From: a virus
DNA length: 64,000 nucleotides
Virus record (IMG/VR): IMGVR_UViG_3300048014_000057
Location: 62,001 to 126,000 of that record
Strand: one strand, 5' to 3'
The position numbers and the translations under genes are program-made. Below, one piece after another: positions 1 through 64,000 of the stretch. The notes below the pieces were generated by a model. That model saw only the letters and a program-made list of their open reading frames with translations, searched no databases and was not told the origin of the DNA. How positions within the stretch are numbered: position 1 is the first letter of the stretch; every line of letters begins with the position of its first letter.

Positions 1-277
1 CTTGATTAACATTTCTAATTTTAAATTCAAGAATTGTACTATCAATTCTAAATGACAAAATAAAAAAATTTAAATCAATATAATATTGATTATTATTAGT
101 TTGGTCACAAAAAATAAAAATAGTACCATTATAGTCTAATTTACTAACAAATTTTTTAAAATGGTCTCTTACTTTTTTTCTTGTTTCTTCGTTATTATTT
201 TCAAGAAAAACATCATCTGGAAAATACGATTTTACCTCACTTTTGATAAGATTAATTACATTATTTTTATTTAACAA
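1..277 (-). CDS. Small protein resembling the C-terminal part of tail sheath, partial
   Basis: The reading frame opens at a TTG (277) that overlaps the end of gene 46 and runs off the left edge of the window, so only about 92 residues are visible. Residues around 28-75 (EETRKKVRDHFKKF, then FIFCDQTNNN) follow the pattern of the T4 gp18 C-terminus (FTR..F...., FRVVCDETNNTP). A second small gene at 54218 carries the same CDETNNN motif. The sheath link is a motif match by eye. The start codon is uncertain; AAGGA lies ten bases upstream of the TTG. It lies immediately downstream of gene 46, outside any tail cluster visible here. Confidence 0.45.
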   Translation of the reverse strand, partial: MLNKNNVINLIKSEVKSYFPDDVFLENNNEETRKKVRDHFKKFVSKLDYNGTIFIFCDQTNNNQYYIDLNFFILSFRIDSTILEFKIRNVNQ

Positions 278-3026
278 TTTTACTAAATCCTTTCTCTTTT
301 TTAAATTCGATTATATTTTCTATTCTATCCTTATTTTTTTCATTATGAGAAATAATAAACACATTTTCATCCTTTGTCAATCTTTTTAAAATATTAAGGT
401 AAGAATCTATTCCATCTGCATCCATACTACCATCAAGAGTTTCATCAAAAATAAGTAAATTTGTATCGAGTGAATTTCTTCTTTTTGCCACTTCTCTGAA
501 AGTAAAGAGAAGTGCCAAATTAATTCTCATTTTTTCTCCTTGACTAAAAGACTGAAAAATATGTTCATCACGATATCTAGATTTTATAACTTCATTAAAA
601 TTTTCATCTACTGTAAATTGACAAATAAAATCCATTTCAAGAAGAAATTTATTTATTAATTCATTAATCACTTCAATATATTGTTTAATAATAGAAGCCT
701 TGACTCCATCATCTCGAAGAAGTTTAAGTAATATATTCATATTTTCTTTTTGAATTACTAAATTATCATAATTTTTAATATAATTTTCAAGAGAATTTTG
801 TAATTGTAAAATTTCTTCTGTTTTATCTTCCACATTTTCATTTTTAAAAGAATTAATTTTTATTTTTAATTCATTAGCAAGAGAAGTAATATTTTTTAAT
901 TCATATAAAATTAAATCAATTTTAGAATTAACTTCTTTCATGGATTTAATAGAATCATTAAATTTATCAATTTCTAATTCTAATTTATCATATGTTCTTT
1001 GGTATATTTTTACCTGATCTAAATTATGAGTATGTTGTATCCTTTTTTCTTGTATAATAATATCCTTAAAAGTTTCATCAATATTTTGATTACATACATT
1101 ACAAACACACGTATTTTCATAATAATACATTTCTTTTTCTAGTTTTTTATTTTCAAGTTTTAAATTATTAATATCACTTCCAAGTTTATAATAAAGTGAT
1201 TCTTTAGTTTTTAATTCATCTTCTATTTTAGAAGTATCAAATTTTTCTGGTATATTCTTCTTTTTTAACAAATATGATTTTCTGTATTCCTCTAATTTTT
1301 CTTCCATTTCTAAAATTTGTTTTTGATTATCTTCTTTTCTTTTTTTATTATATTCTTCCAATAATTTGATTCTATTTTTTAAAGTATTTTGTTCGGTTCT
1401 TAATTCATAGATATTTTTTTCATTATCTTGAATTCTTTTTTTAAGTATTAAATTCATAGAAGAAAATATTTCAAGATCAAGTAAATTTTCTACTATTTTT
1501 CTTCTATCTGGTAAAGGAAGTTCTAAAAAAGGAACATACGAAGCCGAACCCAAAACACAAACTTGACAAAATGCCTTATGATTAATATGAAGAATATTTT
1601 CTTCTAAATATTTTTGATAATCATCTTGGTTTGTATTATTCAATAATACATTATTTTTATATATTTCAAATTTATTAGGTTTTATACCTCTAATAATCTT
1701 ATAAAAATCTTGTCCTATGGTAAATTCTATTTCCACCAGACAATTTTTCTTTGTCATTGAATTAACCAAAAGAGATAAAGTTACTTTTCTAAATGGTTTT
1801 TTAAACAAACAAAAACAAAGAGCATCAAGACAAGTCGAATTATGAGTTACAACATAATTATCAGTTACATATAACTGAGAAGGATGATCAATAGAAATAC
1901 ATTTAACAATTTCTTTTTCAATTTTTTCAATTTTTTCAATTCTTAAACGTAAAGAATCTTTATATTGATAATTTTTACATCTTTCTTTTTTTCTAGATAA
2001 TGAAAATAACTCAGATGGATTTTTATATCTAATATTTAATTGATATGATAATCTTCCTTTCTTTTTTATTCCTTTATTTGTAAAGGAAGGATTTTTTTCT
2101 GAAATTTTACAAATACCACCAATAGAAAATATTAATTCTTGTATATCTTTGGCTAATTCATAACTTGTTGTTGAATAAGAAATAGAACCGTTTCTATCAG
2201 CAGTTCCATCTGTATCCATTAAACCACGTAATAATTCTATTTTTTGATTAAAAGAAATATTTTTATATAATTCTGGAATATTTTTTTCCCAGGATCGTTT
2301 TCCATATAAATTTAATTTTTTTAATTCTTCTTTAAATATGTGTTTTTCATATTTAATACCATAATTAATTCTATAAGAACATCTTGTTTGAACTTTTGAT
2401 AAATGTAATTTTACAATCCTAGGACAAGTAAAATCAAGAATATTTCTTACTTTATTTAATAATTCTTCATCTGTATTTGTTATTGTTACATTACTACTAG
2501 TAAATGATCCATCACCAATTAAAACACCTAATAAATAAGGATTAATTGGTAAATCTACATCTTTTTTTATAAAATTTTCTGCTTCAAAAAGTTGAATAAA
2601 ATGATTATCAGTAAAATTACCTAATGAATTTTCTTTTTCTTTTAAAATTTCTAAAAGAGATAAAATTTTCCATTGCCATTTTGATTCAAAATATCCCCAT
2701 ACTCTAAAAAGATGGTTTTCCCCACATTTAACTTTTCTTCCATCTTTAAATGTAATTTCATATACATTTTCTTCTCCGATAAATGGAATATCAATTACTT
2801 TTGATATATCTCCATTAGCAGATACAATTTCATCTCCAATTTTTATATTACCAATAGTATTCCATCCTAAAGGTGTTAGGATTTTTGAATATAATGGTTG
2901 TGCTTTACCAGCACCATTTATACCAACAATAAGTGAAATAGAATTTTCGTTTAATTTTATTTCTGTCCATTGATTACCAGATGATAAAAAATTCTGGTAA
3001 CGAATAGTATTAAATATTATTTTCAT
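267..3026 (-). CDS. 46: Recombination endonuclease subunit gp46 (SbcC/Rad50-like) with in-frame intein
   Basis: ATPase subunit of the gp46/gp47 exonuclease, which resects DNA ends for recombination-dependent replication. The N-extein (residues 1-41) ends inside the Walker A loop GINGAGK. An intein fills residues 42-396. The C-extein resumes with STCLDALCFCLFKKPF, which closes the P-loop and matches T4 gp46. A long coiled coil follows, with a CNVC zinc-hook motif near its middle. The C-terminal ABC signature (FSQGEKMR) and Walker B (LLIFDETLDG) are present. After splicing the protein would be about 564 residues, the normal size for the family. Gene 47 lies upstream on the same strand, separated by two small genes. 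No activity is possible without splicing because the ATP-binding loop is interrupted. Confidence 0.95.
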   Translation of the reverse strand: MKIIFNTIRYQNFLSSGNQWTEIKLNENSISLIVGINGAGKAQPLYSKILTPLGWNTIGNIKIGDEIVSANGDISKVIDIPFIGEENVYEITFKDGRKVKCGENHLFRVWGYFESKWQWKILSLLEILKEKENSLGNFTDNHFIQLFEAENFIKKDVDLPINPYLLGVLIGDGSFTSSNVTITNTDEELLNKVRNILDFTCPRIVKLHLSKVQTRCSYRINYGIKYEKHIFKEELKKLNLYGKRSWEKNIPELYKNISFNQKIELLRGLMDTDGTADRNGSISYSTTSYELAKDIQELIFSIGGICKISEKNPSFTNKGIKKKGRLSYQLNIRYKNPSELFSLSRKKERCKNYQYKDSLRLRIEKIEKIEKEIVKCISIDHPSQLYVTDNYVVTHNSTCLDALCFCLFKKPFRKVTLSLLVNSMTKKNCLVEIEFTIGQDFYKIIRGIKPNKFEIYKNNVLLNNTNQDDYQKYLEENILHINHKAFCQVCVLGSASYVPFLELPLPDRRKIVENLLDLEIFSSMNLILKKRIQDNEKNIYELRTEQNTLKNRIKLLEEYNKKRKEDNQKQILEMEEKLEEYRKSYLLKKKNIPEKFDTSKIEDELKTKESLYYKLGSDINNLKLENKKLEKEMYYYENTCVCNVCNQNIDETFKDIIIQEKRIQHTHNLDQVKIYQRTYDKLELEIDKFNDSIKSMKEVNSKIDLILYELKNITSLANELKIKINSFKNENVEDKTEEILQLQNSLENYIKNYDNLVIQKENMNILLKLLRDDGVKASIIKQYIEVINELINKFLLEMDFICQFTVDENFNEVIKSRYRDEHIFQSFSQGEKMRINLALLFTFREVAKRRNSLDTNLLIFDETLDGSMDADGIDSYLNILKRLTKDENVFIISHNEKNKDRIENIIEFKKEKGFSKIVK
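1839..2903 (-). mobile_element. LAGLIDADG intein in the gp46 P-loop
   Basis: 355 residues between GAGK and STCLD of gp46. It starts with Ala (AQPLYSKILTPLGW), has the block A pattern GDEIVSANG, a block B GENHLF, two LAGLIDADG motifs (LLGVLIGDG, LLRGLMDTDG) and ends VVTHN followed by Ser. An Ala at position 1 cannot act as the usual nucleophile. A Cys in block F (VKCISID), a Thr just before the final HN and Trp residues after block B fit the class 3 (WCT) splicing mechanism. Both endonuclease motifs keep their acidic residue, so homing activity is plausible. Confidence 0.9.
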
Positions 3027-3029
3027 TTA

Positions 3030-3254
3030 TTAAAATTGACTCAATAATTCTCTTGTTTTAACCGGATCAAGTAAAAGTTCTGTTAAAAAATCTGCTAATT
3101 TTTCATAATCTAATTGTGTAGTCTGATACAGAGACCATTCAGAATGAATATGATCATAAATAAAATCATGATTAGTAATTTTTCCAATAATTAATCTTTT
3201 AATTTTTTCTTTGTCTTTTTTTCTATCTTTTTCTCTTTCCTCATAGAAATTCAT
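3030..3254 (-). CDS. Hypothetical protein, 74 aa
   Basis: Not recognised. The N-terminal third is very rich in Lys, Arg and Asp/Glu and is probably helical; the rest is a mixed helical segment. It lies between the membrane peptide at 3263 and gene 46 with gaps of only 3-8 bases, so it is likely co-transcribed with 47 and 46. Confidence 0.6.
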   Translation of the reverse strand: MNFYEEREKDRKKDKEKIKRLIIGKITNHDFIYDHIHSEWSLYQTTQLDYEKLADFLTELLLDPVKTRELLSQF

Positions 3255-3262
3255 TTATTTTT

Positions 3263-3436
3263 TTATCCTCTATGTTCATGAAAATATTTTTCCACAAAAA
3301 AATGAATATCAGTAATTAAAATATTAAATCTATCAAAATATTTTTCTATTCTATATAGAATAGTACCTAAATATCCTATAATTATTATTAATAATATTGT
3401 TATTAATATAAGAAAATAAAGTACATAATCATTCAT
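3263..3436 (-). CDS. Small membrane protein, 57 aa
   Basis: The start is taken at 3436, where the ATG overlaps the TGA of gene 47 (ATGAATGA arrangement, typical of translational coupling); a longer frame upstream would only run inside gene 47. Residues 4-27 are one strongly hydrophobic segment (LYFLILITILLIIIIGYLG), followed by a charged tail with several aromatic residues. The function is unknown. It is one of several tiny membrane proteins inserted between recombination genes here. Confidence 0.65.
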   Translation of the reverse strand: MNDYVLYFLILITILLIIIIGYLGTILYRIEKYFDRFNILITDIHFFVEKYFHEHRG

Positions 3437-4463
3437 TTTGCATGGCCTCTTTATAAATTTCTTCGGTAAGTAATTGTAACTCAGCTTTATATTGAGTGTC
3501 AATAGTAGAAATTTGTTTTTTAAAAATTTCTAAAGTAGATTCAATATTTTGAACAACTTCAGGATTTACAATATCAATTTTTTCTTGTATATCATTAACT
3601 AAAAGATCAATCACTCCAAGATTATGAATTGAATCAATAAAATTTTTAAATTTAGTTTCTGATTTTTTAGAAATAACGTTTACTTTAACATAAGAATTTT
3701 TAGTATTTAAAATGTCTATTTCTTTATCTTCTTCATAATCGATTTTAACAAACATCTTATATGGATTTCTATGGTAATCCAATATTCCAGTATCAGTATC
3801 CAAAATACAAAAACCAGAATCATTGGTATAATCCCCCCAATTGAATTGAAAGCAAGAACCAATGTAATTAATATTGTTGTTATGATTACGAGTGTGATAA
3901 TGGCCGGATAAAACTTTATCAAACCTTTCAAAAATTTTTGGATCATCTCCATGAGTTGATATAATTCCTTTCTGTGTTTCAAAGCCTTTTAATTCCAAAT
4001 GTGCCATACAATATCGTGCCTGTGATTTTTCTATCACCTTTAATGATTCTTCTCTGTTTTCTTGAGAAATCCAAGGAAGGAAAAGAATATTTCCTATTTC
4101 TTGAGGATTATTATATAAGTTAATATTATATTTACCTTCTATTAATTCTTTTAAGGAATTAATATCATTAGTTTGACGATGAAAAACATCATGATTACCA
4201 CAAATAATATCTGCTTTTAATCCATTTTTAATTCGATATGAAAGTGGTTCAAAAAAATCTTCTCTTAATTTTTTTGCAGTTTGTATATTAATTTGTCTTC
4301 GATTATCAACAAGATCACCAAGATGTATAAAATGTTTAATATTATTTTTATCAATATATGGAAATACTACTTCTGAAAAAAAATTATGCATATAGGGATA
4401 AAATGCCTGTGAATCATTTCTACAACCCCAATGTGTATCTGCAATAATTAATATTTTACTCAA
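3429..4463 (-). CDS. 47: Recombination endonuclease subunit gp47 (SbcD/Mre11-like)
   Basis: Metallophosphoesterase nuclease that pairs with gp46. Metal-binding motifs are in order: DTHWG (9-13), GDLVDNR, GNHD, and GHYH near residue 190. At 344 residues it is close to T4 gp47. The start is a TTG at 4463, directly abutting the stop of the upstream membrane peptide (TAA then TTG), which suggests coupled translation. The end overlaps the next small gene by 8 bases. The identification rests on family motifs and gene order with 46. Confidence 0.95.
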   Translation of the reverse strand: MSKILIIADTHWGCRNDSQAFYPYMHNFFSEVVFPYIDKNNIKHFIHLGDLVDNRRQINIQTAKKLREDFFEPLSYRIKNGLKADIICGNHDVFHRQTNDINSLKELIEGKYNINLYNNPQEIGNILFLPWISQENREESLKVIEKSQARYCMAHLELKGFETQKGIISTHGDDPKIFERFDKVLSGHYHTRNHNNNINYIGSCFQFNWGDYTNDSGFCILDTDTGILDYHRNPYKMFVKIDYEEDKEIDILNTKNSYVKVNVISKKSETKFKNFIDSIHNLGVIDLLVNDIQEKIDIVNPEVVQNIESTLEIFKKQISTIDTQYKAELQLLTEEIYKEAMQNE

Positions 4464-4607
4464 TTAACTAAAAATCCATGTAAAAAACAAAAAAGTTAAA
4501 TTTAAAATACCTAAACATGCTAAAACAACTAATTCGATAATTACAAATGTAATAGTAGAATCTATTACACGTTTTAAAAACCGAAGTATAATTTCTTTAT
4601 AAGTCAT
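4464..4607 (-). CDS. Small membrane protein, 47 aa
   Basis: ATG at 4607 with AAGGAAAT six bases upstream. An amphipathic, basic N-terminus (about 14 residues) is followed by one long hydrophobic segment of roughly 28 residues. The stop abuts the TTG start of gene 47. No family was recognised. It is too short for a typical ORF cutoff, but its spacing and ribosome site are convincing. Confidence 0.6.
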   Translation of the reverse strand: MTYKEIILRFLKRVIDSTITFVIIELVVLACLGILNLTFLFFTWIFS

Positions 4608-4617
4608 ATTAATTTCC

Positions 4618-4767
4618 TTAAAATCCTAATAAAATGGACGTAATTTTAAAAAATCCATATAAAAAAATGAACAAAAAAATAAAATATAGAATAATAACAA
4701 TGGCAAATTGCCACCATTTATACCTATAGTATAGTCTATATATTTTCCATGAAGAAATATAAGGCAT
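4618..4767 (-). CDS. Small membrane protein, 49 aa
   Basis: The start overlaps the stop of the gene at 4767 in a TAATG arrangement. The N-terminal 20 residues are rich in Tyr, Trp and Arg, followed by a hydrophobic segment of about 27 residues. The next small gene starts ten bases downstream. Unknown function; part of the tightly linked operon 55 to 46. Confidence 0.6.
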   Translation of the reverse strand: MPYISSWKIYRLYYRYKWWQFAIVIILYFIFLFIFLYGFFKITSILLGF

Positions 4768-4967
4768 TATTTTCTCTTTTTAAAATAAGAATTAGGATTT
4801 TTATTATCCATTTTTAAACTTTCCGAAATGTAATCTCTACATTTTTCAAGTCTAATTTGAAGATTTAATTTTTCATTTTCTGTCCTAGCATTTCTATAGG
4901 AATTAACCAATGAAATAATTAAATCTGGAATATCGTAATCAATTAAAGTAGCAGAATCAACTAGCAT
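4767..4967 (-). CDS. Hypothetical protein, 66 aa
   Basis: Soluble, probably all-helical small protein with no motif I recognise. It overlaps the end of gene 55 by 11 bases and shares TAATG with the following membrane peptide, so it is in the same translational unit as the sigma factor. Confidence 0.6.
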   Translation of the reverse strand: MLVDSATLIDYDIPDLIISLVNSYRNARTENEKLNLQIRLEKCRDYISESLKMDNKNPNSYFKKRK

Positions 4968-5538
4968 TTTGTTCCTCTTTTTTTATTTTTTTAACTTTGT
5001 TTTTAGAGTAATCAAGATTTTTATGGGAAGAATATCCCTTTGAATTATTTTTATTTTTAATTTCAAACTTTTCAATAACTTTATTATGTTCTTCATTATT
5101 AAATGAATCTCCAAATTCATTTAAATCATCTAATGAAAATAATCTTTCAAAATTCTTGTGTTTTGTATAAGATTGTTTTTCTTCTTTGGATATTGTTTGT
5201 ATGAAAATATTCCAGGCTATTTGAGTAAAGTAGGCAAATGGATTAGGATTTTCTTTATTATAGTCTACATCATAACAATGTACCTTTTCCACCATTTTTT
5301 CAATAGCCGAGAGAACCATTTCTTCTTTAAAAGAATAATTAATGAAATTGAATTTATTGGATAATTTATTGGCAATTTGAAAAATACATTCTCCTATATA
5401 TCTAGGAATTTGTATATCTTTATTTTCATTTAATTTTTCATTATAATCTACCAAAGCCTTATAGAAATCAGGACCGTTAATATAATTCTTTTTTGATTTT
5501 GGTTTTCTTACAATACTTCCTGTTTTTTCCTCTGTCAA
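4957..5538 (-). CDS. 55: Late-transcription sigma factor gp55
   Basis: Phage sigma factor that, with the sliding clamp gp45 and co-activator gp33, directs host RNA polymerase to late promoters. The central region holds the gp55 hallmark: FKEEMVLSAIEKM, then NPFAYFTQIAWNIFIQTISKEEKQ, equivalent to sigma region 2 of T4 gp55. The C-terminal 50 residues are very basic. At 193 residues it is close to the T4 protein (185). It heads a minus-strand operon running into 47 and 46. Candidate late promoters are listed separately. Confidence 0.93.
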   Translation of the reverse strand: MTEEKTGSIVRKPKSKKNYINGPDFYKALVDYNEKLNENKDIQIPRYIGECIFQIANKLSNKFNFINYSFKEEMVLSAIEKMVEKVHCYDVDYNKENPNPFAYFTQIAWNIFIQTISKEEKQSYTKHKNFERLFSLDDLNEFGDSFNNEEHNKVIEKFEIKNKNNSKGYSSHKNLDYSKNKVKKIKKEEQNAS

Positions 5539-5645
5539 TTTTTTCCTTTCTTTTTATGAAAATTTTTTTTCTTATTATAATTAAACTTTAAATTTTGTCA
5601 AATGAAAAAATAAAAAAATAATTTCTTAAAGTTCTAAAATATCGC

Positions 5646-5674
5646 TTGACACACTTTTTTCGGGCTGGTATAAT
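5646..5674 (+). promoter_or_regulatory. Consensus sigma70 promoter
   Basis: TTGACA at 5646-5651 and TATAAT at 5669-5674, both perfect consensus, separated by exactly 17 bases. It points rightwards into a stretch with no plus-strand gene, facing the 3' end of uvsW. It is the best host-type promoter in the window, yet has no protein-coding target. Confidence 0.8.
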
Positions 5675-5680
5675 AGTAGT

Positions 5681-5820
5681 ATATACTTCAACATATTATA
5701 GTTTGTATTCAACATGTTGAAGTTTATCTTTTCTAAGTCTTTAAATTCTAAATATATAAAGAAGTTATGTTGAAGTAACTTTAAAGTACCTTAGTATATA
5801 GGTTCCCAACGACTAAATGT
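5681..5820 (+). ncRNA. Candidate structured small RNA
   Basis: The region between gene 55 and uvsW has no open reading frame on the plus strand, but lies directly downstream of a perfect promoter. ACTTCAACA (5685-5693) can pair with TGTTGAAGT at 5715-5723 or with a second copy at 5768-5776. The second copy also lies in the loop of the AAGTTA/TAACTT hairpin (5762-5781). A self-complementary TTCAACATGTTGAA lies at 5708-5721. No clear terminator is seen, so the RNA could continue antisense into uvsW. Confidence 0.4.
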
Positions 5821-5824
5821 AAAA

Positions 5825-7255
5825 CTAAATATTAACACTAATTTTTTGATAATTAAATTTTTCATCAAGATACATTTTTTCTCTTTCTTTCATATGGAGA
5901 AATGTGCTAGATTGTTTTTTGGATATTTTATCAGCAATGTCATAAACAGTTAAAAGTTTTTTATCAGGACTTTTTCTCAATCCTCTACCTATGGATTGTA
6001 AAGTCTTAATTCTGGATTTGGTAGGATGAACTAAAATTAAATTATGAAGATTATGAATATTGATTCCAGTGTTAAAAACTTTAGAACATAGTGTTATTGA
6101 ATTTTTTAGAATTTCAATTTCATTTATTATATTTTTTCTTTCCTTAGAATCATTATCACCATCTACATAAAAAACAGGAACTTTACTTTCTCTCTTGATT
6201 TTTTCATAAAGAACTTTTCCATGATCCTTATTATTAAACATAATAAATGTGTTTTCCTTTAATGAAAGTGCTAAGGTTTTTATAAATTGATTTCTTTCAT
6301 CGGAATTTAATAGATAAGAAATTTCATCTTCATAATTAACTCCATATGTATTTTCATAATATGGAGAATTTTTATGATTAAGAATTATAATTTTAAAATC
6401 TACAGGAGATGAAAATCCTCTATCGATTAATTCCTTGGTTGTTATGTATTTATGAATAGGACCAAAAAGGCTTCTAATAGTCATTAGAGATAATTGATCC
6501 TTTATATCTTGTAGAGTTCCTGTCATTCCAATTTTTATATTAGAATTTATTGTTTTTTCCATAAGTTTTTTCAGTGATTTTGATTGGAAAGTATGAACTT
6601 CATCGGCAAGAATGATTTCTTTATCTTCAAACCATGATTTCTTTTCATTGATTAACGATTGATAGGTGGAAATTATTAACTGTTTATCAGTGACTCGACT
6701 TTCACCTTCCATAATTAAATGGACATCCCCTAGGAACCCGTAGGACTTAAAATCTTCATACATCTGTGTCACAAGTGCTATCGTAGGAACTATTAAAACA
6801 GTACGTTTATTAAAATATCTAAAAAAAAGATATAAAATTAAAGATTTACCACTTGACGTACTACTAAGACAAATTATTTTTTTATTCTTGACACCTTCCA
6901 TAAAATATTTTAATTGGTAATCACGAATTTGATATTTTTCTGGAATATTAAGTGTTTTTATAAATTCTAATGCTTCTTTTTCGGTAAAATTATTTTTAGA
7001 AAAATCTCCTTCTAATTTATATTCATAATTTTGTTTTTTTAAAAATGTTTCTAATTCAGGTAATATTCCTAATCCTAGAATGCATGTATTTTTGTTGTAA
7101 AGGGAAACATAACCATCCCAAAATCTATTTTTAAATCTAGGATCAAATTTATAATTAACTGGTCTATATTTAAATTCTTCATAAATTTCTTGATGAATAG
7201 AAACATCGGAACTTATATGAAGATATACTTCATTTAATTTTTTTATTGTTATCAT
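5825..7255 (-). CDS. uvsW: Recombination/fork-regression helicase UvsW
   Basis: Superfamily 2 DNA/RNA helicase acting on branched intermediates and R-loops. Walker A is SSTSSGKS, the Walker B box DEVH, motif III GMTGTL and motif VI QSIGRGLR. The N-terminal NPRFKNRFWDG-like region matches T4 UvsW (FNPRFRYGNWDG). The start is placed at ATG 7255, which overlaps the TGA of uvsY (ATGA); an in-frame ATG at 7270 would add five residues. Of 476 residues, somewhat shorter than T4 UvsW. Confidence 0.92.
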   Translation of the reverse strand: MITIKKLNEVYLHISSDVSIHQEIYEEFKYRPVNYKFDPRFKNRFWDGYVSLYNKNTCILGLGILPELETFLKKQNYEYKLEGDFSKNNFTEKEALEFIKTLNIPEKYQIRDYQLKYFMEGVKNKKIICLSSTSSGKSLILYLFFRYFNKRTVLIVPTIALVTQMYEDFKSYGFLGDVHLIMEGESRVTDKQLIISTYQSLINEKKSWFEDKEIILADEVHTFQSKSLKKLMEKTINSNIKIGMTGTLQDIKDQLSLMTIRSLFGPIHKYITTKELIDRGFSSPVDFKIIILNHKNSPYYENTYGVNYEDEISYLLNSDERNQFIKTLALSLKENTFIMFNNKDHGKVLYEKIKRESKVPVFYVDGDNDSKERKNIINEIEILKNSITLCSKVFNTGINIHNLHNLILVHPTKSRIKTLQSIGRGLRKSPDKKLLTVYDIADKISKKQSSTFLHMKEREKMYLDEKFNYQKISVNI

Positions 7256-7686
7256 CCACCACTTTCCCATTTTTTAAAAGAAATACATTCTTTAATTTGA
7301 AAACCACGATTTTTTATCATATCCATAATAGCTTTAAGTGTATTAACTTTTTCCAATTGAAATGAAACTTTCAAAGTTGAATCAATAATATCCTGATCTC
7401 CTTCTATATAATCAGGTATTTCGGATTTTAAAATTTTCCCTTGGGGAGGAAGTTCCCATTTTTTTTCAAGTGTTTCTTTGGTTTGACCATATAGATAAAA
7501 ATCTCTTTTTTCTTGTTTTAATTTTTTTAATTCTGATAACATTTTCAAATATAATAAATTTTCATTGTTATAGAATTTAAGATATTTAAAATGTAATTTA
7601 GGAATTTTTAGAGATTCGTCATCAAGAATAATTTCATCAATAAAAGAATCTTTTTCCCATTCTTCATAAATTTCTTCTAATTTCAT
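7252..7686 (-). CDS. uvsY: Recombination mediator UvsY
   Basis: Loads the UvsX recombinase onto gp32-coated single-stranded DNA. The ends match T4 UvsY well: an N-terminal KLEEIYEEWEKDSFID (T4 RLEDLQEELKKDVFID) and a C-terminal IKNRGFQIKECI...WESGG (T4 IKSRGFAIKHI...FEAGK). 144 residues against 137 in T4. Its stop overlaps the uvsW start, as in a translationally coupled pair. The leader contains overlapping inverted repeats (7698-7733). Confidence 0.9.
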   Translation of the reverse strand: MKLEEIYEEWEKDSFIDEIILDDESLKIPKLHFKYLKFYNNENLLYLKMLSELKKLKQEKRDFYLYGQTKETLEKKWELPPQGKILKSEIPDYIEGDQDIIDSTLKVSFQLEKVNTLKAIMDMIKNRGFQIKECISFKKWESGG

Positions 7687-7697
7687 TTTTTCTCCAT

Positions 7698-7733
7698 TTG
7701 TCAGAATATTGTACTCATAAATCTGACAATATT
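7698..7733 (-). promoter_or_regulatory. Overlapping inverted repeats in the uvsY leader
   Basis: TTGTCAGA (7698-7705) can pair with TCTGACAA (7722-7729), while AATATTGT (7705-7712) can pair with ACAATATT (7726-7733). The two stems exclude each other. They lie 12-47 bases upstream of the uvsY start, between it and the tail gene. Confidence 0.35.
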
Positions 7734-7750
7734 ATATCATATTATTAAAT

Positions 7751-8275
7751 TTAAGGAAGAGAAATATTATATTTTGTATAATTAAATTGCACAGAAGCTG
7801 TAATATAGGGTAAGGTTTCATCTGTAGTATTAAAATCTGGTCCTGAAAGAGCGGAAGGCCAACATTTTTCAAAAGTAAAAACATAAGATGGATTTTTTTG
7901 AGAATCTAGTGTAAATAATTGTAGAGAAGAATAAATTCCATAACCTAAAAATTCTGGATTGTTTTCTAAAGTTTTATATTTATTTCCAGAATTTAAAGGA
8001 TCACCAATGGCATCAAGCCAATTATTTATTTCAAGCCAATTTTGTAGATCATCTGTTACTTTGAACTTTAATTCGAGCGGATCGTAAATAACGTGATCTC
8101 CCACAGAAGGAATATTTAAGGAAGGACTTGGATATTTAGCTGGAGAAAGTGATTTATTGGGAATTTTTATTTCTTGAAGAAAATATGTAAGTGATGGTGC
8201 TCTTTGTAAAGTAAAGTAAAAATTTAATTTCGAAAGTAAATTTAAACTATTACTGTTGTATGATAATGCAGTCAT
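7751..8275 (-). CDS. Tail-tube-like virion protein
   Basis: 174 residues with the look of a T4-type tail tube/baseplate structural protein: FYFTLQRAPSLTYFLQEI, then a proline-rich stretch, GDHVIYDPLELKFKVTDDLQNWLEINNWLDAIG, and an FEKCWPSALSGPDF segment near the C-terminus. Such proteins are conserved in T4-like marine phages, as I recall. An exact T4 counterpart is not assigned. A late-promoter decamer lies 22 bases upstream, which fits a structural role although its neighbours are recombination genes. Confidence 0.6.
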   Translation of the reverse strand: MTALSYNSNSLNLLSKLNFYFTLQRAPSLTYFLQEIKIPNKSLSPAKYPSPSLNIPSVGDHVIYDPLELKFKVTDDLQNWLEINNWLDAIGDPLNSGNKYKTLENNPEFLGYGIYSSLQLFTLDSQKNPSYVFTFEKCWPSALSGPDFNTTDETLPYITASVQFNYTKYNISLP

Positions 8276-8296
8276 TTTGTAAATATTCCTTTTTTA

Positions 8297-8306
8297 TATA
8301 TTTATT
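8297..8306 (-). promoter_or_regulatory. Candidate late promoter
   Basis: AATAAATATA on the minus strand, 22 bases before the tail gene start at 8275. The identical decamer precedes four other structural or lysis genes here; it resembles the T4-type late element TATAAATA read by gp55. Confidence 0.55.
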
Positions 8307-8320
8307 TCTCGTTTTTAGAC

Positions 8321-8349
8321 TTGACAAACAAATTCTTTCATGGGAAACT
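8321..8349 (+). promoter_or_regulatory. Possible early promoter
   Basis: A perfect -35 TTGACA at 8321-8326, but no good -10 at the expected distance (GAAACT-like sequence). It precedes the plus-strand early gene run that begins at 8377. The other early genes here also have TTGACA boxes. Confidence 0.35.
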
Positions 8350-8376
8350 GAAATTGTTGATTTTTAGGAGAGAAAA

Positions 8377-8754
8377 ATGTCACATGATACGAATGGAAAA
8401 CCATATCTTAAATTCTCAGAAGGTAATCAAGGTGTTGTAGTTATTGTTGATAGTGGTTTTGATTGTATGGAACCATGGTCTGAAAAAATAATTAAATTTG
8501 ATAAAGAATTATTTGAGGACTCTAAAAATTGGAATACGGAATATAAATTAACGAAAGAAGATTGTTTATATATAGATTGTATTTGTACAGAAGATTGTAA
8601 TGAAGATGAAAAACAAAAACATTATATTGATGGACAATTTGAAATGAAAGTTGAAAATGGAGAAATTGTTGAATATTATATTGGCCTTTATTTAAAATCT
8701 TCTTTTACAGAAAAAGAATTAGTGGCTTTACGCCTTAAAGATTTAAGAAAATAA
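8377..8754 (+). CDS. Hypothetical acidic protein, 125 aa
   Basis: Not recognised. Acidic, with a cluster of cysteines in the middle (CLYIDCICTEDC, about residues 68-79) and a beta-rich C-terminal half. AGGAGAG sits six bases before the ATG. First gene of the plus-strand early block. Confidence 0.6.
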   Translation: MSHDTNGKPYLKFSEGNQGVVVIVDSGFDCMEPWSEKIIKFDKELFEDSKNWNTEYKLTKEDCLYIDCICTEDCNEDEKQKHYIDGQFEMKVENGEIVEYYIGLYLKSSFTEKELVALRLKDLRK

Positions 8755-8772
8755 TTTTATAGGAGAAATAAA

Positions 8773-9234
8773 ATGTTTAAAGATGGTAATCAAATTCGCT
8801 GTATCAATAATATTGATAATAAATTTCTTGAATTAGGTAAAATCTATACATTTAAATCTTATGATATTTATATAGATTATAATATATTTTTATATCTTGA
8901 AGAAATACCAAATCATTACTTTTTTTCTTTTAGATTTGAATTGGTAAAAGAAAAAAATGTTAATGATCAATTTAATAATAAATATGTAGTAGATGAAATT
9001 TTAATACGTACTAAATATATTAATGAAAATGTTTCTCTAAAAAATTCTATTAATGCAGGATTTAGTGAAGGTTCTGGTTATTATATTGAATTTCCATATA
9101 ATTCTTATACAAAAATGATGATTAAAAGAAAATATTATCTTAATACTAAGACATATGCCCAAATTGGATATCTTTTAAATAGATATAAAGAATTATTTTT
9201 AAATGAAATGTTTGTTTTTGGTAAGGAAAATTAA
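8773..9234 (+). CDS. Hypothetical protein, 153 aa
   Basis: The N-terminus (FKDGNQIRCINN, then LGKIYTFKSY) resembles the small protein at 15552 (NKHVKCIDN, then INSIYTVIL), a pattern common in short phage proteins that looks like a small beta-barrel. The remaining ~90 residues are unique. Its stop lies just before the next ATG, so the two are coupled. No function can be assigned. Confidence 0.6.
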   Translation: MFKDGNQIRCINNIDNKFLELGKIYTFKSYDIYIDYNIFLYLEEIPNHYFFSFRFELVKEKNVNDQFNNKYVVDEILIRTKYINENVSLKNSINAGFSEGSGYYIEFPYNSYTKMMIKRKYYLNTKTYAQIGYLLNRYKELFLNEMFVFGKEN

Positions 9235-9235
9235 A

Positions 9236-9607
9236 ATGAACTTTAATTCAGAACAAGAATTATATGAATATATTGGTGAATTTCTAATCCAACAAGGAAA
9301 ACAATCTTACGATATTAATCATAATTCGTGTATGTATCGTGGTCCAAATAATACAAAATGTGCAGTAGGTTGTGTTATTCCAGATAAATTTTATCTTTCT
9401 GGTATGGAATTAATGAGTCTATTTGATATTATGAATTATAAACTTCCTCCATATATTATAGAATATGAATATTTTTTAGTAAGTATGCAAGAATTTCATG
9501 ATAATTCCAAAAATTGGAATGAAAATGGATTAATTATTGAAAAATTAATTAAATTTGGAAAAGAAAATAATTTAGATACAAGTAAATTTGAAATTTTATT
9601 AGAATAA
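9236..9607 (+). CDS. Hypothetical protein, paralogue of 11395
   Basis: The start is placed at ATG 9236, right after the previous stop; the longer frame upstream lacks a ribosome site. At 123 residues it is a close paralogue of the gene at 11395: both begin MNFNSEQELYEYIGEFLI and share YRGPNNTKCAVGCVI, MQEFHDN and the C-terminal IIEKLIKFGKENNL. The CAVGCVI patch recalls the CCLG patch of the proteins at 25020 and 39321. The family is unknown to me. Confidence 0.65.
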   Translation: MNFNSEQELYEYIGEFLIQQGKQSYDINHNSCMYRGPNNTKCAVGCVIPDKFYLSGMELMSLFDIMNYKLPPYIIEYEYFLVSMQEFHDNSKNWNENGLIIEKLIKFGKENNLDTSKFEILLE

Positions 9608-9619
9608 ATAATATATTAT

Positions 9620-9697
9620 TGCGTGGTGGACAAGTCTGGTTAAGTCGTTGGTCTCATAAGCCAAATATCAAAGGTTCAAATCCTTTCTACGCAACCA
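9620..9697 (+). tRNA. tRNA-Met(CAT)
   Basis: Acceptor TGCGTGG/CTACGCA with one G-U pair, D-stem GAC/GTC, anticodon arm TTGGT-CTCATAA-GCCAA, T-arm AAAGG-TTCAAAT-CCTTT and an encoded CCA. Anticodon CAT, so Met, or Ile if the C is lysidine-modified. First of a cluster of four. Confidence 0.85.
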
Positions 9698-9701
9698 ATT
9701 T

Positions 9702-9777
9702 CAGGGTAGACGTAGGGTTAGAATACTGCCTCCCTTGGAAGGAGGTCAATCTGGGGCAGCGCCAGATACCCTGACCA
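9702..9777 (+). tRNA. tRNA-Pro(TGG) with atypical T-loop
   Basis: Acceptor CAGGGTA/TACCCTG, discriminator A, encoded CCA. Anticodon arm CCTCC-CTTGGAA-GGAGG gives TGG. The T-stem TCTGG/CCAGA closes a loop GGCAGCG, which lacks the usual TTCRA sequence, and the D-stem is weak (GTA/TAC). Still foldable, but clearly non-standard. Confidence 0.7.
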
Positions 9778-9837
9778 TTTTAAAGAGGTAAGAGATTGTA
9801 GGTTGCTGTATTTTGATTGGAACCTTCAAAATTTTAT

Positions 9838-9913
9838 GGGCTCGCATGTTCCAAGGGGGCGAACTGCACTTGCAATGCGGTTGTGGTGAATTCGATTTTC
9901 ACCGAGTCCACCA
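9838..9913 (+). tRNA. tRNA-Ala(TGC)
   Basis: Acceptor GGGCTCG/CGAGTCC with one G-U pair, discriminator A, encoded CCA. D-stem GTTC/GAAC, anticodon arm CTGCA-CTTGCAA-TGCGG, T-arm GTGAA-TTCGATT-TTCAC. The acceptor lacks the G3-U70 position check that would confirm alanine identity by eye; position 3 is G opposite T here, which does fit the alanine rule. Confidence 0.8.
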
Positions 9914-9923
9914 TATTTAATTT

Positions 9924-10016
9924 GGGAAGGCTGCTAAGATGGCGGTTTAGCAGCCGTCTATAAAACGGTTCCATTTGTGGTAAACATTGTAGGTTCGAAT
10001 CCTACCTTTCCCACCA
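9924..10016 (+). tRNA. Class II tRNA-Tyr-like, anticodon ATA
   Basis: Acceptor GGGAAGG/CTTTCCC, discriminator A, encoded CCA, D-stem GCTA/TAGC, T-arm GTAGG-TTCGAAT-CCTAC. The anticodon arm GCCGT-CTATAAA-ACGGT reads ATA. A 19-base variable region with a CCA/TGG stem makes it class II, which fits bacterial tRNA-Tyr, whose normal anticodon is GTA. Adenosine at position 34 is very unusual. Confidence 0.75.
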
Positions 10017-10031
10017 AATTAAAGAATTATA

Positions 10032-10286
10032 ATGAAAATATATTCTATATTAGAAGCTATTGATATGACAAAAAAATTATTATTAGATAAAAAATTTAAT
10101 ATAATAAGAAAAACAAAAACTTCAATTTATATGAGTAAAAATAAGAAAAAAATAAGAATTTCCGATCATTTTCTTTATGATTCAATTGACATTGTCCATC
10201 AAATAATATATAAAAAACCTACAATATTAGTTGATATAGAATATCATGTAGAACAAACTATAGTAAAGGTATTAAAAAATGAATAA
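10032..10286 (+). CDS. Hypothetical protein, 84 aa
   Basis: Basic small protein, probably alpha/beta, with no recognised motif. It follows the tRNA cluster by 15 bases and overlaps the dCMP deaminase gene by 8 bases, so the two are probably translated together. Confidence 0.55.
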   Translation: MKIYSILEAIDMTKKLLLDKKFNIIRKTKTSIYMSKNKKKIRISDHFLYDSIDIVHQIIYKKPTILVDIEYHVEQTIVKVLKNE

Positions 10287-10734
10287 TAAAAAATTATTTA
10301 AATTATGTGAACAAATTGCATTAAATTCTCCTGATTCTTCTAGAAAAATTGGTTGTATTATCTTAAATAGTGAAGATAATATTTTAAGTTTTGGTTGGAA
10401 TGACTTTCCTTTTAATGTGGATGTAAACGAACAAAGACTTTCCAAAGAAAATGGTGAAAAATATCACTGGATGTGTCATGCAGAAGAAAAAACAATCTTA
10501 TCATGTTTAAGAAGTGGTAAAGATTTATATCATTCTAAAATTTATACAACTTTATTTCCTTGTTCTTCTTGTGCAAGATTGATAATTGAGTCTGGAATAA
10601 AGGAAGTAAATACATTTGAGATTCCAGAAAATGACAAAACTTATTCTAGAAGTTTTGAAGTTTCCCAAATAATGTTTAATGAAGTTGGTATTAAGGTTAA
10701 TATTTTTAATAGAGAGGATATTTTAAATGGATAA
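10279..10734 (+). CDS. cd: Deoxycytidylate deaminase
   Basis: Zinc-dependent dCMP deaminase that makes dUMP for thymidylate synthesis by the ThyX encoded at 32773. Zinc ligands and catalytic acid: CHAEEKT near residue 62 and PCSSC near 92. At 151 residues it is the size expected for the phage family. Overlaps neighbours on both sides. The exact substrate (dCMP rather than cytidine) is inferred from the phage context. Confidence 0.88.
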   Translation: MNNKKLFKLCEQIALNSPDSSRKIGCIILNSEDNILSFGWNDFPFNVDVNEQRLSKENGEKYHWMCHAEEKTILSCLRSGKDLYHSKIYTTLFPCSSCARLIIESGIKEVNTFEIPENDKTYSRSFEVSQIMFNEVGIKVNIFNREDILNG

Positions 10735-11056
10735 ACAATGTTATTTTGGAGATTTTAATTCTTGGTCTGATATTATGACAGAGTTTTGTGTTAAACCAGA
10801 ATTAGAAGAACCAAAATTTGTTTTTGCATTCTATGATATTGATAGTTATGGAGGGCATGCTTCTGTAGTTTATTCATATGATGGTATAAATTTTTATATT
10901 ATAGAAGCATTCCATTGTTCTTGCTATGGTTTTGAAAATCAATGGGATGAAGATGGTGAATATACACTAAAAGAAATAATTAAAATGAAAAATATATTTT
11001 CAAAATATTCTGATGAATATGAAGATTGGTTAAAATTATTTCAATTACAAAATTAA
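10727..11056 (+). CDS. Conserved phage hypothetical protein, 109 aa
   Basis: Contains FAFYDIDSYGGHASVVYSYDG and AFHCSCYGFENQWD, a His/Cys patch (HCSCYG) that I recall from many uncharacterised phage proteins. No catalytic role can be assigned. Starts 8 bases inside the dCMP deaminase gene. Confidence 0.65.
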   Translation: MDKQCYFGDFNSWSDIMTEFCVKPELEEPKFVFAFYDIDSYGGHASVVYSYDGINFYIIEAFHCSCYGFENQWDEDGEYTLKEIIKMKNIFSKYSDEYEDWLKLFQLQN

Positions 11057-11066
11057 GAGAAATAAA

Positions 11067-11387
11067 ATGAAAAAATATTGTTATATTTGGGTAGATCAAA
11101 ATAATATAGAACCTATTCACCAATTAATTCAGGTTGCTCATGTTGCCATGGTTATTGGTGACGCCATGTGTTTTACTAATAATCCTTATAAAACTAATAT
11201 TATTGTTTGTGAATTACCTGATTATTGTCAGGATATTGAATTATTTGCAAATTTATTAGAAACGGATGGGTTTGAGGTTGAACATTTTTATGAATCTGAT
11301 ATGGATAGAATAATAGCTATTGGAATTCTTCCCGTAAAAGAAAATCAAAGACAAAAATTACAACATTATAAATTATTAAAATTATGA
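11067..11387 (+). CDS. Possible peptidyl-tRNA hydrolase (PTH2)-like protein
   Basis: 106 residues. The segment HQLIQVAHVAMVIGDAM resembles the helix of archaeal/eukaryotic PTH2 proteins (QaaHA pattern), and the C-terminal IAIGILPVKENQRQKL fits the last strand. The match is weak and by eye. The link to RNA-repair genes nearby (tRNAs, RNA ligases) is only contextual. Confidence 0.4.
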   Translation: MKKYCYIWVDQNNIEPIHQLIQVAHVAMVIGDAMCFTNNPYKTNIIVCELPDYCQDIELFANLLETDGFEVEHFYESDMDRIIAIGILPVKENQRQKLQHYKLLKL

Positions 11388-11394
11388 GGAAAAA

Positions 11395-11760
11395 ATGAAC
11401 TTTAATTCAGAACAAGAACTTTATGAATATATTGGTGAATTTTTAATTAAACAAGGTATTCAATCTAAATGTGCTAATCATTGTTTATATCGTGGTCCAA
11501 ATAATACAAAATGTGCAGTAGGTTGTGTTATTACAGATGAAGTATATAATATAGAATATGAAGGTTTAAGTATTTATGGTATTAAAAATTACAAAGAAGA
11601 AATTCCTCTATATATTATAGAATATGCATATTTTTTAGAAAAAATGCAAGAATTTCATGATAATGATGAAAATTGGAATGAAAATGGATTGATTATTGAA
11701 AAATTAATTAAATTTGGAAAAGAAAATAATTTAAATACAAGTAAATTTGAAAACCTATAA
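11395..11760 (+). CDS. Hypothetical protein, paralogue of 9236
   Basis: 121 residues, nearly identical in layout to the protein at 9236, including a shared N-terminus, GPNNTKCAVGCVI and the C-terminal helix. The duplicated copies flank the tRNA cluster and four genes, suggesting a local duplication followed by divergence. Confidence 0.65.
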   Translation: MNFNSEQELYEYIGEFLIKQGIQSKCANHCLYRGPNNTKCAVGCVITDEVYNIEYEGLSIYGIKNYKEEIPLYIIEYAYFLEKMQEFHDNDENWNENGLIIEKLIKFGKENNLNTSKFENL

Positions 11761-11772
11761 AAGGAAAATAAG

Positions 11773-11982
11773 ATGGAATCTAAAATTTTACATTATCCTA
11801 AAGACATTAAAATTAATTATCCTTATTTAGGTGTATTAAAAGGTGAAGAAGACATAATTATGTTAATTTATGGTCGTAATAAAGGAATTATTGTTCATGG
11901 AAAAGAAGTAGGAAAAAATTTTGATAATATAAATTTATTTTATTATGAATATTTTAATGGTGTTGTAGAATTGAGGAACTAA
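11773..11982 (+). CDS. Hypothetical protein, 69 aa
   Basis: Small beta-rich protein without recognised motif; AAGGAAAATAAG precedes the ATG. It ends 3 bases before the SGNH-hydrolase gene. Confidence 0.5.
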   Translation: MESKILHYPKDIKINYPYLGVLKGEEDIIMLIYGRNKGIIVHGKEVGKNFDNINLFYYEYFNGVVELRN

Positions 11983-11985
11983 AAA

Positions 11986-12372
11986 ATGTTATGTCTTGGT
12001 GATTCAATTGCTACTTATCAGGGTCTTGGTGGGGTTCTACATTGTTCTGAAATTAGAGCTATAAAAGGTAAACCTTCTTCTTTTATTATAGAAGAAGCCA
12101 GGAAATCAGGAAATAATGAAATTTGTATTGTTTCTGCTGGTTCTAATGATCCCTTTAATATAGCTTTAGAAAAAAATTTAAAATCTATTAGATCAAATTT
12201 AAAATGTAAAATAATTGTTTGGGTACAGCCTGCAAATAATCGTGCCGGGAGTATTGTCAAAAAGGTGGCATTGGAATATGGTGACAAAACCGTGAAGGTT
12301 ATTCCCGGCAAAGATCATGTTCATCCTTTTAGTTATTCTGATCTTGCTAGGGATATTAAATCTAAACTCTGA
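11986..12372 (+). CDS. Small SGNH-type hydrolase
   Basis: 128 residues. GDS at 5-7 (nucleophile serine), AGSND (Asn block) near residue 48 and DHVHP near residue 110 (Asp-His) form the SGNH catalytic set. These enzymes are esterases or lipases; the substrate is unknown. A related domain ends the large virion protein at 18993 (GDS, VSNN, DNVHP). No signal peptide, so it would act in the cytoplasm or on lysis. Confidence 0.7.
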   Translation: MLCLGDSIATYQGLGGVLHCSEIRAIKGKPSSFIIEEARKSGNNEICIVSAGSNDPFNIALEKNLKSIRSNLKCKIIVWVQPANNRAGSIVKKVALEYGDKTVKVIPGKDHVHPFSYSDLARDIKSKL

Positions 12373-12385
12373 AAAGGAATTTAAT

Positions 12386-12613
12386 ATGTTCAAAAGAAAC
12401 ATATCAATGAAATTTAGAGACATAAAAAAAGAAATTACAATAAAAGGATGGATAGAACAAAGAATTAGTGGTGGTCATGCTATTTTTTATCATCCATTTA
12501 GAAATGATAAAATTGTTATTCCTGTACATTGCGGGGATATAAATTCTATTATTGTAAGAAAAATTTTAGAACAATTAAATGGACGTTCAACTGTTAATGG
12601 AAAATTAATTTAA
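12386..12613 (+). CDS. HicA-like mRNA interferase, no HicB partner
   Basis: 75 residues from ATG 12386, which has AAGGAA nine bases upstream; an upstream in-frame ATG lies inside the preceding gene. IKGWIEQRISGGHAIFYHP with IVIPVHCGDIN and VRKILEQLNG matches the HicA toxin pattern (G-S/G-H-xIF..P, vPxH, IlkqlG). The catalytic His is retained. The neighbouring small gene is a membrane peptide, not a HicB antitoxin. It could be a phage RNA-binding or RNA-cleaving effector. Confidence 0.72.
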   Translation: MFKRNISMKFRDIKKEITIKGWIEQRISGGHAIFYHPFRNDKIVIPVHCGDINSIIVRKILEQLNGRSTVNGKLI

Positions 12614-12783
12614 TGAAAATTTCAATTGTAAATATTAAAAATAATTATATTAGAAGAACTTTACTTATTTTATTAATGATTATTTTTATTCCTGTATATT
12701 TTTTATATTATTTCTCTTTTGCTTTACTTGAAACTTATGAAAGTATAAAAGACGATTTTAATTATGTATGGAAAGTAAAATAA
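12613..12783 (+). CDS. Small membrane protein, 56 aa
   Basis: Starts in a TAATG overlap with the HicA-like gene and ends one base before the RNA ligase start. One hydrophobic segment of about 25 residues (residues 17-42) lies between a basic N-terminus and a charged tail. Unknown function. Confidence 0.6.
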   Translation: MKISIVNIKNNYIRRTLLILLMIIFIPVYFLYYFSFALLETYESIKDDFNYVWKVK

Positions 12784-12784
12784 A

Positions 12785-13933
12785 ATGTTTCCTAAAATTG
12801 AAACCATATTTGATATTCTACCTCATATTGAAGGAAAAGATAATTTTACAGTTAATTATAAAGATGATTATATTGTTGTAAATTATATTCTTAATACTCC
12901 GGAATATTTTAATAATCCATGGGAAAAAGAATGCCGTGGATTAATTTTTGATAAAGATGGCAATATCATGTCACGCCCTTTTCAGAAATTCTTTAATATT
13001 GGTGAACGTGAAGAAACAAAAATTGAAAATATTGATTTTTCTAAACCACATTGGATTTTAGAAAAGGTAGATGGAAGTTTTATAAGGTCAATTATTACTG
13101 ATGGTAAATTAACTTGGGCTTCCAAAGCAGGAATTACTTTCCTTACACCTATGGTTGAAGAATTTGTAGAAAAAAATAAGCAATATTATACTTTTGCTGC
13201 TGTAATGATGAATCATGGTTTAACTCCTATTTTTGAATTTTGTTCTAGAAAAAATAAAATTGTTATTGATCATCCTTTTGATAGATTAGTCCTTTTAGGA
13301 ATAAGAGATAATATTACAGGTAAATATCATGATTATGAATTATTGCAAGATTTTTCTAGAATGTATAATATTGAACTTGTTAAACAATATTATCTTAATG
13401 ATCTTTCTCTAACAGAATTATTAGAATTAGCAAAAAAATTAACAAATCAAGAAGGATTTGTTATAAGATTTGAAGATGGAAATATGATTAAGTTAAAAAG
13501 TGAAGAATACTGTCTTCTTCATAAATCTAAAGAAGAACTTCATTTTGAAAAAAATGTAGTTTCTATTATTATTGAAGATAAAGCAGATGACTTTCGAGTT
13601 CTTCTATCAAAAGAAGATAGAGAAAAATTTGAAGAATTTGAATATAAATTTTGGAAAAATTTCGAAGAATATGTAATGGATATTTATAATTTACATTACA
13701 TATATAATATTTCTAAAATTTCCAGAAAAGATTTTGCTTTGTTATCTAAAGATTGGAAATATAAATATCATAGATCAATTTTATTTACATTTTTTGATAA
13801 AATTGATTTTTCTATTGTTGAAAGTAAAAAAGAATTATTAAATATTCTTAGAAAAAATCTTGGAACACAAACATCAATAGATAAAGTAAGAGAAATTTGG
13901 GAAGGTAAAGAAAAATTAAAATGGAATTATTAG
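12785..13933 (+). CDS. rnlA: RNA ligase 1
   Basis: ATP-dependent RNA ligase of the T4 gp63 type, which reseals tRNAs cut by host anticodon nucleases. The adenylation lysine lies in LEKVDGS (about residue 94). ECRGLIFDKDG and SRPFQKFFN upstream match T4 RnlA ECRGIMFE and SRPMEKFFN; later motifs are FEFCSRKNKIV and EGFVIRFEDGNMIKLKS. 382 residues against 374 in T4. No polynucleotide kinase partner was seen in the window. Confidence 0.92.
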   Translation: MFPKIETIFDILPHIEGKDNFTVNYKDDYIVVNYILNTPEYFNNPWEKECRGLIFDKDGNIMSRPFQKFFNIGEREETKIENIDFSKPHWILEKVDGSFIRSIITDGKLTWASKAGITFLTPMVEEFVEKNKQYYTFAAVMMNHGLTPIFEFCSRKNKIVIDHPFDRLVLLGIRDNITGKYHDYELLQDFSRMYNIELVKQYYLNDLSLTELLELAKKLTNQEGFVIRFEDGNMIKLKSEEYCLLHKSKEELHFEKNVVSIIIEDKADDFRVLLSKEDREKFEEFEYKFWKNFEEYVMDIYNLHYIYNISKISRKDFALLSKDWKYKYHRSILFTFFDKIDFSIVESKKELLNILRKNLGTQTSIDKVREIWEGKEKLKWNY

Positions 13934-13976
13934 AATAAATAGAAATATTTCTCTTTTAAAAATTATAAGGAAAAAA

Positions 13977-14432
13977 ATGACTAATTATACAAATACATTT
14001 AAACTTTTAATATTAAATATTTTTATAATTTCTTTACTTGTAGTTAATTATTTTTATGGATATATATCATCTTTTTTTACAGATGATATTACACATATTT
14101 CATATTTTCTTACATTTATTATGGGAATAAATGTTATTTTAGAAATTTACCAAACATATAGAAATGAAAAAAAATATTATGTTCTACAAAAATCAGAAAA
14201 TTTTATTACGAAATATCTCCAATATATTGTAGGACAACTTTTTTATATTGGGCTTTTAGGTACAGTCATTGGAATGGGTCATATGTTTAAATCCATTCAA
14301 AATATAAAAGATGTAGATCAAGTTCTTAAAATTGTTTCAGAAGGCGGACTTACATTATTTAATACAACTATTATTGCGTTATTTTCATATTTATGGACAA
14401 GATTTAATTCATTTATTGGAAATGGTGAGTAA
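13977..14432 (+). CDS. MotA/TolQ/ExbB-like proton-channel protein
   Basis: 151-residue inner-membrane protein with four predicted membrane segments (about 8-28, 42-60, 82-105, 124-145). The third carries GLLGTVIGMGHMF and the fourth GGLTLFNTTIIALF, the paired signature of the MotA/TolQ/ExbB family. A candidate late-type element (GAATAAATAGAAATA) lies just upstream. The next gene has the matching MotB/ExbD-type single helix. Together they look like a stripped-down stator complex. Partner, cargo and effect on the host are unknown. Confidence 0.7.
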   Translation: MTNYTNTFKLLILNIFIISLLVVNYFYGYISSFFTDDITHISYFLTFIMGINVILEIYQTYRNEKKYYVLQKSENFITKYLQYIVGQLFYIGLLGTVIGMGHMFKSIQNIKDVDQVLKIVSEGGLTLFNTTIIALFSYLWTRFNSFIGNGE

Positions 14433-15039
14433 TTTGAAAAAAATTAAAACAGATGAAATTCTTTTTGGTATAGCTTTTGCAGATGTTTTAATTTCTTTTT
14501 CTGCATTTTTATTCATGCTTTTTATTCTTTTTGCTATCCTTCCCCATAAAAAAATGGATACAGAAGCGGTTAATGATAATGATAAGTTAGGAAAAGTGTG
14601 TGCAGAATTAATATGGGATAATAACAGAGACGTAGATTTAGATTTATGGGGTCAATCTCCTGTTGATAAAAAACCCGTTGGTTATTCTAATATGCATGGA
14701 AATGGTTTAGATTTATATAAGGATGTTACTGGTTTTACTAATAATCTAGAACATTTAAATATGGAAGTTATGTGTGCCAATAAAACTTATCCAGGAGAAT
14801 GGACGTTTAATGTTTCTTATTTTTCTGATCATGGTAGATTAGACCCTAATAATAAACCCGATATCAATGCAACTTTATTTGTAAAGATTTTTAAAGAAGG
14901 TTCTTGGAAAGTTTTAAAATCACAACATTTATTTACCTATGAAAAAGAAGAAAAAACAATGTTTGATTTTTTTATTGGAGAGAATGGGCTTTTGGAAGAA
15001 AATTCTATTAATTCAGTAGATAAACCTCTTAGAAATTAA
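14422..15039 (+). CDS. MotB/ExbD-like single-helix protein with periplasmic beta domain
   Basis: The ATG at 14422 overlaps the previous gene by 11 bases (GTG 14425 and TTG 14434 are alternatives). An N-terminal FGIAFADVLISFSAFLFML matches the MotB helix pattern YADxMTxxxAFF, including the membrane Asp that carries protons. The region after the helix (ELIWDNNRDVDLDLWGQ, later YPGEWTFNVSYFSDHG) resembles DUF2135-type Ig-like domains. It would span the inner membrane with the domain in the periplasm. About 205 residues. Confidence 0.65.
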   Translation: MVSNLKKIKTDEILFGIAFADVLISFSAFLFMLFILFAILPHKKMDTEAVNDNDKLGKVCAELIWDNNRDVDLDLWGQSPVDKKPVGYSNMHGNGLDLYKDVTGFTNNLEHLNMEVMCANKTYPGEWTFNVSYFSDHGRLDPNNKPDINATLFVKIFKEGSWKVLKSQHLFTYEKEEKTMFDFFIGENGLLEENSINSVDKPLRN

Positions 15040-15051
15040 AGAAAGAAAAGA

Positions 15052-15552
15052 ATGTTTTATTATCCTAATGTATCCTTTACTACTCTTCTTTTTGTGTTTT
15101 TAGGAGTTGCTTTTTTTTGTAGAAAAGAATTAAGATTATACATTTTATTAATTTGTATAGTATATACTTTTATTTTATATACATCCATAGCCGAATTATT
15201 AGGTAGGCCAAAACCAATTAATAATTATACTCCATTTTATTCTTTTCATTATACAAAAGATCAAAAAATACCACTTTTACATGCAGTAGTAAAAGATAAT
15301 ATTATATATCTATTATTACAAGAAGATACAATTAAATTATATTCAATTCCTTATAATCAAAATTTTGCAGATGAATTAAATAAAGCCTTGACAAAAACAA
15401 ATGGTAAATTTGATGGTTTATTTTTTGGAATGAGTGTATCTAGTATCGGTGGTGGTTCTCATGTTCTAATGGCGTCTCCACAAAAAGATTTATCTGTTCC
15501 TAAATTAGATACAAATACAGAAGGAAATATAACAGACTATGGAAATCATTAA
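15052..15552 (+). CDS. Membrane protein associated with the stator-like pair
   Basis: 166 residues. Two hydrophobic segments in the first 50 residues are followed by a soluble domain of about 115 residues with no recognised motif. It lies 12 bases after the MotB-like gene and shares TAATG with the next one, so it probably belongs to the same complex or membrane process. Confidence 0.55.
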   Translation: MFYYPNVSFTTLLFVFLGVAFFCRKELRLYILLICIVYTFILYTSIAELLGRPKPINNYTPFYSFHYTKDQKIPLLHAVVKDNIIYLLLQEDTIKLYSIPYNQNFADELNKALTKTNGKFDGLFFGMSVSSIGGGSHVLMASPQKDLSVPKLDTNTEGNITDYGNH

Positions 15553-15812
15553 TGTTTTTTAATAAGCATGTAAAATGTATAGATAATAAAAATAAACCTA
15601 TTTTAAAAATTAATTCAATTTATACAGTTATTTTATGTGTTTATATGGAAAATGTAGAATTTTATAAATTAAAAGAAATTAAAAATTTGCTTTTTGAATC
15701 TTGGAGATTTATGGAAGTGCCCAAACCAGGATATTCTATGTCTCCTTTTTTAGGAAAATCTGTGGATTGGAAAGCACAATATCATTCCGAAGAAATTAAA
15801 AAAATTGCCTAA
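15552..15812 (+). CDS. Hypothetical protein, 86 aa
   Basis: Starts in a TAATG overlap. Its N-terminal HVKCIDNKNKPILKINSIYTV resembles the start of the protein at 8773. The rest contains a Trp-rich C-terminal third. Probably a small beta-barrel; function unknown. Confidence 0.55.
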   Translation: MFFNKHVKCIDNKNKPILKINSIYTVILCVYMENVEFYKLKEIKNLLFESWRFMEVPKPGYSMSPFLGKSVDWKAQYHSEEIKKIA

Positions 15813-15862
15813 TTTATCTTAGGGTTAATGTAAATAGGTATATTCCGAGGGGTACTTTTAGG

Positions 15863-15890
15863 TTGACTAAATAGGACTTTATGATATGAT
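15863..15890 (+). promoter_or_regulatory. Sigma70-type early promoter
   Basis: TTGACT (15863-15868), a 16-base spacer and TATGAT (15885-15890), 52 bases before the gene at 15942. Fits a host-read early promoter. Confidence 0.6.
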
Positions 15891-15941
15891 CTTTCTCACG
15901 AAAGGAGATTTACACTCTCTTCGTAGAAACCTAAAAAAAGG

Positions 15942-16409
15942 ATGCGTGCTATGTTTAAAATCCAAAATGATAGGAATGATAGTATCTCTGCACAAGTAGC
16001 AGAAATTATTTCTAAATTAAAAGTTGGACATACAAGACATGAAGCTTTCCAAGAAATTAATAAGGCCAAAATAACAGATAAAAATGGAAATTTGGTCATA
16101 CCTTCTGTGTGGTATCATGCGCTTTGCTACAACACGAATAAGGAAGGCATGACATATATGGATGAACATTATCCTCATTTCATTCCTACCGAAACGCCTT
16201 ATCCTAGGAATGGTGAGAAAAGAGTAAACAATAATTCTCATTTGGATAGTGTTCTTGTAGATTTTAGGAAAAAAATTCTAAAAGAAAGTTTAGAGTTTCA
16301 TAAAAAAATCCAAGAAGAATTGGATGAATTGATCATGATACATTCTCCAAAAAATAATGTAAAAAATAATGTAAAAAATAATGTAAAAAAGCAAAATACG
16401 GCTGCCTAA
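15942..16409 (+). CDS. Hypothetical early protein, 155 aa
   Basis: A single gene with its own promoter upstream and a terminator downstream, a typical small early transcription unit. The N-terminal region may hold a helix-turn-helix-like segment (VAEIISKLKVGHTRHEAFQEI). The C-terminus ends in three repeats of the tetrapeptide KNNV encoded by a 12-base tandem repeat. The start could be the ATG at 15942 or the second Met at residue 4. Unknown function. Confidence 0.6.
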   Translation: MRAMFKIQNDRNDSISAQVAEIISKLKVGHTRHEAFQEINKAKITDKNGNLVIPSVWYHALCYNTNKEGMTYMDEHYPHFIPTETPYPRNGEKRVNNNSHLDSVLVDFRKKILKESLEFHKKIQEELDELIMIHSPKNNVKNNVKNNVKKQNTAA

Positions 16410-16424
16410 AGAACTTAAGATAAA

Positions 16425-16452
16425 GGGAACATATAAAAATGTTCCCTTTTTT
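16425..16452 (+). terminator. Rho-independent terminator
   Basis: GGGAACAT (16425-16432), loop ATAAAA, ATGTTCCC (16439-16446), then six T. Ends the transcript of the gene at 15942. Confidence 0.85.
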
Positions 16453-16465
16453 CCATCAAATTTTC

Positions 16466-16493
16466 TTGACATTCAACCTAAAGTTGATAATCT
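16466..16493 (+). promoter_or_regulatory. Sigma70-type early promoter
   Basis: TTGACA at 16466-16471 and TAATCT at 16488-16493 with a 16-base spacer. It directly follows the terminator and drives the gene starting at 16529. Confidence 0.5.
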
Positions 16494-16528
16494 GAATGTC
16501 AAGAGAAATAGAAAAATGGGGAAATAAA

Positions 16529-16765
16529 ATGTATTTAGTAATGACAGAAGAATACCAATTTATTGATATTAATGAAAATTTTATTGATGCCTGTGACATT
16601 GCAATAAAATATAAAAATAGTTATAATTTACAATGTAATGTTTATAATATTTCAGAATGTTGGACTACTAAATTTTTAGAGGAAGAAAAAAATACTACTT
16701 CTAATTATAGTAATATAATTACGTTAAATTCTATAAAAAATGTAAAAGAAAGAAAAATAGCCTAG
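16529..16765 (+). CDS. Hypothetical early protein, 78 aa
   Basis: ATG 16529 is chosen because GGGGAAAT sits at the right distance; an upstream in-frame ATG at 16496 falls on the promoter. Small soluble protein, no recognised motif. Confidence 0.5.
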   Translation: MYLVMTEEYQFIDINENFIDACDIAIKYKNSYNLQCNVYNISECWTTKFLEEEKNTTSNYSNIITLNSIKNVKERKIA

Positions 16766-16799
16766 CAAATGAAAAGAACGTTCTAGAAATTTTTAACTT

Positions 16800-16831
16800 T
16801 TTATCCACATATATAAAAATATGTGGATAAA
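16800..16831. repeat. 13-bp perfect inverted repeat
   Basis: TTATCCACATAT (16801-16812), loop ATAAAA, ATATGTGGATAA (16819-16830), extended by one more A/T pair. There is no T-run on the plus-strand side, so it is not a plain terminator. It stands 22 bases before the interrupted gene at 16853 and could be an operator or an RNA hairpin. Confidence 0.5.
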
Positions 16832-16852
16832 TCTAAAATAATAGGATAGAAA

Positions 16853-17206
16853 ATGAAAAAACGTATTTTGGTTTGTGGTGGAAGAGATTATAATCCTAAT
16901 AAAGTTTATAAATTCTTAGAGAATAAACTAGATCATCTTGCTATATCTGAAATTGTAATTATTCAAGGTGGTGCCTAAGGAGCAGATTTTGGTGCCAAGC
17001 AATTTGCCATTGATTATTCTATTGAAATGGAAGAATATAAAGCTAAATGGGATAAGTATGGTAAATCTGCTGGTCCTATAAGAAATAAAAAAATGTTGGA
17101 TGAAGGAAAACCTGATTTAGTTTTTGCATTTCCGGGCGGCCCTGGTACAAATAATATGATTAAACAAGCAAAAGAAAAAAACATTTTAATATACAATATT
17201 AAATAA
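16853..17206 (+). pseudogene. DUF2493 (SLOG-fold) protein gene with in-frame TAA
   Basis: One continuous frame of 118 codons except for a TAA at codon 42 (16976-16978). Before it: KRILVCGGRDY and IIQGGA. After it: GADFGAKQFAIDY, WDKYGKSAGPIRNKKML and FAFPGGPGTNNMIKQA. This is the complete signature of the YspA/DUF2493 nucleotide-binding family, whose motif GGA-x-GAD has its x exactly at the stop. The sense sequence on both sides is intact. It is either a fresh nonsense mutation, a sequencing error or readthrough. A tRNA gene follows seven bases downstream. Confidence 0.75.
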
Positions 17207-17212
17207 AAATTT

Positions 17213-17295
17213 GGCTTCGTAAACGAGGGGAGCTTCTAACTCCTTAGTCGTAACTGGATTTGAAAATGAAGGTTCGATTCCTTCCGAAGTCACCA
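17213..17295 (+). tRNA. tRNA-Arg(TCT)-like, no normal D-arm
   Basis: Acceptor GGCTTCG/CGAAGTC with one G-U pair, discriminator A, encoded CCA, T-arm GAAGG-TTCGATT-CCTTC. The only good anticodon arm is GGGAG-CTTCTAA-CTCCT, giving TCT. That leaves just eight bases where the D-arm should be and 23 bases in the variable region. It is either an aberrant tRNA, a decayed one or a mimic. Confidence 0.55.
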
Positions 17296-17312
17296 AAATT
17301 TAAAGGAATTAT

Positions 17313-17537
17313 ATGATAAAAATTGAATTTGATATAGAAGGATTTAAGAAAAAAATAAATCATTTAATGGATAAAAATATTGACTTATTGGATGCAATCA
17401 TTACAATAGCCGATAGAGAAAATATAGAGTTAGAAACTTTAATTTTAGTCTTAAAAAAAGATCAAGAATTAAAAGGAAAATTAGAAAAAATAGGAAATAA
17501 TCTTAGAATGTTAAAAAATCCTGAAAAAAATAAATAA
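17313..17537 (+). CDS. 33: Late-transcription co-activator gp33
   Basis: 74 residues. Bridges gp55-polymerase to the sliding clamp. The pattern LLDAIITIADRENIELETLILVLKKDQELKGKLEKIGNNLRML resembles short gp33 proteins of cyanophages (a helix, then an acidic intermediate segment, then a basic C-terminal helix). T4 gp33 is longer (112). Its place directly before gene 32 agrees with the T4 order. Moderately sure, based on pattern and context. Confidence 0.65.
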   Translation: MIKIEFDIEGFKKKINHLMDKNIDLLDAIITIADRENIELETLILVLKKDQELKGKLEKIGNNLRMLKNPEKNK

Positions 17538-17599
17538 ATAACTTTATATACTCTTATACTCACATACTTAAACACTTAAAAAAATCAAAAAGGAAAAAA

Positions 17600-18535
17600 A
17601 TGGTAGACTTTAAAAAATTAAAAAATAATCGTTTAGATAATCTTAAGAAATTACAAGAAGAAACTCAAAAGTTAAATGAAACTGGTTATGAAACCGATCC
17701 CGATGATTGGTATCCTGGTGTTGATAAAGTTGGTAATGGATACGCTTTAATTAGGTTTCTTCCAAGAATTAATGATGAAGACCTAGAATATTCTAGGTGG
17801 TGGAGTCATAATTTTCAAGACCCAAATACTAAAAAATGGTATATTGAAAATTGTCGATTTACTTTAGATAAATCTTCTGATCCTGTTATGGAATTCAATA
17901 AAAAGTTATGGGATTCCGTGGAAGATTCACCTTCTGCCAAATTTCATCCTAATCGAATTCAGGCTACTCGACAATCGAGAAAAATTAACTATAGAGCTAA
18001 TATTTTTGTTGTGGAAGATGGTGTAAATCCAGAAAATAATGGAAAAACAAAAAAGTTTAAATTTGGTAAATGGGCCTTCGATAAAATTGAAGGATTAATG
18101 TTTCCAAAATTTGCGGGTAAAAAGGCAATTAATCCATTTGATCTTTGGGATGGGGCTAATTTTAGAATTGAAATTATTTCTGAAACCAAGGATGGAAAGA
18201 AACAAAGAAACTATTCTACCTCTGCATTTGAGAAACCAGAACCATTAGCATCCGATGATGAAATGGAAAAAATCTTTGAATCAATTCAAGGATGGTCGGT
18301 TAAATCTTATTTGTCACCTTCTAATTTTAAAGAATATGATGTTTTAAAGAAAAGATTAGATGAAGTTGTGGGATATGATACTTCTCTTTGGACTTCCAAG
18401 GGATTAAAAAAAGAGGAAGTAAATTTACCTAAAAATACTAAAAAAGTAGAAGAAAAGGAAGATGTTAGTGTGGAAAGTGATGATTTCTTTAAATCTATTA
18501 GAGAAAATTCCGAGGAAGATACTATTCCTTTTTGA
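17600..18535 (+). CDS. 32: Single-stranded DNA-binding protein gp32
   Basis: Coats single-stranded DNA in replication, recombination and repair. The N-terminal LKNNRLDNLKKL corresponds to the cooperativity domain. The core contains SHNFQDPNTKKWYIENC, PVMEFNKKLWDS, NYRANIFVVED and INPFDLWDGANFRIEI. The acidic C-terminus (SDDFFKSIRENSEEDTIPF) is the partner-binding tail. The T4 zinc cysteines are missing, as I recall for marine T4-like phages. A strong terminator follows. Confidence 0.93.
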   Translation: MVDFKKLKNNRLDNLKKLQEETQKLNETGYETDPDDWYPGVDKVGNGYALIRFLPRINDEDLEYSRWWSHNFQDPNTKKWYIENCRFTLDKSSDPVMEFNKKLWDSVEDSPSAKFHPNRIQATRQSRKINYRANIFVVEDGVNPENNGKTKKFKFGKWAFDKIEGLMFPKFAGKKAINPFDLWDGANFRIEIISETKDGKKQRNYSTSAFEKPEPLASDDEMEKIFESIQGWSVKSYLSPSNFKEYDVLKKRLDEVVGYDTSLWTSKGLKKEEVNLPKNTKKVEEKEDVSVESDDFFKSIRENSEEDTIPF

Positions 18536-18566
18536 TCTATAAAATATAAAATTTGTTATAAAAAAG

Positions 18567-18589
18567 AGGGCCTTAAGTGCCCTTTTTTT
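18567..18589. terminator. Rho-independent terminator after gene 32
   Basis: AGGGC (18567-18571), loop CTTAAGT, GCCCT, then a run of seven T, with A-rich sequence on the left. It can also serve the convergent holin-like gene on the minus strand. Confidence 0.8.
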
Positions 18590-18592
18590 ATT

Positions 18593-18937
18593 TTAACCTC
18601 TAGGTATTCCTCTTTTATAATTTTGTATATCTATATTTCCTGTCTGAGTTTGATTTTGTACAATTTGTTCTCCACAAGTTGAAAAATCAGGTTGATTTTT
18701 TATATTTTCTACTTCTGCTAATCCTTTTGTATAACTTCCTGCACCTAGGATTGCTCCAAAACTAATATGAAAAAATCCACCGGCCTCAAGAGTAAGAGGA
18801 TTCCATTGTTTATATGGAATATTAAAATAATGAGATAAAATTATATGTCCTATGGGAGCAATTATAAAATCAAATAAAGAAATTGCGACATAAGTTATCG
18901 CAATTAAAGGTCTCCAATTTTCTTTCCAATTTTCCAT
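18593..18937 (-). CDS. Holin-like membrane protein (3TM type)
   Basis: 114 residues. Begins MENWKENWRPLIAITYVAI, the hallmark start of the holin family with three membrane segments known from gene-transfer agents (ENWRPLxA). Further hydrophobic segments lie around 24-38 and 52-68 (GGFFHISFGAILGAG), followed by a polar tail. Divergent from the large lysin gene at 18993. Function in lysis is inferred from the family. Confidence 0.6.
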   Translation of the reverse strand: MENWKENWRPLIAITYVAISLFDFIIAPIGHIILSHYFNIPYKQWNPLTLEAGGFFHISFGAILGAGSYTKGLAEVENIKNQPDFSTCGEQIVQNQTQTGNIDIQNYKRGIPRG

Positions 18938-18992
18938 TTTTTCTTCTTTTTTAATAAATAATATAAATTATTTCTCATATTTATTGGAAAAA

Positions 18993-21929
18993 ATGGCAGA
19001 AGAAACAAAAACATCAACATTTCGACAGATATTAGCAGAACACGGCTCACAAATATTTGCAACAGCATTTCCAGGAGCTTCTAAATTATTAGAAATTGGT
19101 TCTCAATATATAAATTCTGGTGGTGATACTAGAGAAAAAGAAGAAAGGGAAATTTCTAGAGAAAGAGAAAAACAATCTCGTTCTAGTGCCGCAACTTCAA
19201 AACTCGCGACTATTATGGATGAAGGTTTTAATAAAATTGATGATAGATTAAATATGACTAATATTGTTTTAAATCAATCCAAAGAATTACAAATTATAAA
19301 TAATAAATTACTTGAAAAATTTCTTGAAAATGTTGGTTATGGTGGTGGATTTGGTGGTGGATTTGGTGGTGGATTTGGTGGTGGATTCGGGGGAATGGGT
19401 TTTGGTGGTGGATTTGGTGGAAATAATCTTCTTAGTAATCCTGCTGTAGATATTGGAATATGGGAAATAGGAAAAAAACTTCTAGGAAAATCAGGTGAAT
19501 TTTTAAAAAATTTATCAAGATTTTTAGGTCCTTTAGGTATAGCTGCTGAAATTATGGACCCTTCTCCTACAGGAATTGGTAAAGGAGAAGATATAGATTC
19601 TATAAAAAAAAATATGGAAAGAAATCAAAGAAAACTTTTTGGTGATCTTGATTTTGATAAAAATTCAGATGACGGTTCTTTAGAACAAAAAAGACAATTA
19701 GAAATAAAAGCAAAAGAAGATGCCTTAAAATTAACTATTGATAATTTAAATAATACAATTCTTATATTAAAAGATACAATAGAAAAAACCAAAAATAGTG
19801 GAGGAAATACTGATTCTCTTCAATTACAATTAAAACAAAATGAAAATACATTATCTCAATTAAATAAATCTTATAATGATCTAGAATCTTCTAAAAATAC
19901 ACCTTTAAAAAATTCTACTATTGAAGAAATAAAACCTAATTCTTTTAATAATCCAAATATACCTCCTGTTCTTTCAAATGGTAGAAGTATATTTGGTACT
20001 GCAACTCCTTCACCAACTTATCCCTCCGATCCAAATAATTTAGGAATTCCTCATTTTGGTCCGCCCGGTTATCGTAGTAATGCTCCCATTGTAAGAAATA
20101 GTGGATCAAGATTAGAAAGACATGCTGGTGGACAACCAACTATTGAAAATGAAAATTCTAAAACACCAGAATTAAATGGTGAAGATGTAGTTAAACATCT
20201 AGAAAAAATGAGAGATGCAGGATTTATCACTAATGAAGAATGTGTTACTTTAGGAATGGCTGCTGCTGGTATAAAATATGGAAGTGGAACGCCAGGATCA
20301 TTTACTACACAATGGAAAAAAGGTGGTACGGATTATGAAAAAATGGCTAATGGTTCTGTTGCTGCATCATTTTTAAATGTTGATGGAAGTCCTGCTAATA
20401 TATATGGTGGACCACAAGGAGGTAGACATGCAAAAGATGTAGAGGCTATGAATGGTGGTCAAGGAGGAACTGATCATGTTATTGTTAAAAAATCAAATCA
20501 TTATGATAAAGATGGAAAATTTGATGGTTGGAATGCTATAGAACAATATAGAGGACAACCTATGCATGAAAGATTTATGCCTTTAAATGGTGGTTTTGGT
20601 GAAAATTCTTTAAAGAATTATAATGAAGTATTAGGACCAGATGGTGAAGTTTTAGGTGGTCGTAAAAATTTTGATTATGCTCGTCTACATCCTAATCAAA
20701 ATTCTAATATTTCTGGTGATTATTCAAATGATGCAAGGCATAATGCAGAAACTTATTTGGGAAGAAAAATGTCAGATGATGAATATGATCAATTAATTAG
20801 AGCAACAAGTGCTGAAGCAGGGGGCGGAATAAAAGGAAAAGGTGATACTACAGAACAAGCTATGATTATGGCTTCCATTCTTAATAGAGCTAAAAAATTG
20901 GGACCTGATGGTGTAATTACAGCTTTACATGCCCGTAATCAATTTCAATCTGTTACAGGAAGAGATGGACGTACACCTTCTCCTAATTTTATTAATGGAC
21001 CAAGTGATACAAGAAAATTTAATATTGAAGAAGCTGCTGCCAAAAAATTACCATTTATATCAACAGAACAATTAAATTTTACTGCTGCATCTGATGCCGC
21101 ATATGGCCCAGGAAAAAATATAAGTTATAGAGATAAAATGTTAGCTGATGGTGGAAGTGTAATTGGGGGTTCTGTTTTTAACACATCACCACCAAATGAA
21201 TTTCCTGAAATAAAAAATTCTAATTCTAAAGCTGATCTTGCTTTTGGAGATTCTACCGTTCATGGTTTAGGACTTCCTGGGGATTCAAAAGATAAAAGAC
21301 ATACACGAGATAGTAAAGCAGCACTTGAAGAATATTTAAAAACTAATAGTGTAGAAGGAAAAAATGTTGTTATTTCTGGTGTATCTAATAATGCCGATGA
21401 AAATGGATTTAAAGATGTAAAAGATATGGCTAATATTTTAAAAAAAGCTGGTGCTCATGTTAATATTCTTGGAGAAGGAAAAAGAGCCGATCTTGCTAAA
21501 TGGAATCCTGAATTAGAAAAATTTGCCAAAGATAATGGTATGTTATTCACACCAATGATAGATAATCAAAGACCAGATAATGTACATCCGGCCAATTATA
21601 AAGAACAATTAACAGAAATAAATAAAAAATTTACAGAAACAAATAAGAATCAACTTTCAGCAACACAAATATCAGCACAACAAAAACAACAAATGTTATT
21701 TCATACTCAACAAAATATGGATGCTGCACGAATTTCCAAGGCTGCAATCGAAAGAAGTACAAAATCAGGATTTACACCAAATGTTAATACTTTATATGAT
21801 GGAAATAAAGAAAAATCTTTTTTTGAAAGAAATCCTGCCAAAGAAAAGAAAGAAGTTGGTGATCCAAAAGCTGCTTCTACAAGAGTGAGTCAATTATTTA
21901 CTGGATATGGTGGCATAGGACATAATTAG
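18993..21929 (+). CDS. Large virion-associated lysin with cysteine-peptidase-like, SleB-like and SGNH domains
   Basis: 978 residues from ATG 18993 (GGA upstream). In order: a helical N-terminus; a low-complexity GGGFGG repeat (about 112-146); a coiled coil (about 225-290); a proline-rich linker; a region with EECVTLG (414) and GTDHVIV (491) that may be an NlpC/P60- or CHAP-like peptidase; a SleB-type cell-wall hydrolase domain (IRATSAEAGGG near 602, ASILNRA, NQFQSVTGRDG near 649); and an SGNH esterase domain (FGDSTVHG near 748, GVSNNADENG, DNVHP near 861). It probably rides in the tail or hub and opens the cell wall during entry. Confidence 0.7.
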   Translation: MAEETKTSTFRQILAEHGSQIFATAFPGASKLLEIGSQYINSGGDTREKEEREISREREKQSRSSAATSKLATIMDEGFNKIDDRLNMTNIVLNQSKELQIINNKLLEKFLENVGYGGGFGGGFGGGFGGGFGGMGFGGGFGGNNLLSNPAVDIGIWEIGKKLLGKSGEFLKNLSRFLGPLGIAAEIMDPSPTGIGKGEDIDSIKKNMERNQRKLFGDLDFDKNSDDGSLEQKRQLEIKAKEDALKLTIDNLNNTILILKDTIEKTKNSGGNTDSLQLQLKQNENTLSQLNKSYNDLESSKNTPLKNSTIEEIKPNSFNNPNIPPVLSNGRSIFGTATPSPTYPSDPNNLGIPHFGPPGYRSNAPIVRNSGSRLERHAGGQPTIENENSKTPELNGEDVVKHLEKMRDAGFITNEECVTLGMAAAGIKYGSGTPGSFTTQWKKGGTDYEKMANGSVAASFLNVDGSPANIYGGPQGGRHAKDVEAMNGGQGGTDHVIVKKSNHYDKDGKFDGWNAIEQYRGQPMHERFMPLNGGFGENSLKNYNEVLGPDGEVLGGRKNFDYARLHPNQNSNISGDYSNDARHNAETYLGRKMSDDEYDQLIRATSAEAGGGIKGKGDTTEQAMIMASILNRAKKLGPDGVITALHARNQFQSVTGRDGRTPSPNFINGPSDTRKFNIEEAAAKKLPFISTEQLNFTAASDAAYGPGKNISYRDKMLADGGSVIGGSVFNTSPPNEFPEIKNSNSKADLAFGDSTVHGLGLPGDSKDKRHTRDSKAALEEYLKTNSVEGKNVVISGVSNNADENGFKDVKDMANILKKAGAHVNILGEGKRADLAKWNPELEKFAKDNGMLFTPMIDNQRPDNVHPANYKEQLTEINKKFTETNKNQLSATQISAQQKQQMLFHTQQNMDAARISKAAIERSTKSGFTPNVNTLYDGNKEKSFFERNPAKEKKEVGDPKAASTRVSQLFTGYGGIGHN

Positions 21930-21941
21930 GAGAATATAAAA

Positions 21942-22544
21942 ATGAAAATTAGATTTATTGGCGATATCCACGGTGATATAGAAACTTGGAAAAAGATAAC
22001 TTCTGATTGTGATAATTCAATTCAATTAGGAGATTTTGGTGCAGGATTTATTGAAATTCCACTAGAAAATGATGTTTGTTTATCTCACAAATTTATAAGA
22101 GGAAATCATGATAATCCAGAAATTTGTAGAAAAAATTCTAGATGGATTGAGGATGGTTACTATGATGAAAAACATAGAATAATGTTTGTTGGTGGGGCTT
22201 TATCTATCGACAAAAATTTAAGAACACCTTATAAAGATTGGTGGCCTGATGAAGAATTATCTTACGTAGAATTTCAGAATTTAATTGATAAATATGTAAA
22301 TTTAAAACCAGAAGTCATGGTAACGCATGATTGTCCAAAATCTATTTACTCAATATTTCCATATAAAAATTATTTTCCTTCTATTACTATCGAAGCTTTC
22401 GAATATATGTTTTTTTATCATAAACCTAAATTATGGTTATTTGGACATCATCATGAAAATAAAAATAAAATAGTAGAAGGAACACAATTTATTTGTGTAG
22501 ATATTAATAATTATGTTGATGTTGACTTTCCAGAATATGTATGA
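21942..22544 (+). CDS. Calcineurin-like metallophosphoesterase
   Basis: 200 residues with the complete metal-site set: GDIHGD (7-12), GDFG, RGNHD, THD and FGHHHE near the C-terminus. Related to phage serine/threonine-type or nucleotidase phosphoesterases; substrate unknown. One of three stand-alone phosphoesterases in the window. Confidence 0.8.
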   Translation: MKIRFIGDIHGDIETWKKITSDCDNSIQLGDFGAGFIEIPLENDVCLSHKFIRGNHDNPEICRKNSRWIEDGYYDEKHRIMFVGGALSIDKNLRTPYKDWWPDEELSYVEFQNLIDKYVNLKPEVMVTHDCPKSIYSIFPYKNYFPSITIEAFEYMFFYHKPKLWLFGHHHENKNKIVEGTQFICVDINNYVDVDFPEYV

Positions 22545-22580
22545 TATTATAAGAAATAACACAAGCAAGGGAAAATAAAA

Positions 22581-22713
22581 ATGGAAAAAGATAACAGTAT
22601 TCATGCATCAATCCATCATTCCGATAGAGATATTGGAAAAGAAAAGGAAAAAGATAACAGTATTCATACATCAATCCATCATTCCGATAGAGATATTGGA
22701 AAAGAAAAGGAAA
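22581..22713 (+). repeat. 63-bp direct tandem repeat
   Basis: Two copies of a 63-base unit beginning AAAAAGATAACAGTATTCAT that differ at very few positions. It keeps the reading frame and lengthens the protein by 21 residues. Too few copies and no spacers, so not a CRISPR. Confidence 0.75.
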
Positions 22714-22766
22714 AAGTATCAAAATTGTCGGATAAAATTAAAAAAGTTCTTAAACCAAAATCATAA
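22581..22766 (+). CDS. Small repeat protein with IHASIH motif
   Basis: 61 residues made of two near-identical 21-residue units (DNSIHASIHHSDRDIGKEKEK), encoded by a 63-base tandem duplication, plus a basic tail. A related IHASIHPND motif begins the unrelated small protein at 57168. AAGGGAAAA precedes the ATG. Function unknown. Its end overlaps the convergent gp26 frameshift extension by six bases. Confidence 0.5.
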   Translation: MEKDNSIHASIHHSDRDIGKEKEKDNSIHTSIHHSDRDIGKEKEKVSKLSDKIKKVLKPKS

Positions 22767-22946
22767 AGGATTATTTCTTCTATTGGCTTCTTCAATTTCT
22801 TTATTAATTTTATTAACCATTTGAATGTAAATTGTGCGTTCAAATGGTATCATATTTTCTAATTCTTCAAGAGAATATCCATGATGATGTTGTAGAGAAA
22901 AATTTGTAGAATAATAAGAAGATAGATTATTATGTATTAAAGATAT
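22761..22946 (-). CDS. gp26 frameshift extension (gp51-like)
   Basis: A 61-residue frame that lacks a proper start codon and lies in the -1 frame directly after the slippery site of gp26. It reads ISLIHNNLSSYYSTNFSLQ, then HHHGYSLEELENMIPFERTIYIQM and a charged tail. It resembles short proteins I recall downstream of gp26 in T4-like marine phages. Made as a gp26 fusion of about 293 residues, it would mirror the G/GT tail-assembly chaperone pairs of lambda-like phages. Confidence 0.65.
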   Translation of the reverse strand: MSLIHNNLSSYYSTNFSLQHHHGYSLEELENMIPFERTIYIQMVNKINKEIEEANRRNNPL

Positions 22947-23641
22947 AAAAAAAAATCCATAAGAGAATTAAAAGTAAGACTTCTTATAGTACCTAATTTA
23001 TTAGTATATTGAACCGTATATTTGACGGAAGGAGTCGAAAGAAGAAATTCTTCTATTTTTCTAAAGGTTTTAATATCTAAATTATCCATGAATTCTCTTT
23101 TTTCGTCCATTGTTAATTCTAATAATTCATCTTTATTGTAAATATTTTCAATACATCTAACAACTAATTCAAACAAACCATCCTTTTTAAGTCTTGCCTG
23201 AAAATCATCAGAATCATAAATAGAGGCTTCTGGATATTTCATTACAATAGTAATATTATTATCTACTTTAATGTTATTATCTGGGGGATTGTCTTGAAAA
23301 TTAACTTTAATATCATCAAAATTAATTTTTAAAGAATATTTTTCTTTATCCTGATCGTCCTGAATCTCTATTGTTTCTATTGAATTTACTGATTTTGATC
23401 TTAGTTGTAAAAATAGATATTCAAGATCAAACATAGGAATAGAGTTAATATTAAAATCTGGTTCTTGACAACAAACCTTAACAACATCTTTAATGGCTTT
23501 AAAAATATCATTAATATTTTTAGATTCTTTGGCAAATAAAAGAATTTTTTCTTCTTTAACGAGAAATCGACGAAAATATAAATCTTTTTTATTAGAAGGT
23601 TGATTAATTAAAAATGTTGGGTAAATTAATTGTGGTATTAT
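22937..23641 (-). CDS. 26: Baseplate hub/tail-assembly protein gp26
   Basis: The first ATG (23434) would leave out a conserved N-terminus. From the ATA at 23641, preceded by AGGAG with an eight-base spacer, the protein reads IIPQLIYPTFLINQPS, then RRFLVKEEKILLFAKESKN and FDLEYLFLQLRSKSV, which follows T4 gp26 from its first residue. Later come IVMKYPEAS and a FNSLMDFF end. 234 residues (T4 gp26 208). It overlaps a -1 frame extension. The start codon AUA is inferred from homology and Shine-Dalgarno spacing. Confidence 0.8.
   Translation of the reverse strand: MIPQLIYPTFLINQPSNKKDLYFRRFLVKEEKILLFAKESKNINDIFKAIKDVVKVCCQEPDFNINSIPMFDLEYLFLQLRSKSVNSIETIEIQDDQDKEKYSLKINFDDIKVNFQDNPPDNNIKVDNNITIVMKYPEASIYDSDDFQARLKKDGLFELVVRCIENIYNKDELLELTMDEKREFMDNLDIKTFRKIEEFLLSTPSVKYTVQYTNKLGTIRSLTFNSLMDFFLYL
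22946..22952 (-). promoter_or_regulatory. -1 programmed frameshift site U UUU UUA
   Basis: In the gp26 frame, a run of nine T reads GAT TTT TTT TTA, giving the classic heptamer T TTT TTA in the correct phase. gp26 stops three codons later, while the -1 frame stays open for 61 codons with protein-like sequence. Confidence 0.7.
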
Positions 23642-23652
23642 TTTAAAATCTC

Positions 23653-24273
23653 CTAATTCTGAAATTCTACTGCAAATTCTCTATAAGTAAATGTAATATC
23701 TAATTTTAAAAGATTATCAGTTTTATCCCATGATAAAGGAGTTTCTGAAAATAATATTGGTTTGGCTCTATAGGCATTGACGATTTTAATCAGATTTCCC
23801 GAAAGGTCATATGTATTTATATTTATTACCTGAGAACAAATATCATCTTCATAGGCGGAAGTATAATTTGGAACAGAATAATTTAAAGCTCCATTTTGTG
23901 TGGTTTGAGAATTATTATATATTTCTGCAAAATTATATATGGAATTTATCCATTCATAAAAAAACTGATATATTAATCCATATTTATCTGTTAGAAATGA
24001 CATTTCCAAATTACCAAATACAGCATTATAAGGTTGTTTAATTATTGGACCCATACCATATCTTCTTGATTCTGTAGATTGTAATCCTATTGCAGGCGAT
24101 GTAACACTTTGGGCTCGCATTTGTAGAATTTGCGGTAATCCTGCTAAATTTCCATTGGTTATAGTTTGATTGCCTAAAATATTAGGAAGTGAAATTAAAA
24201 TATCAAATTTATTAGAAGAAGAATATCCATAAGTTTTTAAATTTGAAAGAAACTGATTTACATCAAAAGCCAT
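23653..24273 (-). CDS. Tail-tube-like baseplate protein
   Basis: 206 residues beginning MAFDVNQFLSNLKTYGYSSSNKFDILISLP. The segments MRAQSVTSPAIGLQSTESRRYG, FGNLEMSFLTDKYGLIYQFFYEWIN and a final LDITFTYREFAVEF follow the gp19/gp54 tail-tube fold pattern. Beside gp26, a baseplate tube-initiator or hub role is likely. The exact T4 equivalent is not resolved. Confidence 0.65.
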   Translation of the reverse strand: MAFDVNQFLSNLKTYGYSSSNKFDILISLPNILGNQTITNGNLAGLPQILQMRAQSVTSPAIGLQSTESRRYGMGPIIKQPYNAVFGNLEMSFLTDKYGLIYQFFYEWINSIYNFAEIYNNSQTTQNGALNYSVPNYTSAYEDDICSQVININTYDLSGNLIKIVNAYRAKPILFSETPLSWDKTDNLLKLDITFTYREFAVEFQN

Positions 24274-24292
24274 TAGAAATTATCCTTATATA

Positions 24293-24892
24293 TCATATAC
24301 TTAATAAACTCATGGCCCAGACATAATCGGAGGATTTCTTTTTGAATTTTTCTGTTGGTAAAAGTGCTGTATAATACCAATTAACAGGTTTTATATATTG
24401 AAAAGAACTTCTAACATGAGAAAATAAATATCTATGAACACAAGGTTTAAATAATTTAAATCGAGAAGCACTTGTAAGAATAGAATAATTTATTTTTAAT
24501 TTACTTGTATTGTCATATTTTTGATTATTTAATGTTTCTGAAATTCTGGTCATTAATATTGATCTCATTCCTGGTGGAAGATAATGAATATTTATTCCTA
24601 AAAATCCATCTTTATATAATTCAATAGGAAAAACGAGTGGAAAAATGTCATAATATTTAAGAGTTCCTTTATGTTTAGGATCATAGGCATAAAAATACAT
24701 TTTTCCTATTGAATTAATAGATAAATTATCCATATTTTCAAATGGACCAGCATTTTTTTGTAAATTTTTGCCAGTAGCCTTTTTGGTGTTATAGGCTTGA
24801 TTATAAAACCAATCACGAGCTTTTTTACTATCTTTTCTTAAATCGATATTATTAATACCGGCTTCTTTTGCAAGTTTTTCAAATGACCACAC
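24293..24892 (-). CDS. Conserved T4-like virion/tail protein, 199 aa
   Basis: Starts at a GTG with AAAGGAAAA upstream and the late-promoter decamer 19 bases before it. Recognisable stretches are GKMYFYAYDPKHKGTL, FPLVFPIELYKDGFLGINIHYLPPGMRSILM, LKINYSILTSASRFKLFKPC and a conserved C-terminal KPVNWYYTALLPTEKF. I recall such proteins from many T4-like phages, but cannot assign a T4 gene number with confidence. Confidence 0.55.
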   Translation of the reverse strand: MWSFEKLAKEAGINNIDLRKDSKKARDWFYNQAYNTKKATGKNLQKNAGPFENMDNLSINSIGKMYFYAYDPKHKGTLKYYDIFPLVFPIELYKDGFLGINIHYLPPGMRSILMTRISETLNNQKYDNTSKLKINYSILTSASRFKLFKPCVHRYLFSHVRSSFQYIKPVNWYYTALLPTEKFKKKSSDYVWAMSLLSI

Positions 24893-24910
24893 TGAAAATT
24901 TTCCTTTTTC

Positions 24911-24920
24911 TATATTTATT
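24911..24920 (-). promoter_or_regulatory. Candidate late promoter
   Basis: AATAAATATA on the minus strand, 19 bases before the gene at 24892, identical to the decamers before four other late genes. Confidence 0.55.
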
Positions 24921-24938
24921 ATTTTTTTGAAAAAGGAT

Positions 24939-24967
24939 TTGACAACTTTCTCATAGAAGAGTAAGAA
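24939..24967 (+). promoter_or_regulatory. Sigma70-type early promoter
   Basis: TTGACA (24939-24944), a 17-base spacer and TAAGAA (24962-24967). Precedes the plus-strand gene at 25020 and lies back-to-back with the late promoter of the divergent tail gene. Confidence 0.5.
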
Positions 24968-25019
24968 ATAGGAAATGGAGACAAAATATGGAAAATGATA
25001 AAAAATTAGGAGATAAAAA

Positions 25020-25388
25020 ATGGATAAGTCTTTAAAAGAAAAGTGGATTAAAAAACTTACTTCTGGTAAATATCGTCAATGTCAAAATAGTTTAAAGAAA
25101 GAAACTCGTGATGGTGGAGTTAGTTTTTGTTGTTTAGGAATTTTAGCAGAATGTATTGATCCTGACTATTTTACAGAAGAAAAATTTAAATATCAAAATA
25201 ATAGAACTAAAGCATTTGTTCCAAATTCTAAATATTTCCCATCTTTTGTAAATATTGGTATGTTACCTGATTTTATTTTAAATAAAATTAGGTTAATCTC
25301 AGAACAACAAAATATATTAATAGAAATGAATGATAATAAGGGTAAAAAATTTAAAACAATTGCTAAATGGATTGAAGAAAATCTATAA
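25020..25388 (+). CDS. Conserved phage hypothetical protein (CCLG family)
   Basis: 122 residues. The pattern KEKWIKKLTSGKYRQCQNSL followed by FCCLGILAECID is one I recall from many uncharacterised phage proteins. AGGAGATAAAA precedes the ATG. The gene at 39321 has a related YCLLGACYFLE patch. Function unknown. Confidence 0.6.
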   Translation: MDKSLKEKWIKKLTSGKYRQCQNSLKKETRDGGVSFCCLGILAECIDPDYFTEEKFKYQNNRTKAFVPNSKYFPSFVNIGMLPDFILNKIRLISEQQNILIEMNDNKGKKFKTIAKWIEENL

Positions 25389-25398
25389 ATAAAATAAT

Positions 25399-25490
25399 GC
25401 GGGATTAGTGTAATGGTAGCACACGGTCCTTATAAGGCCGCATCGCCAGATTAGCGAGTAGTAAAAGTTCGAATCTTTTATCCCGTACCA
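25399..25490 (+). tRNA. tRNA with anticodon TAT (Ile codon AUA) and long variable arm
   Basis: Acceptor GCGGGAT/ATCCCGT with a weak G1-U72 pair, discriminator A, encoded CCA. D-stem GTG/CAC, anticodon arm CGGTC-CTTATAA-GGCCG, T-arm AAAAG-TTCGAAT-CTTTT. The variable region is 22 bases with a TCGC/GCGA stem. Long variable arms belong to Leu, Ser and Tyr tRNAs, not Ile, so its charging identity is open. Confidence 0.75.
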
Positions 25491-25514
25491 ATTAAAAAAA
25501 TTAAGGAGATTTAT

Positions 25515-25946
25515 ATGGAAGATTATATTTTACCAGCAGGAAAATATTTAATAGGTGATCCTTGTTATTTTTTTTCTGATAAACCACATGAAGATTGGTT
25601 AAATTTTTTAGAACAAAATGATTTTCTTGATAATGAAGGAAAAGGGGTATTAACAGGAACCGATTTATCTGTAGTTGTTTTTGGAACAAAATATGGTGAT
25701 GGACTTTATAAAGATGAATATAACAATGAATATGGTGTAGATTCTGGATTAATTGGTATTATTCCTTATACAGAGGAAAGTGATATTCCTTCTTTAATGC
25801 ATTTAATACAATTTGATAAGGATTTTGAATGTATTAATAATAATGGATATTTACATTTTGGTGACATTGTTATTGACACAGTTCAAGACTATCATTATGA
25901 TTATACCGATGAAACCGAAGATGAAGGAGTATGGGATGAACCATGA
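25515..25946 (+). CDS. Conserved phage hypothetical protein, 143 aa
   Basis: Begins MEDYILPAGKYLIGDPCYFF, with VVVFGTKYGDG and a DSGLIGIIP loop later; a beta-rich acidic protein of a type widespread in phages (GDPCY pattern). AAGGAG sits eight bases upstream. Function unknown. Confidence 0.6.
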   Translation: MEDYILPAGKYLIGDPCYFFSDKPHEDWLNFLEQNDFLDNEGKGVLTGTDLSVVVFGTKYGDGLYKDEYNNEYGVDSGLIGIIPYTEESDIPSLMHLIQFDKDFECINNNGYLHFGDIVIDTVQDYHYDYTDETEDEGVWDEP

Positions 25947-26040
25947 AATTATTGGTCGTTATGACTCACTTTTTAATGCCTTTTTTTATGGTTATTATGA
26001 AGGAACAAAATTCGTAATTCTCTATGCAATAATATTTTGA
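25936..26040 (+). CDS. Small membrane peptide, 34 aa
   Basis: The ATG at 25936 has a good AAGGAG six bases upstream and lies inside the end of the previous gene. A polar start (MNHEIIGRYDSLFN) is followed by aromatic and hydrophobic residues. The next gene begins 12 bases later. Small but with a convincing ribosome site. Confidence 0.45.
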   Translation: MNHEIIGRYDSLFNAFFYGYYEGTKFVILYAIIF

Positions 26041-26051
26041 AAGGATTTAGA

Positions 26052-26300
26052 ATGTTAAATTTTGGGGAATGTTTTCTCATTTTATCTAAAGAAAATAATG
26101 ATTATAAAATTTTAAATACTATTTATCCTCATAATATGGTATATGAGGATAAAAAACTTCTTGGTCTTCTTATACAAGTTAGAAGAAATGTTACACAATG
26201 GTATGATAACTATTTTAAAAATAAGAATGATCAACTTTGTGTTGGTATTGGGGAAAAAGATTTATCTGATGGGCAATATAAAATTTTAAGACTTATTTAA
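26052..26300 (+). CDS. Hypothetical protein, 82 aa
   Basis: ATG 26052 is chosen for its AAGGA spacing; a longer frame starts at 26037 without a ribosome site. No recognised motif; mixed alpha/beta. Confidence 0.5.
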   Translation: MLNFGECFLILSKENNDYKILNTIYPHNMVYEDKKLLGLLIQVRRNVTQWYDNYFKNKNDQLCVGIGEKDLSDGQYKILRLI

Positions 26301-26321
26301 AATAAATAGGAGACAAGGAAA

Positions 26322-26714
26322 TTGAATATAATTAAAGAAATAGAAAATATTAACAAAAAAATAAATTTCCTTGTTTCTTTATTTTCAAACAATTCCGGAG
26401 GAAATACAATGATAGATTTATCACAATTAGAAAAAGAAGTAGAAAATGCAATTAATCTTGCAAAATTAGCAGGAGATAAAATCCTTTCTAATATAGAAAC
26501 AAAGGCAAGTGAAGATGCTGCTACTATTGCTAAAATTGCAAATTTACATATTACATTAAGTTCTGCCATGGCTAATTTAAATTTTATTATTTCTAATAAT
26601 GTTATTCATGGAGAAGGTGTATTATTAAATGTTGTAGATTTTACAAAACAAATTCCTCACGATATCGAAGTAGGAGTAGAAAATCTAGTTGATGAAGTTA
26701 AAAAGATAATTTAA
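26322..26714 (+). CDS. Hypothetical helical protein, 130 aa
   Basis: Starts at a TTG preceded by AGGAG and AAGGAA; a second in-frame ATG at 26409 with a GGAGG sequence close by could give a shorter product. Almost entirely helical, with alanine-rich heptads (ASEDAATIAKIANLHITLSSAM). It may be a structural or assembly protein, but nothing proves this. Confidence 0.5.
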   Translation: MNIIKEIENINKKINFLVSLFSNNSGGNTMIDLSQLEKEVENAINLAKLAGDKILSNIETKASEDAATIAKIANLHITLSSAMANLNFIISNNVIHGEGVLLNVVDFTKQIPHDIEVGVENLVDEVKKII

Positions 26715-26767
26715 TTTATAACATTGGGTGACATATACGAAAAAAGAATAGAACATATTCTTTCGAA

Positions 26768-27067
26768 TTGTTATTTAAACATGGTGAAACTTGTCCTTAT
26801 TGTAATAAAATTATAAAAATTAATTTTAATAATAAAAATGCACATAATGAAAAAAATTTTCCCACAAGAGATCATGTTATTCCTAAATCTGTAATGCCTG
26901 GACAACCCAGAATAATTGTATGTAGAGAATGTAATCAAAATAAAGATAAAAAAACATTATTAGAATGGTATCATAAATTAAAAAATAATAATGATATTAG
27001 AAAAGATATTATCAAAGAACATTTAAAAAGAAGTGGTTATAAAAAGGAAGATATAGAAAATGAATGA
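26768..27067 (+). CDS. HNH endonuclease
   Basis: CPYCNK (about residue 9), RDHVIPKS and CRECNQNK (zinc and HNH core) identify an HNH nuclease of the small phage type. The listed start is a TTG at 26768. The frame is open back to 26735 (IRKKNRTYSFEL..), and those residues look like part of the protein, but no ATG or GTG exists there. It overlaps the next gene by 8 bases. Could be a homing or a packaging-type nuclease. Confidence 0.72.
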   Translation: MLFKHGETCPYCNKIIKINFNNKNAHNEKNFPTRDHVIPKSVMPGQPRIIVCRECNQNKDKKTLLEWYHKLKNNNDIRKDIIKEHLKRSGYKKEDIENE

Positions 27068-28118
27068 TATAGTAAGAAAACTAGCAAGTATTCGTCGTAT
27101 TGCAGAAATTAAACCAATCGAAGGTGCTGATAAAATTGTTGCTTATAGAGTTGACGGATGGTGGGTAGTTTCACAAAAAGATGCTTTTAATGTTGGAGAC
27201 CTAGTTTTATATTTTGAGATTGATTCGTTTTTAAATGTAAGACCAGAATTCGAATTTCTTAGGAAAAATTCTTTTAAATCTACTAAAAATTTAGGAGATG
27301 GTTTTAGAATTAAAACTATTAAACTTAAAGGTCAAATTTCCCAAGGATTAATTCTTCCTATAACTGATTTTCAAGAATTTTTACAAACAAATCAAGACGG
27401 ACAAAAATTAATTGAATTTCTTAATGAAGGTGATAATGTTACTGAAATTCTTGGAATTCAAAAATATGAAAAGCCAATTCCATCTTGTCTTCAAGGAACA
27501 GTAAAAGGTAATTTTCCTTCATTTATTAGAAAAACTGATCAAGAACGATATCAAAATCTATCAGAAAAAGAAAAAAATTGTTATAAAAATATTCCATTTG
27601 AAGTTACTGTTAAAATGGATGGTTCTTCTATGACTGTTTATTATAAAGATGGAGATTTTGGTGTATGTTCCAGAAATCTTGATCTTAAAGATGATACAGA
27701 AAATCTTTATTGGAAAATTGCTAAAGAATTAAAACTAAAAGAAAAATTAGAAAAACTGCAATATAATATTGCATTACAAATGGAACTTTGTGGACCAGGA
27801 ATTCAAGGAAATCCACAAAAATTAGATACACATAAAGTTTTTATATTTGATATCTATGATATTAATTGTCAAAGATACTTTTCTCCATATGAAAGATATA
27901 TAATTTTAGAAAAATTAAATCTTTTATTTAATATTGTTCCTATATTAGGAATAAATTATTTTGGAGAAAATATTTTCGATCATGAAAAAATTCATATGAT
28001 AGCAGATAACACTAGATATAATAATATTCCTGCAGAAGGAGTTGTATTTAAATCAATGCGTGGCAGATATTCATTTAAAATGATAAGTAATGTATATTTG
28101 TTAAAAGAGAAAGATTAA
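27060..28118 (+). CDS. RNA ligase, DRB0094/Rnl5-like family
   Basis: 352 residues: an N-terminal OB-type domain (IKPIEGADKIVAYRVDGWWVV) followed by a nucleotidyltransferase core with the adenylation site KMDGSS (about 185), GVCSRN, MELCGPGIQGNP and EGVVFKSM, then the motif V lysine in FKMISN. This architecture is that of DRB0094-type RNA ligases, which seal RNA 3' ends opposite a template. With RNA ligase 1 at 12785 the phage has two RNA-sealing enzymes. Confidence 0.85.
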   Translation: MNDIVRKLASIRRIAEIKPIEGADKIVAYRVDGWWVVSQKDAFNVGDLVLYFEIDSFLNVRPEFEFLRKNSFKSTKNLGDGFRIKTIKLKGQISQGLILPITDFQEFLQTNQDGQKLIEFLNEGDNVTEILGIQKYEKPIPSCLQGTVKGNFPSFIRKTDQERYQNLSEKEKNCYKNIPFEVTVKMDGSSMTVYYKDGDFGVCSRNLDLKDDTENLYWKIAKELKLKEKLEKLQYNIALQMELCGPGIQGNPQKLDTHKVFIFDIYDINCQRYFSPYERYIILEKLNLLFNIVPILGINYFGENIFDHEKIHMIADNTRYNNIPAEGVVFKSMRGRYSFKMISNVYLLKEKD

Positions 28119-28120
28119 AA

Positions 28121-28375
28121 ATGATTACTATTTATACTAAAAAATATTGTGAATGGTGTGATAAAGCCAAAGAATTATTAAATTCTCTTTCTATTCCTTT
28201 TTCCGAATACAAAATTGGAGAAGACATTCCTCGTGAATGGATATTAAATACTTTTCCTACCATGCATACAGTTCCTATTATTCTATATAAAAATCAATTA
28301 ATAGGAGGATATCAGGATTTACTACATGAAATAAATACTAATATACATTTTGGAAAAACATTATTATTAGAATAA
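28121..28375 (+). CDS. nrdC: Glutaredoxin
   Basis: 84 residues with redox motif CEWC (11-14), a cis-Pro loop TVPIIL and GGYQDL near the end. It likely reduces the ribonucleotide reductase encoded at 33982. It starts 2 bases after the RNA ligase stop; a strong terminator follows. Confidence 0.88.
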   Translation: MITIYTKKYCEWCDKAKELLNSLSIPFSEYKIGEDIPREWILNTFPTMHTVPIILYKNQLIGGYQDLLHEINTNIHFGKTLLLE

Positions 28376-28407
28376 AAATTTAATAAGAACGTAATTTTTA
28401 TACTTAA

Positions 28408-28440
28408 AAGACCTAGGAGAAATCTTAGGTCTTTTTTTTT
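28408..28440 (+). terminator. Rho-independent terminator
   Basis: AAGACCTA (28408-28415), a ten-base loop, TAGGTCTT (28426-28433), then a long T-run. Separates the glutaredoxin operon from the late block. Confidence 0.85.
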
Positions 28441-28452
28441 ATTTTATATTAT

Positions 28453-28462
28453 AATAAATATA
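28453..28462 (+). promoter_or_regulatory. Candidate late promoter
   Basis: AATAAATATA, 20 bases before the TTG start at 28482 and directly after a terminator, so transcription of the virion genes must restart here. Confidence 0.6.
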
Positions 28463-28481
28463 TTAAAAAATGGAGTTTAAA

Positions 28482-28784
28482 TTGGAAGTTCAAAATCAAA
28501 AATCAAATACAAATACTAAAGATACTTTAAAAAAAAGAATAACTCGTGTGATCATAAATCCACAAATTAAAGAAAAAATAAATGATAATTGTATAAAAAT
28601 AATAGAAAGTTATTTAAAAAAAGAAGATTTTAATCCTTTAGATTCTGATAAAAATTTAGATTCTGATCCTGATAATGCTGTATCCGATCCATATAAAGTT
28701 TTGGGTAATCCAAAAGCGTCTTTAGAATTAAAAGATTTGGCATATAAAATAATAACAATTCGTTCTTGTAATGATTTAGGATAA
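28482..28784 (+). CDS. Hypothetical late protein, 100 aa
   Basis: The TTG at 28482 is preferred, since GGAG lies six bases upstream; the ATG at 28470 overlaps that ribosome site. Basic first half; the C-terminal half has DNAVSDPYKVLGNPKASLELKDLAYKI, perhaps a conserved protein of the virion block. First gene of a late run. Confidence 0.5.
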   Translation: MEVQNQKSNTNTKDTLKKRITRVIINPQIKEKINDNCIKIIESYLKKEDFNPLDSDKNLDSDPDNAVSDPYKVLGNPKASLELKDLAYKIITIRSCNDLG

Positions 28785-28834
28785 TTATACCAAAATAATA
28801 AATAGAATAAATAATTAAAAGGAAAAAAAAATAA

Positions 28835-29428
28835 ATGAGTCGTTGGGGAACATCAGATTATTCAAATAATACTTCTAAACAATATGCATTAGATACTTTT
28901 AATAAAGGTAATAATGCAATTGCAAATGGGAGTGCTCTTTATCATAATACTACCCCATCAGCCTTTACTAATGGAATGGTTCAAGGTTTATATGGTGTTA
29001 CTAATACAATGGTACAAGCCGCACAGGCAAATCATGCTACTCTTTTAAGTCAACCGGGATGGACTTTAGTTAGACAAGGTACTGGTCCTGTTCTAACAAT
29101 TACAGCTTCTCCTGGTGGTACTTCCTATAATAATACTGATGTTCTTACAATTTCAGGTAATGGTTGTGTAAATTGTACTTCTAATCCTGTTACTAATTCT
29201 ACTGGTGGTATTCTTTCATTTACAAATATTGTTCCTGGATTTGGATTTCCTAATACAGCCTATGTAACCAAAGCATTTGCAAATTCTACTGGTGGGGCTT
29301 CTTCTGGTTCTGGTGCTACCGTAGTTATTACTTTAGGTGGACGTGCAGGAAGAATTAATAGAGAAGTTTTAGTTGCTACAGGATCAATGATAAATGGAAA
29401 TGCTAGTTCACTTTTTCCAACTTCATAG
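28835..29428 (+). CDS. Virion structural protein, 197 aa
   Basis: Starts MSRWGTSDYSNNTSKQ; rich in Gly, Thr, Asn and Ser with beta-type repeats (ASPGGTSYNNTDVLTISGNG) and a C-terminal GGRAGRINREVLVATGSM. This style is common among small virion proteins of T4-like marine phages. Preceded by AATAATAAATAGAATAAATA, likely a late element. Confidence 0.55.
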   Translation: MSRWGTSDYSNNTSKQYALDTFNKGNNAIANGSALYHNTTPSAFTNGMVQGLYGVTNTMVQAAQANHATLLSQPGWTLVRQGTGPVLTITASPGGTSYNNTDVLTISGNGCVNCTSNPVTNSTGGILSFTNIVPGFGFPNTAYVTKAFANSTGGASSGSGATVVITLGGRAGRINREVLVATGSMINGNASSLFPTS

Positions 29429-29453
29429 TTTTCTTTATAATTGAAAGAATCTA

Positions 29454-29747
29454 ATGTCTGGTAATAATTCAACAAGATTATCACAATTACAACCAAAATT
29501 ATATGCAGATGCTTCTGATCAATTAGTAGCATATTCAAATATTTCGTCTAATGACGTTTTAATTTCAGTTTCTAATTTATATTATAATACTACTTTATAT
29601 GTTAATAAAGTAGTATTACTTCAAAATAATACTCCTGCTAATTCATCTATAAATTCAATTACTAACAATATTTGGTCTGATGGTAATTATATATATGTTG
29701 CCACTGGAAATAATTCGGTTAAACGTGTTGCTCTAACTTCTTTCTAA
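29454..29747 (+). CDS. Small virion-type protein, 97 aa
   Basis: Ser/Asn-rich, beta-structured (VVLLQNNTPANSSINSI, then YIYVATGNNSVKRVAL), consistent with a decoration or fibre-associated protein. 25 bases after the previous structural gene and no terminator between them. No family assigned. Confidence 0.5.
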   Translation: MSGNNSTRLSQLQPKLYADASDQLVAYSNISSNDVLISVSNLYYNTTLYVNKVVLLQNNTPANSSINSITNNIWSDGNYIYVATGNNSVKRVALTSF

Positions 29748-29765
29748 TTTATAAAGGAAAAATAA

Positions 29766-30161
29766 ATGTTACTTTCAGAAATTGAAAAATTAAATAAAAT
29801 ATCTCTTAAAATGTTACAAGATGAACCTCTTAACGAAGCCTATCATAAAGATGATCGATCTGCTTTAGATGAAATTAAAAAATTAATGAATCATCATACT
29901 GAAATGCAGATGCGTCATAAAGCCATGATGAATGGTTCCAAAGATAAAGACATGAGTAAACATGATCTTTGTTGTATGGCTCATTCTTTTGCCTGTAAAC
30001 ATTATGGAAATTTAGGAGCAAATGCTTATAATTATGGTGAATATGGTAATGGATTGCCACAAGATTATCATATAAATAAAGAATTTTATGATAAATTAAA
30101 TACAATGGTTTCTAAAAATGCTGATCAAAAATCAAAAGAATGTGGTGTAAATTGTGAATAA
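29766..30161 (+). CDS. Hypothetical protein, 131 aa
   Basis: Helical and His/Met-rich in the middle (LMNHHTEMQMRHKAMMN), then HDLCCMAHSFACKHYG. The pattern suggests metal binding but is not a known motif to me. Lies in the late virion block with a good ribosome site (AAGGAAAAATAA). Confidence 0.5.
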   Translation: MLLSEIEKLNKISLKMLQDEPLNEAYHKDDRSALDEIKKLMNHHTEMQMRHKAMMNGSKDKDMSKHDLCCMAHSFACKHYGNLGANAYNYGEYGNGLPQDYHINKEFYDKLNTMVSKNADQKSKECGVNCE

Positions 30162-30164
30162 TGA

Positions 30165-30560
30165 ATGGAAAATTTAACAGAAGAAAATTTTTTAGTATTA
30201 TGTGCCAAAAATTATAAAAATACTCAATGTTATTCTACTGAAGAATTTTTAGATGATATAAAAAGATTTAAATACTTAAAAAAAATATTTACTAGATATT
30301 CAAAAACAAACATTATAGATGAAAGGCTTGTTTTAAATCATATAATCATCTTAAATAATGTTTTTTATTCAAAATTTTTATGTCGTATATTTTTTCTAAA
30401 AATGCCTGATCAAATAAAATATATAAAACCATTTCTTTTATATTTAAATATTCTTCCTGAAGATGTTGAAAATGTCAATGGTATAAATTATAATACTATT
30501 GACATACCCATGGATGAAAAAATAATAAAAAAACTTAGGGAATTTAACAAAAAAATTTAA
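30165..30560 (+). CDS. Conserved T4-like hypothetical protein, 131 aa
   Basis: The stretch DDIKRFKYLKKIFTRYSKTN, LVLNHIIILNNVF and IKPFLLYLNILPEDV is one I recall from T4-like cyanophages as an uncharacterised conserved protein. Soluble and helical. Starts 3 bases after the previous gene. Confidence 0.55.
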   Translation: MENLTEENFLVLCAKNYKNTQCYSTEEFLDDIKRFKYLKKIFTRYSKTNIIDERLVLNHIIILNNVFYSKFLCRIFFLKMPDQIKYIKPFLLYLNILPEDVENVNGINYNTIDIPMDEKIIKKLREFNKKI

Positions 30561-30588
30561 ATAAATAATATAAAAGAAAGATGAAAAA

Positions 30589-30894
30589 ATGTTTTCTATA
30601 AATGAAATTAGTAAAGAAATACTAGATAAATTTATTAAAGATGCTCTTGAAAAGCATATGAAAACTTATATTGATGGACATACAAAAAAATCTTTATTAA
30701 TTAAACATATAAAAGATCAAAAAAAAGTTAAAGAAAAAAAATTATTTGATGAATCTGTAATAAAAGAAGAAGAACCTACAAATGTTATGGGTAATTCTTC
30801 TTCTAGTCAAGGTCCAATACAAACATTTGATCCTTTATTAGGAAATATAAAAAAAATAATTAAAAGAAAAATTAAAAAGAAAGATGTTATATAA
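30589..30894 (+). CDS. Hypothetical protein, 101 aa
   Basis: A charged helical first half; the C-terminal part contains NVMGNSSSSQGPIQTFDPLL, a pattern I associate with T4-like phages of marine hosts. Shares TAATG with the following membrane gene. AAATAAATAATATAAAA upstream may be a late element. Confidence 0.5.
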   Translation: MFSINEISKEILDKFIKDALEKHMKTYIDGHTKKSLLIKHIKDQKKVKEKKLFDESVIKEEEPTNVMGNSSSSQGPIQTFDPLLGNIKKIIKRKIKKKDVI

Positions 30895-31307
30895 TGGATA
30901 TGACTTCTACTGTAAGTACATCTTTTTTAGGAATGAAATCATTTTTTACAATGATTGGTGGATTTCTTCTCATGATTGGTTCTACCTTAGAGCCTAATGT
31001 TGCAATATGGATAATTTCACTTGGTGGTTCTTTGTTATATATAGCTATTGGTCAAGATCAATCACTTAAAAATATCTTTTTTAATTTGATTATTGGATTG
31101 TTTTTTGGTATATTTGGTTCCCAATTGATGCATATTTGGGAACCTTTATTACCACAAATTGCTGTATCATTTTTTCTTTCAATGTTCGGAGTATCCACAA
31201 CACAATATATATTAAGAAATCTTAAAACAACTTCTTTTGTTGATATTATTTCTGCAATAATTTCTAAAATCATTCCTTGGTCATCGGAAAAATCAGGAAA
31301 AAAATAA
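30894..31307 (+). CDS. Membrane protein, 137 aa, four segments
   Basis: Four hydrophobic segments (about 12-28, 34-50, 62-82, 88-105) and a short polar tail. Followed after three bases by another membrane protein, so they may form a pair. No holin or transporter family is recognised with confidence. Confidence 0.55.
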   Translation: MDMTSTVSTSFLGMKSFFTMIGGFLLMIGSTLEPNVAIWIISLGGSLLYIAIGQDQSLKNIFFNLIIGLFFGIFGSQLMHIWEPLLPQIAVSFFLSMFGVSTTQYILRNLKTTSFVDIISAIISKIIPWSSEKSGKK

Positions 31308-31310
31308 AAA

Positions 31311-31673
31311 ATGACTTTTATACAATCCTTAAATCATTTTGCTTTATATATAATGCCATTAGATATCTGGAATTTTATTGAATCTACTTTTAGTATATTA
31401 TTAGTCATTGCTTGTATTATGCAAAGATCAAAATTAGATATATTTTCTTCATGTTCAACAAGATTATCTAAAACTTCTGTTAAAATTGGACAATTTGCCT
31501 TATATATTCAAATGATGCTAGGGATTTTGACTGCCGTAGATGGTTATTATAATTCTATCGATAATAAAGTTCATATATTACTTGCATTATTTGTTCTTTC
31601 TTCTTCTCTTACAAAATTTTCCGTATATTTAAACTTATTTGAAAAAACTGTTAAAATGGATACAATAGGATAA
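31311..31673 (+). CDS. Membrane protein, 120 aa, three segments
   Basis: Hydrophobic segments at about 5-35, 58-75 and 85-105. Coupled to the preceding membrane gene by 3-base spacing. Unknown function; possibly a phage-specific membrane assembly or exclusion factor. Confidence 0.5.
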   Translation: MTFIQSLNHFALYIMPLDIWNFIESTFSILLVIACIMQRSKLDIFSSCSTRLSKTSVKIGQFALYIQMMLGILTAVDGYYNSIDNKVHILLALFVLSSSLTKFSVYLNLFEKTVKMDTIG

Positions 31674-31736
31674 TTTTTCTTGTTTTTCTATCTAAAATAG
31701 TATAGAATTACCCTCCGATCAAGAAAGGATTATTTT

Positions 31737-32729
31737 GTGAATCATTTACATCATAAATATATTTCATTATTATCTTCTTCTCTCAGAAATTTTCAGAAAA
31801 AATCAGAATCGTTATATAATTTTTCATGTCTATTTTGTGGAGATTCTAAAAAAAATACAAAGCGAGCAAGAGGTTATATATATGAAAAAGATGGAAATGT
31901 TGCATATTTTTGTCAGAAATGTAAAATATCAAAATCATTATCTAACTTTATTAAAGAAATAAACAATTCTTTATATGAAGAATATATAAAAGAATTATAT
32001 TTTGAAAAATATTATGAAGAAGAAAAAATAATTACCAAAAAACCTATTTTTTATGATACTAATATTTTTCAAAATTTGGTCTCAATAAAAAATATAAGTG
32101 AAAATGATCCATATAAAAAATATGTTATTAAAAGAAAAATACCAGAAAAATATTATAATTTATTATTTAAATGTGAAAATTTTAAAAATTTTACTAATAA
32201 TATAATACCAAATCTTTTTAATAAAGAATCTTTGAAAAAAGATGAATCTCGTTTATTAATACTATTCTTCTCAGAAAATAAAAAATTAATAGGTTATACA
32301 GGACGTGCTCTTGGTAATTCTGATATAAGATATATTAATATTGTTATAGATGAATCTCAACCAAAATTATATGGTTTGGAAAGATGGGAAAAAAATAAAA
32401 AAACTTATGTTGTAGAAGGTCCAATAGATTCTTTATTTTTAGATAATTGTCTTGCAACATCGGGTAATGATATGGTATCATCTTTATCCGGTTTTGATAA
32501 AGAAAATTTTGTTATAATTTATGATAATGAACGACGTTCAGAATTTACCAGAAAAAAAATAGAAAGAGCAATTCAGGCTGGTTATAAAGTTTGTATATGG
32601 CCTACCTATATACAAGAAAAAGACATAAATGATATGATAATTTCGGGTAAAACAAAAGAAGAAATAACAAATATTATTGAAGAAAATACTTTTCAAAATA
32701 TTAAAGCTCTTGCTAGATTGATAGTCTAA
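31737..32729 (+). CDS. 61: DNA primase gp61
   Basis: Makes RNA primers with helicase gp41. GTG start. An N-terminal zinc ribbon (CLFCGDSKKN, then CQKCKIS about 25 residues later) and a Toprim-type core (TYVVEGPIDSLFLDN, then VIIYDNERRS) match T4-like primases. 330 residues, near T4 gp61 (342). A possible weak promoter lies at 31679-31711. Confidence 0.9.
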   Translation: MNHLHHKYISLLSSSLRNFQKKSESLYNFSCLFCGDSKKNTKRARGYIYEKDGNVAYFCQKCKISKSLSNFIKEINNSLYEEYIKELYFEKYYEEEKIITKKPIFYDTNIFQNLVSIKNISENDPYKKYVIKRKIPEKYYNLLFKCENFKNFTNNIIPNLFNKESLKKDESRLLILFFSENKKLIGYTGRALGNSDIRYINIVIDESQPKLYGLERWEKNKKTYVVEGPIDSLFLDNCLATSGNDMVSSLSGFDKENFVIIYDNERRSEFTRKKIERAIQAGYKVCIWPTYIQEKDINDMIISGKTKEEITNIIEENTFQNIKALARLIV

Positions 32730-32772
32730 AAGAGATAAATACAAATTCCATACTAACTTAATTGGAGAAATA

Positions 32773-33609
32773 ATGAAACCTGATGATTTTCAGGCTAAAG
32801 TAATTTTAGCTTCTTGTACCTATAATTCTTATGATCCTCCAATATTTACAATACAAGCTCGTTATCCTCGTATGATACATTCAGAAGTAATAACACATAG
32901 AGTATTTTCGCGTAATGCTAGATCATCTAGGGCTGTTCCTGTATCTAAATTACTTCAAGAGGAAATTTATGTTCCTCATTTTATGAAGAATCAAGCTGGA
33001 ATGCAATCTTTTGAAGAATTTGATTTAGATGAATTAAAAGAAATTGAAAATAAATGGATTAGATTTGCCGAGGAAACACAAAAATTTTCCAAATGGTTAT
33101 CAGATAAAGGTGTCCATAAACAATGGGCTAATCGTCCTGTTGAATGGTTTGGGTATATTGATACTATTATAACTTCAACAGAATGGGATAATTTTTTTTC
33201 TCTTAGACTCCATAAAGATGCCATGCCAGAAATTAAAGAATTGGCTCTCTCTATGGATAAAGAAATTAGAAAAGTAATTGATGAATGTAAATTACAAAAA
33301 TTAAAAAATGGGGAATGGCATATTCCCTATGTATCATTACAAGAAGATTTTGAATTAGAAACAATATTAAAATTATCTGTTGCTCGTTGTGCTAGAATTT
33401 CATATTCTCCTTTTGATGGGAATGCTAGTTTAGAAAAAGAATTTAAAAGATATGAATTATTAAAACAACAAAAACATTGGAGCCCTTTTGAGCATCAAGC
33501 AAAGGTAGCAGATAAAAATGATATATGGACATATGATTTTGGATTAGAATCAAATTTATCCTATCCATGGGTTCAATATCGTAAATTAGTAGAATTAGAG
33601 GAAAAATGA
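32773..33609 (+). CDS. thyX: Flavin-dependent thymidylate synthase ThyX
   Basis: Makes dTMP with FAD and folate, replacing ThyA. The signature region reads THRVFSRNARSSRAVPVSK, a variant of RHRxxSxNExSxR; ARYPR upstream and the C-terminal ARISY and HWSPFEHQA fit as well. 278 residues. Overlaps the next gene by four bases. Confidence 0.85.
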   Translation: MKPDDFQAKVILASCTYNSYDPPIFTIQARYPRMIHSEVITHRVFSRNARSSRAVPVSKLLQEEIYVPHFMKNQAGMQSFEEFDLDELKEIENKWIRFAEETQKFSKWLSDKGVHKQWANRPVEWFGYIDTIITSTEWDNFFSLRLHKDAMPEIKELALSMDKEIRKVIDECKLQKLKNGEWHIPYVSLQEDFELETILKLSVARCARISYSPFDGNASLEKEFKRYELLKQQKHWSPFEHQAKVADKNDIWTYDFGLESNLSYPWVQYRKLVELEEK

Positions 33610-33968
33610 ATATTCCATTTTATTTTGATGTTTTGATGGATGATATAAAAATTTATAGAAATCAAAGAATAGGAACAATTAGTTATGGTTCTAACTTAGA
33701 ATATAAAAAAACATGGGTAGAATATTTTAAATATTATTTTTATAATTATGAAAAAGAATCTTTTAATAGATTTAACTGGTTTCCTAATTTTAACTATATT
33801 ATAATTCATAAAGAATGTAATCCTAGTTTTAGTATTTTAGAAAAAGATATTTTTATTTCACATGAATATATTTTTGGTAAAGATTTTGATGAAGAAGAAT
33901 ATAGAATTAAAAAATTAAATTATTCTGCATGGTATGAAATGCAGAATAGATTAAAATTTCAAATTTAA
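33606..33968 (+). CDS. Hypothetical protein, 120 aa
   Basis: Rich in Tyr, Phe and Asn; no motif recognised. Starts at ATGA inside the thyX stop, so translation is coupled to thyX. Directly before the RNR gene. Confidence 0.5.
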   Translation: MNIPFYFDVLMDDIKIYRNQRIGTISYGSNLEYKKTWVEYFKYYFYNYEKESFNRFNWFPNFNYIIIHKECNPSFSILEKDIFISHEYIFGKDFDEEEYRIKKLNYSAWYEMQNRLKFQI

Positions 33969-33981
33969 GGGAGAAAAAAAA

Positions 33982-35727
33982 TTGTTTAAAAATAGTTTAT
34001 ATTCAGAATTTATTTATAAATCAAGATATGCGCGTTATTTAGAAAAAGAAGGTAGAAGAGAAGAATGGTACGAAACTGTTAAAAGATATTTTGATTTTAT
34101 TCAAGAAGGTTTAAAAGAAAAACATAATTTTGATATTTCTTCTTATAGAAAAGAATTAGAAAAAGCTGTATTATGCCATGAAATAATGCCTTCTATGCGA
34201 GGATTGATGTCTGCTGGTCCTGCTGCCAAAAGTAATGAAATTGCTCTTTATAATTGTGTCTTCTTACCAATTGATAATGTAAAATCATTTGATGAAGAAA
34301 TGGCTATTCTAATGAGTGGAACAGGTGTAGGATTTTCAGTTGAATCTCACAATATTAAAAATCTTCCAGAAATTCCAGAAGATTTTTTTGAATCTGAAAC
34401 AATAATAATTTTTAATGATTCTCGTTTAGGATGGGCAAAAGGTTATAGAGAATTTATTTCATTACTTCTTATTGGTCAAATCCCTAAATGGGATGTTTCT
34501 AATTTAAGACCTGCTGGTGCAAGATTAAAAACTATGGGCGGAACAAGCTCAGGACCGGAACCTCTAGTAGATTTATTAAATTTTACTATTAATATTTTCA
34601 AAAAGGCTGCTGGTCGTAAATTAAATTCATTAGAAATACATGATATTGCATGTAAAATTGGTGATATTGTTGTAAGTGGTGGAGTTAGGCGTTCTGCTTT
34701 AATTTCATTATCAGATTTAAATGATATTAAAATGAGAGATGCTAAATCTGGTAATTGGTGGCAAACAAATCCTTATAGAAGATTATCTAATAATTCTGCT
34801 GTTTATGAAGAAAAACCAGATATAAGCACATTTATGACAGAATGGTTAAGTTTATATAATTCACATTCTGGTGAAAGAGGAATTATTTCAAGAGAAGCTA
34901 TTAGAAATGTAATTGAAAATTCTAATTTTTATAGAACAAATCGTATTAATATTCCAGGATACGAAATTAGAACAAGAGATAAAAATTATGATTGGGGAGT
35001 AAACCCGTGTTGTGAAATAATATTAAGACCATATGAATTTTGTAATTTGACTTCTGTTCAAATTTATGAAGATGATACGCCTGAAACTCTTAAAAGAAAG
35101 ATTAGACTTGCTACTATTCTTGGTACATTTCAATCTTGTTTTACTAATTTTAGATATTTAAATAAAAAATATAAAAAAAATTGTGATGATGAAAGATTAT
35201 TAGGAGTTTCATTAAATGGTATATTTGATAACAAATATACCAATAAAAAATATTTTCTTGAAGAATATGAAGAATTTAGTCAATCTAAATTTTATAATTT
35301 TCTTGAAAGTCTTAAATCAGAAGCAATTGAAACTAATATAAAATTAGCCAAAGATATTGGTATTAATTCATCTGTTGCCATTACTTGTGTGAAGCCTGAA
35401 GGTTGTGTATCATTAGATACAAAGATTAAAACTAAAAATGGAATATTAAATATGGCTGAAATATTTTCTGAATTAACATCAGAAAATATATTTGAAATTG
35501 GTAATGGTGTCTGGATAGAACCAGAAAATATTATAACTGTATATGATGAAAATAATAACGAAAAAAATATTACTAAATTATTTGTAAATGGATTAAGTCC
35601 TGTTTATGAAATTGAATTCGAAGATGGTGTTATTGTAAAACTTACAAAAAATCATCAATTAAAAACAAAAAATGGATATAAAAAAGCAAAAGATTTATCA
35701 GAAAATGATGAAATTATTGCTTGGTAA
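33982..35727 (+). CDS. nrdJ: Class II ribonucleotide reductase, N-terminal part with N-half of split intein
   Basis: Adenosylcobalamin-dependent RNR (RTPR-like). It starts at TTG with GGGAG upstream. Residues 1-474 hold MSAGPAAKSN, NCVFLPIDN, RLGWAKGYREF, RPAGARLKTMGGTSSGPEPL and NPCCEI, then the loop TCVKPEG. At Cys475 an intein N-half of 107 residues follows (CVSLDTKIKTKNG, block B LTKNHQLKT) and ends DEIIAW-stop. The rest of the enzyme is in the next ORF. Activity requires protein trans-splicing or readthrough. Confidence 0.9.
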   Translation: MFKNSLYSEFIYKSRYARYLEKEGRREEWYETVKRYFDFIQEGLKEKHNFDISSYRKELEKAVLCHEIMPSMRGLMSAGPAAKSNEIALYNCVFLPIDNVKSFDEEMAILMSGTGVGFSVESHNIKNLPEIPEDFFESETIIIFNDSRLGWAKGYREFISLLLIGQIPKWDVSNLRPAGARLKTMGGTSSGPEPLVDLLNFTINIFKKAAGRKLNSLEIHDIACKIGDIVVSGGVRRSALISLSDLNDIKMRDAKSGNWWQTNPYRRLSNNSAVYEEKPDISTFMTEWLSLYNSHSGERGIISREAIRNVIENSNFYRTNRINIPGYEIRTRDKNYDWGVNPCCEIILRPYEFCNLTSVQIYEDDTPETLKRKIRLATILGTFQSCFTNFRYLNKKYKKNCDDERLLGVSLNGIFDNKYTNKKYFLEEYEEFSQSKFYNFLESLKSEAIETNIKLAKDIGINSSVAITCVKPEGCVSLDTKIKTKNGILNMAEIFSELTSENIFEIGNGVWIEPENIITVYDENNNEKNITKLFVNGLSPVYEIEFEDGVIVKLTKNHQLKTKNGYKKAKDLSENDEIIAW

Positions 35728-35856
35728 ATATTAAACACAGGAAAAAAAGAAATGAAAATAAAAAAAATTAAAATATTAGAACCAGAACTTACAGTAGATA
35801 TAGAAGTAGAAGATACACACACTTATCAATTAGAAAATGGAGTTGTTAGTCATAAT
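35404..35856 (+). mobile_element. Split mini-intein in RNR
   Basis: The N-half spans 35404-35724 and the C-half 35752-35856 (MKIKKIKILEPEL, block F VDIEVEDTHTYQLENG, end VVSHN, then Thr). It has no endonuclease domain. The two halves are in the same reading frame and separated only by one TAA and eight sense codons that contain GGAAAAAAAGAA, a usable ribosome site for the second ATG. Confidence 0.85.
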
Positions 35857-36417
35857 ACAACTGCTGCTTACAACGGTACTTCTTCGGGAATTCATCCTTC
35901 TTATTCTCCTTATTATATTAGATATGTAAGAAACGATAAAAAAGACCCTCTTACTAATTTTATGATTAATAATGGATTTCCTTGGGAAGTAGATGTATAT
36001 GATCCTAATAATGTTGTATGTTTTAAATTTCCTATTAAATCTGCTTCTACTTCTGTTTCAAGAAAAGAATTAAGTGCGATTGAACATCTTGAAATTTGGT
36101 TAGAATATCAAAAATATTATTGTGAACATAAACCTTCTGTTACTATTTCTGTTAAAGAAGATGAATGGATGGAAGTTGGTGCATGGGTTTATAAAAATTT
36201 TGAATGGATGAGTGGAGTATCATTTTTACCAGCAGAAGAAGGTTCTACAGTTTATAAACAAGCACCTTTTACAGAATGTAATGAAGATCAATATAATGAA
36301 TTATTAAATAAAATGCCAGAAAATATTGATTGGAAAAAATTAGTAGAATTTGAATTAGAAAACTCGACTACAAATTCTAAAGAATTGGCGTGCGTTTCTG
36401 GTGGATGTGAAATATAA
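35752..36417 (+). CDS. nrdJ: Class II ribonucleotide reductase, C-terminal part with C-half of split intein
   Basis: First 35 residues: intein C-half ending VVSHN. Residue 36 onwards is the RNR C-extein: TTAAYNGTSSGIHPSYSPYY, then SVTISVKEDEW, FLPAEEGSTVYKQAPFTEC and a terminal CVSGGCEI that holds the thioredoxin/glutaredoxin-reduced cysteine pair. Joined to the first half this gives about 660 residues, the usual size. Confidence 0.9.
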   Translation: MKIKKIKILEPELTVDIEVEDTHTYQLENGVVSHNTTAAYNGTSSGIHPSYSPYYIRYVRNDKKDPLTNFMINNGFPWEVDVYDPNNVVCFKFPIKSASTSVSRKELSAIEHLEIWLEYQKYYCEHKPSVTISVKEDEWMEVGAWVYKNFEWMSGVSFLPAEEGSTVYKQAPFTECNEDQYNELLNKMPENIDWKKLVEFELENSTTNSKELACVSGGCEI

Positions 36418-37122
36418 ATGCGATACATGGGTAGCAAAAATAGACATTCTAAAGAGCTATTAAATATTATGCTTGCAGACAGAAAATATGATCAATGGTG
36501 GGTTGAACCATTTGTAGGAGGTTTTAATATTATTAATAAAGTAGAAGGAAAAAGATTAGCAAATGACATTAATCCATATTTAATAGCACTTTTTAGAGCT
36601 ATTCAGACAGGATGGATTCCACCTGATAATATAAGTGAAAATGAATATAAAGATATTAAAGAAAATAAAGAAAAATATCCTTTAGAATTAGTAGGTTTTG
36701 TTGGATTTGGTTGTTCGTTTGGTGGGAAGTGGTGGGGTGGTTATGCCAGAGGAAATGATGTAAATGGTCAACCTAGGAATTATTGTCTTGAGAGTAAGAA
36801 AAATATTTTAAAACAAGTCCCTAAGATTAATGGGGTTATCATCACTTACCAAGAATATTATGATTTAAAAATTCCTGATAATTCAATAATTTATTGTGAT
36901 CCTCCTTATTGGGGAACTACAGGATATAAAAATAAATTCGATCATGTGTTTTTTTGGGATTGGGTTAGAAATTTATCGACTATAGGACATTCTGTTTTTG
37001 TTAGTGAATATAGTGCGCCTGATGATTTTAAATGTATTTGGGAAAAGAAAGTTAATAATACATTAGTAAAAGAAACGGGTTCAAAACAAGGTATTGAACG
37101 TCTTTTTTATAAAAAAATATAA
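36418..37122 (+). CDS. dam: DNA adenine methyltransferase (D12 class)
   Basis: 234 residues. SAM site YMGSKNRH at the N-terminus with FVGGFNI, and the catalytic CDPPYWG (about residue 162). The family modifies N6 of adenine, commonly in GATC. Likely protects phage DNA from restriction. Its ATG directly follows the RNR stop. Confidence 0.85.
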   Translation: MRYMGSKNRHSKELLNIMLADRKYDQWWVEPFVGGFNIINKVEGKRLANDINPYLIALFRAIQTGWIPPDNISENEYKDIKENKEKYPLELVGFVGFGCSFGGKWWGGYARGNDVNGQPRNYCLESKKNILKQVPKINGVIITYQEYYDLKIPDNSIIYCDPPYWGTTGYKNKFDHVFFWDWVRNLSTIGHSVFVSEYSAPDDFKCIWEKKVNNTLVKETGSKQGIERLFYKKI

Positions 37123-37142
37123 ATTAAGGAGTATTATTTCAC

Positions 37143-37337
37143 ATGAAAAAATATAAACATAAAAAAAGAAATTCCGTTTATTCTATTTTAACTATAGGAA
37201 CATTTCAATGTTCTGATAAAAATTTAGATAATACAGAAGTAGTGATTTATAGAGATATTAAAGATTTAAAAATATGGGTAAGACCAAAAGATGAATTTTT
37301 TGATGGTAGATTTGAAGAAATAAAGGACAATGAATGA
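37143..37337 (+). CDS. DUF1653-like small protein, 64 aa
   Basis: YKHKKRNSVYSILTIGTF followed by NTEVVIYRDIKDLKIWVRPKDEFF fits the DUF1653-type pattern (y-h-K-G-x-Y, VVYR, WVRP-x-x-F). Function unknown. Overlaps the next start by four bases. Confidence 0.6.
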   Translation: MKKYKHKKRNSVYSILTIGTFQCSDKNLDNTEVVIYRDIKDLKIWVRPKDEFFDGRFEEIKDNE

Positions 37338-37753
37338 AATTTTTAACTTTAATATTATTTTTAGGACTTACTGTTAATGCTTCGGCTAATGGTAGATATC
37401 CTATAACAGAAGGACATTTTGAAAATTTAGGAAAAGTAGTGATCGATATAAAAAATTCTATCGATCATGATTTTGTTATGTTATCATCTTGGTATGGATA
37501 TGAATCTGGTAAATTTATGGCTAATGGAAAAAAATGGAATCCAGAAGCCTTGACTGTAGCTCATAGAACAATTCCTTTTGGTACTAAAATAAAAATTACA
37601 AATATTAAAAATGGTAAAAGTGTCATTGCAATTGTTACTGATCGTGGTCCTGCAAAATGGACTGATAGACAGTTAGACGTTTCTATGAAAATAGCAAAGA
37701 TTCTAGGATTTAAAAATGCAGGAATAACCAAAGTTCGAGTAAAAATACTATAA
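37334..37753 (+). CDS. Secreted RlpA-like double-psi beta-barrel protein
   Basis: A signal peptide (MKFLTLILFLGLTVNASANG, cleavage after ASA) leads to an RlpA/DPBB domain: SSWYGYESGKFMANG, HRTIPFGTKI, TDRGPAKWTDRQLDVS and a final G-x-x-KVRVKIL. RlpA proteins bind or cleave septal peptidoglycan. A secreted phage version could weaken or remodel the wall. The catalytic Asp (TDRG) is kept. Confidence 0.8.
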   Translation: MKFLTLILFLGLTVNASANGRYPITEGHFENLGKVVIDIKNSIDHDFVMLSSWYGYESGKFMANGKKWNPEALTVAHRTIPFGTKIKITNIKNGKSVIAIVTDRGPAKWTDRQLDVSMKIAKILGFKNAGITKVRVKIL

Positions 37754-37920
37754 ATAATAATGCATCTAAAAATTTTATAAGAAATGAAAATTATGATTGG
37801 ATTGGAGTCATAAATTATGATACTATTCAAGGTCTAAAGGCAAAGGGAATAATAACAAAAAAACCTTCTGCATTTCCAGGAATTAAAAATGAGGGATGTC
37901 ATATTCCCCTTAGAAGATAA
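37750..37920 (+). CDS. Possible small protein without standard start codon
   Basis: An open frame of about 56 codons that reads like a real protein (ENYDWIGVINYDTIQGLKAKGI, SAFPGIKNEGCHIPL) but contains no ATG, GTG or TTG. The first candidate start is ATA at 37750. Its Shine-Dalgarno is poor. I recall similar C-termini in T4-like hypothetical proteins. It ends 13 bases before gene 41. Confidence 0.4.
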   Translation: MNNNASKNFIRNENYDWIGVINYDTIQGLKAKGIITKKPSAFPGIKNEGCHIPLRR

Positions 37921-37930
37921 GGATTAATAA

Positions 37931-39307
37931 TTGTTTGAAAAGGTTATATTATCAAATCTCGCATATAACGATCAATATGCGAGAAAAGTTCTTCCTTATT
38001 TAAAAGGTGAATATTTTGAGGAAAAACATGATAAAATATTATTTGAAGTAATATCTGATTATATAGTAAAATATAATGGACTTCCTTCTCAAGAAGTATT
38101 GTTCATAGATTTACAAAATAAAGATAAAATTAATGATAAAGAGTTTGAAAAATGTAAGGAAGTTCTATTTGAATTAGAAGTAGATAAAAATTCCAAGATA
38201 GAATGGCTTTTTGATGAGACTGAAAAATATATTAAAAATAGAGCCATCTATCTTTCTCTCCTTAAATCAATTGAAATCTGTAATGATAAAGAAAATAAAT
38301 TAGACAGAGCATCTATACCACAAATTCTTACCGACGCAATCGCTATTTCATTTGATTCTCATATTGGTCATGATTTTATTGAGGATGCTGATAGTCGATT
38401 TGAATATTATCATAAATTTGAAGATAAAATTCCATTTGATATTGATATTCTTAATATTATTACAGGTGGCGGAGCATCTAATAAAACTCTTACCATTCTT
38501 TTAGCAGCACCGGGTACAGGAAAAACTGCTACTATGTGTCATTTTGCTGCCGATAATTTACGTCAAGGAAAAAATGTTTTATATATAACTCTTGAAATGT
38601 CAGAAGAAATGATATGTCAGAGAATAGATGAAAACCTTATGGATTTAGATGTTGATACTCTTCTTATGCTTCCCAAAGAAACTTTTCTAAGAAGAATAGA
38701 AAATTTAAAGAAAAAAACTCCTGGTAAATTAATTGTCAAGGAATATCCTACAAGACAAGCAGGATCGGCAAATTTTAGAGCTTTAATAAAAGAATTAAAA
38801 ATAAAAAAGAATTTTCTTCCTGACATAATTTATATTGATTATTTGAATATTTGTCTTGCGTCTACCTTAAAATTATCCAAGGCTTCTCTTTATGAATATG
38901 TAAAAGTAGTAGGAGAAGAGATTAGAGGTTTAGCCATAGAATTTAATCTTCCTATTATTTCTGCTTCTCAAATGAATAGAAGTTCAATTACTCTTTCATC
39001 ACCTGGAATGGATTCGGTAGCAGATAGTTTTGGTACTTCCATGACTGCCGATTATATATGGGCTTTGATAACTTCGGAAGAATTGGAAAGAGATTCACAG
39101 TTACAATTTACACAAGTTAAAAATCGTTATCATGATATTAACAAATATAAAAACTTTCTTGTGGGAGTCAATCGTGCTAAGATGCAATTATATAACGTGG
39201 GTAGATCGGAACAAAGTACATTATGTAAAAAAGAAGAAAATAGAATAAAAGAAGAACCTTTTATAACAAAAGAAATGAATGAGTTAGAAGATGATATTTT
39301 TAATTAA
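37931..39307 (+). CDS. 41: Replicative DNA helicase gp41
   Basis: DnaB-type hexameric helicase, partner of primase gp61. TTG start. Walker A LAAPGTGKTATMC (about 195), LEMSEEMICQRI, Walker B DIIYIDYLNI and SASQMNRSS motif follow T4 gp41. 458 residues against 475. No intein here, although gp41 is a known intein site in related phages. Confidence 0.93.
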   Translation: MFEKVILSNLAYNDQYARKVLPYLKGEYFEEKHDKILFEVISDYIVKYNGLPSQEVLFIDLQNKDKINDKEFEKCKEVLFELEVDKNSKIEWLFDETEKYIKNRAIYLSLLKSIEICNDKENKLDRASIPQILTDAIAISFDSHIGHDFIEDADSRFEYYHKFEDKIPFDIDILNIITGGGASNKTLTILLAAPGTGKTATMCHFAADNLRQGKNVLYITLEMSEEMICQRIDENLMDLDVDTLLMLPKETFLRRIENLKKKTPGKLIVKEYPTRQAGSANFRALIKELKIKKNFLPDIIYIDYLNICLASTLKLSKASLYEYVKVVGEEIRGLAIEFNLPIISASQMNRSSITLSSPGMDSVADSFGTSMTADYIWALITSEELERDSQLQFTQVKNRYHDINKYKNFLVGVNRAKMQLYNVGRSEQSTLCKKEENRIKEEPFITKEMNELEDDIFN

Positions 39308-39320
39308 TGAAAGGTATAAA

Positions 39321-39635
39321 ATGTTTAAGATAAAAGACGAAGAAATTGTTAATGATTTATTAAAAATATTAGAATTAATTTCTGATATAAATTTTTGGAC
39401 TCAAGACTCAATTGCGAAAGATGAAAATGATAATAGACTTTATGATCCATATGATAAAAATGCCAAAAAATATTGTTTATTAGGAGCATGTTATTTTCTT
39501 GAAATAAAAGAAAAAACTAAACAATATATACAAGAAAAATCAAATGATCTTGGATATTATGATATGACATCCTTAAATGATCAAAATAATCATAAATTTG
39601 TTATTACCTTTATAATTAATTTATTAAAAAAATAA
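39321..39635 (+). CDS. Hypothetical protein, 104 aa
   Basis: ATG 39321 is chosen for its AAGGT upstream; a longer frame from 39291 lies inside gene 41. KYCLLGACYFLEIKEKT resembles the CCLG patch of the protein at 25020. Function unknown. Confidence 0.5.
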   Translation: MFKIKDEEIVNDLLKILELISDINFWTQDSIAKDENDNRLYDPYDKNAKKYCLLGACYFLEIKEKTKQYIQEKSNDLGYYDMTSLNDQNNHKFVITFIINLLKK

Positions 39636-39684
39636 AATTTTAATGTTTATAAATTAAAAAAGTTTTCGAAGAAAGGTTAAAAAG

Positions 39685-40203
39685 ATGAGTAAAATATTTA
39701 TAATTTCTGATACACATTTCGGGCATTCTGCTATAATTAAATTATGTAATCGTCCATTTAAAGATAAAGATGAAATGGATAATACTATGATTAATAACTG
39801 GAATTCAGTAGTGGGTTTTGATGATATTGTAATTCATCTTGGTGATTTTATGTATTATAAACAAGATACAGGAATATTTGAGAAATTAAAAGGTCATAAA
39901 ATATTAATTAAAGGGAATCATGATCATTCTGTAACAAAAAATATGAATTGGCAATCTGTTCATGATTATTTAGAAATAAATCAGTTTATAAATGGTTCTA
40001 TAAAAAACTTTATTTTATTTCATTATCCAATTTTTGAATGGAATAAAAAATTTCATGGTTCTATTCATTTATATGGTCATATTCATAATAATGTAATGAA
40101 CGAAAAAAATGCATATAATGTATGTGTGGAACATACAAACTATACACCACAAAGTTTAGATATTTTCAATAAAATTGAAATAAAAGAAAAGGAAAAAGAA
40201 TAA
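39685..40203 (+). CDS. Metallophosphoesterase, 172 aa
   Basis: Motifs SDTHFGH (8-14), HLGDF, KGNHD, HYP and LYGHIHNN make a compact calcineurin-like phosphoesterase. It may act on nucleotides or phosphoproteins. TAATG overlap with the MazG-like gene. Confidence 0.8.
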   Translation: MSKIFIISDTHFGHSAIIKLCNRPFKDKDEMDNTMINNWNSVVGFDDIVIHLGDFMYYKQDTGIFEKLKGHKILIKGNHDHSVTKNMNWQSVHDYLEINQFINGSIKNFILFHYPIFEWNKKFHGSIHLYGHIHNNVMNEKNAYNVCVEHTNYTPQSLDIFNKIEIKEKEKE

Positions 40204-40649
40204 TGAATCTTCAAGAAAATACACCAAGAGATACTTTAGATGCTGTTGATGAATTTAATCTTAATTCTATAAAAGATGCTATAAATACATTTAATATTAA
40301 ACAAGGTTGGAGAAATAAATCCAATGAAATTAAAGAAGTATTATTAAATAATGCTCCACATTTAATTTCCGCCTTTGAAAATTATTTGATTGGTACTATG
40401 ATTGCTTTAATCATGTCAGAATTAGGCGAAGCACTAGAAGCTGCAAGAAAAAATTTAAATGATGATCATCTTCCTCATAGAAAAGGATTAGAAGTTGAAT
40501 TGGCAGATGCGGTTATTAGAATTTTTGATATGGCGGGATATTTAGGTTTAGATATTGGTGCTGCTATTGTTGAAAAAGATCAATATAATCGTCATCGTCA
40601 AGATCATAAAATTACCAATAGAGAAAAAGATGGTGGAAAAAAGTTTTAG
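40203..40649 (+). CDS. MazG-like nucleotide pyrophosphohydrolase
   Basis: 148 residues, helical, with SELGEALEAAR and ELADAVIRIFDMAGYLGLDI, the metal-binding Glu/Asp pattern of all-alpha NTP pyrophosphohydrolases. It may clean damaged nucleotides or lower alarmone levels. Confidence 0.75.
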   Translation: MNLQENTPRDTLDAVDEFNLNSIKDAINTFNIKQGWRNKSNEIKEVLLNNAPHLISAFENYLIGTMIALIMSELGEALEAARKNLNDDHLPHRKGLEVELADAVIRIFDMAGYLGLDIGAAIVEKDQYNRHRQDHKITNREKDGGKKF

Positions 40650-40658
40650 GAGTATAAT

Positions 40659-41381
40659 ATGTCAGAAGGTATTTCATTTATAATTCCAGCATATAATGAA
40701 GAAAAATTAATTTCTGATTGTATAATATCTATATATGCAGAAATTTTAAGATTTGATATTAATTTTAATTTTGTTGAAATTATAGTAGTTGATAATAATT
40801 CAACAGACAGAACAAAAGAAATTGCTGAAAATTGTGGTGCAAAGGTTATTTCCTGTATAAATAAAGGAGTAACTTTTGCCAGACAAGCTGGGTTTAAAAA
40901 TGCTAAGTATGAATATCAAGCCTATATTGATGCTGATAATAAAATACCTTTAGGATGGTTAAAAAATTTAAAATATATTCGTAATTCAAATACAGTTGCT
41001 ATTTCTGGTCCTATTGTTTTTGAAGATTATAATAATTTATTTAAATTTTGTGGAAAAATATTTTATTTAATTAATATTATAATGCATAAATTAATAGGTC
41101 CAAGCATTCAAGGTGGTAATTTTATTGTTCGTAAATCTGCTCTTGAAAAAATTGGTGGACATTCAACAAATATCTCCTTTTATGGAGAAGATACAGATTT
41201 GGCAGCAAGATTATCAAAAGTAGGAAAAGTAAAACTTATTCCTTCTATGTGGATTTATTCTTCTTCACGGAGATTTAAAAATGAAGGAATTATAAAAACT
41301 ATGTATAAATATATTCTTAATTATTTTTCTGTATCTTTATTAAATAAACCCTTGACAAAAGAATATAAAGACTACCGATGA
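40659..41381 (+). CDS. Family 2 glycosyltransferase
   Basis: GT-A fold: SFIIPAYNEEKLISDCIISI at the start, VVDNNSTDRT, the DxD equivalent DADN, and a later GGHSTNISFYGEDTDLAARL. 240 residues. Overlaps the LpxH-like gene by four bases; together they may alter the cell-surface lipid or glycan. Confidence 0.8.
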   Translation: MSEGISFIIPAYNEEKLISDCIISIYAEILRFDINFNFVEIIVVDNNSTDRTKEIAENCGAKVISCINKGVTFARQAGFKNAKYEYQAYIDADNKIPLGWLKNLKYIRNSNTVAISGPIVFEDYNNLFKFCGKIFYLINIIMHKLIGPSIQGGNFIVRKSALEKIGGHSTNISFYGEDTDLAARLSKVGKVKLIPSMWIYSSSRRFKNEGIIKTMYKYILNYFSVSLLNKPLTKEYKDYR

Positions 41382-42097
41382 AAAATAATTATCATACAAT
41401 TTTTATTTCTGATGTACATCTAGGAATGAGATTTATTGATTCTTCTAAACTATTGAAATTTTTGAGAAATTCAAATTCCTCTAGGATTTTTATTGTAGGA
41501 GATTTTATTGATGGATGGGCTCTTTCTTCATCTTGGAATTGGCCTGATATAAATTCTAAAATAATAAAAGAAATATATAATAAATCTTCCCATGGAACCG
41601 AAATAATAATTGTTGCAGGTAATCATGACGAATTTTTAAGAAATTATGTTGGAATTTCTTTTGGTAACATAAAAATTGTAGATAAATACATATATAAAGC
41701 AATGAATGAAAAAAGTTATTTAATTATTCATGGTGACTTATTTGATTCGGTTATTCGATATGCAAAATGGTTAGTATTTCTTTCAGATCATCTTTATAAT
41801 TTAGTTTTTATGATTAATTATGTATTGACTAAAATTCCAAAAAATCATTGGTCTCTTTCTCAGTGGTGTAAAAATTCTGTAAAATCAGTTCTTAATTTTA
41901 TTACACATTTTGAAAATATACTATGTAAAGAAGCTGAATTAAATAAATGTGACGGTGTAATTTGTGGTCATATTCATAAAGCTGATATTAAAAAAATAAA
42001 TGAAATAGAATATATGAATTGTGGAGATTGGGTAGAATCTCATAATTGTTTAGTAGAAGATTTTGAAGGTAATTTTAAAATAATTAATTTTAAATGA
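41378..42097 (+). CDS. LpxH-like metallophosphoesterase
   Basis: 239 residues: SDVHLGMR (9-16), GDFIDGW, AGNHD, HGD and CGHIHKAD, the pattern of UDP-2,3-diacylglucosamine pyrophosphatase relatives. The tail NCGDWVESHNCLVED is typical of that branch. Coupled to the glycosyltransferase upstream (ATGA). Confidence 0.78.
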   Translation: MKNNYHTIFISDVHLGMRFIDSSKLLKFLRNSNSSRIFIVGDFIDGWALSSSWNWPDINSKIIKEIYNKSSHGTEIIIVAGNHDEFLRNYVGISFGNIKIVDKYIYKAMNEKSYLIIHGDLFDSVIRYAKWLVFLSDHLYNLVFMINYVLTKIPKNHWSLSQWCKNSVKSVLNFITHFENILCKEAELNKCDGVICGHIHKADIKKINEIEYMNCGDWVESHNCLVEDFEGNFKIINFK

Positions 42098-42104
42098 GAT
42101 AGTT

Positions 42105-43547
42105 ATGTTTGATGAAAATTTAAAGAATTGGATTAAAGAAAATTGTTTTTCTATTAAAGGAAGTTTGAATAATAGAATTTCCTTTTTGTCTTGGTGGAAA
42201 AATAAATGTGTAGAAGAATACTTAGAAAAAATTATAGAACAAACTTCATTTTTAGAAACAGATAATATTACACAAAGAATTTATCATATTTTAAATGATA
42301 TTAAAAGCATTCCATTATGCAAGCATTGTGGAGTCAAGGAAAATAATTTTAAACAATTTAAGTCTGGTTATTTTGATTACTGTTCTTTATATTGCTCTAC
42401 CCAATCAGAAGAACGTAATAAAAAAATTGGCAAAAACCGTGATATGGTTTCTATCATAGAAAAGACTAAAAAAACAAATTTAGAGAAATATGGTGTAGAA
42501 TTATATTATCAGACAGAAGAATTTAAACGAAAATCTGCTCAGTCTAAATTAGAACGTTATGGAAATTGTCAATACAATAATTTAGAACAAAATAAAAAAA
42601 CTTGCATTGAAAAATATGGAATAGAAACACTATTTAATAATTCTGAATTTCAAACAAGAATACAAAGAATAAAATTAGAAAAATTTCCAGATGGAATTAT
42701 AAATTGGGGCAGAAAATCTAAACCAGAAAAAGAGATTAAAGAATTTCTAAATCAATATGGTAATTTTAACACAAATAGAAAATTACTAGATGGACTGGAA
42801 ATAGATGCTTATTCGGAAGAGCTAAATTTGGGTGTTGAATATTGTGGACTTTATTGGCATTCCGAAGAATTTAAAGAAAACAATTATCATTATAAAAAAT
42901 ATATTAGTTGTAAAGAAAAAAATATAAAGTTAATAACTATTTTTGAAGATGAGTGGATATATAGAAAAGATCAAGTTCTACAATTTCTTAAGGCAAATTT
43001 AGGTATTTTTGAAAAAAGAATATTTGCAAGAAAATGTAAATTTATTCAATTAGAGGATAAAAGATATGATTTTTTTGATAAATACCATATACAAGGATCA
43101 CCTTCTAATATAAAATATTCTTTTGGTTTAGAATATGAGGATGAATTAGTCGGTTTAGTATCTTTTGCAAATCATCATAGAGATAATGTTAAATTAGTTC
43201 TTAATCGACTTACATTTAAAGATGGATATCAAATAATTGGTGGTGCCTCAAGATTAATAAAAAACTCTTTGGAAAGATTAAATCAGGAAATCATTACTTG
43301 GTCTGATAATAGATGGTCTACAGGAAAAATTTATGAAAATTCTGGATTTATTCTAGATGAAAATTTAGCTCCTGATTATTCTTATGTATTAAAAGACAAT
43401 ACCTTTAGAAGACAATCTAAACAAACAAGTAAAAAATCAAATTTTAATATACCTCCCGAAATCACAGAACATGAATATTTCTATAATAAAGGAATTTATA
43501 GAATTTATGATTGTGGCAAAATAAGATGGAAATATAACAAAAAATAA
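42105..43547 (+). CDS. Vsr/EDxHD-type homing endonuclease with C-terminal GNAT/Mom-like region
   Basis: 480 residues. A Cys pattern (CKHCG, then CSLYC) and repeated KYG helices (DNA-binding repeats) precede a nuclease core with LEIDAY, GLYWHSEE and CKEKNIKL, typical of the Vsr-related family linked to split inteins in marine phages. The C-terminal ~200 residues (FARKCK, HIQG, LNRLTFKDGYQIIGGASRL, DNRWSTGKIYENSGF, YRIYDCGK) look like a GNAT/Mom-type domain. It sits directly before the intein-bearing glycosyltransferase. Confidence 0.75.
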   Translation: MFDENLKNWIKENCFSIKGSLNNRISFLSWWKNKCVEEYLEKIIEQTSFLETDNITQRIYHILNDIKSIPLCKHCGVKENNFKQFKSGYFDYCSLYCSTQSEERNKKIGKNRDMVSIIEKTKKTNLEKYGVELYYQTEEFKRKSAQSKLERYGNCQYNNLEQNKKTCIEKYGIETLFNNSEFQTRIQRIKLEKFPDGIINWGRKSKPEKEIKEFLNQYGNFNTNRKLLDGLEIDAYSEELNLGVEYCGLYWHSEEFKENNYHYKKYISCKEKNIKLITIFEDEWIYRKDQVLQFLKANLGIFEKRIFARKCKFIQLEDKRYDFFDKYHIQGSPSNIKYSFGLEYEDELVGLVSFANHHRDNVKLVLNRLTFKDGYQIIGGASRLIKNSLERLNQEIITWSDNRWSTGKIYENSGFILDENLAPDYSYVLKDNTFRRQSKQTSKKSNFNIPPEITEHEYFYNKGIYRIYDCGKIRWKYNKK

Positions 43548-43565
43548 GAAAGGAAAATAATATAA

Positions 43566-45593
43566 ATGGAAATTAAATTAACTGCCGAAGACCTAGCCAA
43601 AAAGAAATTATTTATAGCTACACCTATGTACGGGGGTTTGTGTGCTGGTATGTACACTAAATCTATGTGTGATTTATCGGCTGTTTGTACTAGATATAAC
43701 ATAGAACTACAATATTTTGCTTTGTTTAATGAAAGTTTGATCACACGCGCTCGCAACTATTGTGTAGATGAATTTCTTAGATCAAAAATGGATTATCTTT
43801 TATTTCTTGATGCCGATATTGGGTTTGATCCTGGTGATATTATTGCTATGATGGGTTTGATGACACTAGAATCTCCTTATGATGTCCTATGTGCGCCTTA
43901 TCCAAAAAAATCGTACGATAAAGATACACCAATTCTTACAGAAGATGGTATTAAAAAAGTAGAGTGGATTGTTAAAAACAAATATTCTGGAAAAGTTATG
44001 TCTTACTCTTCTGAAAGAGGATTTGAATGGCAGCCTGTAATTAATTGGTTTGAATCTTTTGATCCTAATAAAAAATGGGTTAAATTATATTATCAAGGTG
44101 GTTCTAGTAATGGTAAATCTTTAACACTTACTCATGATCATGATTGTATGTTTATTAAAGATATTATGAATCCTTTAATAGAAAAATTACCAGCAGAAGT
44201 AGGTAAAAATAAATGGGCAGTTAGTAGACCAGTAAATAGAATTAATCCTTTATATACTAAAGATCAATTGTCATTTTTAATTGGTACGCTTTTAGGAGAT
44301 GCAACACTTTCTAAAAAAGAACAAAGATTATCAATTGAACATGGATCAAAACAAAAAGAATATTTAGAATTAAAGCAAAAAATATTTGGTGGTGAAATTA
44401 CAGGACCTTATACTACTAATAAAAATGGAACAACATGGCATTTAACATCACCTGTAAATGCACAAACTAGATATATAAGGAATATTTTATATGAAAATGG
44501 TAAAAAAACAGTAAAAAATATTTTGAAATATGTAGACGAAAAATCTTTAGCATTTTGGATATTAGATGATGGTTGTCTTCATAATAATAATGGGAAATAT
44601 TCTCCATATTACAGAATTTCTACAGAAGGATTTTCAGATGAAGATCAATATTTACTTGTAGATTTTTTAAAAGAAAAATGGGATATTGAAGCATCTATTG
44701 TAAAAAATGGTAAATATAATTGTTTATATATTAATACAATTGATAGTAAAAAAGTTTTTGATCTTATTTCTCCCTATATACCAGATTGTATGAAATATAA
44801 AATTCCAGAAAAATATCATTATGTAGAAAAATATATTTTTAATGGAGAATTTTTAAATTATGGAGCTTCTTTAGTAAAAGAAGTTAAATGGTTAAATGAT
44901 GAAAAAAGAAGAAATCAATATGATATTACTGTAGATGTAAATCATAATTTCGTTACAAAAAATATTACAATTTTTCAATGCATCAGTTGGGAAAAGATTG
45001 TTCAGGCGGTAAACAAAGGAATGGCAGATGAAAATCCTAATGTTCTGGATAAGTATGTTGGAGATTTCGTTTTTAATCCAAAATCAGGACAATCCCAAAT
45101 TCCCATTAATAAGCCTTGTGAAATTTTAGAAGGTGGAACAGGATTTATGATGATTCGTCGCGCTACTTTTGAAAAATTTCAAGAAGCATTTCCTCATTAT
45201 ATGTATCGTCCTGATCATGTAAGAACTGCACATTTTGATGGTTCTCGGCAGATTTGTCAATTTTTTCAGGCTGAAATTGATGCTCCTGATGCTGTATTAT
45301 TAAAAGAAAGAATTAAAAAAATTTTTGATAATGGTGGATCAAAAGAAGATATACAAAAAGAAGTTAATGATTTTGAAAAGAAATTATCTACAGCTTCTAA
45401 TCGTTATCTAAGTGAGGATTATTTTTTTTCGCAAAAGATACAAGAATTAGGTATGAAGATTTGGTTATGCCCTTGGATGAAGACAACTCACATGGGAAAC
45501 ATGATATATGGGGGAAGTTTAGCAGATTTAGCAAGTATAGGTGCCTCGCCAACCGCTGAAATTTCATTATTGAAAAAAGAAAAAGCTAAATAA
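43566..45593 (+). CDS. Phage glycosyltransferase with internal intein
   Basis: N-extein residues 1-115 (FIATPMYGGLCAGMY, FLDADIGFDPGD, CAPYPKK) and C-extein residues 472-675 (CISWEKIVQA, GGTGFMMIRR, ISEDYFF-like LSEDYFFSQK, WLCPWMKTTHMG) form one T4-like conserved glycosyltransferase of about 319 residues with the DxD motif DAD. It might glycosylate DNA or surface polymers. An intein interrupts it after PYPKK. Confidence 0.82.
   Translation: MEIKLTAEDLAKKKLFIATPMYGGLCAGMYTKSMCDLSAVCTRYNIELQYFALFNESLITRARNYCVDEFLRSKMDYLLFLDADIGFDPGDIIAMMGLMTLESPYDVLCAPYPKKSYDKDTPILTEDGIKKVEWIVKNKYSGKVMSYSSERGFEWQPVINWFESFDPNKKWVKLYYQGGSSNGKSLTLTHDHDCMFIKDIMNPLIEKLPAEVGKNKWAVSRPVNRINPLYTKDQLSFLIGTLLGDATLSKKEQRLSIEHGSKQKEYLELKQKIFGGEITGPYTTNKNGTTWHLTSPVNAQTRYIRNILYENGKKTVKNILKYVDEKSLAFWILDDGCLHNNNGKYSPYYRISTEGFSDEDQYLLVDFLKEKWDIEASIVKNGKYNCLYINTIDSKKVFDLISPYIPDCMKYKIPEKYHYVEKYIFNGEFLNYGASLVKEVKWLNDEKRRNQYDITVDVNHNFVTKNITIFQCISWEKIVQAVNKGMADENPNVLDKYVGDFVFNPKSGQSQIPINKPCEILEGGTGFMMIRRATFEKFQEAFPHYMYRPDHVRTAHFDGSRQICQFFQAEIDAPDAVLLKERIKKIFDNGGSKEDIQKEVNDFEKKLSTASNRYLSEDYFFSQKIQELGMKIWLCPWMKTTHMGNMIYGGSLADLASIGASPTAEISLLKKEKAK
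43911..44978 (+). mobile_element. LAGLIDADG intein with atypical C-terminus
   Basis: 356 residues from Ser116 (SYDKDTPILTEDG) to Gln471. Block B LTHDHDC, endonuclease motifs FLIGTLLGDATL and LAFWILDDGCL, block F YDITVDVNHNFVT. The end reads NITIFQ followed by Cys, so the usual penultimate His and final Asn are Phe and Gln. Splicing with C-terminal Gln is known in a few inteins. Confidence 0.85.
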
Positions 45594-45630
45594 ATCAATA
45601 ACTTAGCTTAAAAAATGAAAGAAATATATT

Positions 45631-47124
45631 ATGTTAAAAGGGCAAGGACAATCCAAAGAATATGAAATATTTGACTCTAATAAAAATATTTCATATTCAA
45701 TAAAAAATCTTGCAAATTTTTGTAGAGAAAATAATCTTTCTGAAATTTGTATGAGAGATGTTTCTAAAGGAAGATCAATGCAACATAAAGGGTTTTATTG
45801 TAAAGATAAAACCTCAGATATTAATCTTTTAGAAATACATAAAAATAGATTATTCTTATTAGAACCAAGAATAAAAATAACCAAAACAAAAAAAGAAAGA
45901 TATAATCAATCTGATTTATATTATGATTTTTTAAATAATGTAGAGAAATATTATAATGATCTACATATTGATAAAAAACTATCATGTCAAAAGATAGCTG
46001 AATTATTAGGATCAAATGACGAGAGTATTAGATTAGCATTTAAAAAATTGAATTTAGAATTAAAAAATTATAAGTATAATTCTGGAAAAAAAAATTATGA
46101 AATAAAAAATTTTACAGAAAAACAAAAATTACTAGCAGATAACTTTCAAGAAATTTTTAATAAAGAACATTTTGATAATAAACTGAGTATTAATTCTATT
46201 GCCAAAAAGTATGAATTTACTCCCATGACTATATTTAATTATTGTAAAAAATATGAAATTAAATACGAAAGTAAAAATATATCATCTCCTCATTCGGCAA
46301 TTATTAATATATTAGATAATTATAATATAAATTATGAAAAAAATAATAGAATATTAATTAAACCACAAGAATTAGACATATATATTCCAGATTATAATTT
46401 TGCCATTGAAATAAATAGTCTTTATTGGCATTCAGAAGATAAAAAAGAAAAAAATTATCATTTGAATAAATTCGATATATGTAAAGAAAAAAATATTTTA
46501 TTATTACAATTTTGGGATATAGAAATTGATAATAAAGCTGATTTAGTAGAATCTATGATTTTATCTAAATTAGGAATATACAAAAAAATAATGGCAAGAA
46601 AATGTGAAATAAAAATATTAAATAATAATGATATTAAAGAATTTGAAAATAAAAATCATATACAAGGTTATAGATCAAGTAGTATAAACTATGGATTATT
46701 TTATAAAAATGAATTAGTTATGGTTATGACTTTCAATAAACATAATCAATATGATTTTGAAATAATTCGGTTGTGTTCTAAATCAAATCATACTATCCTA
46801 GGTGGATCAGAAAGATTATTTAAAAAATTTATTTCTGATTATAATCCTAATTCAATTTTATCCTTTTGTGATAAAAGATTATTTAATGGAAATGTATATA
46901 AAAAATTAGGTTTTAAATTAGAAAGAGAAACTTCACCTAATTATTGGTATTTTAATGATAGAGAATATATATTAAAATCGAGATTACAATTTCAAAAACA
47001 TAAATTATCTAAACTTGAAAATTTCGACCCTAATAAATCTGAAAGTGAAAATATGAGAAATAATAGATATTACAAAATTTATGATTGTGGAAATTATGTT
47101 TTTATATGGAGAAAAAATACATGA
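45631..47124 (+). CDS. Second Vsr/EDxHD-type homing endonuclease
   Basis: 497 residues, paralogous over the last ~250 residues to the gene at 42105: LYWHSED, CKEKNILLL, GIYKKIMARKC, HIQGY, ILGGSERL, DKRLFNGNVYKKLGF, YYKIYDCGN. The N-terminal half differs and has two helix-turn-helix-like segments (SCQKIAELLGSNDESIRLAFKKL; SINSIAKKYEFTPMTIFNYCKKY). Overlaps the gp45 start by four bases. Probably invades at the gp45 or glycosyltransferase junction. Confidence 0.75.
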   Translation: MLKGQGQSKEYEIFDSNKNISYSIKNLANFCRENNLSEICMRDVSKGRSMQHKGFYCKDKTSDINLLEIHKNRLFLLEPRIKITKTKKERYNQSDLYYDFLNNVEKYYNDLHIDKKLSCQKIAELLGSNDESIRLAFKKLNLELKNYKYNSGKKNYEIKNFTEKQKLLADNFQEIFNKEHFDNKLSINSIAKKYEFTPMTIFNYCKKYEIKYESKNISSPHSAIINILDNYNINYEKNNRILIKPQELDIYIPDYNFAIEINSLYWHSEDKKEKNYHLNKFDICKEKNILLLQFWDIEIDNKADLVESMILSKLGIYKKIMARKCEIKILNNNDIKEFENKNHIQGYRSSSINYGLFYKNELVMVMTFNKHNQYDFEIIRLCSKSNHTILGGSERLFKKFISDYNPNSILSFCDKRLFNGNVYKKLGFKLERETSPNYWYFNDREYILKSRLQFQKHKLSKLENFDPNKSESENMRNNRYYKIYDCGNYVFIWRKNT

Positions 47125-47786
47125 AAATTACCAAAGAATTTATTACAATTTTAAAGAATTTTTCTTCTATAAATCAAAATATGTTATTTGTTCCTGGAAA
47201 TAAACAAAGTATTATTTCGACTACAGGATCAATATTTTCACGAGCCAATACAGATGTTGAAATAGAAAAAGAATTTGCTATTTTTTCTCTATCAAAATTT
47301 ATTAATGTTCTTTCATTATTTGAAGAACCTAATATTGAAATTAATGAAAAAACTCTTACAATTAGTTCTGTAAATGGTGAAAAAAAATGTAAATATCAAT
47401 TAACTAATCCTGAATTTATTAAGTATGAAAAAGAACCTGACAAATATAATAAAATGCAGAAAGATTTTGAGGGTATTCAATTAAGATATTCTGATCTTTC
47501 TGATATAATAAAAATGGCGGATATTCTTGGTTCTGAATTTATAATATTTGAAGGTAAGAATAATGCAAATTTTCTTTCTATCATGAATTCTAATGATAAT
47601 GGTGATACCGCCGAAGTATGGATTGATATTCAGGGTGGAGAATTCAAGGCCGTTCTTCCTAGAAATATGTTAAATCTTATTAAGCAAGATTATGAGATTA
47701 ATATTTCTAAAAAAGGAGCTATACAATTTCATTCGAATATGATAGATTATTTTATGGCTCTTGATAAAGGAAAATCAGTTTTATGA
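47121..47786 (+). CDS. 45: DNA polymerase sliding clamp gp45
   Basis: Start ATG 47121 with GGAG upstream (an upstream frame belongs to the homing gene). 221 residues, beginning MKITKEFITILKNFSSINQNMLF, then ISTTGSIFSRANTDVEIEKEF and a C-terminal QFHSNMIDYFMALDKGKS, close to T4 gp45. Processivity factor for replication and activator of late transcription. In the order 45-44-62-regA, as in T4. Confidence 0.93.
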   Translation: MKITKEFITILKNFSSINQNMLFVPGNKQSIISTTGSIFSRANTDVEIEKEFAIFSLSKFINVLSLFEEPNIEINEKTLTISSVNGEKKCKYQLTNPEFIKYEKEPDKYNKMQKDFEGIQLRYSDLSDIIKMADILGSEFIIFEGKNNANFLSIMNSNDNGDTAEVWIDIQGGEFKAVLPRNMLNLIKQDYEINISKKGAIQFHSNMIDYFMALDKGKSVL

Positions 47787-47851
47787 TACCTTTTTTTGTT
47801 GCTGTTTTTGTAATAATTATAATATTTTATATTTTGATAATTGAAGGTTAA
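47783..47851 (+). CDS. Possible 22-aa hydrophobic peptide
   Basis: The ATGA overlap with the gp45 stop opens a 22-residue, nearly fully hydrophobic peptide that ends four bases before gene 44. It may be real, because small membrane peptides are frequent here, or merely spacer. Confidence 0.3.
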   Translation: MIPFFVAVFVIIIIFYILIIEG

Positions 47852-47854
47852 AAA

Positions 47855-48805
47855 ATGACCAAAGAATATTGGAATTGGACAGAAAAATATCGTCCAAAAA
47901 AAGTTAATGATTGTATTTTAAAGAATAATATTAGAGAATTATTTTTAGGATTTCTAAAAGAAAAAAATGTTCCTAATTTAATTCTTTCTGGTTCTTCTGG
48001 TGTTGGTAAAACTTCTGTTGCTATTGCTTTATTAGAAGAATTAGATTGTGATTTTATCAAGATAAATGCCTCCTTAGAAAGAGGTATTGACGTAGTTAGA
48101 AACAAGATCATGGATTTTGCTTCCTCTATGTCTCTTAGGGAAGGAAGAAAATATATAATTCTTGATGAAGCCGATGGGATGAATGATTTTGCTCAAGAAT
48201 CTCTTAGAGCTTTAATAGAAGAATTTTCATTTAATGCAGGATTTATTATTACCTGTAACAATAAAGATAAAATTATTTCTGCTTTACATTCTAGATTTTC
48301 TCTTATTGATTTTAATATCAAAAAAGATGATATACGTTTATTAGGTACAGATTTTTTAAATACTGTTGAATATATATTAAATACAGAAAATATTAAATAT
48401 GACAAAAAAATTGTAGGAAAATATATTTTAAAATATTTTCCAGATTTTAGAAAAATTATCAATGAATTACAACTTTATTCTATACAAAATAAAGAAATTA
48501 ATTCTGGTATTTTAGCAATTAAAACTACCAAGGATTATTCTGATTTAATAGGATTTATTAAGTCGAAAAATTGGAATGGGATGAGAAAGTATGTAGGTGA
48601 AAATTCTGATTTAGTTTCTGATTTTAATGAATTTGGTAGAAAATTTTATTCTGAAATTAAAGATTTTATAGAAGAAAATTCTAGACCTTCTTATATATTA
48701 ATGTATAATGAGTATGATTATAAGATGCATTTTGTTATGGATAAAGAAATAAATGTTGTCGCTTTTCTTACAGAAATTATGTCTTCTGTTACTTGGAAAT
48801 TATAA
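47855..48805 (+). CDS. 44: Clamp loader large subunit gp44
   Basis: AAA+ ATPase that loads gp45. WTEKYRPKKVNDCIL, Walker A SGSSGVGKTS, Walker B IILDEADGM and the sensor region SRFSLIDFN match T4 gp44. 316 residues (T4 319). Confidence 0.94.
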   Translation: MTKEYWNWTEKYRPKKVNDCILKNNIRELFLGFLKEKNVPNLILSGSSGVGKTSVAIALLEELDCDFIKINASLERGIDVVRNKIMDFASSMSLREGRKYIILDEADGMNDFAQESLRALIEEFSFNAGFIITCNNKDKIISALHSRFSLIDFNIKKDDIRLLGTDFLNTVEYILNTENIKYDKKIVGKYILKYFPDFRKIINELQLYSIQNKEINSGILAIKTTKDYSDLIGFIKSKNWNGMRKYVGENSDLVSDFNEFGRKFYSEIKDFIEENSRPSYILMYNEYDYKMHFVMDKEINVVAFLTEIMSSVTWKL

Positions 48806-48806
48806 A

Positions 48807-49169
48807 ATGGTAGAATCTCCTTTTAAAATCCTAAATGAGATATCAGAACATAAAGAAATTTCTAATATCTCAAACTATAATTCTTTTTTAGGAAGAAGAT
48901 TTTTTTCTAATTTTGTAGAAACGATATTTTATGCAAATGAGGCAAATAAATTTAATATTGCTTCTGAAATGGAAATTGATTTTTTTAAAAATTCTATAAA
49001 ACCCAAAAAAAGATTTTCCAAATGGTATAAATCAGAAAAAAGTAAAAATATAGAATTAATTATATCTTATTATGATTGTTCTTATAACAAAGCGAAAGAA
49101 ATACAAAAAATTATAACCAAAGAACAAATAAAAATTATTATTGAATATAATAAAGAAAAAGGAGAATAA
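48807..49169 (+). CDS. 62: Clamp loader small subunit gp62
   Basis: Start ATG 48807, two bases after the gp44 stop. 120 residues, shorter than T4 gp62 (187) but in the expected position and with the pattern SPFKILNEISEHKE and KPKKRFSKWYK. Identification leans on gene order. Confidence 0.72.
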   Translation: MVESPFKILNEISEHKEISNISNYNSFLGRRFFSNFVETIFYANEANKFNIASEMEIDFFKNSIKPKKRFSKWYKSEKSKNIELIISYYDCSYNKAKEIQKIITKEQIKIIIEYNKEKGE

Positions 49170-49172
49170 AAT

Positions 49173-49562
49173 ATGTCATCTATTTACGATTTATTAATTG
49201 AAGTAGAAATTTTTAATCCAGAAAATTTCTTAAAAATTAAAGAAACATTATCTCGTATTGGTATTGCTTCTAAATCTACAAAAACTTTGTATCAAACATG
49301 CCATATCTTTCATCGTCGTAATAGATATTATATTGTACATTTTTTAGAAATGTTTCTTATTGATGGAAAGGGTAGGCATTTTTCAGAAGAAGATAAAGCA
49401 CGTAGAAATCAAATTGCACTTCTTTTAGAAGATTGGGGTTTATTAAAAATATTAAATCCAGAAATTTTATCTGATTCCTCTGGTATGAAAAATATTTGTA
49501 TTATTCCTTTCAAAGAAAAACAAGAATGGAAATTAGTACAAAAATATAATATTGGAAAATGA
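49173..49562 (+). CDS. regA: Translational repressor RegA
   Basis: 129 residues. ENFLKIKETLSRIGIASKSTKTLYQTCHI and EEDKARRNQIALLLEDWGLLKI match T4 RegA strongly, and the end WKLVQKYNIGK is almost the T4 end (WKLVPKYTIGN). Binds start regions of early mRNAs. Confidence 0.94.
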   Translation: MSSIYDLLIEVEIFNPENFLKIKETLSRIGIASKSTKTLYQTCHIFHRRNRYYIVHFLEMFLIDGKGRHFSEEDKARRNQIALLLEDWGLLKILNPEILSDSSGMKNICIIPFKEKQEWKLVQKYNIGK

Positions 49563-49563
49563 A

Positions 49564-50190
49564 ATGTTTAATATAATAACAGGACCAGTCTATTTAGTAG
49601 AAAATCTTCATTATTTAAATTGGTTTGAATATATAGGATTTTTTATTTTATTATTATTTAGTTTTTTATTATGTGCATCTGAAAGCGGATTAATATTTTT
49701 ACCAACTTTATTTTTATTAATTTATGGATTTTATTTTTGTTTTGAAAAATTTGGTTTAATTTATTTTGATTGGGTATATACTATAATTTTGTTATTAGAA
49801 TATTTTATTGTGGGATTTTTATATTCTACAATAAAATGGACAATTTTTTGTGCAAAGAAATCTTCTATTATAAAATCTGAGATGGATAACTTATTAAAAA
49901 GATATAATTCTGGTGGTTGGAAGTCTACTTTTAAAGAAGAATTAATAAGAGAAGATTATATTCCTCTTATTAGAAATTATAAATATAAAATTTTTTACTG
50001 GACTTTTTGGTGGCCTTTTGATATTGTAGTGTATATTACACAAGATTTATTTCTTAATATTTTTGATATTATATATAAAATTTCTGGATCATTTTTTACA
50101 TTTATACAAGAAAAAGTATTTGATCTTAATGGAATTGATAAAAAAATATTAAATTATGATAAGACGGTAAAATTTAATAAGGAAGATTAA
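49564..50190 (+). CDS. Membrane protein, 208 aa
   Basis: ATG 49564 is chosen; it lies one base after the regA stop with GGAA upstream. Three hydrophobic segments in the first 95 residues, then an amphipathic region and another aromatic segment (FYWTFWWPFDIVVYI). Unknown function. Confidence 0.55.
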   Translation: MFNIITGPVYLVENLHYLNWFEYIGFFILLLFSFLLCASESGLIFLPTLFLLIYGFYFCFEKFGLIYFDWVYTIILLLEYFIVGFLYSTIKWTIFCAKKSSIIKSEMDNLLKRYNSGGWKSTFKEELIREDYIPLIRNYKYKIFYWTFWWPFDIVVYITQDLFLNIFDIIYKISGSFFTFIQEKVFDLNGIDKKILNYDKTVKFNKED

Positions 50191-50191
50191 T

Positions 50192-51067
50192 ATGCAAGTT
50201 CAATGGATTATTGATACTTTACTTCTCGAAAAACATGATGAAGGTTTTGGATTTCCTCGTATTGAAGAAGCTGTAGAAAAATGTGGACATAAAGCAATTA
50301 TTACTAAATATATTCCATTTTCTGATAAACCATTAAAAACTCCTTTTAATCCATATGAACCTACAATTTTATATGGATCATGTCAATTTGTGTCTCAATG
50401 GGAAAGACTTGGTTTACTAAAAACTGTAATTCCAGGAGCATATTTTAATAAAGAAAAATTAAAATATTCAAATTATTCATCTATTTTTGGTAGATTAATG
50501 TTGAATGATGATTATTATATGCTTCCCTATGGTGAAATTAAAAGAAGAATGAATGAAGATTTAGAAGAAGGATTATTGCCTCCTAATTTTAAAAATAAAA
50601 AATTATTTCTAAGACCAGATGTTGTTATAAAATCTTTTGCTGGTAGAGTATTTGAATTTGATACAATGGAAGATGATGTAAATCAATTATCTCAATATGA
50701 AAAAATTTCTGATTTTGAATTATGTGTTATATCTTCACCTAAAAAAATAATTGGAGAATATCGTCACGTAGTTTGTAATAATGAAATAGTAGGACAATCT
50801 CAATATCAACGTGATGGTAAATTAGATATTCAAATTGATGTAGAACCAGAATGTCAAAAATTGGTTAAATATATTATTAATAATTATGAACAACCTGATA
50901 ATGTGTATGTTGTGGATACAGCCTTAACAGAAGATGGATCTAGGATTGTAGAATTTAATTCCTTTTCATGTTCTGGATTGTATGCTATGGATACAATGTC
51001 TATTGTCAGGAATGTTTCACAAGCTGCAATAGATGAATATAATTATCTTAAAAAGGATGTAATATAG
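50192..51067 (+). CDS. ATP-grasp (R2K-type) protein
   Basis: 291 residues. The C-terminal half carries VVDTALTEDGSRIVEFNSFSCSGLYAMD, the metal-binding end of ATP-grasp ligases of the R2K/DUF4343 group; KKLFLRPDVVIKSFAG supplies the nucleotide lysine. Such enzymes ligate amino acids or peptides to other molecules. Substrate unknown. Confidence 0.75.
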   Translation: MQVQWIIDTLLLEKHDEGFGFPRIEEAVEKCGHKAIITKYIPFSDKPLKTPFNPYEPTILYGSCQFVSQWERLGLLKTVIPGAYFNKEKLKYSNYSSIFGRLMLNDDYYMLPYGEIKRRMNEDLEEGLLPPNFKNKKLFLRPDVVIKSFAGRVFEFDTMEDDVNQLSQYEKISDFELCVISSPKKIIGEYRHVVCNNEIVGQSQYQRDGKLDIQIDVEPECQKLVKYIINNYEQPDNVYVVDTALTEDGSRIVEFNSFSCSGLYAMDTMSIVRNVSQAAIDEYNYLKKDVI

Positions 51068-51261
51068 TGGATTTATATATAATAATTTTTGGTTCTTTAT
51101 ATATTATAGGATTTCCTGTTTGTGTAGGATTTTGGGTGAATAGAAGTTCTAGTATTCTTTATAAGGAAGAATCTGCTGTAATTTTTGGTTTAATTTGGCC
51201 TATTGCGCTTTCTTTTTATTTTCTATATAAACTAGGAAAAACCATAAAGGTATCAAAATGA
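51067..51261 (+). CDS. Small membrane protein, 64 aa
   Basis: GTG start overlapping the ATP-grasp stop (ATAGTG). Two hydrophobic segments. Overlaps the next gene by four bases (ATGA). Function unknown. Confidence 0.5.
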   Translation: MDLYIIIFGSLYIIGFPVCVGFWVNRSSSILYKEESAVIFGLIWPIALSFYFLYKLGKTIKVSK

Positions 51262-51446
51262 AACCTGATACTTTTAATCACGAATGCACCAATTCTGAAA
51301 TTTGTATCGGAAATTCTTCTGAAGAACCTTATAAACTTTTTTTATTACCATTAATAAAAGAATTAGATAAAAATATGTGGGAAAATATAGAAGAAAATCC
51401 AAAAGAGTATGAAATAGAAGAAGATAAATATGAAGGAGATCGATAA
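51258..51446 (+). CDS. Hypothetical acidic protein, 62 aa
   Basis: Very acidic C-terminus (YEIEEDKYEGDR). No motif. Its TAA is followed directly by the Nudix ATG. Confidence 0.45.
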   Translation: MKPDTFNHECTNSEICIGNSSEEPYKLFLLPLIKELDKNMWENIEENPKEYEIEEDKYEGDR

Positions 51447-51875
51447 ATGAAAAGATATTCCTGTGGGCTGATTTTTAATCAGAATAATTCTGAAATTTTA
51501 CTTATTAGAAAAAATCGTCCTGCCAATCAAATTGGGATGTTTAATGGTATTGGCGGAAAGACAGAAGAAGGTGAAACTATTTTATATAGTATAATTAGAG
51601 AATCCCATGAAGAAACTACTATAAAAGATGAAGCATGGATTTCTATTTGTGACTTAAAAGGAAAAGATTTCTATATTGGATTTTATGCAATTTATGATCA
51701 AGATTTTTCATTAATTCAACCATTAACTGATGAATATCTTTATCCAATGAAGGTAAAAGATATTTTTGATCAAAACTATTATTTTTATAATTATATAATG
51801 CCTAATCTTAGAGTGGTTATTTCATTAGCTCTAGATAATTCCGGTATTATTCTTCCAATTCTTTTGGAGGAATAA
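51447..51875 (+). CDS. Nudix hydrolase
   Basis: 142 residues; Nudix box GKTEEGETILYSIIRESHEET is complete (G-x5-E-x7-RE-x2-EE). Preceded by MFNGIGG as in MutT-type enzymes. Likely removes oxidised or unwanted nucleotides, or processes capped RNA like T4 NudE. Confidence 0.85.
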   Translation: MKRYSCGLIFNQNNSEILLIRKNRPANQIGMFNGIGGKTEEGETILYSIIRESHEETTIKDEAWISICDLKGKDFYIGFYAIYDQDFSLIQPLTDEYLYPMKVKDIFDQNYYFYNYIMPNLRVVISLALDNSGIILPILLEE

Positions 51876-51876
51876 A

Positions 51877-52152
51877 ATGTCATATAATCCGTTACCTGAT
51901 TATAGAAGTGTTGTAGAAAAATGGGGTTCATGTCATATAGAAATTTATGATGATTTATTAAGAAATATATTAACTTGGGAAGATTTGTTAGTAGAAAATT
52001 GTTCATGGACAGGAGAAATTAATTGTAATAATAAAATATATTATTGTGAAATTAAATCACCTAAATTATCACCAGGATATCACGGAGTAATGAATATTGT
52101 TATTGATTGGGAAGAATTATATTATTATTTAAAAAAAAATTTAGACACATAA
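51877..52152 (+). CDS. Hypothetical protein, 91 aa
   Basis: Acidic, Trp-rich, starts one base after the Nudix stop. No motif recognised. Confidence 0.5.
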   Translation: MSYNPLPDYRSVVEKWGSCHIEIYDDLLRNILTWEDLLVENCSWTGEINCNNKIYYCEIKSPKLSPGYHGVMNIVIDWEELYYYLKKNLDT

Positions 52153-52167
52153 AAAAGGAAATAAAAA

Positions 52168-52257
52168 TTGCACGCTAGAAAAAATAGACCAAGAACCGGA
52201 AGAAGAAAAATTGGATCAAAGAAAAGACGAGCTAAAAGATTAAATAAAAAGAGATAA
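52168..52257 (+). CDS. Very basic 29-aa peptide
   Basis: TTG start with AAGGAAAT seven bases upstream. Nearly half of the residues are Arg or Lys (HARKNRPRTGRRK, then KKRRAKRLNKKR). It is likely to bind nucleic acid. Ends ten bases before the next gene. Below normal ORF cutoffs but with a proper ribosome site. Confidence 0.5.
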   Translation: MHARKNRPRTGRRKIGSKKRRAKRLNKKR

Positions 52258-52267
52258 GGATTATTTA

Positions 52268-53269
52268 ATGAACATAATAATGAAGACCACATTTGGGTCG
52301 CATTTATATGGTACGAATACAGAAACTTCAGATAAAGATTATAAATCTATATATATTCCAGATGCAAATGATATTTTATTACAAAGAATAAAAGAATCGA
52401 TCTCTCAAAAAAGAGAAAAAAACGCATTTGAAAAAAATAATTCCAATGATATTGATGAAGAAATTTATTCTCTTGATAAATTTTTAAAATTAGTGTCGGA
52501 AGGTCAAACTGTTTCTTTGGATATGTTATTTACAAATAATAAATTTATTTTAGAAAAAAATTATATATGGAATAGAATTGTTAGTAATCGTCATAGATTA
52601 CTTACCAAGAATTGTAAAGCTGCTATTGGTTATTGTCGTCAACAAGCCAATAAATATGGAATTAAAGGTTCAAGAGTAGCTGCTGTAAGAGACACTTTAG
52701 ATTTTTTAAATCATCTTGTTCAAATAATGGGTAATAATAAAAAACTTGGAAATTATGCATCTAAAATTGATGTATTTGTTCAAGGAAAAGAATTTATTTC
52801 TATTGATGATATTACATTACCTAATAGTGATATAATAAGACATTTAACAGTATGTAATAGAAAATTACCCTATACATCTTCTGTAAGTAACGCATATTCA
52901 ATAGTAAAAAATATTTTTAATGAATATGGAAAAAGAGCCTTACAAGCCGAAAAAAATGAAGGCATTGATTGGAAAGCTCTTTCACATGCTGTTAGAATTG
53001 CTTAACAAACCATTGAAATTTTTCAAACTGGCAATATAGAATTTCCACGTCGTAATTCATCTTTTCTTAAAAATATTAAAGCTGGTGAATATTCATATGG
53101 ATTTGTGTCAAGTCTAATTGATAATCTTTTAATTAGAGTTGAAGAAGAAAGTGTAAAATCTTATTTACCAGATAATGTAGATAAAAAATGGATTGAAAAT
53201 TTTCTTGTTGACATTTATGGAGATGTAGTGTACGATTATTATCGTGATAATTATTATGATGGAGAATGA
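52268..53269 (+). pseudogene. Pol-beta-type nucleotidyltransferase (PF10127-like) with in-frame TAA
   Basis: 245 codons (GSHLYGTNTETSDKDYKSIYIP, QANKYGIKGSRVAA, DWKALSHAVRIA) then a TAA at 53003-53005, then 87 more codons in the same frame (QTIEIFQTGNIEFPRRNS, FLKNIKAGEY, to TGA at 53267). In this family the alpha helix SHAxRLxxQxxELLxTGxIxFP runs straight across the stop, so the frame is one gene. As in the gene at 16853, only one codon is wrong. The catalytic GSxxYG and DxD residues are intact; truncation would leave the catalytic core. Confidence 0.72.
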
Positions 53270-53271
53270 AA

Positions 53272-53520
53272 ATGGGTTTCAAACAGGATGTCGAATTTTC
53301 CTTAATACACAAGTATATTTGGACACATTCTATATCTCAAATTATTTGGATAGGAATTAAAATCTTAATAATAAGAGGAATGCTTTTGTTGGTATTTCTT
53401 GGGATACTTTTTGGTTTAGTTAATTTGGGAGATATTTCACGTCATCAAAACCAAATTAATCAAGAAAAATTTAATAAATGTATTTTAGAAAATCCTTCTA
53501 ATACAAAAATATGTTATTAA
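53272..53520 (+). CDS. Membrane protein, 82 aa
   Basis: ATG 53272 with GGAG seven bases upstream. A long hydrophobic region in the middle (IIWIGIKILIIRGMLLLVFLGILFGLV) and a polar tail with two Cys. Adjacent to the spanin genes, so a role in lysis is possible. Confidence 0.5.
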   Translation: MGFKQDVEFSLIHKYIWTHSISQIIWIGIKILIIRGMLLLVFLGILFGLVNLGDISRHQNQINQEKFNKCILENPSNTKICY

Positions 53521-53527
53521 AAAAATA

Positions 53528-53574
53528 AAATTCTCCTTTTATAATAAATATATAAAATCATAAAAGGAGAATTT
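53528..53574 (+). promoter_or_regulatory. RBS-sequestering hairpin with late promoter in its loop
   Basis: AAATTCTCCTTTTAT (53528-53542) is perfectly complementary over 15 bases to ATAAAAGGAGAATTT (53560-53574). The right arm contains the AAGGAG ribosome site (53564-53569) of the next gene. The 17-base loop holds the late decamer AATAAATATA (53543-53552). Readthrough RNA would hide the ribosome site; RNA begun at the late promoter would not contain the left arm. Confidence 0.8.
53543..53552 (+). promoter_or_regulatory. Candidate late promoter of the spanin genes
   Basis: AATAAATATA within the loop of the hairpin, 26 bases before the ATT start. A transcript starting about eight bases further on would carry only the right arm of the hairpin. 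Confidence 0.6.
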
Positions 53575-53577
53575 AAA

Positions 53578-53934
53578 ATTATTACATTTCTTCTAAGTCC
53601 TTTGGGTAAAATTGTTGGATATGCATTAGGATTAATATCACTTGCTGGTGTTATTTTTGGATGGTATGAATTACAGATTTCAAATGCTAAAAAAGAAGCA
53701 TTAATTTCTTTTAATCAAAAACAATTAGAACAAGTTGTTAAAGATCAAAAAACTTTATCTGATGAAATGCAAAATTTACAAATAAAAGAAAAAACAATAG
53801 AAGATGAAAATACAAAATTAAATAATACTATAAAAGATGTATCTTCTGCTGCTGAATTAGCTATTAAAAATTCCACAGATAAACAATTTGATCCTATCTT
53901 TAATCAAATTTTGAAATCATTAAAAGGAAAATAA
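53578..53934 (+). CDS. Inner-membrane spanin subunit (Rz-like)
   Basis: The frame has no ATG in its first part; AAGGAG with an eight-base spacer points to ATT at 53578 (ITFLLSPLGKIVGYALG..), while TTG at 53602 would cut the membrane helix. One N-terminal helix (about residues 8-28) then a Lys/Glu/Gln-rich coiled coil typical of i-spanins. 118 residues. Paired with the lipoprotein gene that follows. Confidence 0.75.
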   Translation: MITFLLSPLGKIVGYALGLISLAGVIFGWYELQISNAKKEALISFNQKQLEQVVKDQKTLSDEMQNLQIKEKTIEDENTKLNNTIKDVSSAAELAIKNSTDKQFDPIFNQILKSLKGK

Positions 53935-53935
53935 T

Positions 53936-54208
53936 ATGAAAAAATTTATAATTGGAAGTATTTTTTTATTTTTATCTGGTTGTGCTTCTGCTCCTGTTCC
54001 TGTTAATATTATAACGACTAAATATAAAGTTGTGATTCCTCCTGCATCTATGTTAAGGTGTGGTCAGGTTAAATTACCTGATATTTTTTTTGATAATAAA
54101 GGAGTTGCACAAAGTTATATTAAACTTTGGAAGCATAATCAATTTTGTAGCAATAACATGAAAGCAATTAAAAATTATTTTAATGAGGCACAAAGCACTG
54201 TAAAATAG
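53936..54208 (+). CDS. Outer-membrane spanin lipoprotein (Rz1-like)
   Basis: 90 residues. A signal peptide with lipobox LSGC (MKKFIIGSIFLFLSGCASAP) is followed by a proline-containing stretch. It starts one base after the i-spanin stop. Together they would fuse inner and outer membranes at lysis, so the host is Gram-negative. Confidence 0.75.
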   Translation: MKKFIIGSIFLFLSGCASAPVPVNIITTKYKVVIPPASMLRCGQVKLPDIFFDNKGVAQSYIKLWKHNQFCSNNMKAIKNYFNEAQSTVK

Positions 54209-54217
54209 GAAGTTAAT

Positions 54218-54424
54218 ATGAGTGATATAAATGATTTCGTCATTGTTTGTGATGAAACAAATAATAATAAAAAAAGTATAAAAAATAGAGAATTAAATAT
54301 TTCTTTTTATATTCCTATAGATGAAGTAAAATATTATGCTTCTTTTGATTGTATTAATGATAAAATAGAAAATATTAATATAAAACTCTATATAGAGTTG
54401 GTGAGTATTGGTATGAAGAAATAA
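54218..54424 (+). CDS. Small protein with tail-sheath-like CDETNNN motif
   Basis: 68 residues. FVIVCDETNNNKKSIKNRELNISFYI has the layout of the gp18 C-terminal motif (VCDETNNTPEVIDRNEF..IYIKP). Related to the partial gene at 1-277. Placed next to lysis and nucleotide genes, not tail genes. Function unknown. Confidence 0.5.
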   Translation: MSDINDFVIVCDETNNNKKSIKNRELNISFYIPIDEVKYYASFDCINDKIENINIKLYIELVSIGMKK

Positions 54425-54438
54425 TATAAGGAAATTTT

Positions 54439-55065
54439 ATGAGTAAATTTTATGTTATAGAAGGTGGAGAAGGTGTCGGAAAATCCACACAAATTAACCT
54501 ATTACAAGAATATTTTGAAAAAAATAACATTCCGTCTATAAAAACCAAAGAGCCTGGAGGTTCTTATATAGCAGAAAAGATTGGTCAGCTTATATTATCC
54601 CAAGCTGCCGATATTGATGAATTAACAACATTTTATCTTTTTCAGGCTTCACGAAGAGAACATCTTATCAATACTATTATTCCTAATTTAAAACAAGGTA
54701 ATATTGTAATTTGTGATAGATATTATGATTCTACAGATGTTTATCAAAATAAAATTCCTGTAGAGTTTCGTAATAGGTGTAAATTAGAAACATTAAAAGT
54801 TGACAATTATTATGATTCTTATTCAGTTCCTAATGTAGTTTTTCTACTTGATTTAGATGCCAAAAAAGCCTTAGAAAGAGTAAAAAATAGAGTAAAACTT
54901 AATAATTATTATGATAATGTTTCTCTTGAAATTTTTGAAGAAAGAAGAAGACTATATTTAGAAATTGCCAAAAAAAATCCTAGAATATATGTTATAAATG
55001 CTGATAGAGAAAAAAATGAAATTCATGAAGAAATAATTCAAATTATAAAGGATAAATTAAAATGA
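54439..55065 (+). CDS. tmk: Thymidylate kinase
   Basis: 208 residues: P-loop EGGEGVGKST (8-17), KEPGGSYIAEKIG, CDRYYDST and a lid region with LDLDAKKALERVKNR. Phosphorylates dTMP made by ThyX. Overlaps the next gene by four bases (ATGA). Confidence 0.92.
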   Translation: MSKFYVIEGGEGVGKSTQINLLQEYFEKNNIPSIKTKEPGGSYIAEKIGQLILSQAADIDELTTFYLFQASRREHLINTIIPNLKQGNIVICDRYYDSTDVYQNKIPVEFRNRCKLETLKVDNYYDSYSVPNVVFLLDLDAKKALERVKNRVKLNNYYDNVSLEIFEERRRLYLEIAKKNPRIYVINADREKNEIHEEIIQIIKDKLK

Positions 55066-56075
55066 AAACATATGTTGGAATTGTAAGAGATCATTCGGCT
55101 TCTATGCGTCCTTTACAAAAAGGAGCTATTAACGATTATAATCTTCTCATTGACGGAATTAAAAATTCTGTACAAGGGTTTAATCAAGAAGCCTATGTTA
55201 CAGTAGTAGAATGTGGAGTTGGTTATTTAGCCGATGTAAGAGTTAAAGAAAAAAATGTAAATATTAATAATATAAAACATTTAACAACATATGAAACAAA
55301 TGGTTCTGGTACTCCATTATTTGATTCGGTAGGCACTATTGTTAAAGAATTAGAAAATATTGGTGATAATAGTTCTGATTCTGCATATTTACTTATGGTA
55401 GTTACTGATGGACAAAATAATGTATATAAACAATTTGATGGTCCTTCTATTTCTAGAATTATTAAAACTTTACAAGCAACAGATAAATGGACATTTGTAT
55501 TTAGAGTACCCGAAGGATATGCATCTGAATTAATTAGACTTGGCATTCCTTCTGGAAATATTATGGAATGGGAACAGACTGATAAAGGTATTGTTGAGTC
55601 CAGTGTAATTAATCAACAAGCTACTCAATCTTATTTTACAGCAAGATCATTAGGTCAAACATCTACTTCTAGATATTATACAGATTTAAGTAATGTAAAA
55701 ATATCGGAAGTTAAACAGGTATTAGAAGATGTTACTGATAAAGTTCATATTTCATGGATTCCATTTCATTATCATGGAAAAATGATTCGTGAATTTTGTG
55801 AAGAAACTTTTGGAGAATATAGAATTGGTTCTGCATATTATCAATTAACAAAACCAGAAAAATTGCAAGAAACTAAGAAAATTTGTATTAAACATCTTAA
55901 ATCAGGAAAAACATATACTGGTTCCTACGCTCGTACAGTCTTAGGACTTCCTTCTTATGGTGAAGTTAAAATTGCACCTAAAGATCATGGTCAATATGAA
56001 ATCTTTATTCAATCAACTTCTGTTAATAGAAAATTAATTGGTGATACGAGATTGTTATATTACAAAACTTTATAA
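55062..56075 (+). CDS. von Willebrand A domain protein
   Basis: 337 residues. MIDAS motif DHSASM (11-16), the TxD elements (GTPLFDSVG, VVTDGQNN) and a complete VWA fold cover the first ~190 residues. The C-terminal 100 residues (IPFHYHGKMIREFCEETFGEYRIGSAYYQL) form a separate unknown domain. VWA proteins act with AAA+ or other partners; none is adjacent. Confidence 0.75.
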   Translation: MKTYVGIVRDHSASMRPLQKGAINDYNLLIDGIKNSVQGFNQEAYVTVVECGVGYLADVRVKEKNVNINNIKHLTTYETNGSGTPLFDSVGTIVKELENIGDNSSDSAYLLMVVTDGQNNVYKQFDGPSISRIIKTLQATDKWTFVFRVPEGYASELIRLGIPSGNIMEWEQTDKGIVESSVINQQATQSYFTARSLGQTSTSRYYTDLSNVKISEVKQVLEDVTDKVHISWIPFHYHGKMIREFCEETFGEYRIGSAYYQLTKPEKLQETKKICIKHLKSGKTYTGSYARTVLGLPSYGEVKIAPKDHGQYEIFIQSTSVNRKLIGDTRLLYYKTL

Positions 56076-56086
56076 GGAAATATAAA

Positions 56087-56344
56087 ATAAAAAATATAGT
56101 TGGAATTACTCAAGTTATTGAAGTTGAAATAGATGAAACAAAATTTACTTATGAATTTATGAAAGAATTTATAGAATCATTCTATAAATTCAATTGTATT
56201 GAAGAACATATTGAATTTCTTGCACAATTATATGCAAGAGGAATAATTCATGATTTTTCTGATTTTATAGAAGGTTATGGAAATCCTAAAGATTTTGGTA
56301 TTAAGTTTAGAGTTCTAGATATTTCATCTGAATTAAATGCCTAG
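56087..56344 (+). CDS. Hypothetical protein with likely AUA start, 85 aa
   Basis: The frame reads IKNIVGITQVIEVEIDETKFTYEF before its first ATG at 56159, which has no ribosome site. AAGGA at 56074-56078 with an eight-base spacer points to ATA at 56087. The protein continues FMKEFIESFYKFNCIEEHIEFLAQLYARGIIHDF. It overlaps the convergent gp15 gene by 12 bases. Function unknown. Confidence 0.6.
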   Translation: MKNIVGITQVIEVEIDETKFTYEFMKEFIESFYKFNCIEEHIEFLAQLYARGIIHDFSDFIEGYGNPKDFGIKFRVLDISSELNA

Positions 56345-57154
56345 ATAAAAATAAGGATCAGCATTAGGTGCAAGAGTAGTTGTTACGATAAAATCATCGG
56401 AAGTATTAGAAACATAAACATAAGAATAAGCATTGGAAGATATTGAATTATTAGAGATATCTTCCATACCAAAATTCTTATAGTAATTATTGGAAGAAAT
56501 ATTGTCGGAAACATAAATGCCCACATTGGCAAGATTAATGACAGGGGAAGTTTTAATAGGACCATAAAAGGCACCTTTTAGAGTAAAACCCAAAACCCAA
56601 ATTATTACAGACCTATTTTTAAAATTTGAATTTTCATCATCATCAAGTTTAACTCCATTTAAGATAATAGGAACATCTGTAGGAGGAATATCCGGAAACA
56701 TAATTGCTCTAATTGTAAAATCTGGTGTAAAAAAAGGAAGTATTTGTTCTAGAATTTTTGTTCCATCTTCATTATTTTTTACATATATATAAACCTCAAA
56801 ATGAATATCATAAGGAACCGGATTATAATTAAATGTTACAGAAGAATTAGAAGAAGAAAGATTAGTAAAATTTCTTCCAATAGTATTAAATTTTCTGGTG
56901 GTATCATAAACAATATCCTTGATTTCAAAGGATATTACAGGTAAAATAATTGCATCTTCTCTATTAATAGCAGGGTCAGAAATAACTCTAGTTAACATTT
57001 TTTCTTTTTTAGCATATTGAATTGGTACATTAACAATTTGAGTTACATTATTAGAAGAATCATTTCTATTAATTATTAGATTATTAAATACTGATCCCAT
57101 TAAAAAAACATATTTTTTAATTGTAGAATAATAAAAATAATCGTTATTTAACAA
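56333..57154 (-). CDS. 15: Tail sheath terminator/stabiliser gp15
   Basis: 273 residues, TTG start with AAAGGA eight bases upstream. DYFYYSTIKKYVFLMGSVFNNLIINR, NPVPYDIHFEVYIYVKNNEDGTKILEQILPFFTPDF and a late VLGFTLKGAFYGPI match T4 gp15 relatives. Caps the tail tube and sheath before head joining. Next to 14 and 13. Confidence 0.85.
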   Translation of the reverse strand: MLNNDYFYYSTIKKYVFLMGSVFNNLIINRNDSSNNVTQIVNVPIQYAKKEKMLTRVISDPAINREDAIILPVISFEIKDIVYDTTRKFNTIGRNFTNLSSSNSSVTFNYNPVPYDIHFEVYIYVKNNEDGTKILEQILPFFTPDFTIRAIMFPDIPPTDVPIILNGVKLDDDENSNFKNRSVIIWVLGFTLKGAFYGPIKTSPVINLANVGIYVSDNISSNNYYKNFGMEDISNNSISSNAYSYVYVSNTSDDFIVTTTLAPNADPYFYLGI

Positions 57155-57167
57155 TTATATATTCCTT

Positions 57168-57377
57168 TTATGAAAAATATAATTGATATATTTTAAAAGA
57201 CATTTCTTTAATATCTTCCATCATTACATTTTCATCCATTGTGTCATCAGGCATCATTCCATCATTATTTCCAGAACTTTCTCCACCATCGGAGTCATTA
57301 GTTTCATATCCCATGTTATCGCTTCCTGTAGTATCATTAGGATGTATTGATGCATGAATCATATTTTTATTTTTCAT
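57168..57377 (-). CDS. Small acidic protein with IHASIH motif
   Basis: 69 residues. The start (MKNKNMIHASIHPNDTTGSD) shares IHASIH with the repeat protein at 22581; the remainder is rich in Asp, Gly, Asn and Met. Between gp15 and gp14. Could be a virion or assembly peptide. Confidence 0.5.
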   Translation of the reverse strand: MKNKNMIHASIHPNDTTGSDNMGYETNDSDGGESSGNNDGMMPDDTMDENVMMEDIKEMSFKIYQLYFS

Positions 57378-57400
57378 TAAATTTTCCTTTTAATTATTTA

Positions 57401-58135
57401 TTAAGAAACGAAACCAAATGGATTAGATTCCGATGTAGAAACAAGAGGAATAACATCTGTATTAAGTGTATCTTCATCGGTTATTATATCAATATTTTGT
57501 ACATCATAAGATTCGAGAGTAATTCTATTACCATTTTCATCTGTGAGAATTGATCCTTCATCTGATTGTACAACATTATCAAGAATATTTAATGAAGAAA
57601 GAGTTTGTATAGAATCAATTTCTGATATTTCTGTATTAAATGTTTCATTGGAATATTCAAATAATTCACAAGTTAATCTATAAAGGGGAAGAACACCAAG
57701 AGGATAAAAAATTTCTTTATTATTAGTAAATTTAACTTGAAAACATTTTTGATTTAATTTAAAATATATTAAATCTCCTTCATCTGGTCTTTCAGAATTT
57801 GATATTGGTTTTATTGTTCTATCAAATATTCTTTTTGGTATTGTAACTGTTATTTGGTCTCTAATTTCAAGTCCAAATTTAGAAAAAATATCTTTTTGTC
57901 CTCCGAATCCATCAATAGATTCTAAATAACAAATTGTTTCTATTGCATTTGTATATGATGATTGATCATCTGTTTCATAAATTTTATCAAAATTTACAAT
58001 ATTTCTTGGTATATAATAAATTTCAATTCCTGCCATTTGAACAGCTTGACAAAGTAAATCCTGATATAACTCTTGTTCTGGTTGAAAATTATATCTATTA
58101 AAAAAAGGATTAAGATAATTTTGTGGAGTTGTCAT
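57401..58135 (-). CDS. 14: Neck protein gp14
   Basis: 244 residues. NPFFNRYNFQPEQELYQDLLCQAVQMAGIEIYYIPR at the start matches T4-like gp14 (LVNRTIRYNG-type and EIRDQ patterns later: FGLEIRDQITV). Head-neck assembly with gp13. Flanked by 13 and 15 in the T4 order. Confidence 0.85.
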   Translation of the reverse strand: MTTPQNYLNPFFNRYNFQPEQELYQDLLCQAVQMAGIEIYYIPRNIVNFDKIYETDDQSSYTNAIETICYLESIDGFGGQKDIFSKFGLEIRDQITVTIPKRIFDRTIKPISNSERPDEGDLIYFKLNQKCFQVKFTNNKEIFYPLGVLPLYRLTCELFEYSNETFNTEISEIDSIQTLSSLNILDNVVQSDEGSILTDENGNRITLESYDVQNIDIITDEDTLNTDVIPLVSTSESNPFGFVS

Positions 58136-58149
58136 TTATTATTTTTATT

Positions 58150-58887
58150 TTAACCGATAAACATATTAGGTGGTATAGAAAATGCTTTAAGTAATTTCTT
58201 TTCTAATCTTTCTATTTCCATAGTAGCATCATTATATATTTTTTGTCCATTTAATTTTATTTGTCCAGGCATAGGCAATTCCATCAGACTTAAAATTGAT
58301 CCCCATCTTTGTTTTATTTGTGCGGTACAATAATCCTGTGCCCATTTATCACTCCATAAACCAGAATAAACCGTAGGATCAAGAACCATGTAACATTCTA
58401 CACAAAGAAACTCCCCAACTGTAATTTGATCCCAATCCATATCCAAGTAACAAATATTATTATGACGATTATAACGAATAGGTTGTTGTCCAACTAACAT
58501 TTGTTCTAAAAATTGTACATGCTCCATAACCATATAATAAGGAATTAAGGAAACATTGGAAATATTATAAAGATCATTAATGACGAATTGATATCTCATA
58601 TTAAAAAGAGAATTGGTATTTAAAGCATCACCAATAGGAAAAAGTCTAACAGCACCAATAATATTTTGAGGAAGAGTAATATAACGATTCTGAATATCCT
58701 GTTCTGTTACAGAATAAGTATAATATGTTTTATCACTTCCTTCCATATGATATGTTGCATATAAATATAACATAGCATCTACAGCATCATCAACTTGTTC
58801 TTCTGAAACATTTATTTGAATTACTGGTGCGCCGAGTTTACGTAGACAATAATTTTTAAAATCTTGACGATTAGTAGGTACAGTCAT
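58150..58887 (-). CDS. 13: Neck protein gp13
   Basis: 245 residues. RQDFKNYCLRKLGAPVIQINVSEEQVDDAVDAMLYLYATYHMEG, then NDLYNISNVSLIPYYMVMEHVQFLEQML and DKWAQDYCTAQIKQRWGSIL are strongly conserved gp13 features. A late decamer is 16 bases upstream. Confidence 0.92.
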   Translation of the reverse strand: MTVPTNRQDFKNYCLRKLGAPVIQINVSEEQVDDAVDAMLYLYATYHMEGSDKTYYTYSVTEQDIQNRYITLPQNIIGAVRLFPIGDALNTNSLFNMRYQFVINDLYNISNVSLIPYYMVMEHVQFLEQMLVGQQPIRYNRHNNICYLDMDWDQITVGEFLCVECYMVLDPTVYSGLWSDKWAQDYCTAQIKQRWGSILSLMELPMPGQIKLNGQKIYNDATMEIERLEKKLLKAFSIPPNMFIG

Positions 58888-58902
58888 TTAAAATCCTTTT
58901 TA

Positions 58903-58912
58903 TATATTTATT
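58903..58912 (-). promoter_or_regulatory. Candidate late promoter
   Basis: AATAAATATA on the minus strand, 16 bases before the gp13 start, immediately after a terminator. Confidence 0.6.
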
Positions 58913-58924
58913 CAAAACACAAAA

Positions 58925-58954
58925 AAAAGGACTATCAATTAAGATAGTCCTTTT
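58925..58954. terminator. Bidirectional rho-independent terminator
   Basis: AAAAGGACTATC (58925-58936), loop AATTAA, GATAGTCCTTTT (58943-58954), with A-runs on one side and T-runs on the other. On the minus strand it ends the gene at 58980; the late promoter of gp13 follows. Confidence 0.85.
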
Positions 58955-58979
58955 AAAATAAAGTTTTTACTTTTATTTA

Positions 58980-59468
58980 TTATTCTGTTTTTTCTTCTTT
59001 TTCTATTTCATCTTTCTCACATTCTACATCAATAAGTTTTACTTCCCAAAATTCATCTCTTTTCAGAAGAAAATTATATAAACATTTTGCATCTTTTTCT
59101 GTTTCTACCTCATAATATTCATTCCCAGAAGAAGTTTTGAAAAGAATATAATATTCATTATATTTTGCTAGTTCTTCATTATTACTTACATTTATATTTT
59201 CTGTATTAAGATTTTCTAGATAATCAACAGAAACATATTTTTTATTTATTGCTTTTCTGATTAATTCCTCAAAATATGAATAATTAATAATTGTATTTTT
59301 ATCTTGATATGCGTTTATAATTTCCTTACAATCTTCTAGATTAAAACCAGTTTGACTTTTCATTTCTCTGACTTGACCAATTAAATTAGGAAAATCTGTA
59401 GTTACATTTACAACTATATCCTTAACACGTTCGATAAGAGCGTTTAACATTTGATATGCCATAATCAT
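58980..59468 (-). CDS. Hypothetical protein, 162 aa
   Basis: AGGAG eight bases upstream of ATG. N-terminal helix followed by VREMKSQTGFNLEDCKEIINAYQD, reminiscent of the ribosomal L7/L12 C-terminal helix pair, then a highly acidic tail. Lies alone between endolysin and neck genes. Function unknown. Confidence 0.5.
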   Translation of the reverse strand: MIMAYQMLNALIERVKDIVVNVTTDFPNLIGQVREMKSQTGFNLEDCKEIINAYQDKNTIINYSYFEELIRKAINKKYVSVDYLENLNTENINVSNNEELAKYNEYYILFKTSSGNEYYEVETEKDAKCLYNFLLKRDEFWEVKLIDVECEKDEIEKEEKTE

Positions 59469-59522
59469 TTTTTACTCTCCTTTTATTCGAGGATTTCAAT
59501 ATAGGAAATATTTTTTAGAATG

Positions 59523-60062
59523 TCAAGCAGAAAATAACAAAGAAAAAACTGAATCACTCCGATCAGTAAATATTTCTCTATCATTTAAACCATTTAAACC
59601 ACCATTAATTTTTCGCGTAATACCTTCGATATCATCATTATCTGCAAGTGCATTAAGATTATGTGATTTCCAATATTCACATGCTGTTCTAACCGCAATT
59701 TCAGGAGAAGCAGCCAAAGAAGGATTGCTAACTAAATCAATACCAAGAATTTTTGACATGGAAGTATAATTAGTACGTCCTGTTAATTGAAAAATTCCTC
59801 TTCCTTTAAATCTAGGACCATCACCTTCTTCTGTATTACCTAAATCTCGTCTACCTTCATATTCATTTCCTGAAGCATATTCTACTAATGTTTTAAATCC
59901 AGCAGATTCCTCTGCGGCCTGTCCATAAAAATGATCTAGGCGAAGAAGTGTATTAATTTCATATAAAGGTAAATATTTATTTAAAAATGGGATTAAATCT
60001 GAAACTATTTGATGATTAGCTTGTGGAGCAATTTTTAATAACATTTCTTCTGTGATATTCAT
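59523..60062 (-). CDS. Endolysin, GH19 family
   Basis: 179 residues. FYGQAAEESAGF (catalytic Glu), GRRDLGN, RFKGRGIFQLTGRTNY and ACEYWKS are typical of glycoside hydrolase 19 lysozyme/chitinase endolysins. No signal peptide, so it would need a holin for release. Confidence 0.88.
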   Translation of the reverse strand: MNITEEMLLKIAPQANHQIVSDLIPFLNKYLPLYEINTLLRLDHFYGQAAEESAGFKTLVEYASGNEYEGRRDLGNTEEGDGPRFKGRGIFQLTGRTNYTSMSKILGIDLVSNPSLAASPEIAVRTACEYWKSHNLNALADNDDIEGITRKINGGLNGLNDREIFTDRSDSVFSLLFSA

Positions 60063-60079
60063 TTTTCTTCCTTTTTAAC

Positions 60080-60108
60080 TTGACATGAAATTAATTTTAT
60101 GTTAGTAT
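60080..60108 (+). promoter_or_regulatory. Sigma70-type early promoter
   Basis: TTGACA (60080-60085), a 17-base spacer and TAGTAT (60103-60108), 25 bases before ATG 60133. It fires rightwards, divergent from the endolysin. Confidence 0.65.
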
Positions 60109-60132
60109 TTATTTATGCAAAGGAGATTTGTC

Positions 60133-60438
60133 ATGAAAATTCTTGTAATATTCTTTTATATGTTTGTTATTATTTCTTGTAATGCATCGGAAATAGATGA
60201 TGCTACTCAAAATTTATATAATTGGGGAATAACTCATCAAGAAGAATTAAATAAATTTTTTCGAGATCATCCTTCTGAAACATCATATTTTCGATGGATT
60301 TATATTGGACATAACAAATATACAATGGTATTTCCTGCCCCTTCACGAGGATTAAAAGAAGGTTGTTTTGAGACTGCCCAAGGATGGGAAAAAGGTTATA
60401 TGCCGGGAGATATGCATGTCAATGATAATTGTTCATAA
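60133..60438 (+). CDS. Early secreted protein, 101 aa
   Basis: ATG 60133 is chos­en for AAAGGAG upstream (an earlier ATG at 60115 precedes the ribosome site). A signal peptide (MKILVIFFYMFVIISCNAS) ends in a Cys, possibly a lipobox. The mature part has four more aromatic/Cys-rich segments. The only plus-strand gene in a minus-strand late region, with its own early promoter. This suggests an early periplasmic role, for example superinfection exclusion. Confidence 0.6.
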   Translation: MKILVIFFYMFVIISCNASEIDDATQNLYNWGITHQEELNKFFRDHPSETSYFRWIYIGHNKYTMVFPAPSRGLKEGCFETAQGWEKGYMPGDMHVNDNCS

Positions 60439-60444
60439 AAAAAT

Positions 60445-61167
60445 TTAAAATGAAAAATTCATAAATGGAGCGGAATATCCAGAACTCGGAGTGTAAATTA
60501 ATTCAATAGCTCCTTGTGCTCCATTCCCTCCTAAACCTCCATATCCATCCGAACTGCCTCCACCACCACCATAGTTAGACCCAGGATATCCACTTCCGGA
60601 AGTGCCTCCTCCACCACCAGCACCACCTATACCTCCTCCACCACCAGCACCACCATTATTAAAAAATGCTGATCCCCCATTTCCATTAATATCACCTCCA
60701 CCTCCACCTCCACCTCCATTTCCATCTCCATCTCCACCTCCATAACTAGGAAAATTATTAGATTGACCACCAGCACCACCATTATGTGTTAATCCAGTTC
60801 CTCCCGCCGAATTTCCACCAAAAAAAGAAGAAGTATTTCCAGGATTAATTCCACCATTTGCAGTAAGAGTTATTGATCCTGTAAACGATGTAGTTCCACC
60901 AGGATTAGGAAATTGTCCAATATATATACCAGTACCATTAGATTGAGTACCACCAGCACCAATTGAAATTGTTACAGTATTAGGATTAAATGTATTAGAT
61001 ATACCGAGGGAAAATCCACCACCACCACCACCATAACCATTTCCTTTTCCGCTAGAATTATATCCCCAAGCACCTGCGCCCGCACCATAAACTAATACAT
61101 TGGCATAACCAGGAAAACCAGATAAAGCAGGAAGAGAAGTACCAGAAGTAATTGTTACACTAGTCAT
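60445..61167 (-). CDS. Glycine-rich tail-fibre adhesin (gp38-like)
   Basis: 240 residues. A beta-rich N-terminal region is followed by long glycine runs interrupted by Ser, Asn and Tyr (for example GGAGGQSNNFPSYGGG), like the polyglycine sandwich of receptor-binding tips in S16/T2-type gp38. C-terminus FMNFSF. Coupled by ATGA to the gene upstream and close to the tail fibre. Confidence 0.7.
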   Translation of the reverse strand: MTSVTITSGTSLPALSGFPGYANVLVYGAGAGAWGYNSSGKGNGYGGGGGGFSLGISNTFNPNTVTISIGAGGTQSNGTGIYIGQFPNPGGTTSFTGSITLTANGGINPGNTSSFFGGNSAGGTGLTHNGGAGGQSNNFPSYGGGDGDGNGGGGGGGGDINGNGGSAFFNNGGAGGGGGIGGAGGGGGTSGSGYPGSNYGGGGGSSDGYGGLGGNGAQGAIELIYTPSSGYSAPFMNFSF

Positions 61168-61565
61168 TCTACTAAATCTCCATTTTTATATTTCCATCCT
61201 ATTTTTGCAGTTGGATGTTGTATTATTTTATGATTCTTTCCAAGATGATCACCAGAATCTCCACATGATAAATCTGCTTCAATTATGTTTATAACATTTC
61301 CGTTATGATCAACATGAGCATGTCTTGTTTCGTGTAATTCAGGAATTTTTAAATTTATTTTTTTTGATATAAATTCTTGTAATTTTATGAAATTTTTTTC
61401 ATATTCTTGGTGAGTTAAATATAAAAATCCTTCTCCATCATGTTTATTATTTTCATGTTCTTTATATTCAGAATTATTATCTGCATCAATAATTCTTCTT
61501 ATTTTTCCTGTTTTTTTAGAATATATAATTAAAATTTTATTAACATTTCTTCTAGAATTATTCAT
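61164..61565 (-). CDS. Hypothetical protein between fibre and adhesin, 133 aa
   Basis: Starts MNNSRRNVNKILIIYSKKTGKIRRIIDADNN. ETRHAHVDHNGNVINI and DLSCGDSGDHLGKNH are His/Asp-rich. Some T4-like phages have a similar protein near fibre genes, perhaps a chaperone or fibre component. Stop overlaps the adhesin start. Confidence 0.5.
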   Translation of the reverse strand: MNNSRRNVNKILIIYSKKTGKIRRIIDADNNSEYKEHENNKHDGEGFLYLTHQEYEKNFIKLQEFISKKINLKIPELHETRHAHVDHNGNVINIIEADLSCGDSGDHLGKNHKIIQHPTAKIGWKYKNGDLVE

Positions 61566-61607
61566 TTTTTTTCTCTTTTTTTATTATTTTACAGAAAAGT
61601 GTATGTT

Positions 61608-64000
61608 TTAAATATTTCCGTCACAAATTGTTAGAGAAGTATTAACAATGAATATAGATACAGAACCATATTGATTTATTACATTATAATTTCCTGTTCT
61701 TGATCCTAATGTCATTCCAGCCGAATTAGTGAAATTAACATTTCCAGAACCTAATCTTGTTACTAATAATCTAGAATTATTTGGCATTGTATTAGGAATA
61801 TTAATATAAACATTACTAGAAGAATTTACAAGAATAATAGAGCCTGAATCTGTATTAGAAAGACTATAATTTGCAGAAATTGTATTCGATTGCATATAAA
61901 GAGATTGTACATAAGAATTTACACTTACATAACCATTAGCAATAATATTATTATTTACAGTAATAGTACCACCAAATTGAACCCCCGCACCAGTCTGATC
62001 TATATTAACAAAACCAGTTGCTAAATTTAATATATAGGGTCTTAGAGAACTCCATGTTCCGGTAGAATTTCCCGATGCAGTTATCATTTCATAATAATTA
62101 CTTCCGTCATTTCTAAAAATAATACCATAATTTCCATAAATTGCTCTAAATTGTCCACCACCACTATCAAAACTAGTAGAAACTATTCCTCCATTACCAT
62201 TAATTTGTCCAACAGAATTTATATATGAAGAAGAATTAATTGTTGTTCCGTTAAAAACACCCGTAAAAACTGTTGCATTAGCATAATAAGAAGAGTTATG
62301 TCCTCCGAAATTTGTTGAATTATTTGAAGTAAGAGTAGCAACATTTCCTGATAATCCGGCCGTAGTTTGATAGGATGATAAATTAGACTGTAATTGTGCA
62401 TTGGAAACAACATTAGCAACACTAACCGTACCTACATAATTTGTATTATTAGAGGTTAAAGTAGCAACATTAGCAGATAAAGTTGAATTTAATTGATAGG
62501 AAGAAGCAATTGTACCACCTAAATAACTTGAATTATTTGAAGTAAGAGTAGCAACATTAGCAGATAAAGTTGAATTTAATTGATAGGATAATAAATTAGA
62601 TTGTAATTGTGTATTGGAAACAACATTAGCAACACTAACCGTACCTACATAATTTGTATTATTAGAAGTAAGAGTAGCAACATTAGCAGATAATCCGGCT
62701 GTAGTTTGATAATTGGAAAGATTAGAGGTTAATTGAGAAGTATTAACTAAATTAACTATATTTGCCTGTAATTGTGCATTGGAAACAACATTAGCAATAC
62801 TAACCGTACCTACATAATTTGTATTATTAGAGGTTAAAGTAGCAACATTTCCTGATAATCCGGCTGTAGTTTGATAGGATGATAAATTAGATTGTAATTG
62901 TGCATTGGAAACAACATTGGCAACAGATACAGAACCTACATAATTTGTATTATTAGAAGTTCCTGTAAATATTGTAGAATTAACACTAGAATTAACGGTA
63001 GAATTACCAATATTTAAAGAATTTGCAGTAATAGAAGAAAAATTACCTATCCATCTATAAGTAGAATTACCTACTAAATATGAATTATCTATAGAAGGAA
63101 TAAAATTTCCATTAGAAACTTGTGTATTAGAATAAGTAATATTTCCTGAAACTGTTAGACTTCCTAAGACTGTTATATTCGAAACCACATTTATAAATCC
63201 TGTAGTAATTGAAGAAGAATTTATAAATGTGTTAACTGTAGAATTGCCCAAAGAAATAACAGAAGTATTGACTAAAACATTAGAACCAATAGAGATATTT
63301 GATGAAAAAACCGGATTTGTTACATTAGCAAATGAGGAAGAAGGTAAACCATTAAAATAAGTTGAATTATTGGAAGTTCCTGTAAATACTGTGGAATTAA
63401 CTATGGAATTAACTGTGGAATTGCCTATAAAAAATAAAGAATTATTGACAATAGTATTTCCTACAATTATAGTAGAAGTATTGACTAAAACATTAGAACC
63501 AATAGAGATATTTGATGAAAAAACCGGATTTGTTACATTGGCATAATAAGAAGATAATTGTCCATTAAAATAAGTCGAATTATTGGAAGTTCCTGTAAAT
63601 ACTGTGGAATTAACTGTAGAATTAACTGTGGAATTTCCAAAATATATTAGAGAAGAATTTACAACAGTATTTCCTGTATTTAAAGAAATTGTATTAATAT
63701 TTCCATTGACAATCATATTATTAGAAAAATTTGTATTACCAATAATAGAAGATGTATTAATTATTAAATTATTCGTAGAAATATTAAATGTACTTTTTGA
63801 AGAATTCGCATAAATTCCACCAAGTGAATATAATCCAATATTAAAAAATGTATTGGAACCTACATAAAGATTAGCAGCAGCATTAATAGTTCCGCCTTGA
63901 ATTGTATTTCCAACGGCTAAAACAACAGAACCAAAATAACCATTAACAAAAGAATTTCCTGTAGTTAAGGAACCATTAGAAGTTGCATCGGAGGTAACAG
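61608..64000 (-). CDS. Long tail fibre protein, partial (5' end outside window)
   Basis: The frame is open through the right edge (no start seen; the Met at 63716 is internal). At least 797 residues. Repetitive Ser/Thr/Asn/Val sequence with units around SNNTNYVGTVSVANVVSN and QLQSNLSSYQ, and larger units containing NPVFSSNISIGSN. The C-terminal domain (INIPNTMPNNSRLLVTRL, VNQYG-like end) is a beta head. Probably the distal receptor-binding fibre with the adjacent adhesin. Confidence 0.8.
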   Translation of the reverse strand, partial: VTSDATSNGSLTTGNSFVNGYFGSVVLAVGNTIQGGTINAAANLYVGSNTFFNIGLYSLGGIYANSSKSTFNISTNNLIINTSSIIGNTNFSNNMIVNGNINTISLNTGNTVVNSSLIYFGNSTVNSTVNSTVFTGTSNNSTYFNGQLSSYYANVTNPVFSSNISIGSNVLVNTSTIIVGNTIVNNSLFFIGNSTVNSIVNSTVFTGTSNNSTYFNGLPSSSFANVTNPVFSSNISIGSNVLVNTSVISLGNSTVNTFINSSSITTGFINVVSNITVLGSLTVSGNITYSNTQVSNGNFIPSIDNSYLVGNSTYRWIGNFSSITANSLNIGNSTVNSSVNSTIFTGTSNNTNYVGSVSVANVVSNAQLQSNLSSYQTTAGLSGNVATLTSNNTNYVGTVSIANVVSNAQLQANIVNLVNTSQLTSNLSNYQTTAGLSANVATLTSNNTNYVGTVSVANVVSNTQLQSNLLSYQLNSTLSANVATLTSNNSSYLGGTIASSYQLNSTLSANVATLTSNNTNYVGTVSVANVVSNAQLQSNLSSYQTTAGLSGNVATLTSNNSTNFGGHNSSYYANATVFTGVFNGTTINSSSYINSVGQINGNGGIVSTSFDSGGGQFRAIYGNYGIIFRNDGSNYYEMITASGNSTGTWSSLRPYILNLATGFVNIDQTGAGVQFGGTITVNNNIIANGYVSVNSYVQSLYMQSNTISANYSLSNTDSGSIILVNSSSNVYINIPNTMPNNSRLLVTRLGSGNVNFTNSAGMTLGSRTGNYNVINQYGSVSIFIVNTSLTICDGNI

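What the first reader, a model, noticed from the sequence alone, without database searches (positions are those of the whole stretch)
22761..23641. gp26 with a U UUU UUA site and a -1 frame extension
A canonical -1 slippery heptamer sits in phase three codons before the gp26 stop. The -1 frame lacks any start but encodes 61 residues of ordered, gp51-like protein. The arrangement parallels the G/GT frameshift of tail-assembly chaperones in lambda-like phages. I do not know of a report for a T4-type gp26.
Basis: partly seen in the sequence, partly recalled or inferred. Interest (0 to 1): 0.82.

Follow-up and report, generated by a model that had tools for sequence, protein, structure and literature searches.

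The report
Frameshifted tail chaperone in T4-like phage
This T4-like phage gene carries a run of nine Ts just before its stop that lets some product continue into a second reading frame, giving a short and a long tail-building helper protein; the trick is already published for T4-like phages, but this small lineage has dropped the usual helper signals.

Summary
gp26 (PF12322, 2.8e-44) on the minus strand ends ATG GAT TTT TTT TTA TAT CTT TAA. The -1 frame encodes 61 residues homologous to gp51 (PHROG_634, 1e-21), with no usual start codon before mid-domain.

It is not chance. In 105 of 106 non-redundant relatives gp26 ends with an in-phase T TTT TTN, and in all but one of those the gp51 domain follows in the -1 frame. 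Elsewhere in the same genes, 0 of 87 Phe-Phe pairs form that heptamer.

Best reading: gp26 is the short tail-assembly chaperone (TAC-N, like lambda gpG) and the gp26-51 fusion is the long form (like gpGT). T4 reaches the same pair by gene duplication: its gp51 is a complete gp26-like domain plus the tail. Genomes with the frameshift have one PF12322 gene; T4-type genomes have two.

What may be new is local. Most relatives carry an SD-like stimulator upstream or a stem downstream. The window's clade has neither, only a conserved T9 run, which raises transcriptional slippage as an alternative. No frameshift product has been measured.

The parts
22937..23641 (-). gp26 / TAC-N, 234 codons from an ATA start at 23641 to TAA
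   Evidence: PF12322 E 2.8e-44, PHROG_150 7e-44; N-terminus aligns with relatives' MIPK(I/V)xYP; AlphaFold2 mean pLDDT 93.5
23650..23654 (-). AGGAG, likely ribosome-binding site of gp26, 8 nt before the ATA codon
   Evidence: sequence
22946..22952 (-). slippery heptamer T TTT TTA in phase with gp26
   Evidence: sequence; T TTT TTN in 105 of 106 non-redundant relatives
22947..22955 (-). nine-T tract overlapping the heptamer; the only coding-strand T>=9 in the window's ORFs; conserved in the window's clade
22937..22939 (-). gp26 stop codon TAA, third codon after TTA
   Evidence: sequence
22761..22946 (-). -1 frame extension of 61 codons plus TGA; gp51-like TAC-C domain; fused product would be 293 residues
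   Evidence: PHROG_634 1e-21; purifying selection in the -1 frame across relatives; aligned with relatives from the Phe-Phe of the slippery site
23653..24273 (-). upstream neighbour, tail-tube-like protein (PHROG_45), same strand

Best explanation
gp26 and its -1 extension are the tail-assembly chaperone locus of a T4-like phage. Most translation ends at the TAA at 22937-22939 and gives the short chaperone (TAC-N = gp26, 234 residues). A minority continues in the -1 frame after slipping at T TTT TTA and gives a fusion of about 293 residues (TAC-NC = gp26-gp51). By analogy with lambda gpG and gpGT, the shared part would coat the tape-measure protein and the extension would recruit the tail-tube protein, the ratio being set by how often the slip happens. 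Shown here: the anatomy, the homology, the conservation of heptamer and frame, and selection on the -1 frame. Inferred: that the fusion is made, its ratio, and its binding partners. Whether the shift is made by the ribosome or by RNA polymerase on the T9 run is not settled for this clade; I favour the ribosome, because the heptamer is kept in relatives whose run is only T6 or T7.
For: In-phase T TTT TTN 1-9 codons before the gp26 stop in 105 of 106 non-redundant relatives. The codon holding the first T always ends in T although its amino acid varies (D, S, N, F, A, R): 65.4 of 105 expected, log10 P about -22.6 from codon usage, taking sequences as independent. 0 of 87 other Phe-Phe pairs in the same genes have it. 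gp51 homology begins at the Phe-Phe coded by the slippery site. No ATG, GTG or TTG before codon 9 of the extension in 38 of 105, the window included. Differences between relatives in the -1 frame fall 28/13/59% on codon positions 1/2/3. Relatives carry known kinds of stimulator: an SD-like site peaking about 6-9 nt upstream and a downstream stem with both-sided changes in 6 of 9 pairs. T4 gp51 is a natural fusion: PF12322 over residues 1-201 plus a tail homologous to the extension, hhalign E 5.9e-7. The window's own record and all 19 records of its one-gene kind that were checked have one PF12322 gene, whereas the T4-type records have two.
Against: No expression data. The window itself lacks both an SD-like stimulator and a downstream stem (fold z about +0.7). 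In the window the next gene downstream is on the other strand and no tape-measure gene was identified. Foldseek finds no significant solved structure; the HK97 tail assembly chaperone 2ob9 has the highest probability of the listed hits (0.44) but E 2.2. The P values ignore shared ancestry.
Confidence: 0.88

Rival explanations
1. The long form is made by transcriptional slippage: RNA polymerase adds one U on the T9 tract, and normal translation of that mRNA reads through into gp51.
For: The window's clade (four non-redundant members, 100/100 support) has T9 and lacks both stimulators found in relatives. The clade lies inside the T7 group, where 23 of 30 have a strong downstream fold. A run of nine As or Ts slips efficiently in bacteria (PMC5009743).
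Against: The heptamer phase is kept exactly, and relatives with T6-T7 must use another mechanism. A T9 run can also help a ribosome slip. Both may act together.
Confidence: 0.3
2. gp51 is translated on its own, by reinitiation or from a non-canonical start, and there is no fusion.
For: About half of the relatives have an ATG, GTG or TTG within five codons of the slip site, some as TGATG overlapping the gp26 stop; annotators call separate gp51 genes. gp26 itself seems to start at ATA.
Against: 38 of 105 have no such start before codon 9; the conserved block begins upstream of the early starts; the SD-like site lies before the heptamer, too far for initiation at the gp51 ATGs; the heptamer would be unexplained; T4 encodes the fusion as one protein.
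Confidence: 0.06
3. Sequencing or assembly error in the homopolymer; the true gene is a single in-frame fusion (T10).
For: Nine-base homopolymers are error-prone.
Against: The same frame relation holds in the T9-clade contigs from several metagenomes and in over 100 relatives with T6-T8.
Confidence: 0.02

Closest known systems
[quoted passage not shown] paper not held, seen through PMC10885494 and PMC12846349)
   Same: Poly-T -1 frameshift signals in TAC-N genes of T4-like phages; short plus long chaperone. From memory, the abstract names T4 genes 26 and 51.
   Different: Whether that study covers the window's lineage, the three cis arrangements or the T9 clade could not be checked.
Phage lambda G/GT
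   Same: Two overlapping ORFs, in-phase slippery heptamer near the end of the first, long form extended in the -1 frame.
   Different: No sequence similarity shown here; different slippery sequence; product and ratio measured in lambda, not here.
Phage T4 gp26 and gp51
   Same: gp26 is the same Pfam family; gp51 has the same family domain plus the same tail.
   Different: T4 encodes the two forms as separate divergent genes, and its gp26 end (GAG TTC TTT GAG) has no slippery run.

Membership tests
Frameshifted tail-assembly chaperones (lambda G/GT type) | Short ORF overlapped by a second ORF in the -1 frame | tested here: met
Frameshifted tail-assembly chaperones (lambda G/GT type) | Slippery site in phase just before the first stop, conserved in relatives | tested here: met
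   105 of 106; 0 of 87 control Phe-Phe pairs
Frameshifted tail-assembly chaperones (lambda G/GT type) | Second ORF has no start of its own | tested here: met
   window: first usual start in mid-domain; not universal in relatives
Frameshifted tail-assembly chaperones (lambda G/GT type) | Stimulatory element near the slip site (common, but not a defining requirement in every known case) | tested here: not met
   absent in the window's clade, present in most relatives
Frameshifted tail-assembly chaperones (lambda G/GT type) | Lies just upstream of the tape-measure gene | tested here: inconclusive
   near it in Cr30 and phiM12; in the window the next gene is on the other strand and no tape-measure gene was identified
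Frameshifted tail-assembly chaperones (lambda G/GT type) | Chaperone fold | tested here: inconclusive
   HK97 chaperone 2ob9: probability 0.44, TM 0.48 to target, E 2.2
Frameshifted tail-assembly chaperones (lambda G/GT type) | Minor fusion product made, binds tape measure and tube, absent from virion | not testable with these tools
   needs experiments
T4 gp26/gp51 family (PF12322) | PF12322 domain above cut-off | tested here: met
   151.9 bits against a cut-off of 24.5

The most novel reading that the evidence does not exclude
Within T4-like phages the window's clade has changed how the long chaperone is made. It descends from phages with T7 plus a downstream stem, lost the stem, and now relies on a conserved T9 tract, so the short-to-long ratio is set mainly by RNA polymerase slippage (or by stimulator-free ribosomal slippage). 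This would be a switch of recoding mechanism at an orthologous site, beside the third solution, gene duplication, in T4.
Probability: 0.35. Interest if true: 0.55.

Novelty: new member of a known kind. Interest (0 to 1): 0.36.

Why it matters
It shows that the frameshifted tail chaperone is widespread outside T4's own group, that hundreds of 'gp51' annotations are probably C-terminal halves of a fusion, and that T4's textbook hub proteins gp26 and gp51 are best read as the short and long tail chaperones. The local contrast between T6 + SD-like site, T7 + stem and bare T9 offers a natural series for testing how a protein ratio is kept while the recoding signal changes.

Tried and rejected
In-frame fusion hidden by a homopolymer error: rejected, same frame relation in over 100 relatives. 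Independent gp51 start in the window: rejected, no usual start before mid-domain. A second full-length gp51 elsewhere in the genome, as in T4: none in the 144,859-base record, which may be incomplete. Downstream RNA structure in the window: none. RNAalifold gave no consensus for the T7 group; a stem named from individual folds was then counted and supported, so its paired percentage is partly by construction, while the slid controls and both-sided changes are more telling. Foldseek on the extension gave nothing. Scans with Cr30 and Mendera gp26 added few relatives. The 2022 Virology paper is not held. An A9 run at 52131-52139 near an ORF end showed no long overlapping extension.

Full report
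OBSERVATION. The minus strand of 22761-23641 was read and translated. gp26 ends ATG GAT TTT TTT TTA TAT CTT TAA; T TTT TTA is in phase and overlaps a nine-T run. The -1 frame continues for 61 codons. gp26 belongs to PF12322 (2.8e-44) and PHROG_150; the extension matches PHROG_634, the gp51 'hub assembly catalyst' family (1e-21), and the C-terminal end of PHROG_150. The record is a 144,859-base IMG/VR virus sequence. It holds one PF12322 gene and one PHROG_634 match.

CHANCE. In-phase T TTT TTN occurs 34 times in 17,957 codons of the window, so the motif alone is cheap; only gp26 among 77 ORFs has it within nine codons of its stop. The test that matters is conservation. Loci were collected from IMG/VR with the window's gp26, an alignment of the family, and Cr30 and Mendera gp26, plus thirteen named phage records with a single gp26. 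T4 gp51 was searched separately. Of 177 gp26 ends, 106 are non-redundant at 80% identity; 105 have the in-phase heptamer (56 TTTTTTC, 43 TTTTTTT, 4 TTTTTTA, 2 TTTTTTG; the exception is Vibrio phage VAP7), and the gp51 domain is in the -1 frame in all of these but S-SCSM1 (the script's short motif missed 12 of them, which I read by eye in its output). The codon carrying the first T always ends in T while its amino acid changes (D 39, S 45, N 13, F 4, A 3, R 1); 65.4 were expected. The next codon is always TTT against 65% usage. None of 87 other Phe-Phe pairs in these genes has the heptamer. These P values treat sequences as independent, which they are not; the control and the divergence (down to about 25% identity) carry the argument. 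Eleven of twelve loci from bacterial genome bins show the same.

THE -1 FRAME IS A PROTEIN. Between relatives, differences fall 28/13/59% on positions 1/2/3 of the -1 frame, like gp26 in its own frame (27/18/55%). The alignment starts at the Phe-Phe coded by the slippery site. The predicted extension is all helical (mean pLDDT 75.9).

NOT A SEPARATE GENE. In 38 of 105 relatives, the window included, no ATG, GTG or TTG occurs before codon 9 of the extension. In the window the first is in mid-domain. Others do have an early start, sometimes overlapping the gp26 stop, so reinitiation may add to the product there.

CIS SIGNALS. Across relatives a site able to pair with the anti-Shine-Dalgarno sequence peaks 6-9 nt before the heptamer (mean -4.7 kcal/mol; 51 of 105 at -5 or lower), far weaker at other distances. 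The 70 nt downstream fold better against shuffles (mean z -2.0; 46 of 105 below -2) than two control stretches (-0.1, -0.5). Sorted by run length: T6 (58) mostly have the SD-like site (42 of 58); T7 (30) mostly lack it and have the downstream fold (23 of 30); T8 (13) are mixed; T9 (4) have neither. The T7 stem GCUGAGYCA/UGGCUCAGC is kept in 87% of cells, with both-sided changes in 6 of 9 pairs and 23 cells against 4-7 cells when slid. A gp26 tree puts the four T9 members together (100/100) inside a well-supported, mostly T7 group (99/98), next to L097, which has T7 and a strong stem. So the window's lineage most simply lost the stem and lengthened the run. That order is inferred from the tree.

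T4. T4 gp51 (249 aa) is PF12322 over residues 1-201 (3.9e-52) and its tail aligns with the extension profile (hhalign E 5.9e-7). T4 gp26 is PF12322 alone and its end has no slippery run. A survey found one PF12322 gene in each of 19 records without T4-type gp51 and two in T4 and its seven relatives, counting as one each the two genes that appear in pieces; the window's own record has one. A review lists both T4 proteins as hub assembly chaperones, with gp51 absent from the particle (PMC3004832).

PRIOR ART. A 2016 review says G-T frameshifting is conserved in long-tailed phages 'except T4' (PMC5009743). [quoted passage not shown] I could not read it. PMC10885494 reports from it that some T4-like phages carry a short gene and a fused longer gene; PMC12846349 reports that poly-T frameshift signals are known in TAC-N genes of T4-like phages. 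The finding is therefore a new member of a published class. The sorting of cis signals and the T9 clade are my own results; no held paper was found that reports them, but the key paper is not held.

MECHANISM. Ribosomal -1 slippage is the simplest account for the family. For the T9 clade, RNA polymerase slippage is a real alternative, since nine As or Ts slip efficiently in bacteria (PMC5009743), and the two may act together. The confidence of 0.88 is for a recoded gp26-51 chaperone fusion by either route; 0.3 is the share given to polymerase slippage as the main route.

Noticed in passing
23639-23641 (-): gp26 appears to start at ATA, 8 nt after AGGAG, where close relatives have ATG; a real non-canonical start or a base error.
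   Followed up: partly
L093 (Synechococcus phage S-SCSM1, MK867354.2) 3680-3960: The heptamer is present but the gp51 domain lies in the +1/-2 frame and the -1 frame closes within ten codons; a -2 shift, an indel or a sequencing error.
   Followed up: partly
L092 (Vibrio phage VAP7, Ackermannviridae) 3700-3914: The only relative without T TTT TTN: gp26 ends CAC GTT TTT CGC TAATG, with an ATG for gp51 overlapping the stop and a single PF12322 gene; may use another signal or reinitiation.
   Followed up: no
22581-22766 (+): Small ORF whose protein is largely two near-identical copies of about 22 residues (KDNSIHASIHHSDRDIGKEKE), convergent with gp26-51.
   Followed up: no
18984-21929 (+): 981-residue ORF with a glycine-rich stretch and almost no family match; near the place where relatives have a large tail or lysozyme protein, but on the opposite strand to gp26.
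   Followed up: partly

Follow-up and report, generated by a model that had tools for sequence, protein, structure and literature searches.

The window, by which we mean the whole 64,000-nucleotide stretch of phage DNA analysed here, carries a class II, RTPR-type ribonucleotide reductase gene (nrdJ) interrupted by a class 1 intein at KPEG^TTAAY. Two consecutive ORFs fill positions 33982-36417: the first encodes 474 aa of reductase followed by 107 aa of intein, the second 35 aa of intein followed by 186 aa of reductase, and the extein junction reads KPEG^C...HN^TTAAY. The features of the locus are the following:

33982..35403, + strand: N-extein, NrdJ residues 1-474, TTG start, ending in ...VKPEG (TIGR02505 E 2e-63, phrog_367 E 1e-118)
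35404..35724, + strand: IntN, 107 aa, with Cys1 and block B TKNH, ending in ...SENDEIIAW (TIGR01445 E 2.4e-6)
35725..35727, + strand: TAA stop closing the N-half protein, read from the sequence and matched by the stop position in members of its clade
35728..35751, + strand: 24-nt spacer after the stop, with a Shine-Dalgarno AGGA at 35739-35742, read from the sequence
35752..35856, + strand: IntC, 35 aa, MKIKKIK...THTYQLENGVVSHN (MKIKK...VVSHN), ATG at 35752 (TIGR01443 E 1.9e-4)
35857..36417, + strand: C-extein, last 186 NrdJ residues, starting TTAAY with Thr as +1 nucleophile, ending CVSGGCEI and then TAA (TIGR02505 E 8.4e-20, phrog_367 E 3.4e-44)

The models for the N-terminal (TIGR01445) and C-terminal (TIGR01443) intein regions both scored above their cut-offs in the window. 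An earlier note, made from the sequence alone, had described an N-half that stops with TAA after DEIIAW and a C-half that restarts eight codons later behind its own ribosome site, with all intervening codons in one frame. This description is accurate: the AGGA lies 9 nt ahead of the IntC ATG, and the TAA is followed by eight in-frame sense codons, ATATTAAACACAGGAAAAAAAGAA (ILNTGKKE). The shared frame is nevertheless uninformative, since eight stop-free codons are expected in AT-rich window DNA with P ~0.44 and only 5 of the 13 short-spacer relatives described below share a frame between their halves; it is a matter of chance. Counted from the stop, the spacer measures 27 nt (TAA plus 24 nt), and this gap between IntN and IntC contains no endonuclease gene. 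The window C-extein is the sole copy in the 144,859-base phage record, in which no second nrdJ C-half was found. Recoding or suppression of TAA was considered and rejected: TAA is the commonest stop of the window (27/43 long ORFs), and a tRNA search of the 144,859-base record found no suppressor tRNA.

With the intein removed, the joined exteins match 1L1L, the monomeric RTPR of Lactobacillus (E 7.8e-39). Both halves show the homology and the joined exteins read on without a break, so the host protein is classed as a monomeric class II ribonucleotide reductase (RTPR, NrdJ); TIGR02505 covers model positions 180-521 and 518-723 on the two sides, with scores under the curated equivalog cut-off. 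The intein position maps to VKPSG^TVA of 1L1L, which places the break within the conserved KPxG barrel segment, a segment that we take to have a role in substrate binding. The C-terminal cysteine pair is conserved and frameshifts are absent, and a complete NrdJ is expected in this phage only if splicing works.

The window intein carries Cys1, the block-B TKNH, a terminal HN and Thr+1, the set that defines a class 1 intein. Among 48 relatives from IMG/VR, Cys1 and HN are present in all, 44 have TxxH and 4 SxxH as block B, and the +1 position is taken by Thr in 38 and by Ser in 10. AlphaFold predicted a HINT fold for the 151-residue read-through chain (pLDDT 94.2, pTM 0.87). The top Foldseek matches of this predicted fold are inteins (E 1e-8), the nearest solved structures including the Mtu RecA, Ssp and Npu DnaE, Ssp DnaB and NrdJ-1 inteins. 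Compared with the related loci L002 and L007, IntN is 67 and 65% identical and IntC 77 and 86% identical, with dN/dS of 0.04-0.40, indicating purifying selection on both halves. Charge segregation between the halves, a possible sign of adaptation to splitting, is weak. From the catalytic residues, the predicted fold and the purifying selection, we infer that the window halves splice in trans.

Peptide-pattern scans of IMG/VR, with duplicates removed, returned at least 48 distinct inteins at the KPxG site or, in other reductase lineages, at the equivalent position; the loci are mostly metagenomic contigs, and the counts are lower bounds and biased. An endonuclease ORF lies in the gap of 30 split members, 13 are split without one, and 5 are contiguous; the split position, at the canonical endonuclease site, is identical in 43/48. 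A pattern scan found no IntN relatives in bacterial and archaeal genomes. In the tree, which is unrooted and has many weak branches, the window falls within a five-member clade (support 100/94) with L002 (of which L003 is a near-copy), L007, L147 and L100, all of them split and all without an endonuclease gene. All five clade inteins stop after the same residue, in the motif DEIxx(W/Y), the codon being TAA in L002, L003, L007 and L147 and TAG in L100, and the C-half start is likewise conserved in L002, L003, L007, L100 and L147. Spacers counted from the stop measure 27 nt in the window, 90 in L002, 20 in L007, 145 in L147 and 55 in L100, and three of the five (L007, L100, L147) are out of frame between the halves. 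A conserved stop combined with varied spacers and frames effectively excludes a fresh nonsense mutation, a conserved readthrough and an assembly error. The last was removed by independent contigs with the identical split (L002/L003, L007, L147 and L100). The split in the window's clade is thus, as far as sequence comparison can tell, an old, inherited arrangement. The naturally split class II reductase intein proposed earlier is well supported by the intein end models, the exteins and the conserved split, and so is its kinship to fractured genes, from which it differs by the missing endonuclease gene (a 27-nt gap, against an endonuclease ORF in 30 relatives). The suggestion of a very recent split is not sustained, because the split position is shared with four other clade inteins, three of them in other frames; nor does any of the five clade inteins have an uninterrupted version with a sense TGG, and the TAA is not a mutated TGG.

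The gap endonucleases sampled in the relatives are of HNH, SegE-like GIY-YIG and DUF559/Vsr-like types. We compared the translated short spacers with endonucleases of the relatives, using 100 shuffled spacers per locus as control; the E-values relate to a small set of 30 endonucleases. Significant relics were detected in 6/13 short spacers (L002, L147, L122, L146, L149 and L160), for which 0/100 shuffles scored as well. Two of the window's four clade-mates carry clear relics: the L002 spacer retains a GIY-YIG piece (NCHPNELWVSYFTSSKSIHKLI, E 1.6e-11) and that of L147 an endonuclease C-terminal module (KNKGFIWYSDGKNNYKYTK...KKGR, E 4e-19); the other four relics are comparable. The inteins of L160 and L169 are close; L169 has the full endonuclease gene and L160 only its end. 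A single clade for the 13 endonuclease-less members was rejected (AU p 2e-5). The relics, together with the L160/L169 pair, indicate that members without an endonuclease gene lost it by deletion, apparently on several occasions. The C-half ribosome site of L002, AAGGAAG, coincides with the point where the endonucleases end in KKGR(L), and a deletion ending there would have left IntC translation intact. In the window spacer the relic signal is not significant (7/100 shuffles were as good), 27 nt being too short for proof; this spacer is probably the last remnant of a deleted endonuclease gene, and for the exact window lineage we infer the loss from the sister loci. Two gap-type endonucleases and the HNH family gave no match in the 144,859-base record, where the sole GIY-YIG match is sub-threshold and 80 kb away.

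On sequence and structure prediction we consider it highly probable that this is a naturally split class 1 intein that trans-splices a phage NrdJ and derives from a fractured gene through deletion of the endonuclease gene. The rival readings are improbable to differing degrees. The foremost is a two-chain reductase that works without splicing, the intein halves being passive tails: Aeh1 nrdA, split by insertion of mobE, is fully functional as two chains (PMC2988022). The Aeh1 NrdA type has no intein at its break, whereas complete intein halves lie at the window break, their splicing residues complete and invariant and both halves under purifying selection; the break moreover falls in the conserved KPxG segment, and we regard this reading as very unlikely. 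Slightly less probable again is that a contiguous cis mini-intein recently acquired a nonsense mutation and that its C-half start is newly recruited. Halves in one frame and only eight codons apart would suit it, and contiguous mini-inteins with short linkers are known in the family (L024), but the split position is common to four other clade inteins, three of them out of frame and with unrelated spacer lengths, two clade members hold endonuclease relics, and contiguous members are absent from the clade.

Decay has been proposed for the intein-bearing reductase genes of Campylobacter phages (PMC3653736), and the window nrdJ could by analogy be a pseudogene whose split intein no longer splices. 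This we hold to be lower still in probability, given that the whole coding sequence, exteins and intein halves alike, is intact and under constraint (dN/dS <0.4), with the cysteine pair kept and the frame undisturbed. The least credible alternative is readthrough of the TAA to yield a single contiguous 151-residue intein that splices in cis: the frame is open apart from the TAA and the read-through chain is predicted to fold well, but the out-of-frame clade members L007, L100 and L147 could not be read in this way, TAA is the window's usual stop in a record that yielded no suppressor tRNA, and IntC is equipped with an ATG and a ribosome site of its own.

For a trans-splicing split intein, one transcript (co-transcription is presumed) would give two proteins, NrdJ(1-474)-IntN, terminated at the TAA, and IntC-NrdJ(475-660), translated from its own ATG behind AGGA. 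The halves would associate into the HINT fold and splice in trans by an N-S acyl shift at Cys1, transfer to Thr+1 and cyclisation of the last IntC Asn. The product would be an intact, presumably active NrdJ with the joint KPEG-TTAAY, and the spliced tryptic peptide spanning this joint would be DIGINSSVAITCVKPEGTTAAYNGTSSGIHPSYSPYYIR. The ancestor would have been a fractured gene whose halves were separated by a free-standing homing endonuclease gene; deletion of the latter would have left a stop codon and a ribosome site with both halves still functional. That the split preceded the endonuclease loss is likely, judged from a tree that is unrooted and weak in many of its branches.

The element moves, as seen from a presence/absence polymorphism. 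The 7.1 and 4.8 kb of flanking sequence compared between L003 and L004 are 99.97% and 99.75% identical, respectively, and the two contigs differ by the precise presence or absence of the intein, the empty site of L004 reading KPEG^TSSAF. Loss from L004 may be the alternative to gain in L003. The third-position GC of L003 is 14-22% in the intein halves against 45-54% in the exteins, which points to arrival of this intein from an AT-rich phage. L002 and L007 have 88.8% of IntN residues in common and only 71.4%/67.2% of those of the N-/C-exteins. In L007, a free-standing HNH endonuclease gene (3348-3905, phrog_374) lies immediately downstream of nrdJ. Window positions 37776-37920 (+) resemble only the C-terminal end of a protein of ~305 aa that is intact downstream of nrdJ in L004 and L007, and are likely a gene remnant.

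The five contiguous inteins (L024, L115, L128, L129 and L139) are scattered among the split ones, and a single clade for them was rejected (AU p 3e-5). L024, L129 and L139 retain a Met at the C-half start position; the chance of Met in 3/5 is ~1.5e-4, given an assumed Met rate of 2.5%. This retained Met suggests that the contiguous members are re-fused split inteins. They may have arisen otherwise, by repeated splitting of contiguous inteins, the tree being unrooted. On a bolder reading, the family would be no dead end: bare split inteins would still pass between phages, by mobilisation in trans or by recombination, some would re-fuse, and the window would be one intermediate on the way from fractured gene through bare split intein to re-fused intein. 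We put this forward tentatively, as a possibility that falls somewhat short of even chances.

Other contiguous inteins with HNH domains sit at two further sites of nrdJ, namely the NPC site in L002, L003 and L004 and the GGR^SSGP site in L008-L010, which makes nrdJ of the related phages an intein hotspot. L007 also has a LAGLIDADG-like intein in a DnaB helicase at about 5500-6500. The phage of the window has a second intein, of LAGLIDADG type, in the P-loop of an SbcC-like ATPase (267-3026, -; GAGK^AQPL...VTHN^ST). A 675-aa ORF at 43566-45593 (+), whose interior includes a stretch of LAGLIDADG homing endonuclease (phrog_11023), is probably another, and a third LAGLIDADG match of the phage record lies outside the window, inside a 1012-aa open frame (G000 C1:11351-11596, +). 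The window further encodes a tRNA-Tyr with the unusual anticodon ATA (9924-10016, +; ARAGORN). The 462-kb uncultured phage LR756500.1 (L183 2-4107) has a fractured reductase gene of this kind; the ORF that separates its halves is endonuclease-like, encodes 377 aa and contains repeats, and it is unannotated.

Within this family one intein can be followed at a single site through about 48 natural states: accompanied by an endonuclease gene (of three kinds), by its relic or by neither, contiguous, or missing from the site. The order in which splitting, endonuclease loss and possible re-fusion took place thereby becomes testable, and the family is a source of many split inteins as candidates for protein ligation.

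Fractured-gene split inteins of phages were reportedly described by Dassa et al. in 2009. The window resembles this type in that a phage reductase gene is broken at the intein's canonical endonuclease site and in the sizes of IntN (~100 aa) and IntC (35-48 aa). It differs in lacking the free-standing endonuclease gene that separates the halves at fractured-gene loci. NrdJ-1 (structure 8UBS) is likewise a class 1 split intein named after NrdJ, with a HINT fold (Foldseek E 7e-8); its sequence match to the window intein is only marginal (phmmer E 0.008, 19 bits), and its insertion site is, we believe, the NPC site and not KPxG. In cultured phages, nrdA of Klebsiella phage phiKp_21 and uvsW of Salmonella phage S16 also have IntN and IntC on separate ORFs, annotated merely as hypothetical or partial genes. 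The phiKp_21 intein occupies the equivalent reductase site (...SHN^TSS). Unlike the window, both still have an ORF between the halves; the phiKp_21 intein lies in a class I reductase, that of S16 in a helicase. No close relative was found in isolate phages; the whole intein finds its best match, at 35% over 150 aa, in the NrdA intein of Campylobacter phages (F341, NCTC12673), which also ends in SHN^TS but is contiguous, lies in a class I NrdA and is flanked by Hef-type endonuclease genes. AceL NrdHF (PMC7891396), published as a fractured reductase gene whose halves flank a GIY-YIG gene, is class 3 and lies in a class Ib beta subunit, whereas the window intein is class 1 and lies in a class II NrdJ. 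Thermus phage phiYS40 has a class II reductase in two consecutive ORFs, nrdJ-a and nrdJ-b, 12 nt apart (PMC3653736), a likeness by ORF layout alone; its phiLo homologue is a single ORF. As the intervening endonuclease gene is the hallmark of the fractured-gene arrangement and the window has none, we file the window intein as an endonuclease-less derivative and not as a fractured gene. The locus is a further case of a known split-intein type, and more interest attaches to the family series in which it stands.

What the first reader, a model, noticed from the sequence alone, without database searches (positions are those of the whole stretch)
42105..47124. Intein-bearing glycosyltransferase flanked on both sides by related free-standing homing endonucleases
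Two Vsr-related endonucleases, each about 1.5 kb, bracket a gene that already has a LAGLIDADG intein: three selfish elements in 5 kb. The Vsr-related family was first described next to split inteins in marine phage genes. Collaborative homing or competition for the same target is possible.
Basis: partly seen in the sequence, partly recalled or inferred. Interest (0 to 1): 0.7.

Follow-up and report, generated by a model that had tools for sequence, protein, structure and literature searches.

The report
Phage gene ringed by selfish DNA cutters
A phage gene that already carries a self-splicing parasite (an intein) has two more parasitic DNA-cutting genes on either side of it, a cluster of a kind already described; what may be new is that the two flanking cutters also carry a second domain shaped like a DNA-modifying enzyme (Mom of phage Mu).

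Summary
Window 42105-47124 holds two free-standing endonuclease genes (HE1, HE2) that flank a glycosyltransferase-like gene (GT) with a 356-aa LAGLIDADG intein. HE1 and HE2 belong to the Hef / EDxHD (Vsr-like) homing-endonuclease family, but are only 29% identical and differ in their N-terminal parts, so they are separate acquisitions. Empty alleles abound: of 90 distinct relatives (95% dereplicated) none has the GT intein. Of 88 that also show gp45, one has a Vsr-type endonuclease at the GT|gp45 junction; it is not the sister of HE2, its GT carries a group I intron, and it lies at exactly the same place. This is a 'HEG-island' as published in 2023, here with an intein-bearing gene as cargo. 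Joint homing or a shared target is not shown and not favoured. Added here: predicted structures show the I-Bth0305I nuclease fold (HE2; HE1 by alignment) followed by a GNAT domain whose best PDB match is phage Mu Mom, with key positions conserved across the family. One paper calls such phage fusions restriction-modification enzymes, so one family seems to be read in two ways.

The parts
42105..43547 (+). HE1: free-standing Hef/EDxHD homing endonuclease, 480 aa, inserted 5' of GT (7 nt after the phosphoesterase stop that ends at 42097; GT starts at 43566)
   Evidence: (phrog_3339 1e-86)
42441..42686 (+). HE1 N-terminal DUF7487 region (aa 113-194), presumed DNA-binding
   Evidence: PF24308 4.6e-11
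42717..43004 (+). HE1 Vsr/EDxHD-type nuclease domain (about aa 205-300; E208, D234, E245, H252, H262, K265 conserved)
43014..43544 (+). HE1 Mom-like GNAT domain (about aa 304-480)
   Evidence: Foldseek best hit 8bv8 Mom 1.3e-6; phrog_1384 Mom-like 4.7e-7
43566..43910 (+). GT N-extein, ending ...CAPYPKK
43911..44978 (+). Intein, 356 aa (S1 ... Q356, +1 Cys) with a LAGLIDADG_2 endonuclease (GT protein residues 236-395, about 44271-44750)
44979..45593 (+). GT C-extein, starting CISWEKI
45631..47124 (+). HE2: free-standing Hef/EDxHD homing endonuclease, 497 aa, at the GT|gp45 junction; its TGA overlaps the gp45 ATG (ATGA)
   Evidence: (phrog_3339 2.5e-97)
46273..46575 (+). HE2 Vsr/EDxHD nuclease domain (about aa 215-315); H221 replaces the usual E
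   Evidence: 3r3p TM 0.81 on the target
46582..47121 (+). HE2 Mom-like GNAT domain (about aa 318-497); E394 replaces the usual S
   Evidence: 8bv8 Mom 7.6e-6; GNAT fold Z 13.7, rmsd 2.3, 125 aligned
47121..47786 (+). gp45 sliding clamp, adjacent to GT in relatives
   Evidence: phrog_223 1e-39

Best explanation
The locus is a HEG-island in the GT-gp45-gp44 replication cluster of a T4-related phage. HE1 and HE2 are two separately acquired free-standing homing endonucleases of the Hef / EDxHD (Vsr-like) family. During mixed infection each is expected to cut a site in the neighbouring core genes of a phage that lacks it and be copied in by break repair, carrying the GT and its intein along. The intein homes on its own through its LAGLIDADG domain at the codons for PYPKK|C. 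HE2 sits exactly between the GT stop and the gp45 start, so nothing is disrupted. Shown: gene anatomy, domain folds, precise insertion at the intein and HE2 sites, empty alleles, independent occupation of the same junction in another phage. Inferred: cleavage, homing, target location, co-conversion of the intein, splicing.
For: Family. Empty alleles: 0 of 90 distinct GT loci have the intein, 70 of 90 have Cys at the very +1 position; 86 of 88 GT-gp45 gaps are under 750 bp, one is Cr30 with 1,084 bp of small ORFs; DLP_6, phiM12 and RHph_I1_18 are empty too. One other phage (L141) has a Vsr-type gene at the same junction with the same ATGA overlap on gp45, not a sister of HE2 (tree and 32% identity). 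Five family members lie in this genome, the other three beside gp18/gp19 or gp23; 42 of 86 family loci elsewhere have a T4-type core gene within 1.5 kb. Published precedent: HEG-islands (PMC10448857); Hef has endonuclease activity with sites near its own gene (stated in PMC3322345).
Against: No close relative differing only in the presence of HE1 or HE2 was found (no DNA match in the phage collection), so mobility is inferred across about 50-60% protein identity. HE1 lies at a synteny break: its upstream neighbour has no homologue in the GT loci, so no exact HE1 empty site could be shown. HE2 lacks two residues that most relatives keep (E221->H, S394->E) and may be weakened. The intein ends in Phe-Gln instead of the His-Asn of related inteins compared, so splicing is unproven.
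Confidence: 0.8

Rival explanations
1. HE1 and HE2 are phage-borne restriction-modification proteins: the Mom-like domain modifies adenines in the phage's own DNA and the nuclease domain cuts unmodified host or rival phage DNA. They are not homing endonucleases.
For: [quoted passage not shown] Both window models have Mu Mom as best PDB hit; Pfam Mom hits 9 of 41 members. Positions matching Mom H58, R111, S124, D149 and Y159 are kept in 58, 58, 47, 51 and 56 of 58 members (alignments). The same paper counts five momylating enzymes in PA5oct; a gene of this family there is annotated 'Hef-like homing endonuclease', and its near relative 30-3 shows five family places.
Against: A protective modification gene would not need five paralogues with different N-terminal parts, each inserted beside a core gene and missing in relatives. 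HE2 itself lacks the catalytic-type serine. Published Hef behaves as a site-specific homing enzyme (PMC3322345).
Confidence: 0.12
2. Collaborative homing: HE1 or HE2 cuts the intein insertion site (or the intein's empty allele), so that the three elements spread as one unit.
For: Physical linkage; precedents for free-standing endonucleases that mobilise introns (PMC2988022, PMC10448857); another phage has a group I intron in the same gene next to a free-standing NUMOD3-type gene and Vsr-type genes.
Against: The intein carries its own intact-looking LAGLIDADG domain; HE1 and HE2 differ in their N-terminal parts; no relative shows the intein with only one of them, or at all.
Confidence: 0.12
3. 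HE1 and HE2 are old, decaying residents or have been put to use for gp45/GT expression (HE2 overlaps the gp45 start and supplies its ribosome-binding site).
For: ATGA overlap and GGAG before the gp45 ATG inside HE2; substitutions at two conserved HE2 sites.
Against: Both ORFs are full length and HE1 keeps nearly all conserved residues; all but one of 88 relatives manage without a Vsr-type gene there.
Confidence: 0.1

Closest known systems
HEG-islands (PMC10448857, 2023)
   Same: Homing endonuclease genes bracket a core gene in a replication region; HEG content differs between relatives at the same spot
   Different: The survey there was built on T5orf172 and HNH-type HEGs; here both brackets are Vsr-type, the cargo carries an intein, and no near-identical island was found in another phage
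Hef, free-standing homing endonuclease of T-even phages (Sandegren 2005; cited in PMC2988022, PMC3322345)
   Same: Same PHROG family (phrog_3339) and same layout; relatives annotated 'Hef-like' match over nearly the full length
   Different: The T-even hef lies between nrdA and nrdB (as stated in PMC3322345); HE1 and HE2 flank GT; about 29% identity to the Hef-like relatives
Vsr-like / EDxHD homing endonucleases of fractured genes and I-Bth0305I (Dassa 2009, Taylor 2011; known to me through citing papers and memory)
   Same: Nuclease domain fold (3r3p; profile 6.5e-9)
   Different: HE1 and HE2 are free-standing, not inside a split-intein gap or a group I intron, and carry an added Mom-like domain
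REase-Mom fusions of jumbo phages (PMC7824862)
   Same: Nuclease plus Mom-like GNAT in one chain; the same family by inference from PA5oct
   Different: Interpreted there as restriction-modification; the paper contains no mention of homing
Campylobacter phage IBB_35 terL with intein, intron and homing endonuclease, and adjacent Hef genes (PMC3322345)
   Same: Several selfish elements on one core gene of a T4-related phage
   Different: A different gene and element mix

Membership tests
Hef / EDxHD (Vsr-like) homing endonucleases | Vsr-like nuclease fold with conserved E, D, E, H residues | tested here: met
   exception: HE2 has H at the first E position
Hef / EDxHD (Vsr-like) homing endonucleases | Same protein family as annotated Hef proteins | tested here: met
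   phrog_3339 and tblastn to 'Hef-like' proteins
Hef / EDxHD (Vsr-like) homing endonucleases | Sporadic insertion with empty alleles in relatives | tested here: met
   HE2 site: 87 of 88 lack a Vsr-type gene; HE1 side: 0 of 69 have one within 2.5 kb upstream, though no exact HE1 empty site is available
Hef / EDxHD (Vsr-like) homing endonucleases | Site-specific cleavage near the gene and biased inheritance | not testable with these tools
   Needs biochemistry and mixed infection
HEG-island | Core gene flanked on both sides by HEGs | tested here: met
   GT is syntenic with gp45 in relatives; its essentiality is not known
HEG-island | Island shared at high DNA identity by otherwise divergent phages | tested here: inconclusive
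   No DNA match in 50,697 phage records, but close relatives of the source may be left out of that collection
Mom-type DNA modification enzymes | GNAT fold closest to Mom and matching key positions | tested here: met
   HE2 lacks the Ser
Mom-type DNA modification enzymes | Transfers an acyl-derived group to adenine N6 | not testable with these tools
   Needs mass spectrometry of DNA
Intein (GT) | In-frame insertion with splicing motifs at a conserved site, absent from homologues | tested here: met
   nucleophiles S1 and C+1 present; C-terminal F-Q is unusual
Collaborative homing pair | Free-standing endonuclease cuts the intron or intein insertion site | not testable with these tools
   No target prediction possible

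The most novel reading that the evidence does not exclude
Hef/Vsr-type homing endonucleases such as HE1 are two-activity enzymes: the Mom-like domain chemically marks adenines at or near the target, protecting DNA that carries the gene while the nuclease domain cuts unmarked rivals. They would be one-protein restriction-modification systems that spread by homing, joining two literatures that treat the same family under different names.
Probability: 0.2. Interest if true: 0.8.

Novelty: new member of a known kind. Interest (0 to 1): 0.45.

Why it matters
It shows one conserved gene (GT) taken by an intein in one phage and by a group I intron in another, with the neighbouring junction invaded by different Vsr-type endonucleases at the same position, a clean natural case of repeated targeting of one core locus. 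The Mom-like domain raises a testable question about the whole Hef family: do these homing endonucleases also modify DNA?

Tried and rejected
Recent tandem duplication of HE1 and HE2: rejected, 28.8% identity, and they are not neighbours in the tree; their shared DNA repeats are only about 72-74% alike stretches of the common domains. Close relatives by DNA in the phage collection: none. Close relatives of HE1, HE2 and gp45 from single-sequence scans gave 3, 3 and 0 loci, so profiles were used. Close intein relatives: none in viral contigs; best 27-33% in named phages. Rfam in the window: tRNAs only, no group I intron. The Dassa 2009, Sandegren 2005 and Taylor 2011 papers are not held; statements about them rest on citing papers and memory. 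VIA-align rows for HE2 were filled by the GNAT domain, so the nuclease match rests on Foldseek and the profile search. Caveat: the profile scan for GT kept the best 80 of 595 loci, which could under-sample intein-bearing GTs.

Full report
What is there. The window lies at positions 62001-126000 of a 144,859-base virus record of a T4-related phage with 27% G+C. At 42105-47124, on one strand and in order, are HE1 (480 aa), a glycosyltransferase-like gene GT (675 aa) and HE2 (497 aa), followed by gp45 and gp44. The HE2 stop codon overlaps the gp45 start (ATGA), and a GGAG motif inside HE2 precedes it.

The intein. The GT ORF contains an intein of residues 116-471 with a LAGLIDADG_2 endonuclease (4e-26) related to I-SceI. 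Sixteen homologues read straight through PYPKK-[C/T/S/A]-[I/L] at the junction (one, Cr30, has PYAKK), so the insertion is exact. It starts with Ser and is followed by Cys, but ends in Phe-Gln; the intein of phage SelmaRatti DNA polymerase and that of the KLEP7 RNA ligase end in His-Asn. Splicing is plausible but unproven. No close copy of this intein was found. The label glycosyltransferase rests on weak matches.

The endonucleases. HE1 and HE2 both match phrog_3339 'homing endonuclease', as do three further genes in the genome: one between the tail sheath gene gp18 and the tube gene gp19, and a tandem pair just past the capsid gene gp23 (gene names are my reading of the sequences). The five are 27-36% identical. 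A tree places HE1 near the Hef gene of Caulobacter phage Cr30 and HE2 elsewhere. They differ in their N-terminal parts: HE1 has DUF7487, HE2 a helix-turn-helix-like segment with weak matches to HNH-endonuclease and invertase families. So these are separate arrivals, not a duplication.

Structures. The HE2 model (mean pLDDT 81) matches the I-Bth0305I nuclease domain (TM 0.81 on the target, rmsd 2.5). The rest, residues 323-497, is a GNAT fold (Z 13.7), and the best PDB hit of the whole model is phage Mu Mom (7.6e-6). The HE1 model (mean pLDDT 89) also has Mom as best hit (1.3e-6). Sequence agrees: Pfam Mom in 9 of 41 family members, Vsr in 3, MTES_1575 nuclease in 15, and a profile match to 3r3p at 6.5e-9. 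By alignment to Mom (the His match is my own reading), H343, R380, S394, D414 and Y423 in HE2 numbering correspond to Mom H58, R111, S124, D149 and Y159, kept in 58, 58, 47, 51 and 56 of 58 sequences. The PDB entry title calls Mom S124A inactive. HE2 has Glu at the Ser position and His at the first nuclease Glu; HE1 keeps both. HE2 may therefore be weakened.

Empty alleles. Scans with the GT gave 103 loci, 90 distinct at 95% identity, counting four named phages. None has an intein in GT. Of 88 with gp45 on the same locus, 86 have under 750 bp between the genes (commonly a few tens of bases), Cr30 has 1,084 bp of small ORFs, and one (L141) has a Vsr-type gene. Of 69 with at least 1.5 kb upstream, none has a Vsr-type gene within 2.5 kb. 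The window's upstream neighbour of HE1 has no homologue in these loci, so HE1 stands at a synteny break and its exact empty site cannot be shown.

A second, independent occupation. In L141 (part of a 41.8 kb viral contig) a Vsr-type gene lies exactly at GT|gp45, with the same ATGA overlap on gp45 and another on the GT stop. It groups with two other Vsr-type genes of that contig, not with HE2. Its GT is interrupted at TPMYG|G by a group I intron (Rfam 2.5e-21), and a small NUMOD3-bearing ORF lies just upstream between two copies of exon 1. So GT and its borders are a repeated target of different selfish elements.

How it works. Best reading: each Vsr-type gene spreads by cutting a neighbouring core gene in phages that lack it, with repair copying the island; the intein homes by its own enzyme and may ride along. 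This is the HEG-island model (PMC10448857). Hef proteins are reported to have endonuclease activity with sites close to their genes (PMC3322345). Joint action of the three elements is possible but has no positive evidence. Random placement gives such a bracket in 0.2% of trials over all genes and in 3-6% over core genes.

The rival worth testing. [quoted passage not shown] It credits phage PA5oct with five momylating enzymes; a family member in PA5oct is annotated 'Hef-like homing endonuclease', and its relative 30-3 shows five family places. It is likely, though not proved here, that both literatures describe the same proteins. Placement beside core genes, patchiness and diverse N-termini favour homing; the conserved Mom-like positions leave room for a second activity. 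My searches of the held library found no paper linking the two, which is weak evidence of novelty.

Verdict. A true observation and a new member of a known kind of arrangement, with an intein in the cargo gene and a family-wide Mom-like domain as the most interesting lead.

Noticed in passing
33982-36417: A class II ribonucleotide reductase gene is split into two ORFs 24 bp apart in the same frame by a split intein (N half ends ...DEIIAW*, C half MKIKK...VVSHN|TTAAYNG). L104 has a split intein at the same site and L071 the empty site; no endonuclease lies in the gap.
   Followed up: partly
267-3026 (minus strand); L043:10052-13078; L044:1186-4707: Further inteins in the same genome: in a gp46-like gene, in the large terminase gene, and two in the portal gene gp20.
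   Followed up: partly
L043:17607-19271; L044:14029-16876: Three more Vsr/Hef-type genes: one between gp18 and gp19, and a tandem minus-strand pair just past gp23.
   Followed up: partly
L141:5600-7200: A relative's GT carries a group I intron at TPMYG|G, with a NUMOD3-bearing ORF upstream between two copies of exon 1, a possible footprint of a HEG insertion.
   Followed up: partly
L115:6523-8815: A UvrD-like helicase ORF of a 325 kb phage holds an intein whose LAGLIDADG part is 28% identical to the GT intein.
   Followed up: no
17213-17292: A tRNA found by Rfam (33.7 bits) but not by ARAGORN; ARAGORN calls the other three Met, Tyr (anticodon ATA) and Ile.
   Followed up: no
43566-45593: The GT exteins are richer in G+C (33-35%) than their surroundings (window 26%); intein 25% and HE2 20%.
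   Followed up: no
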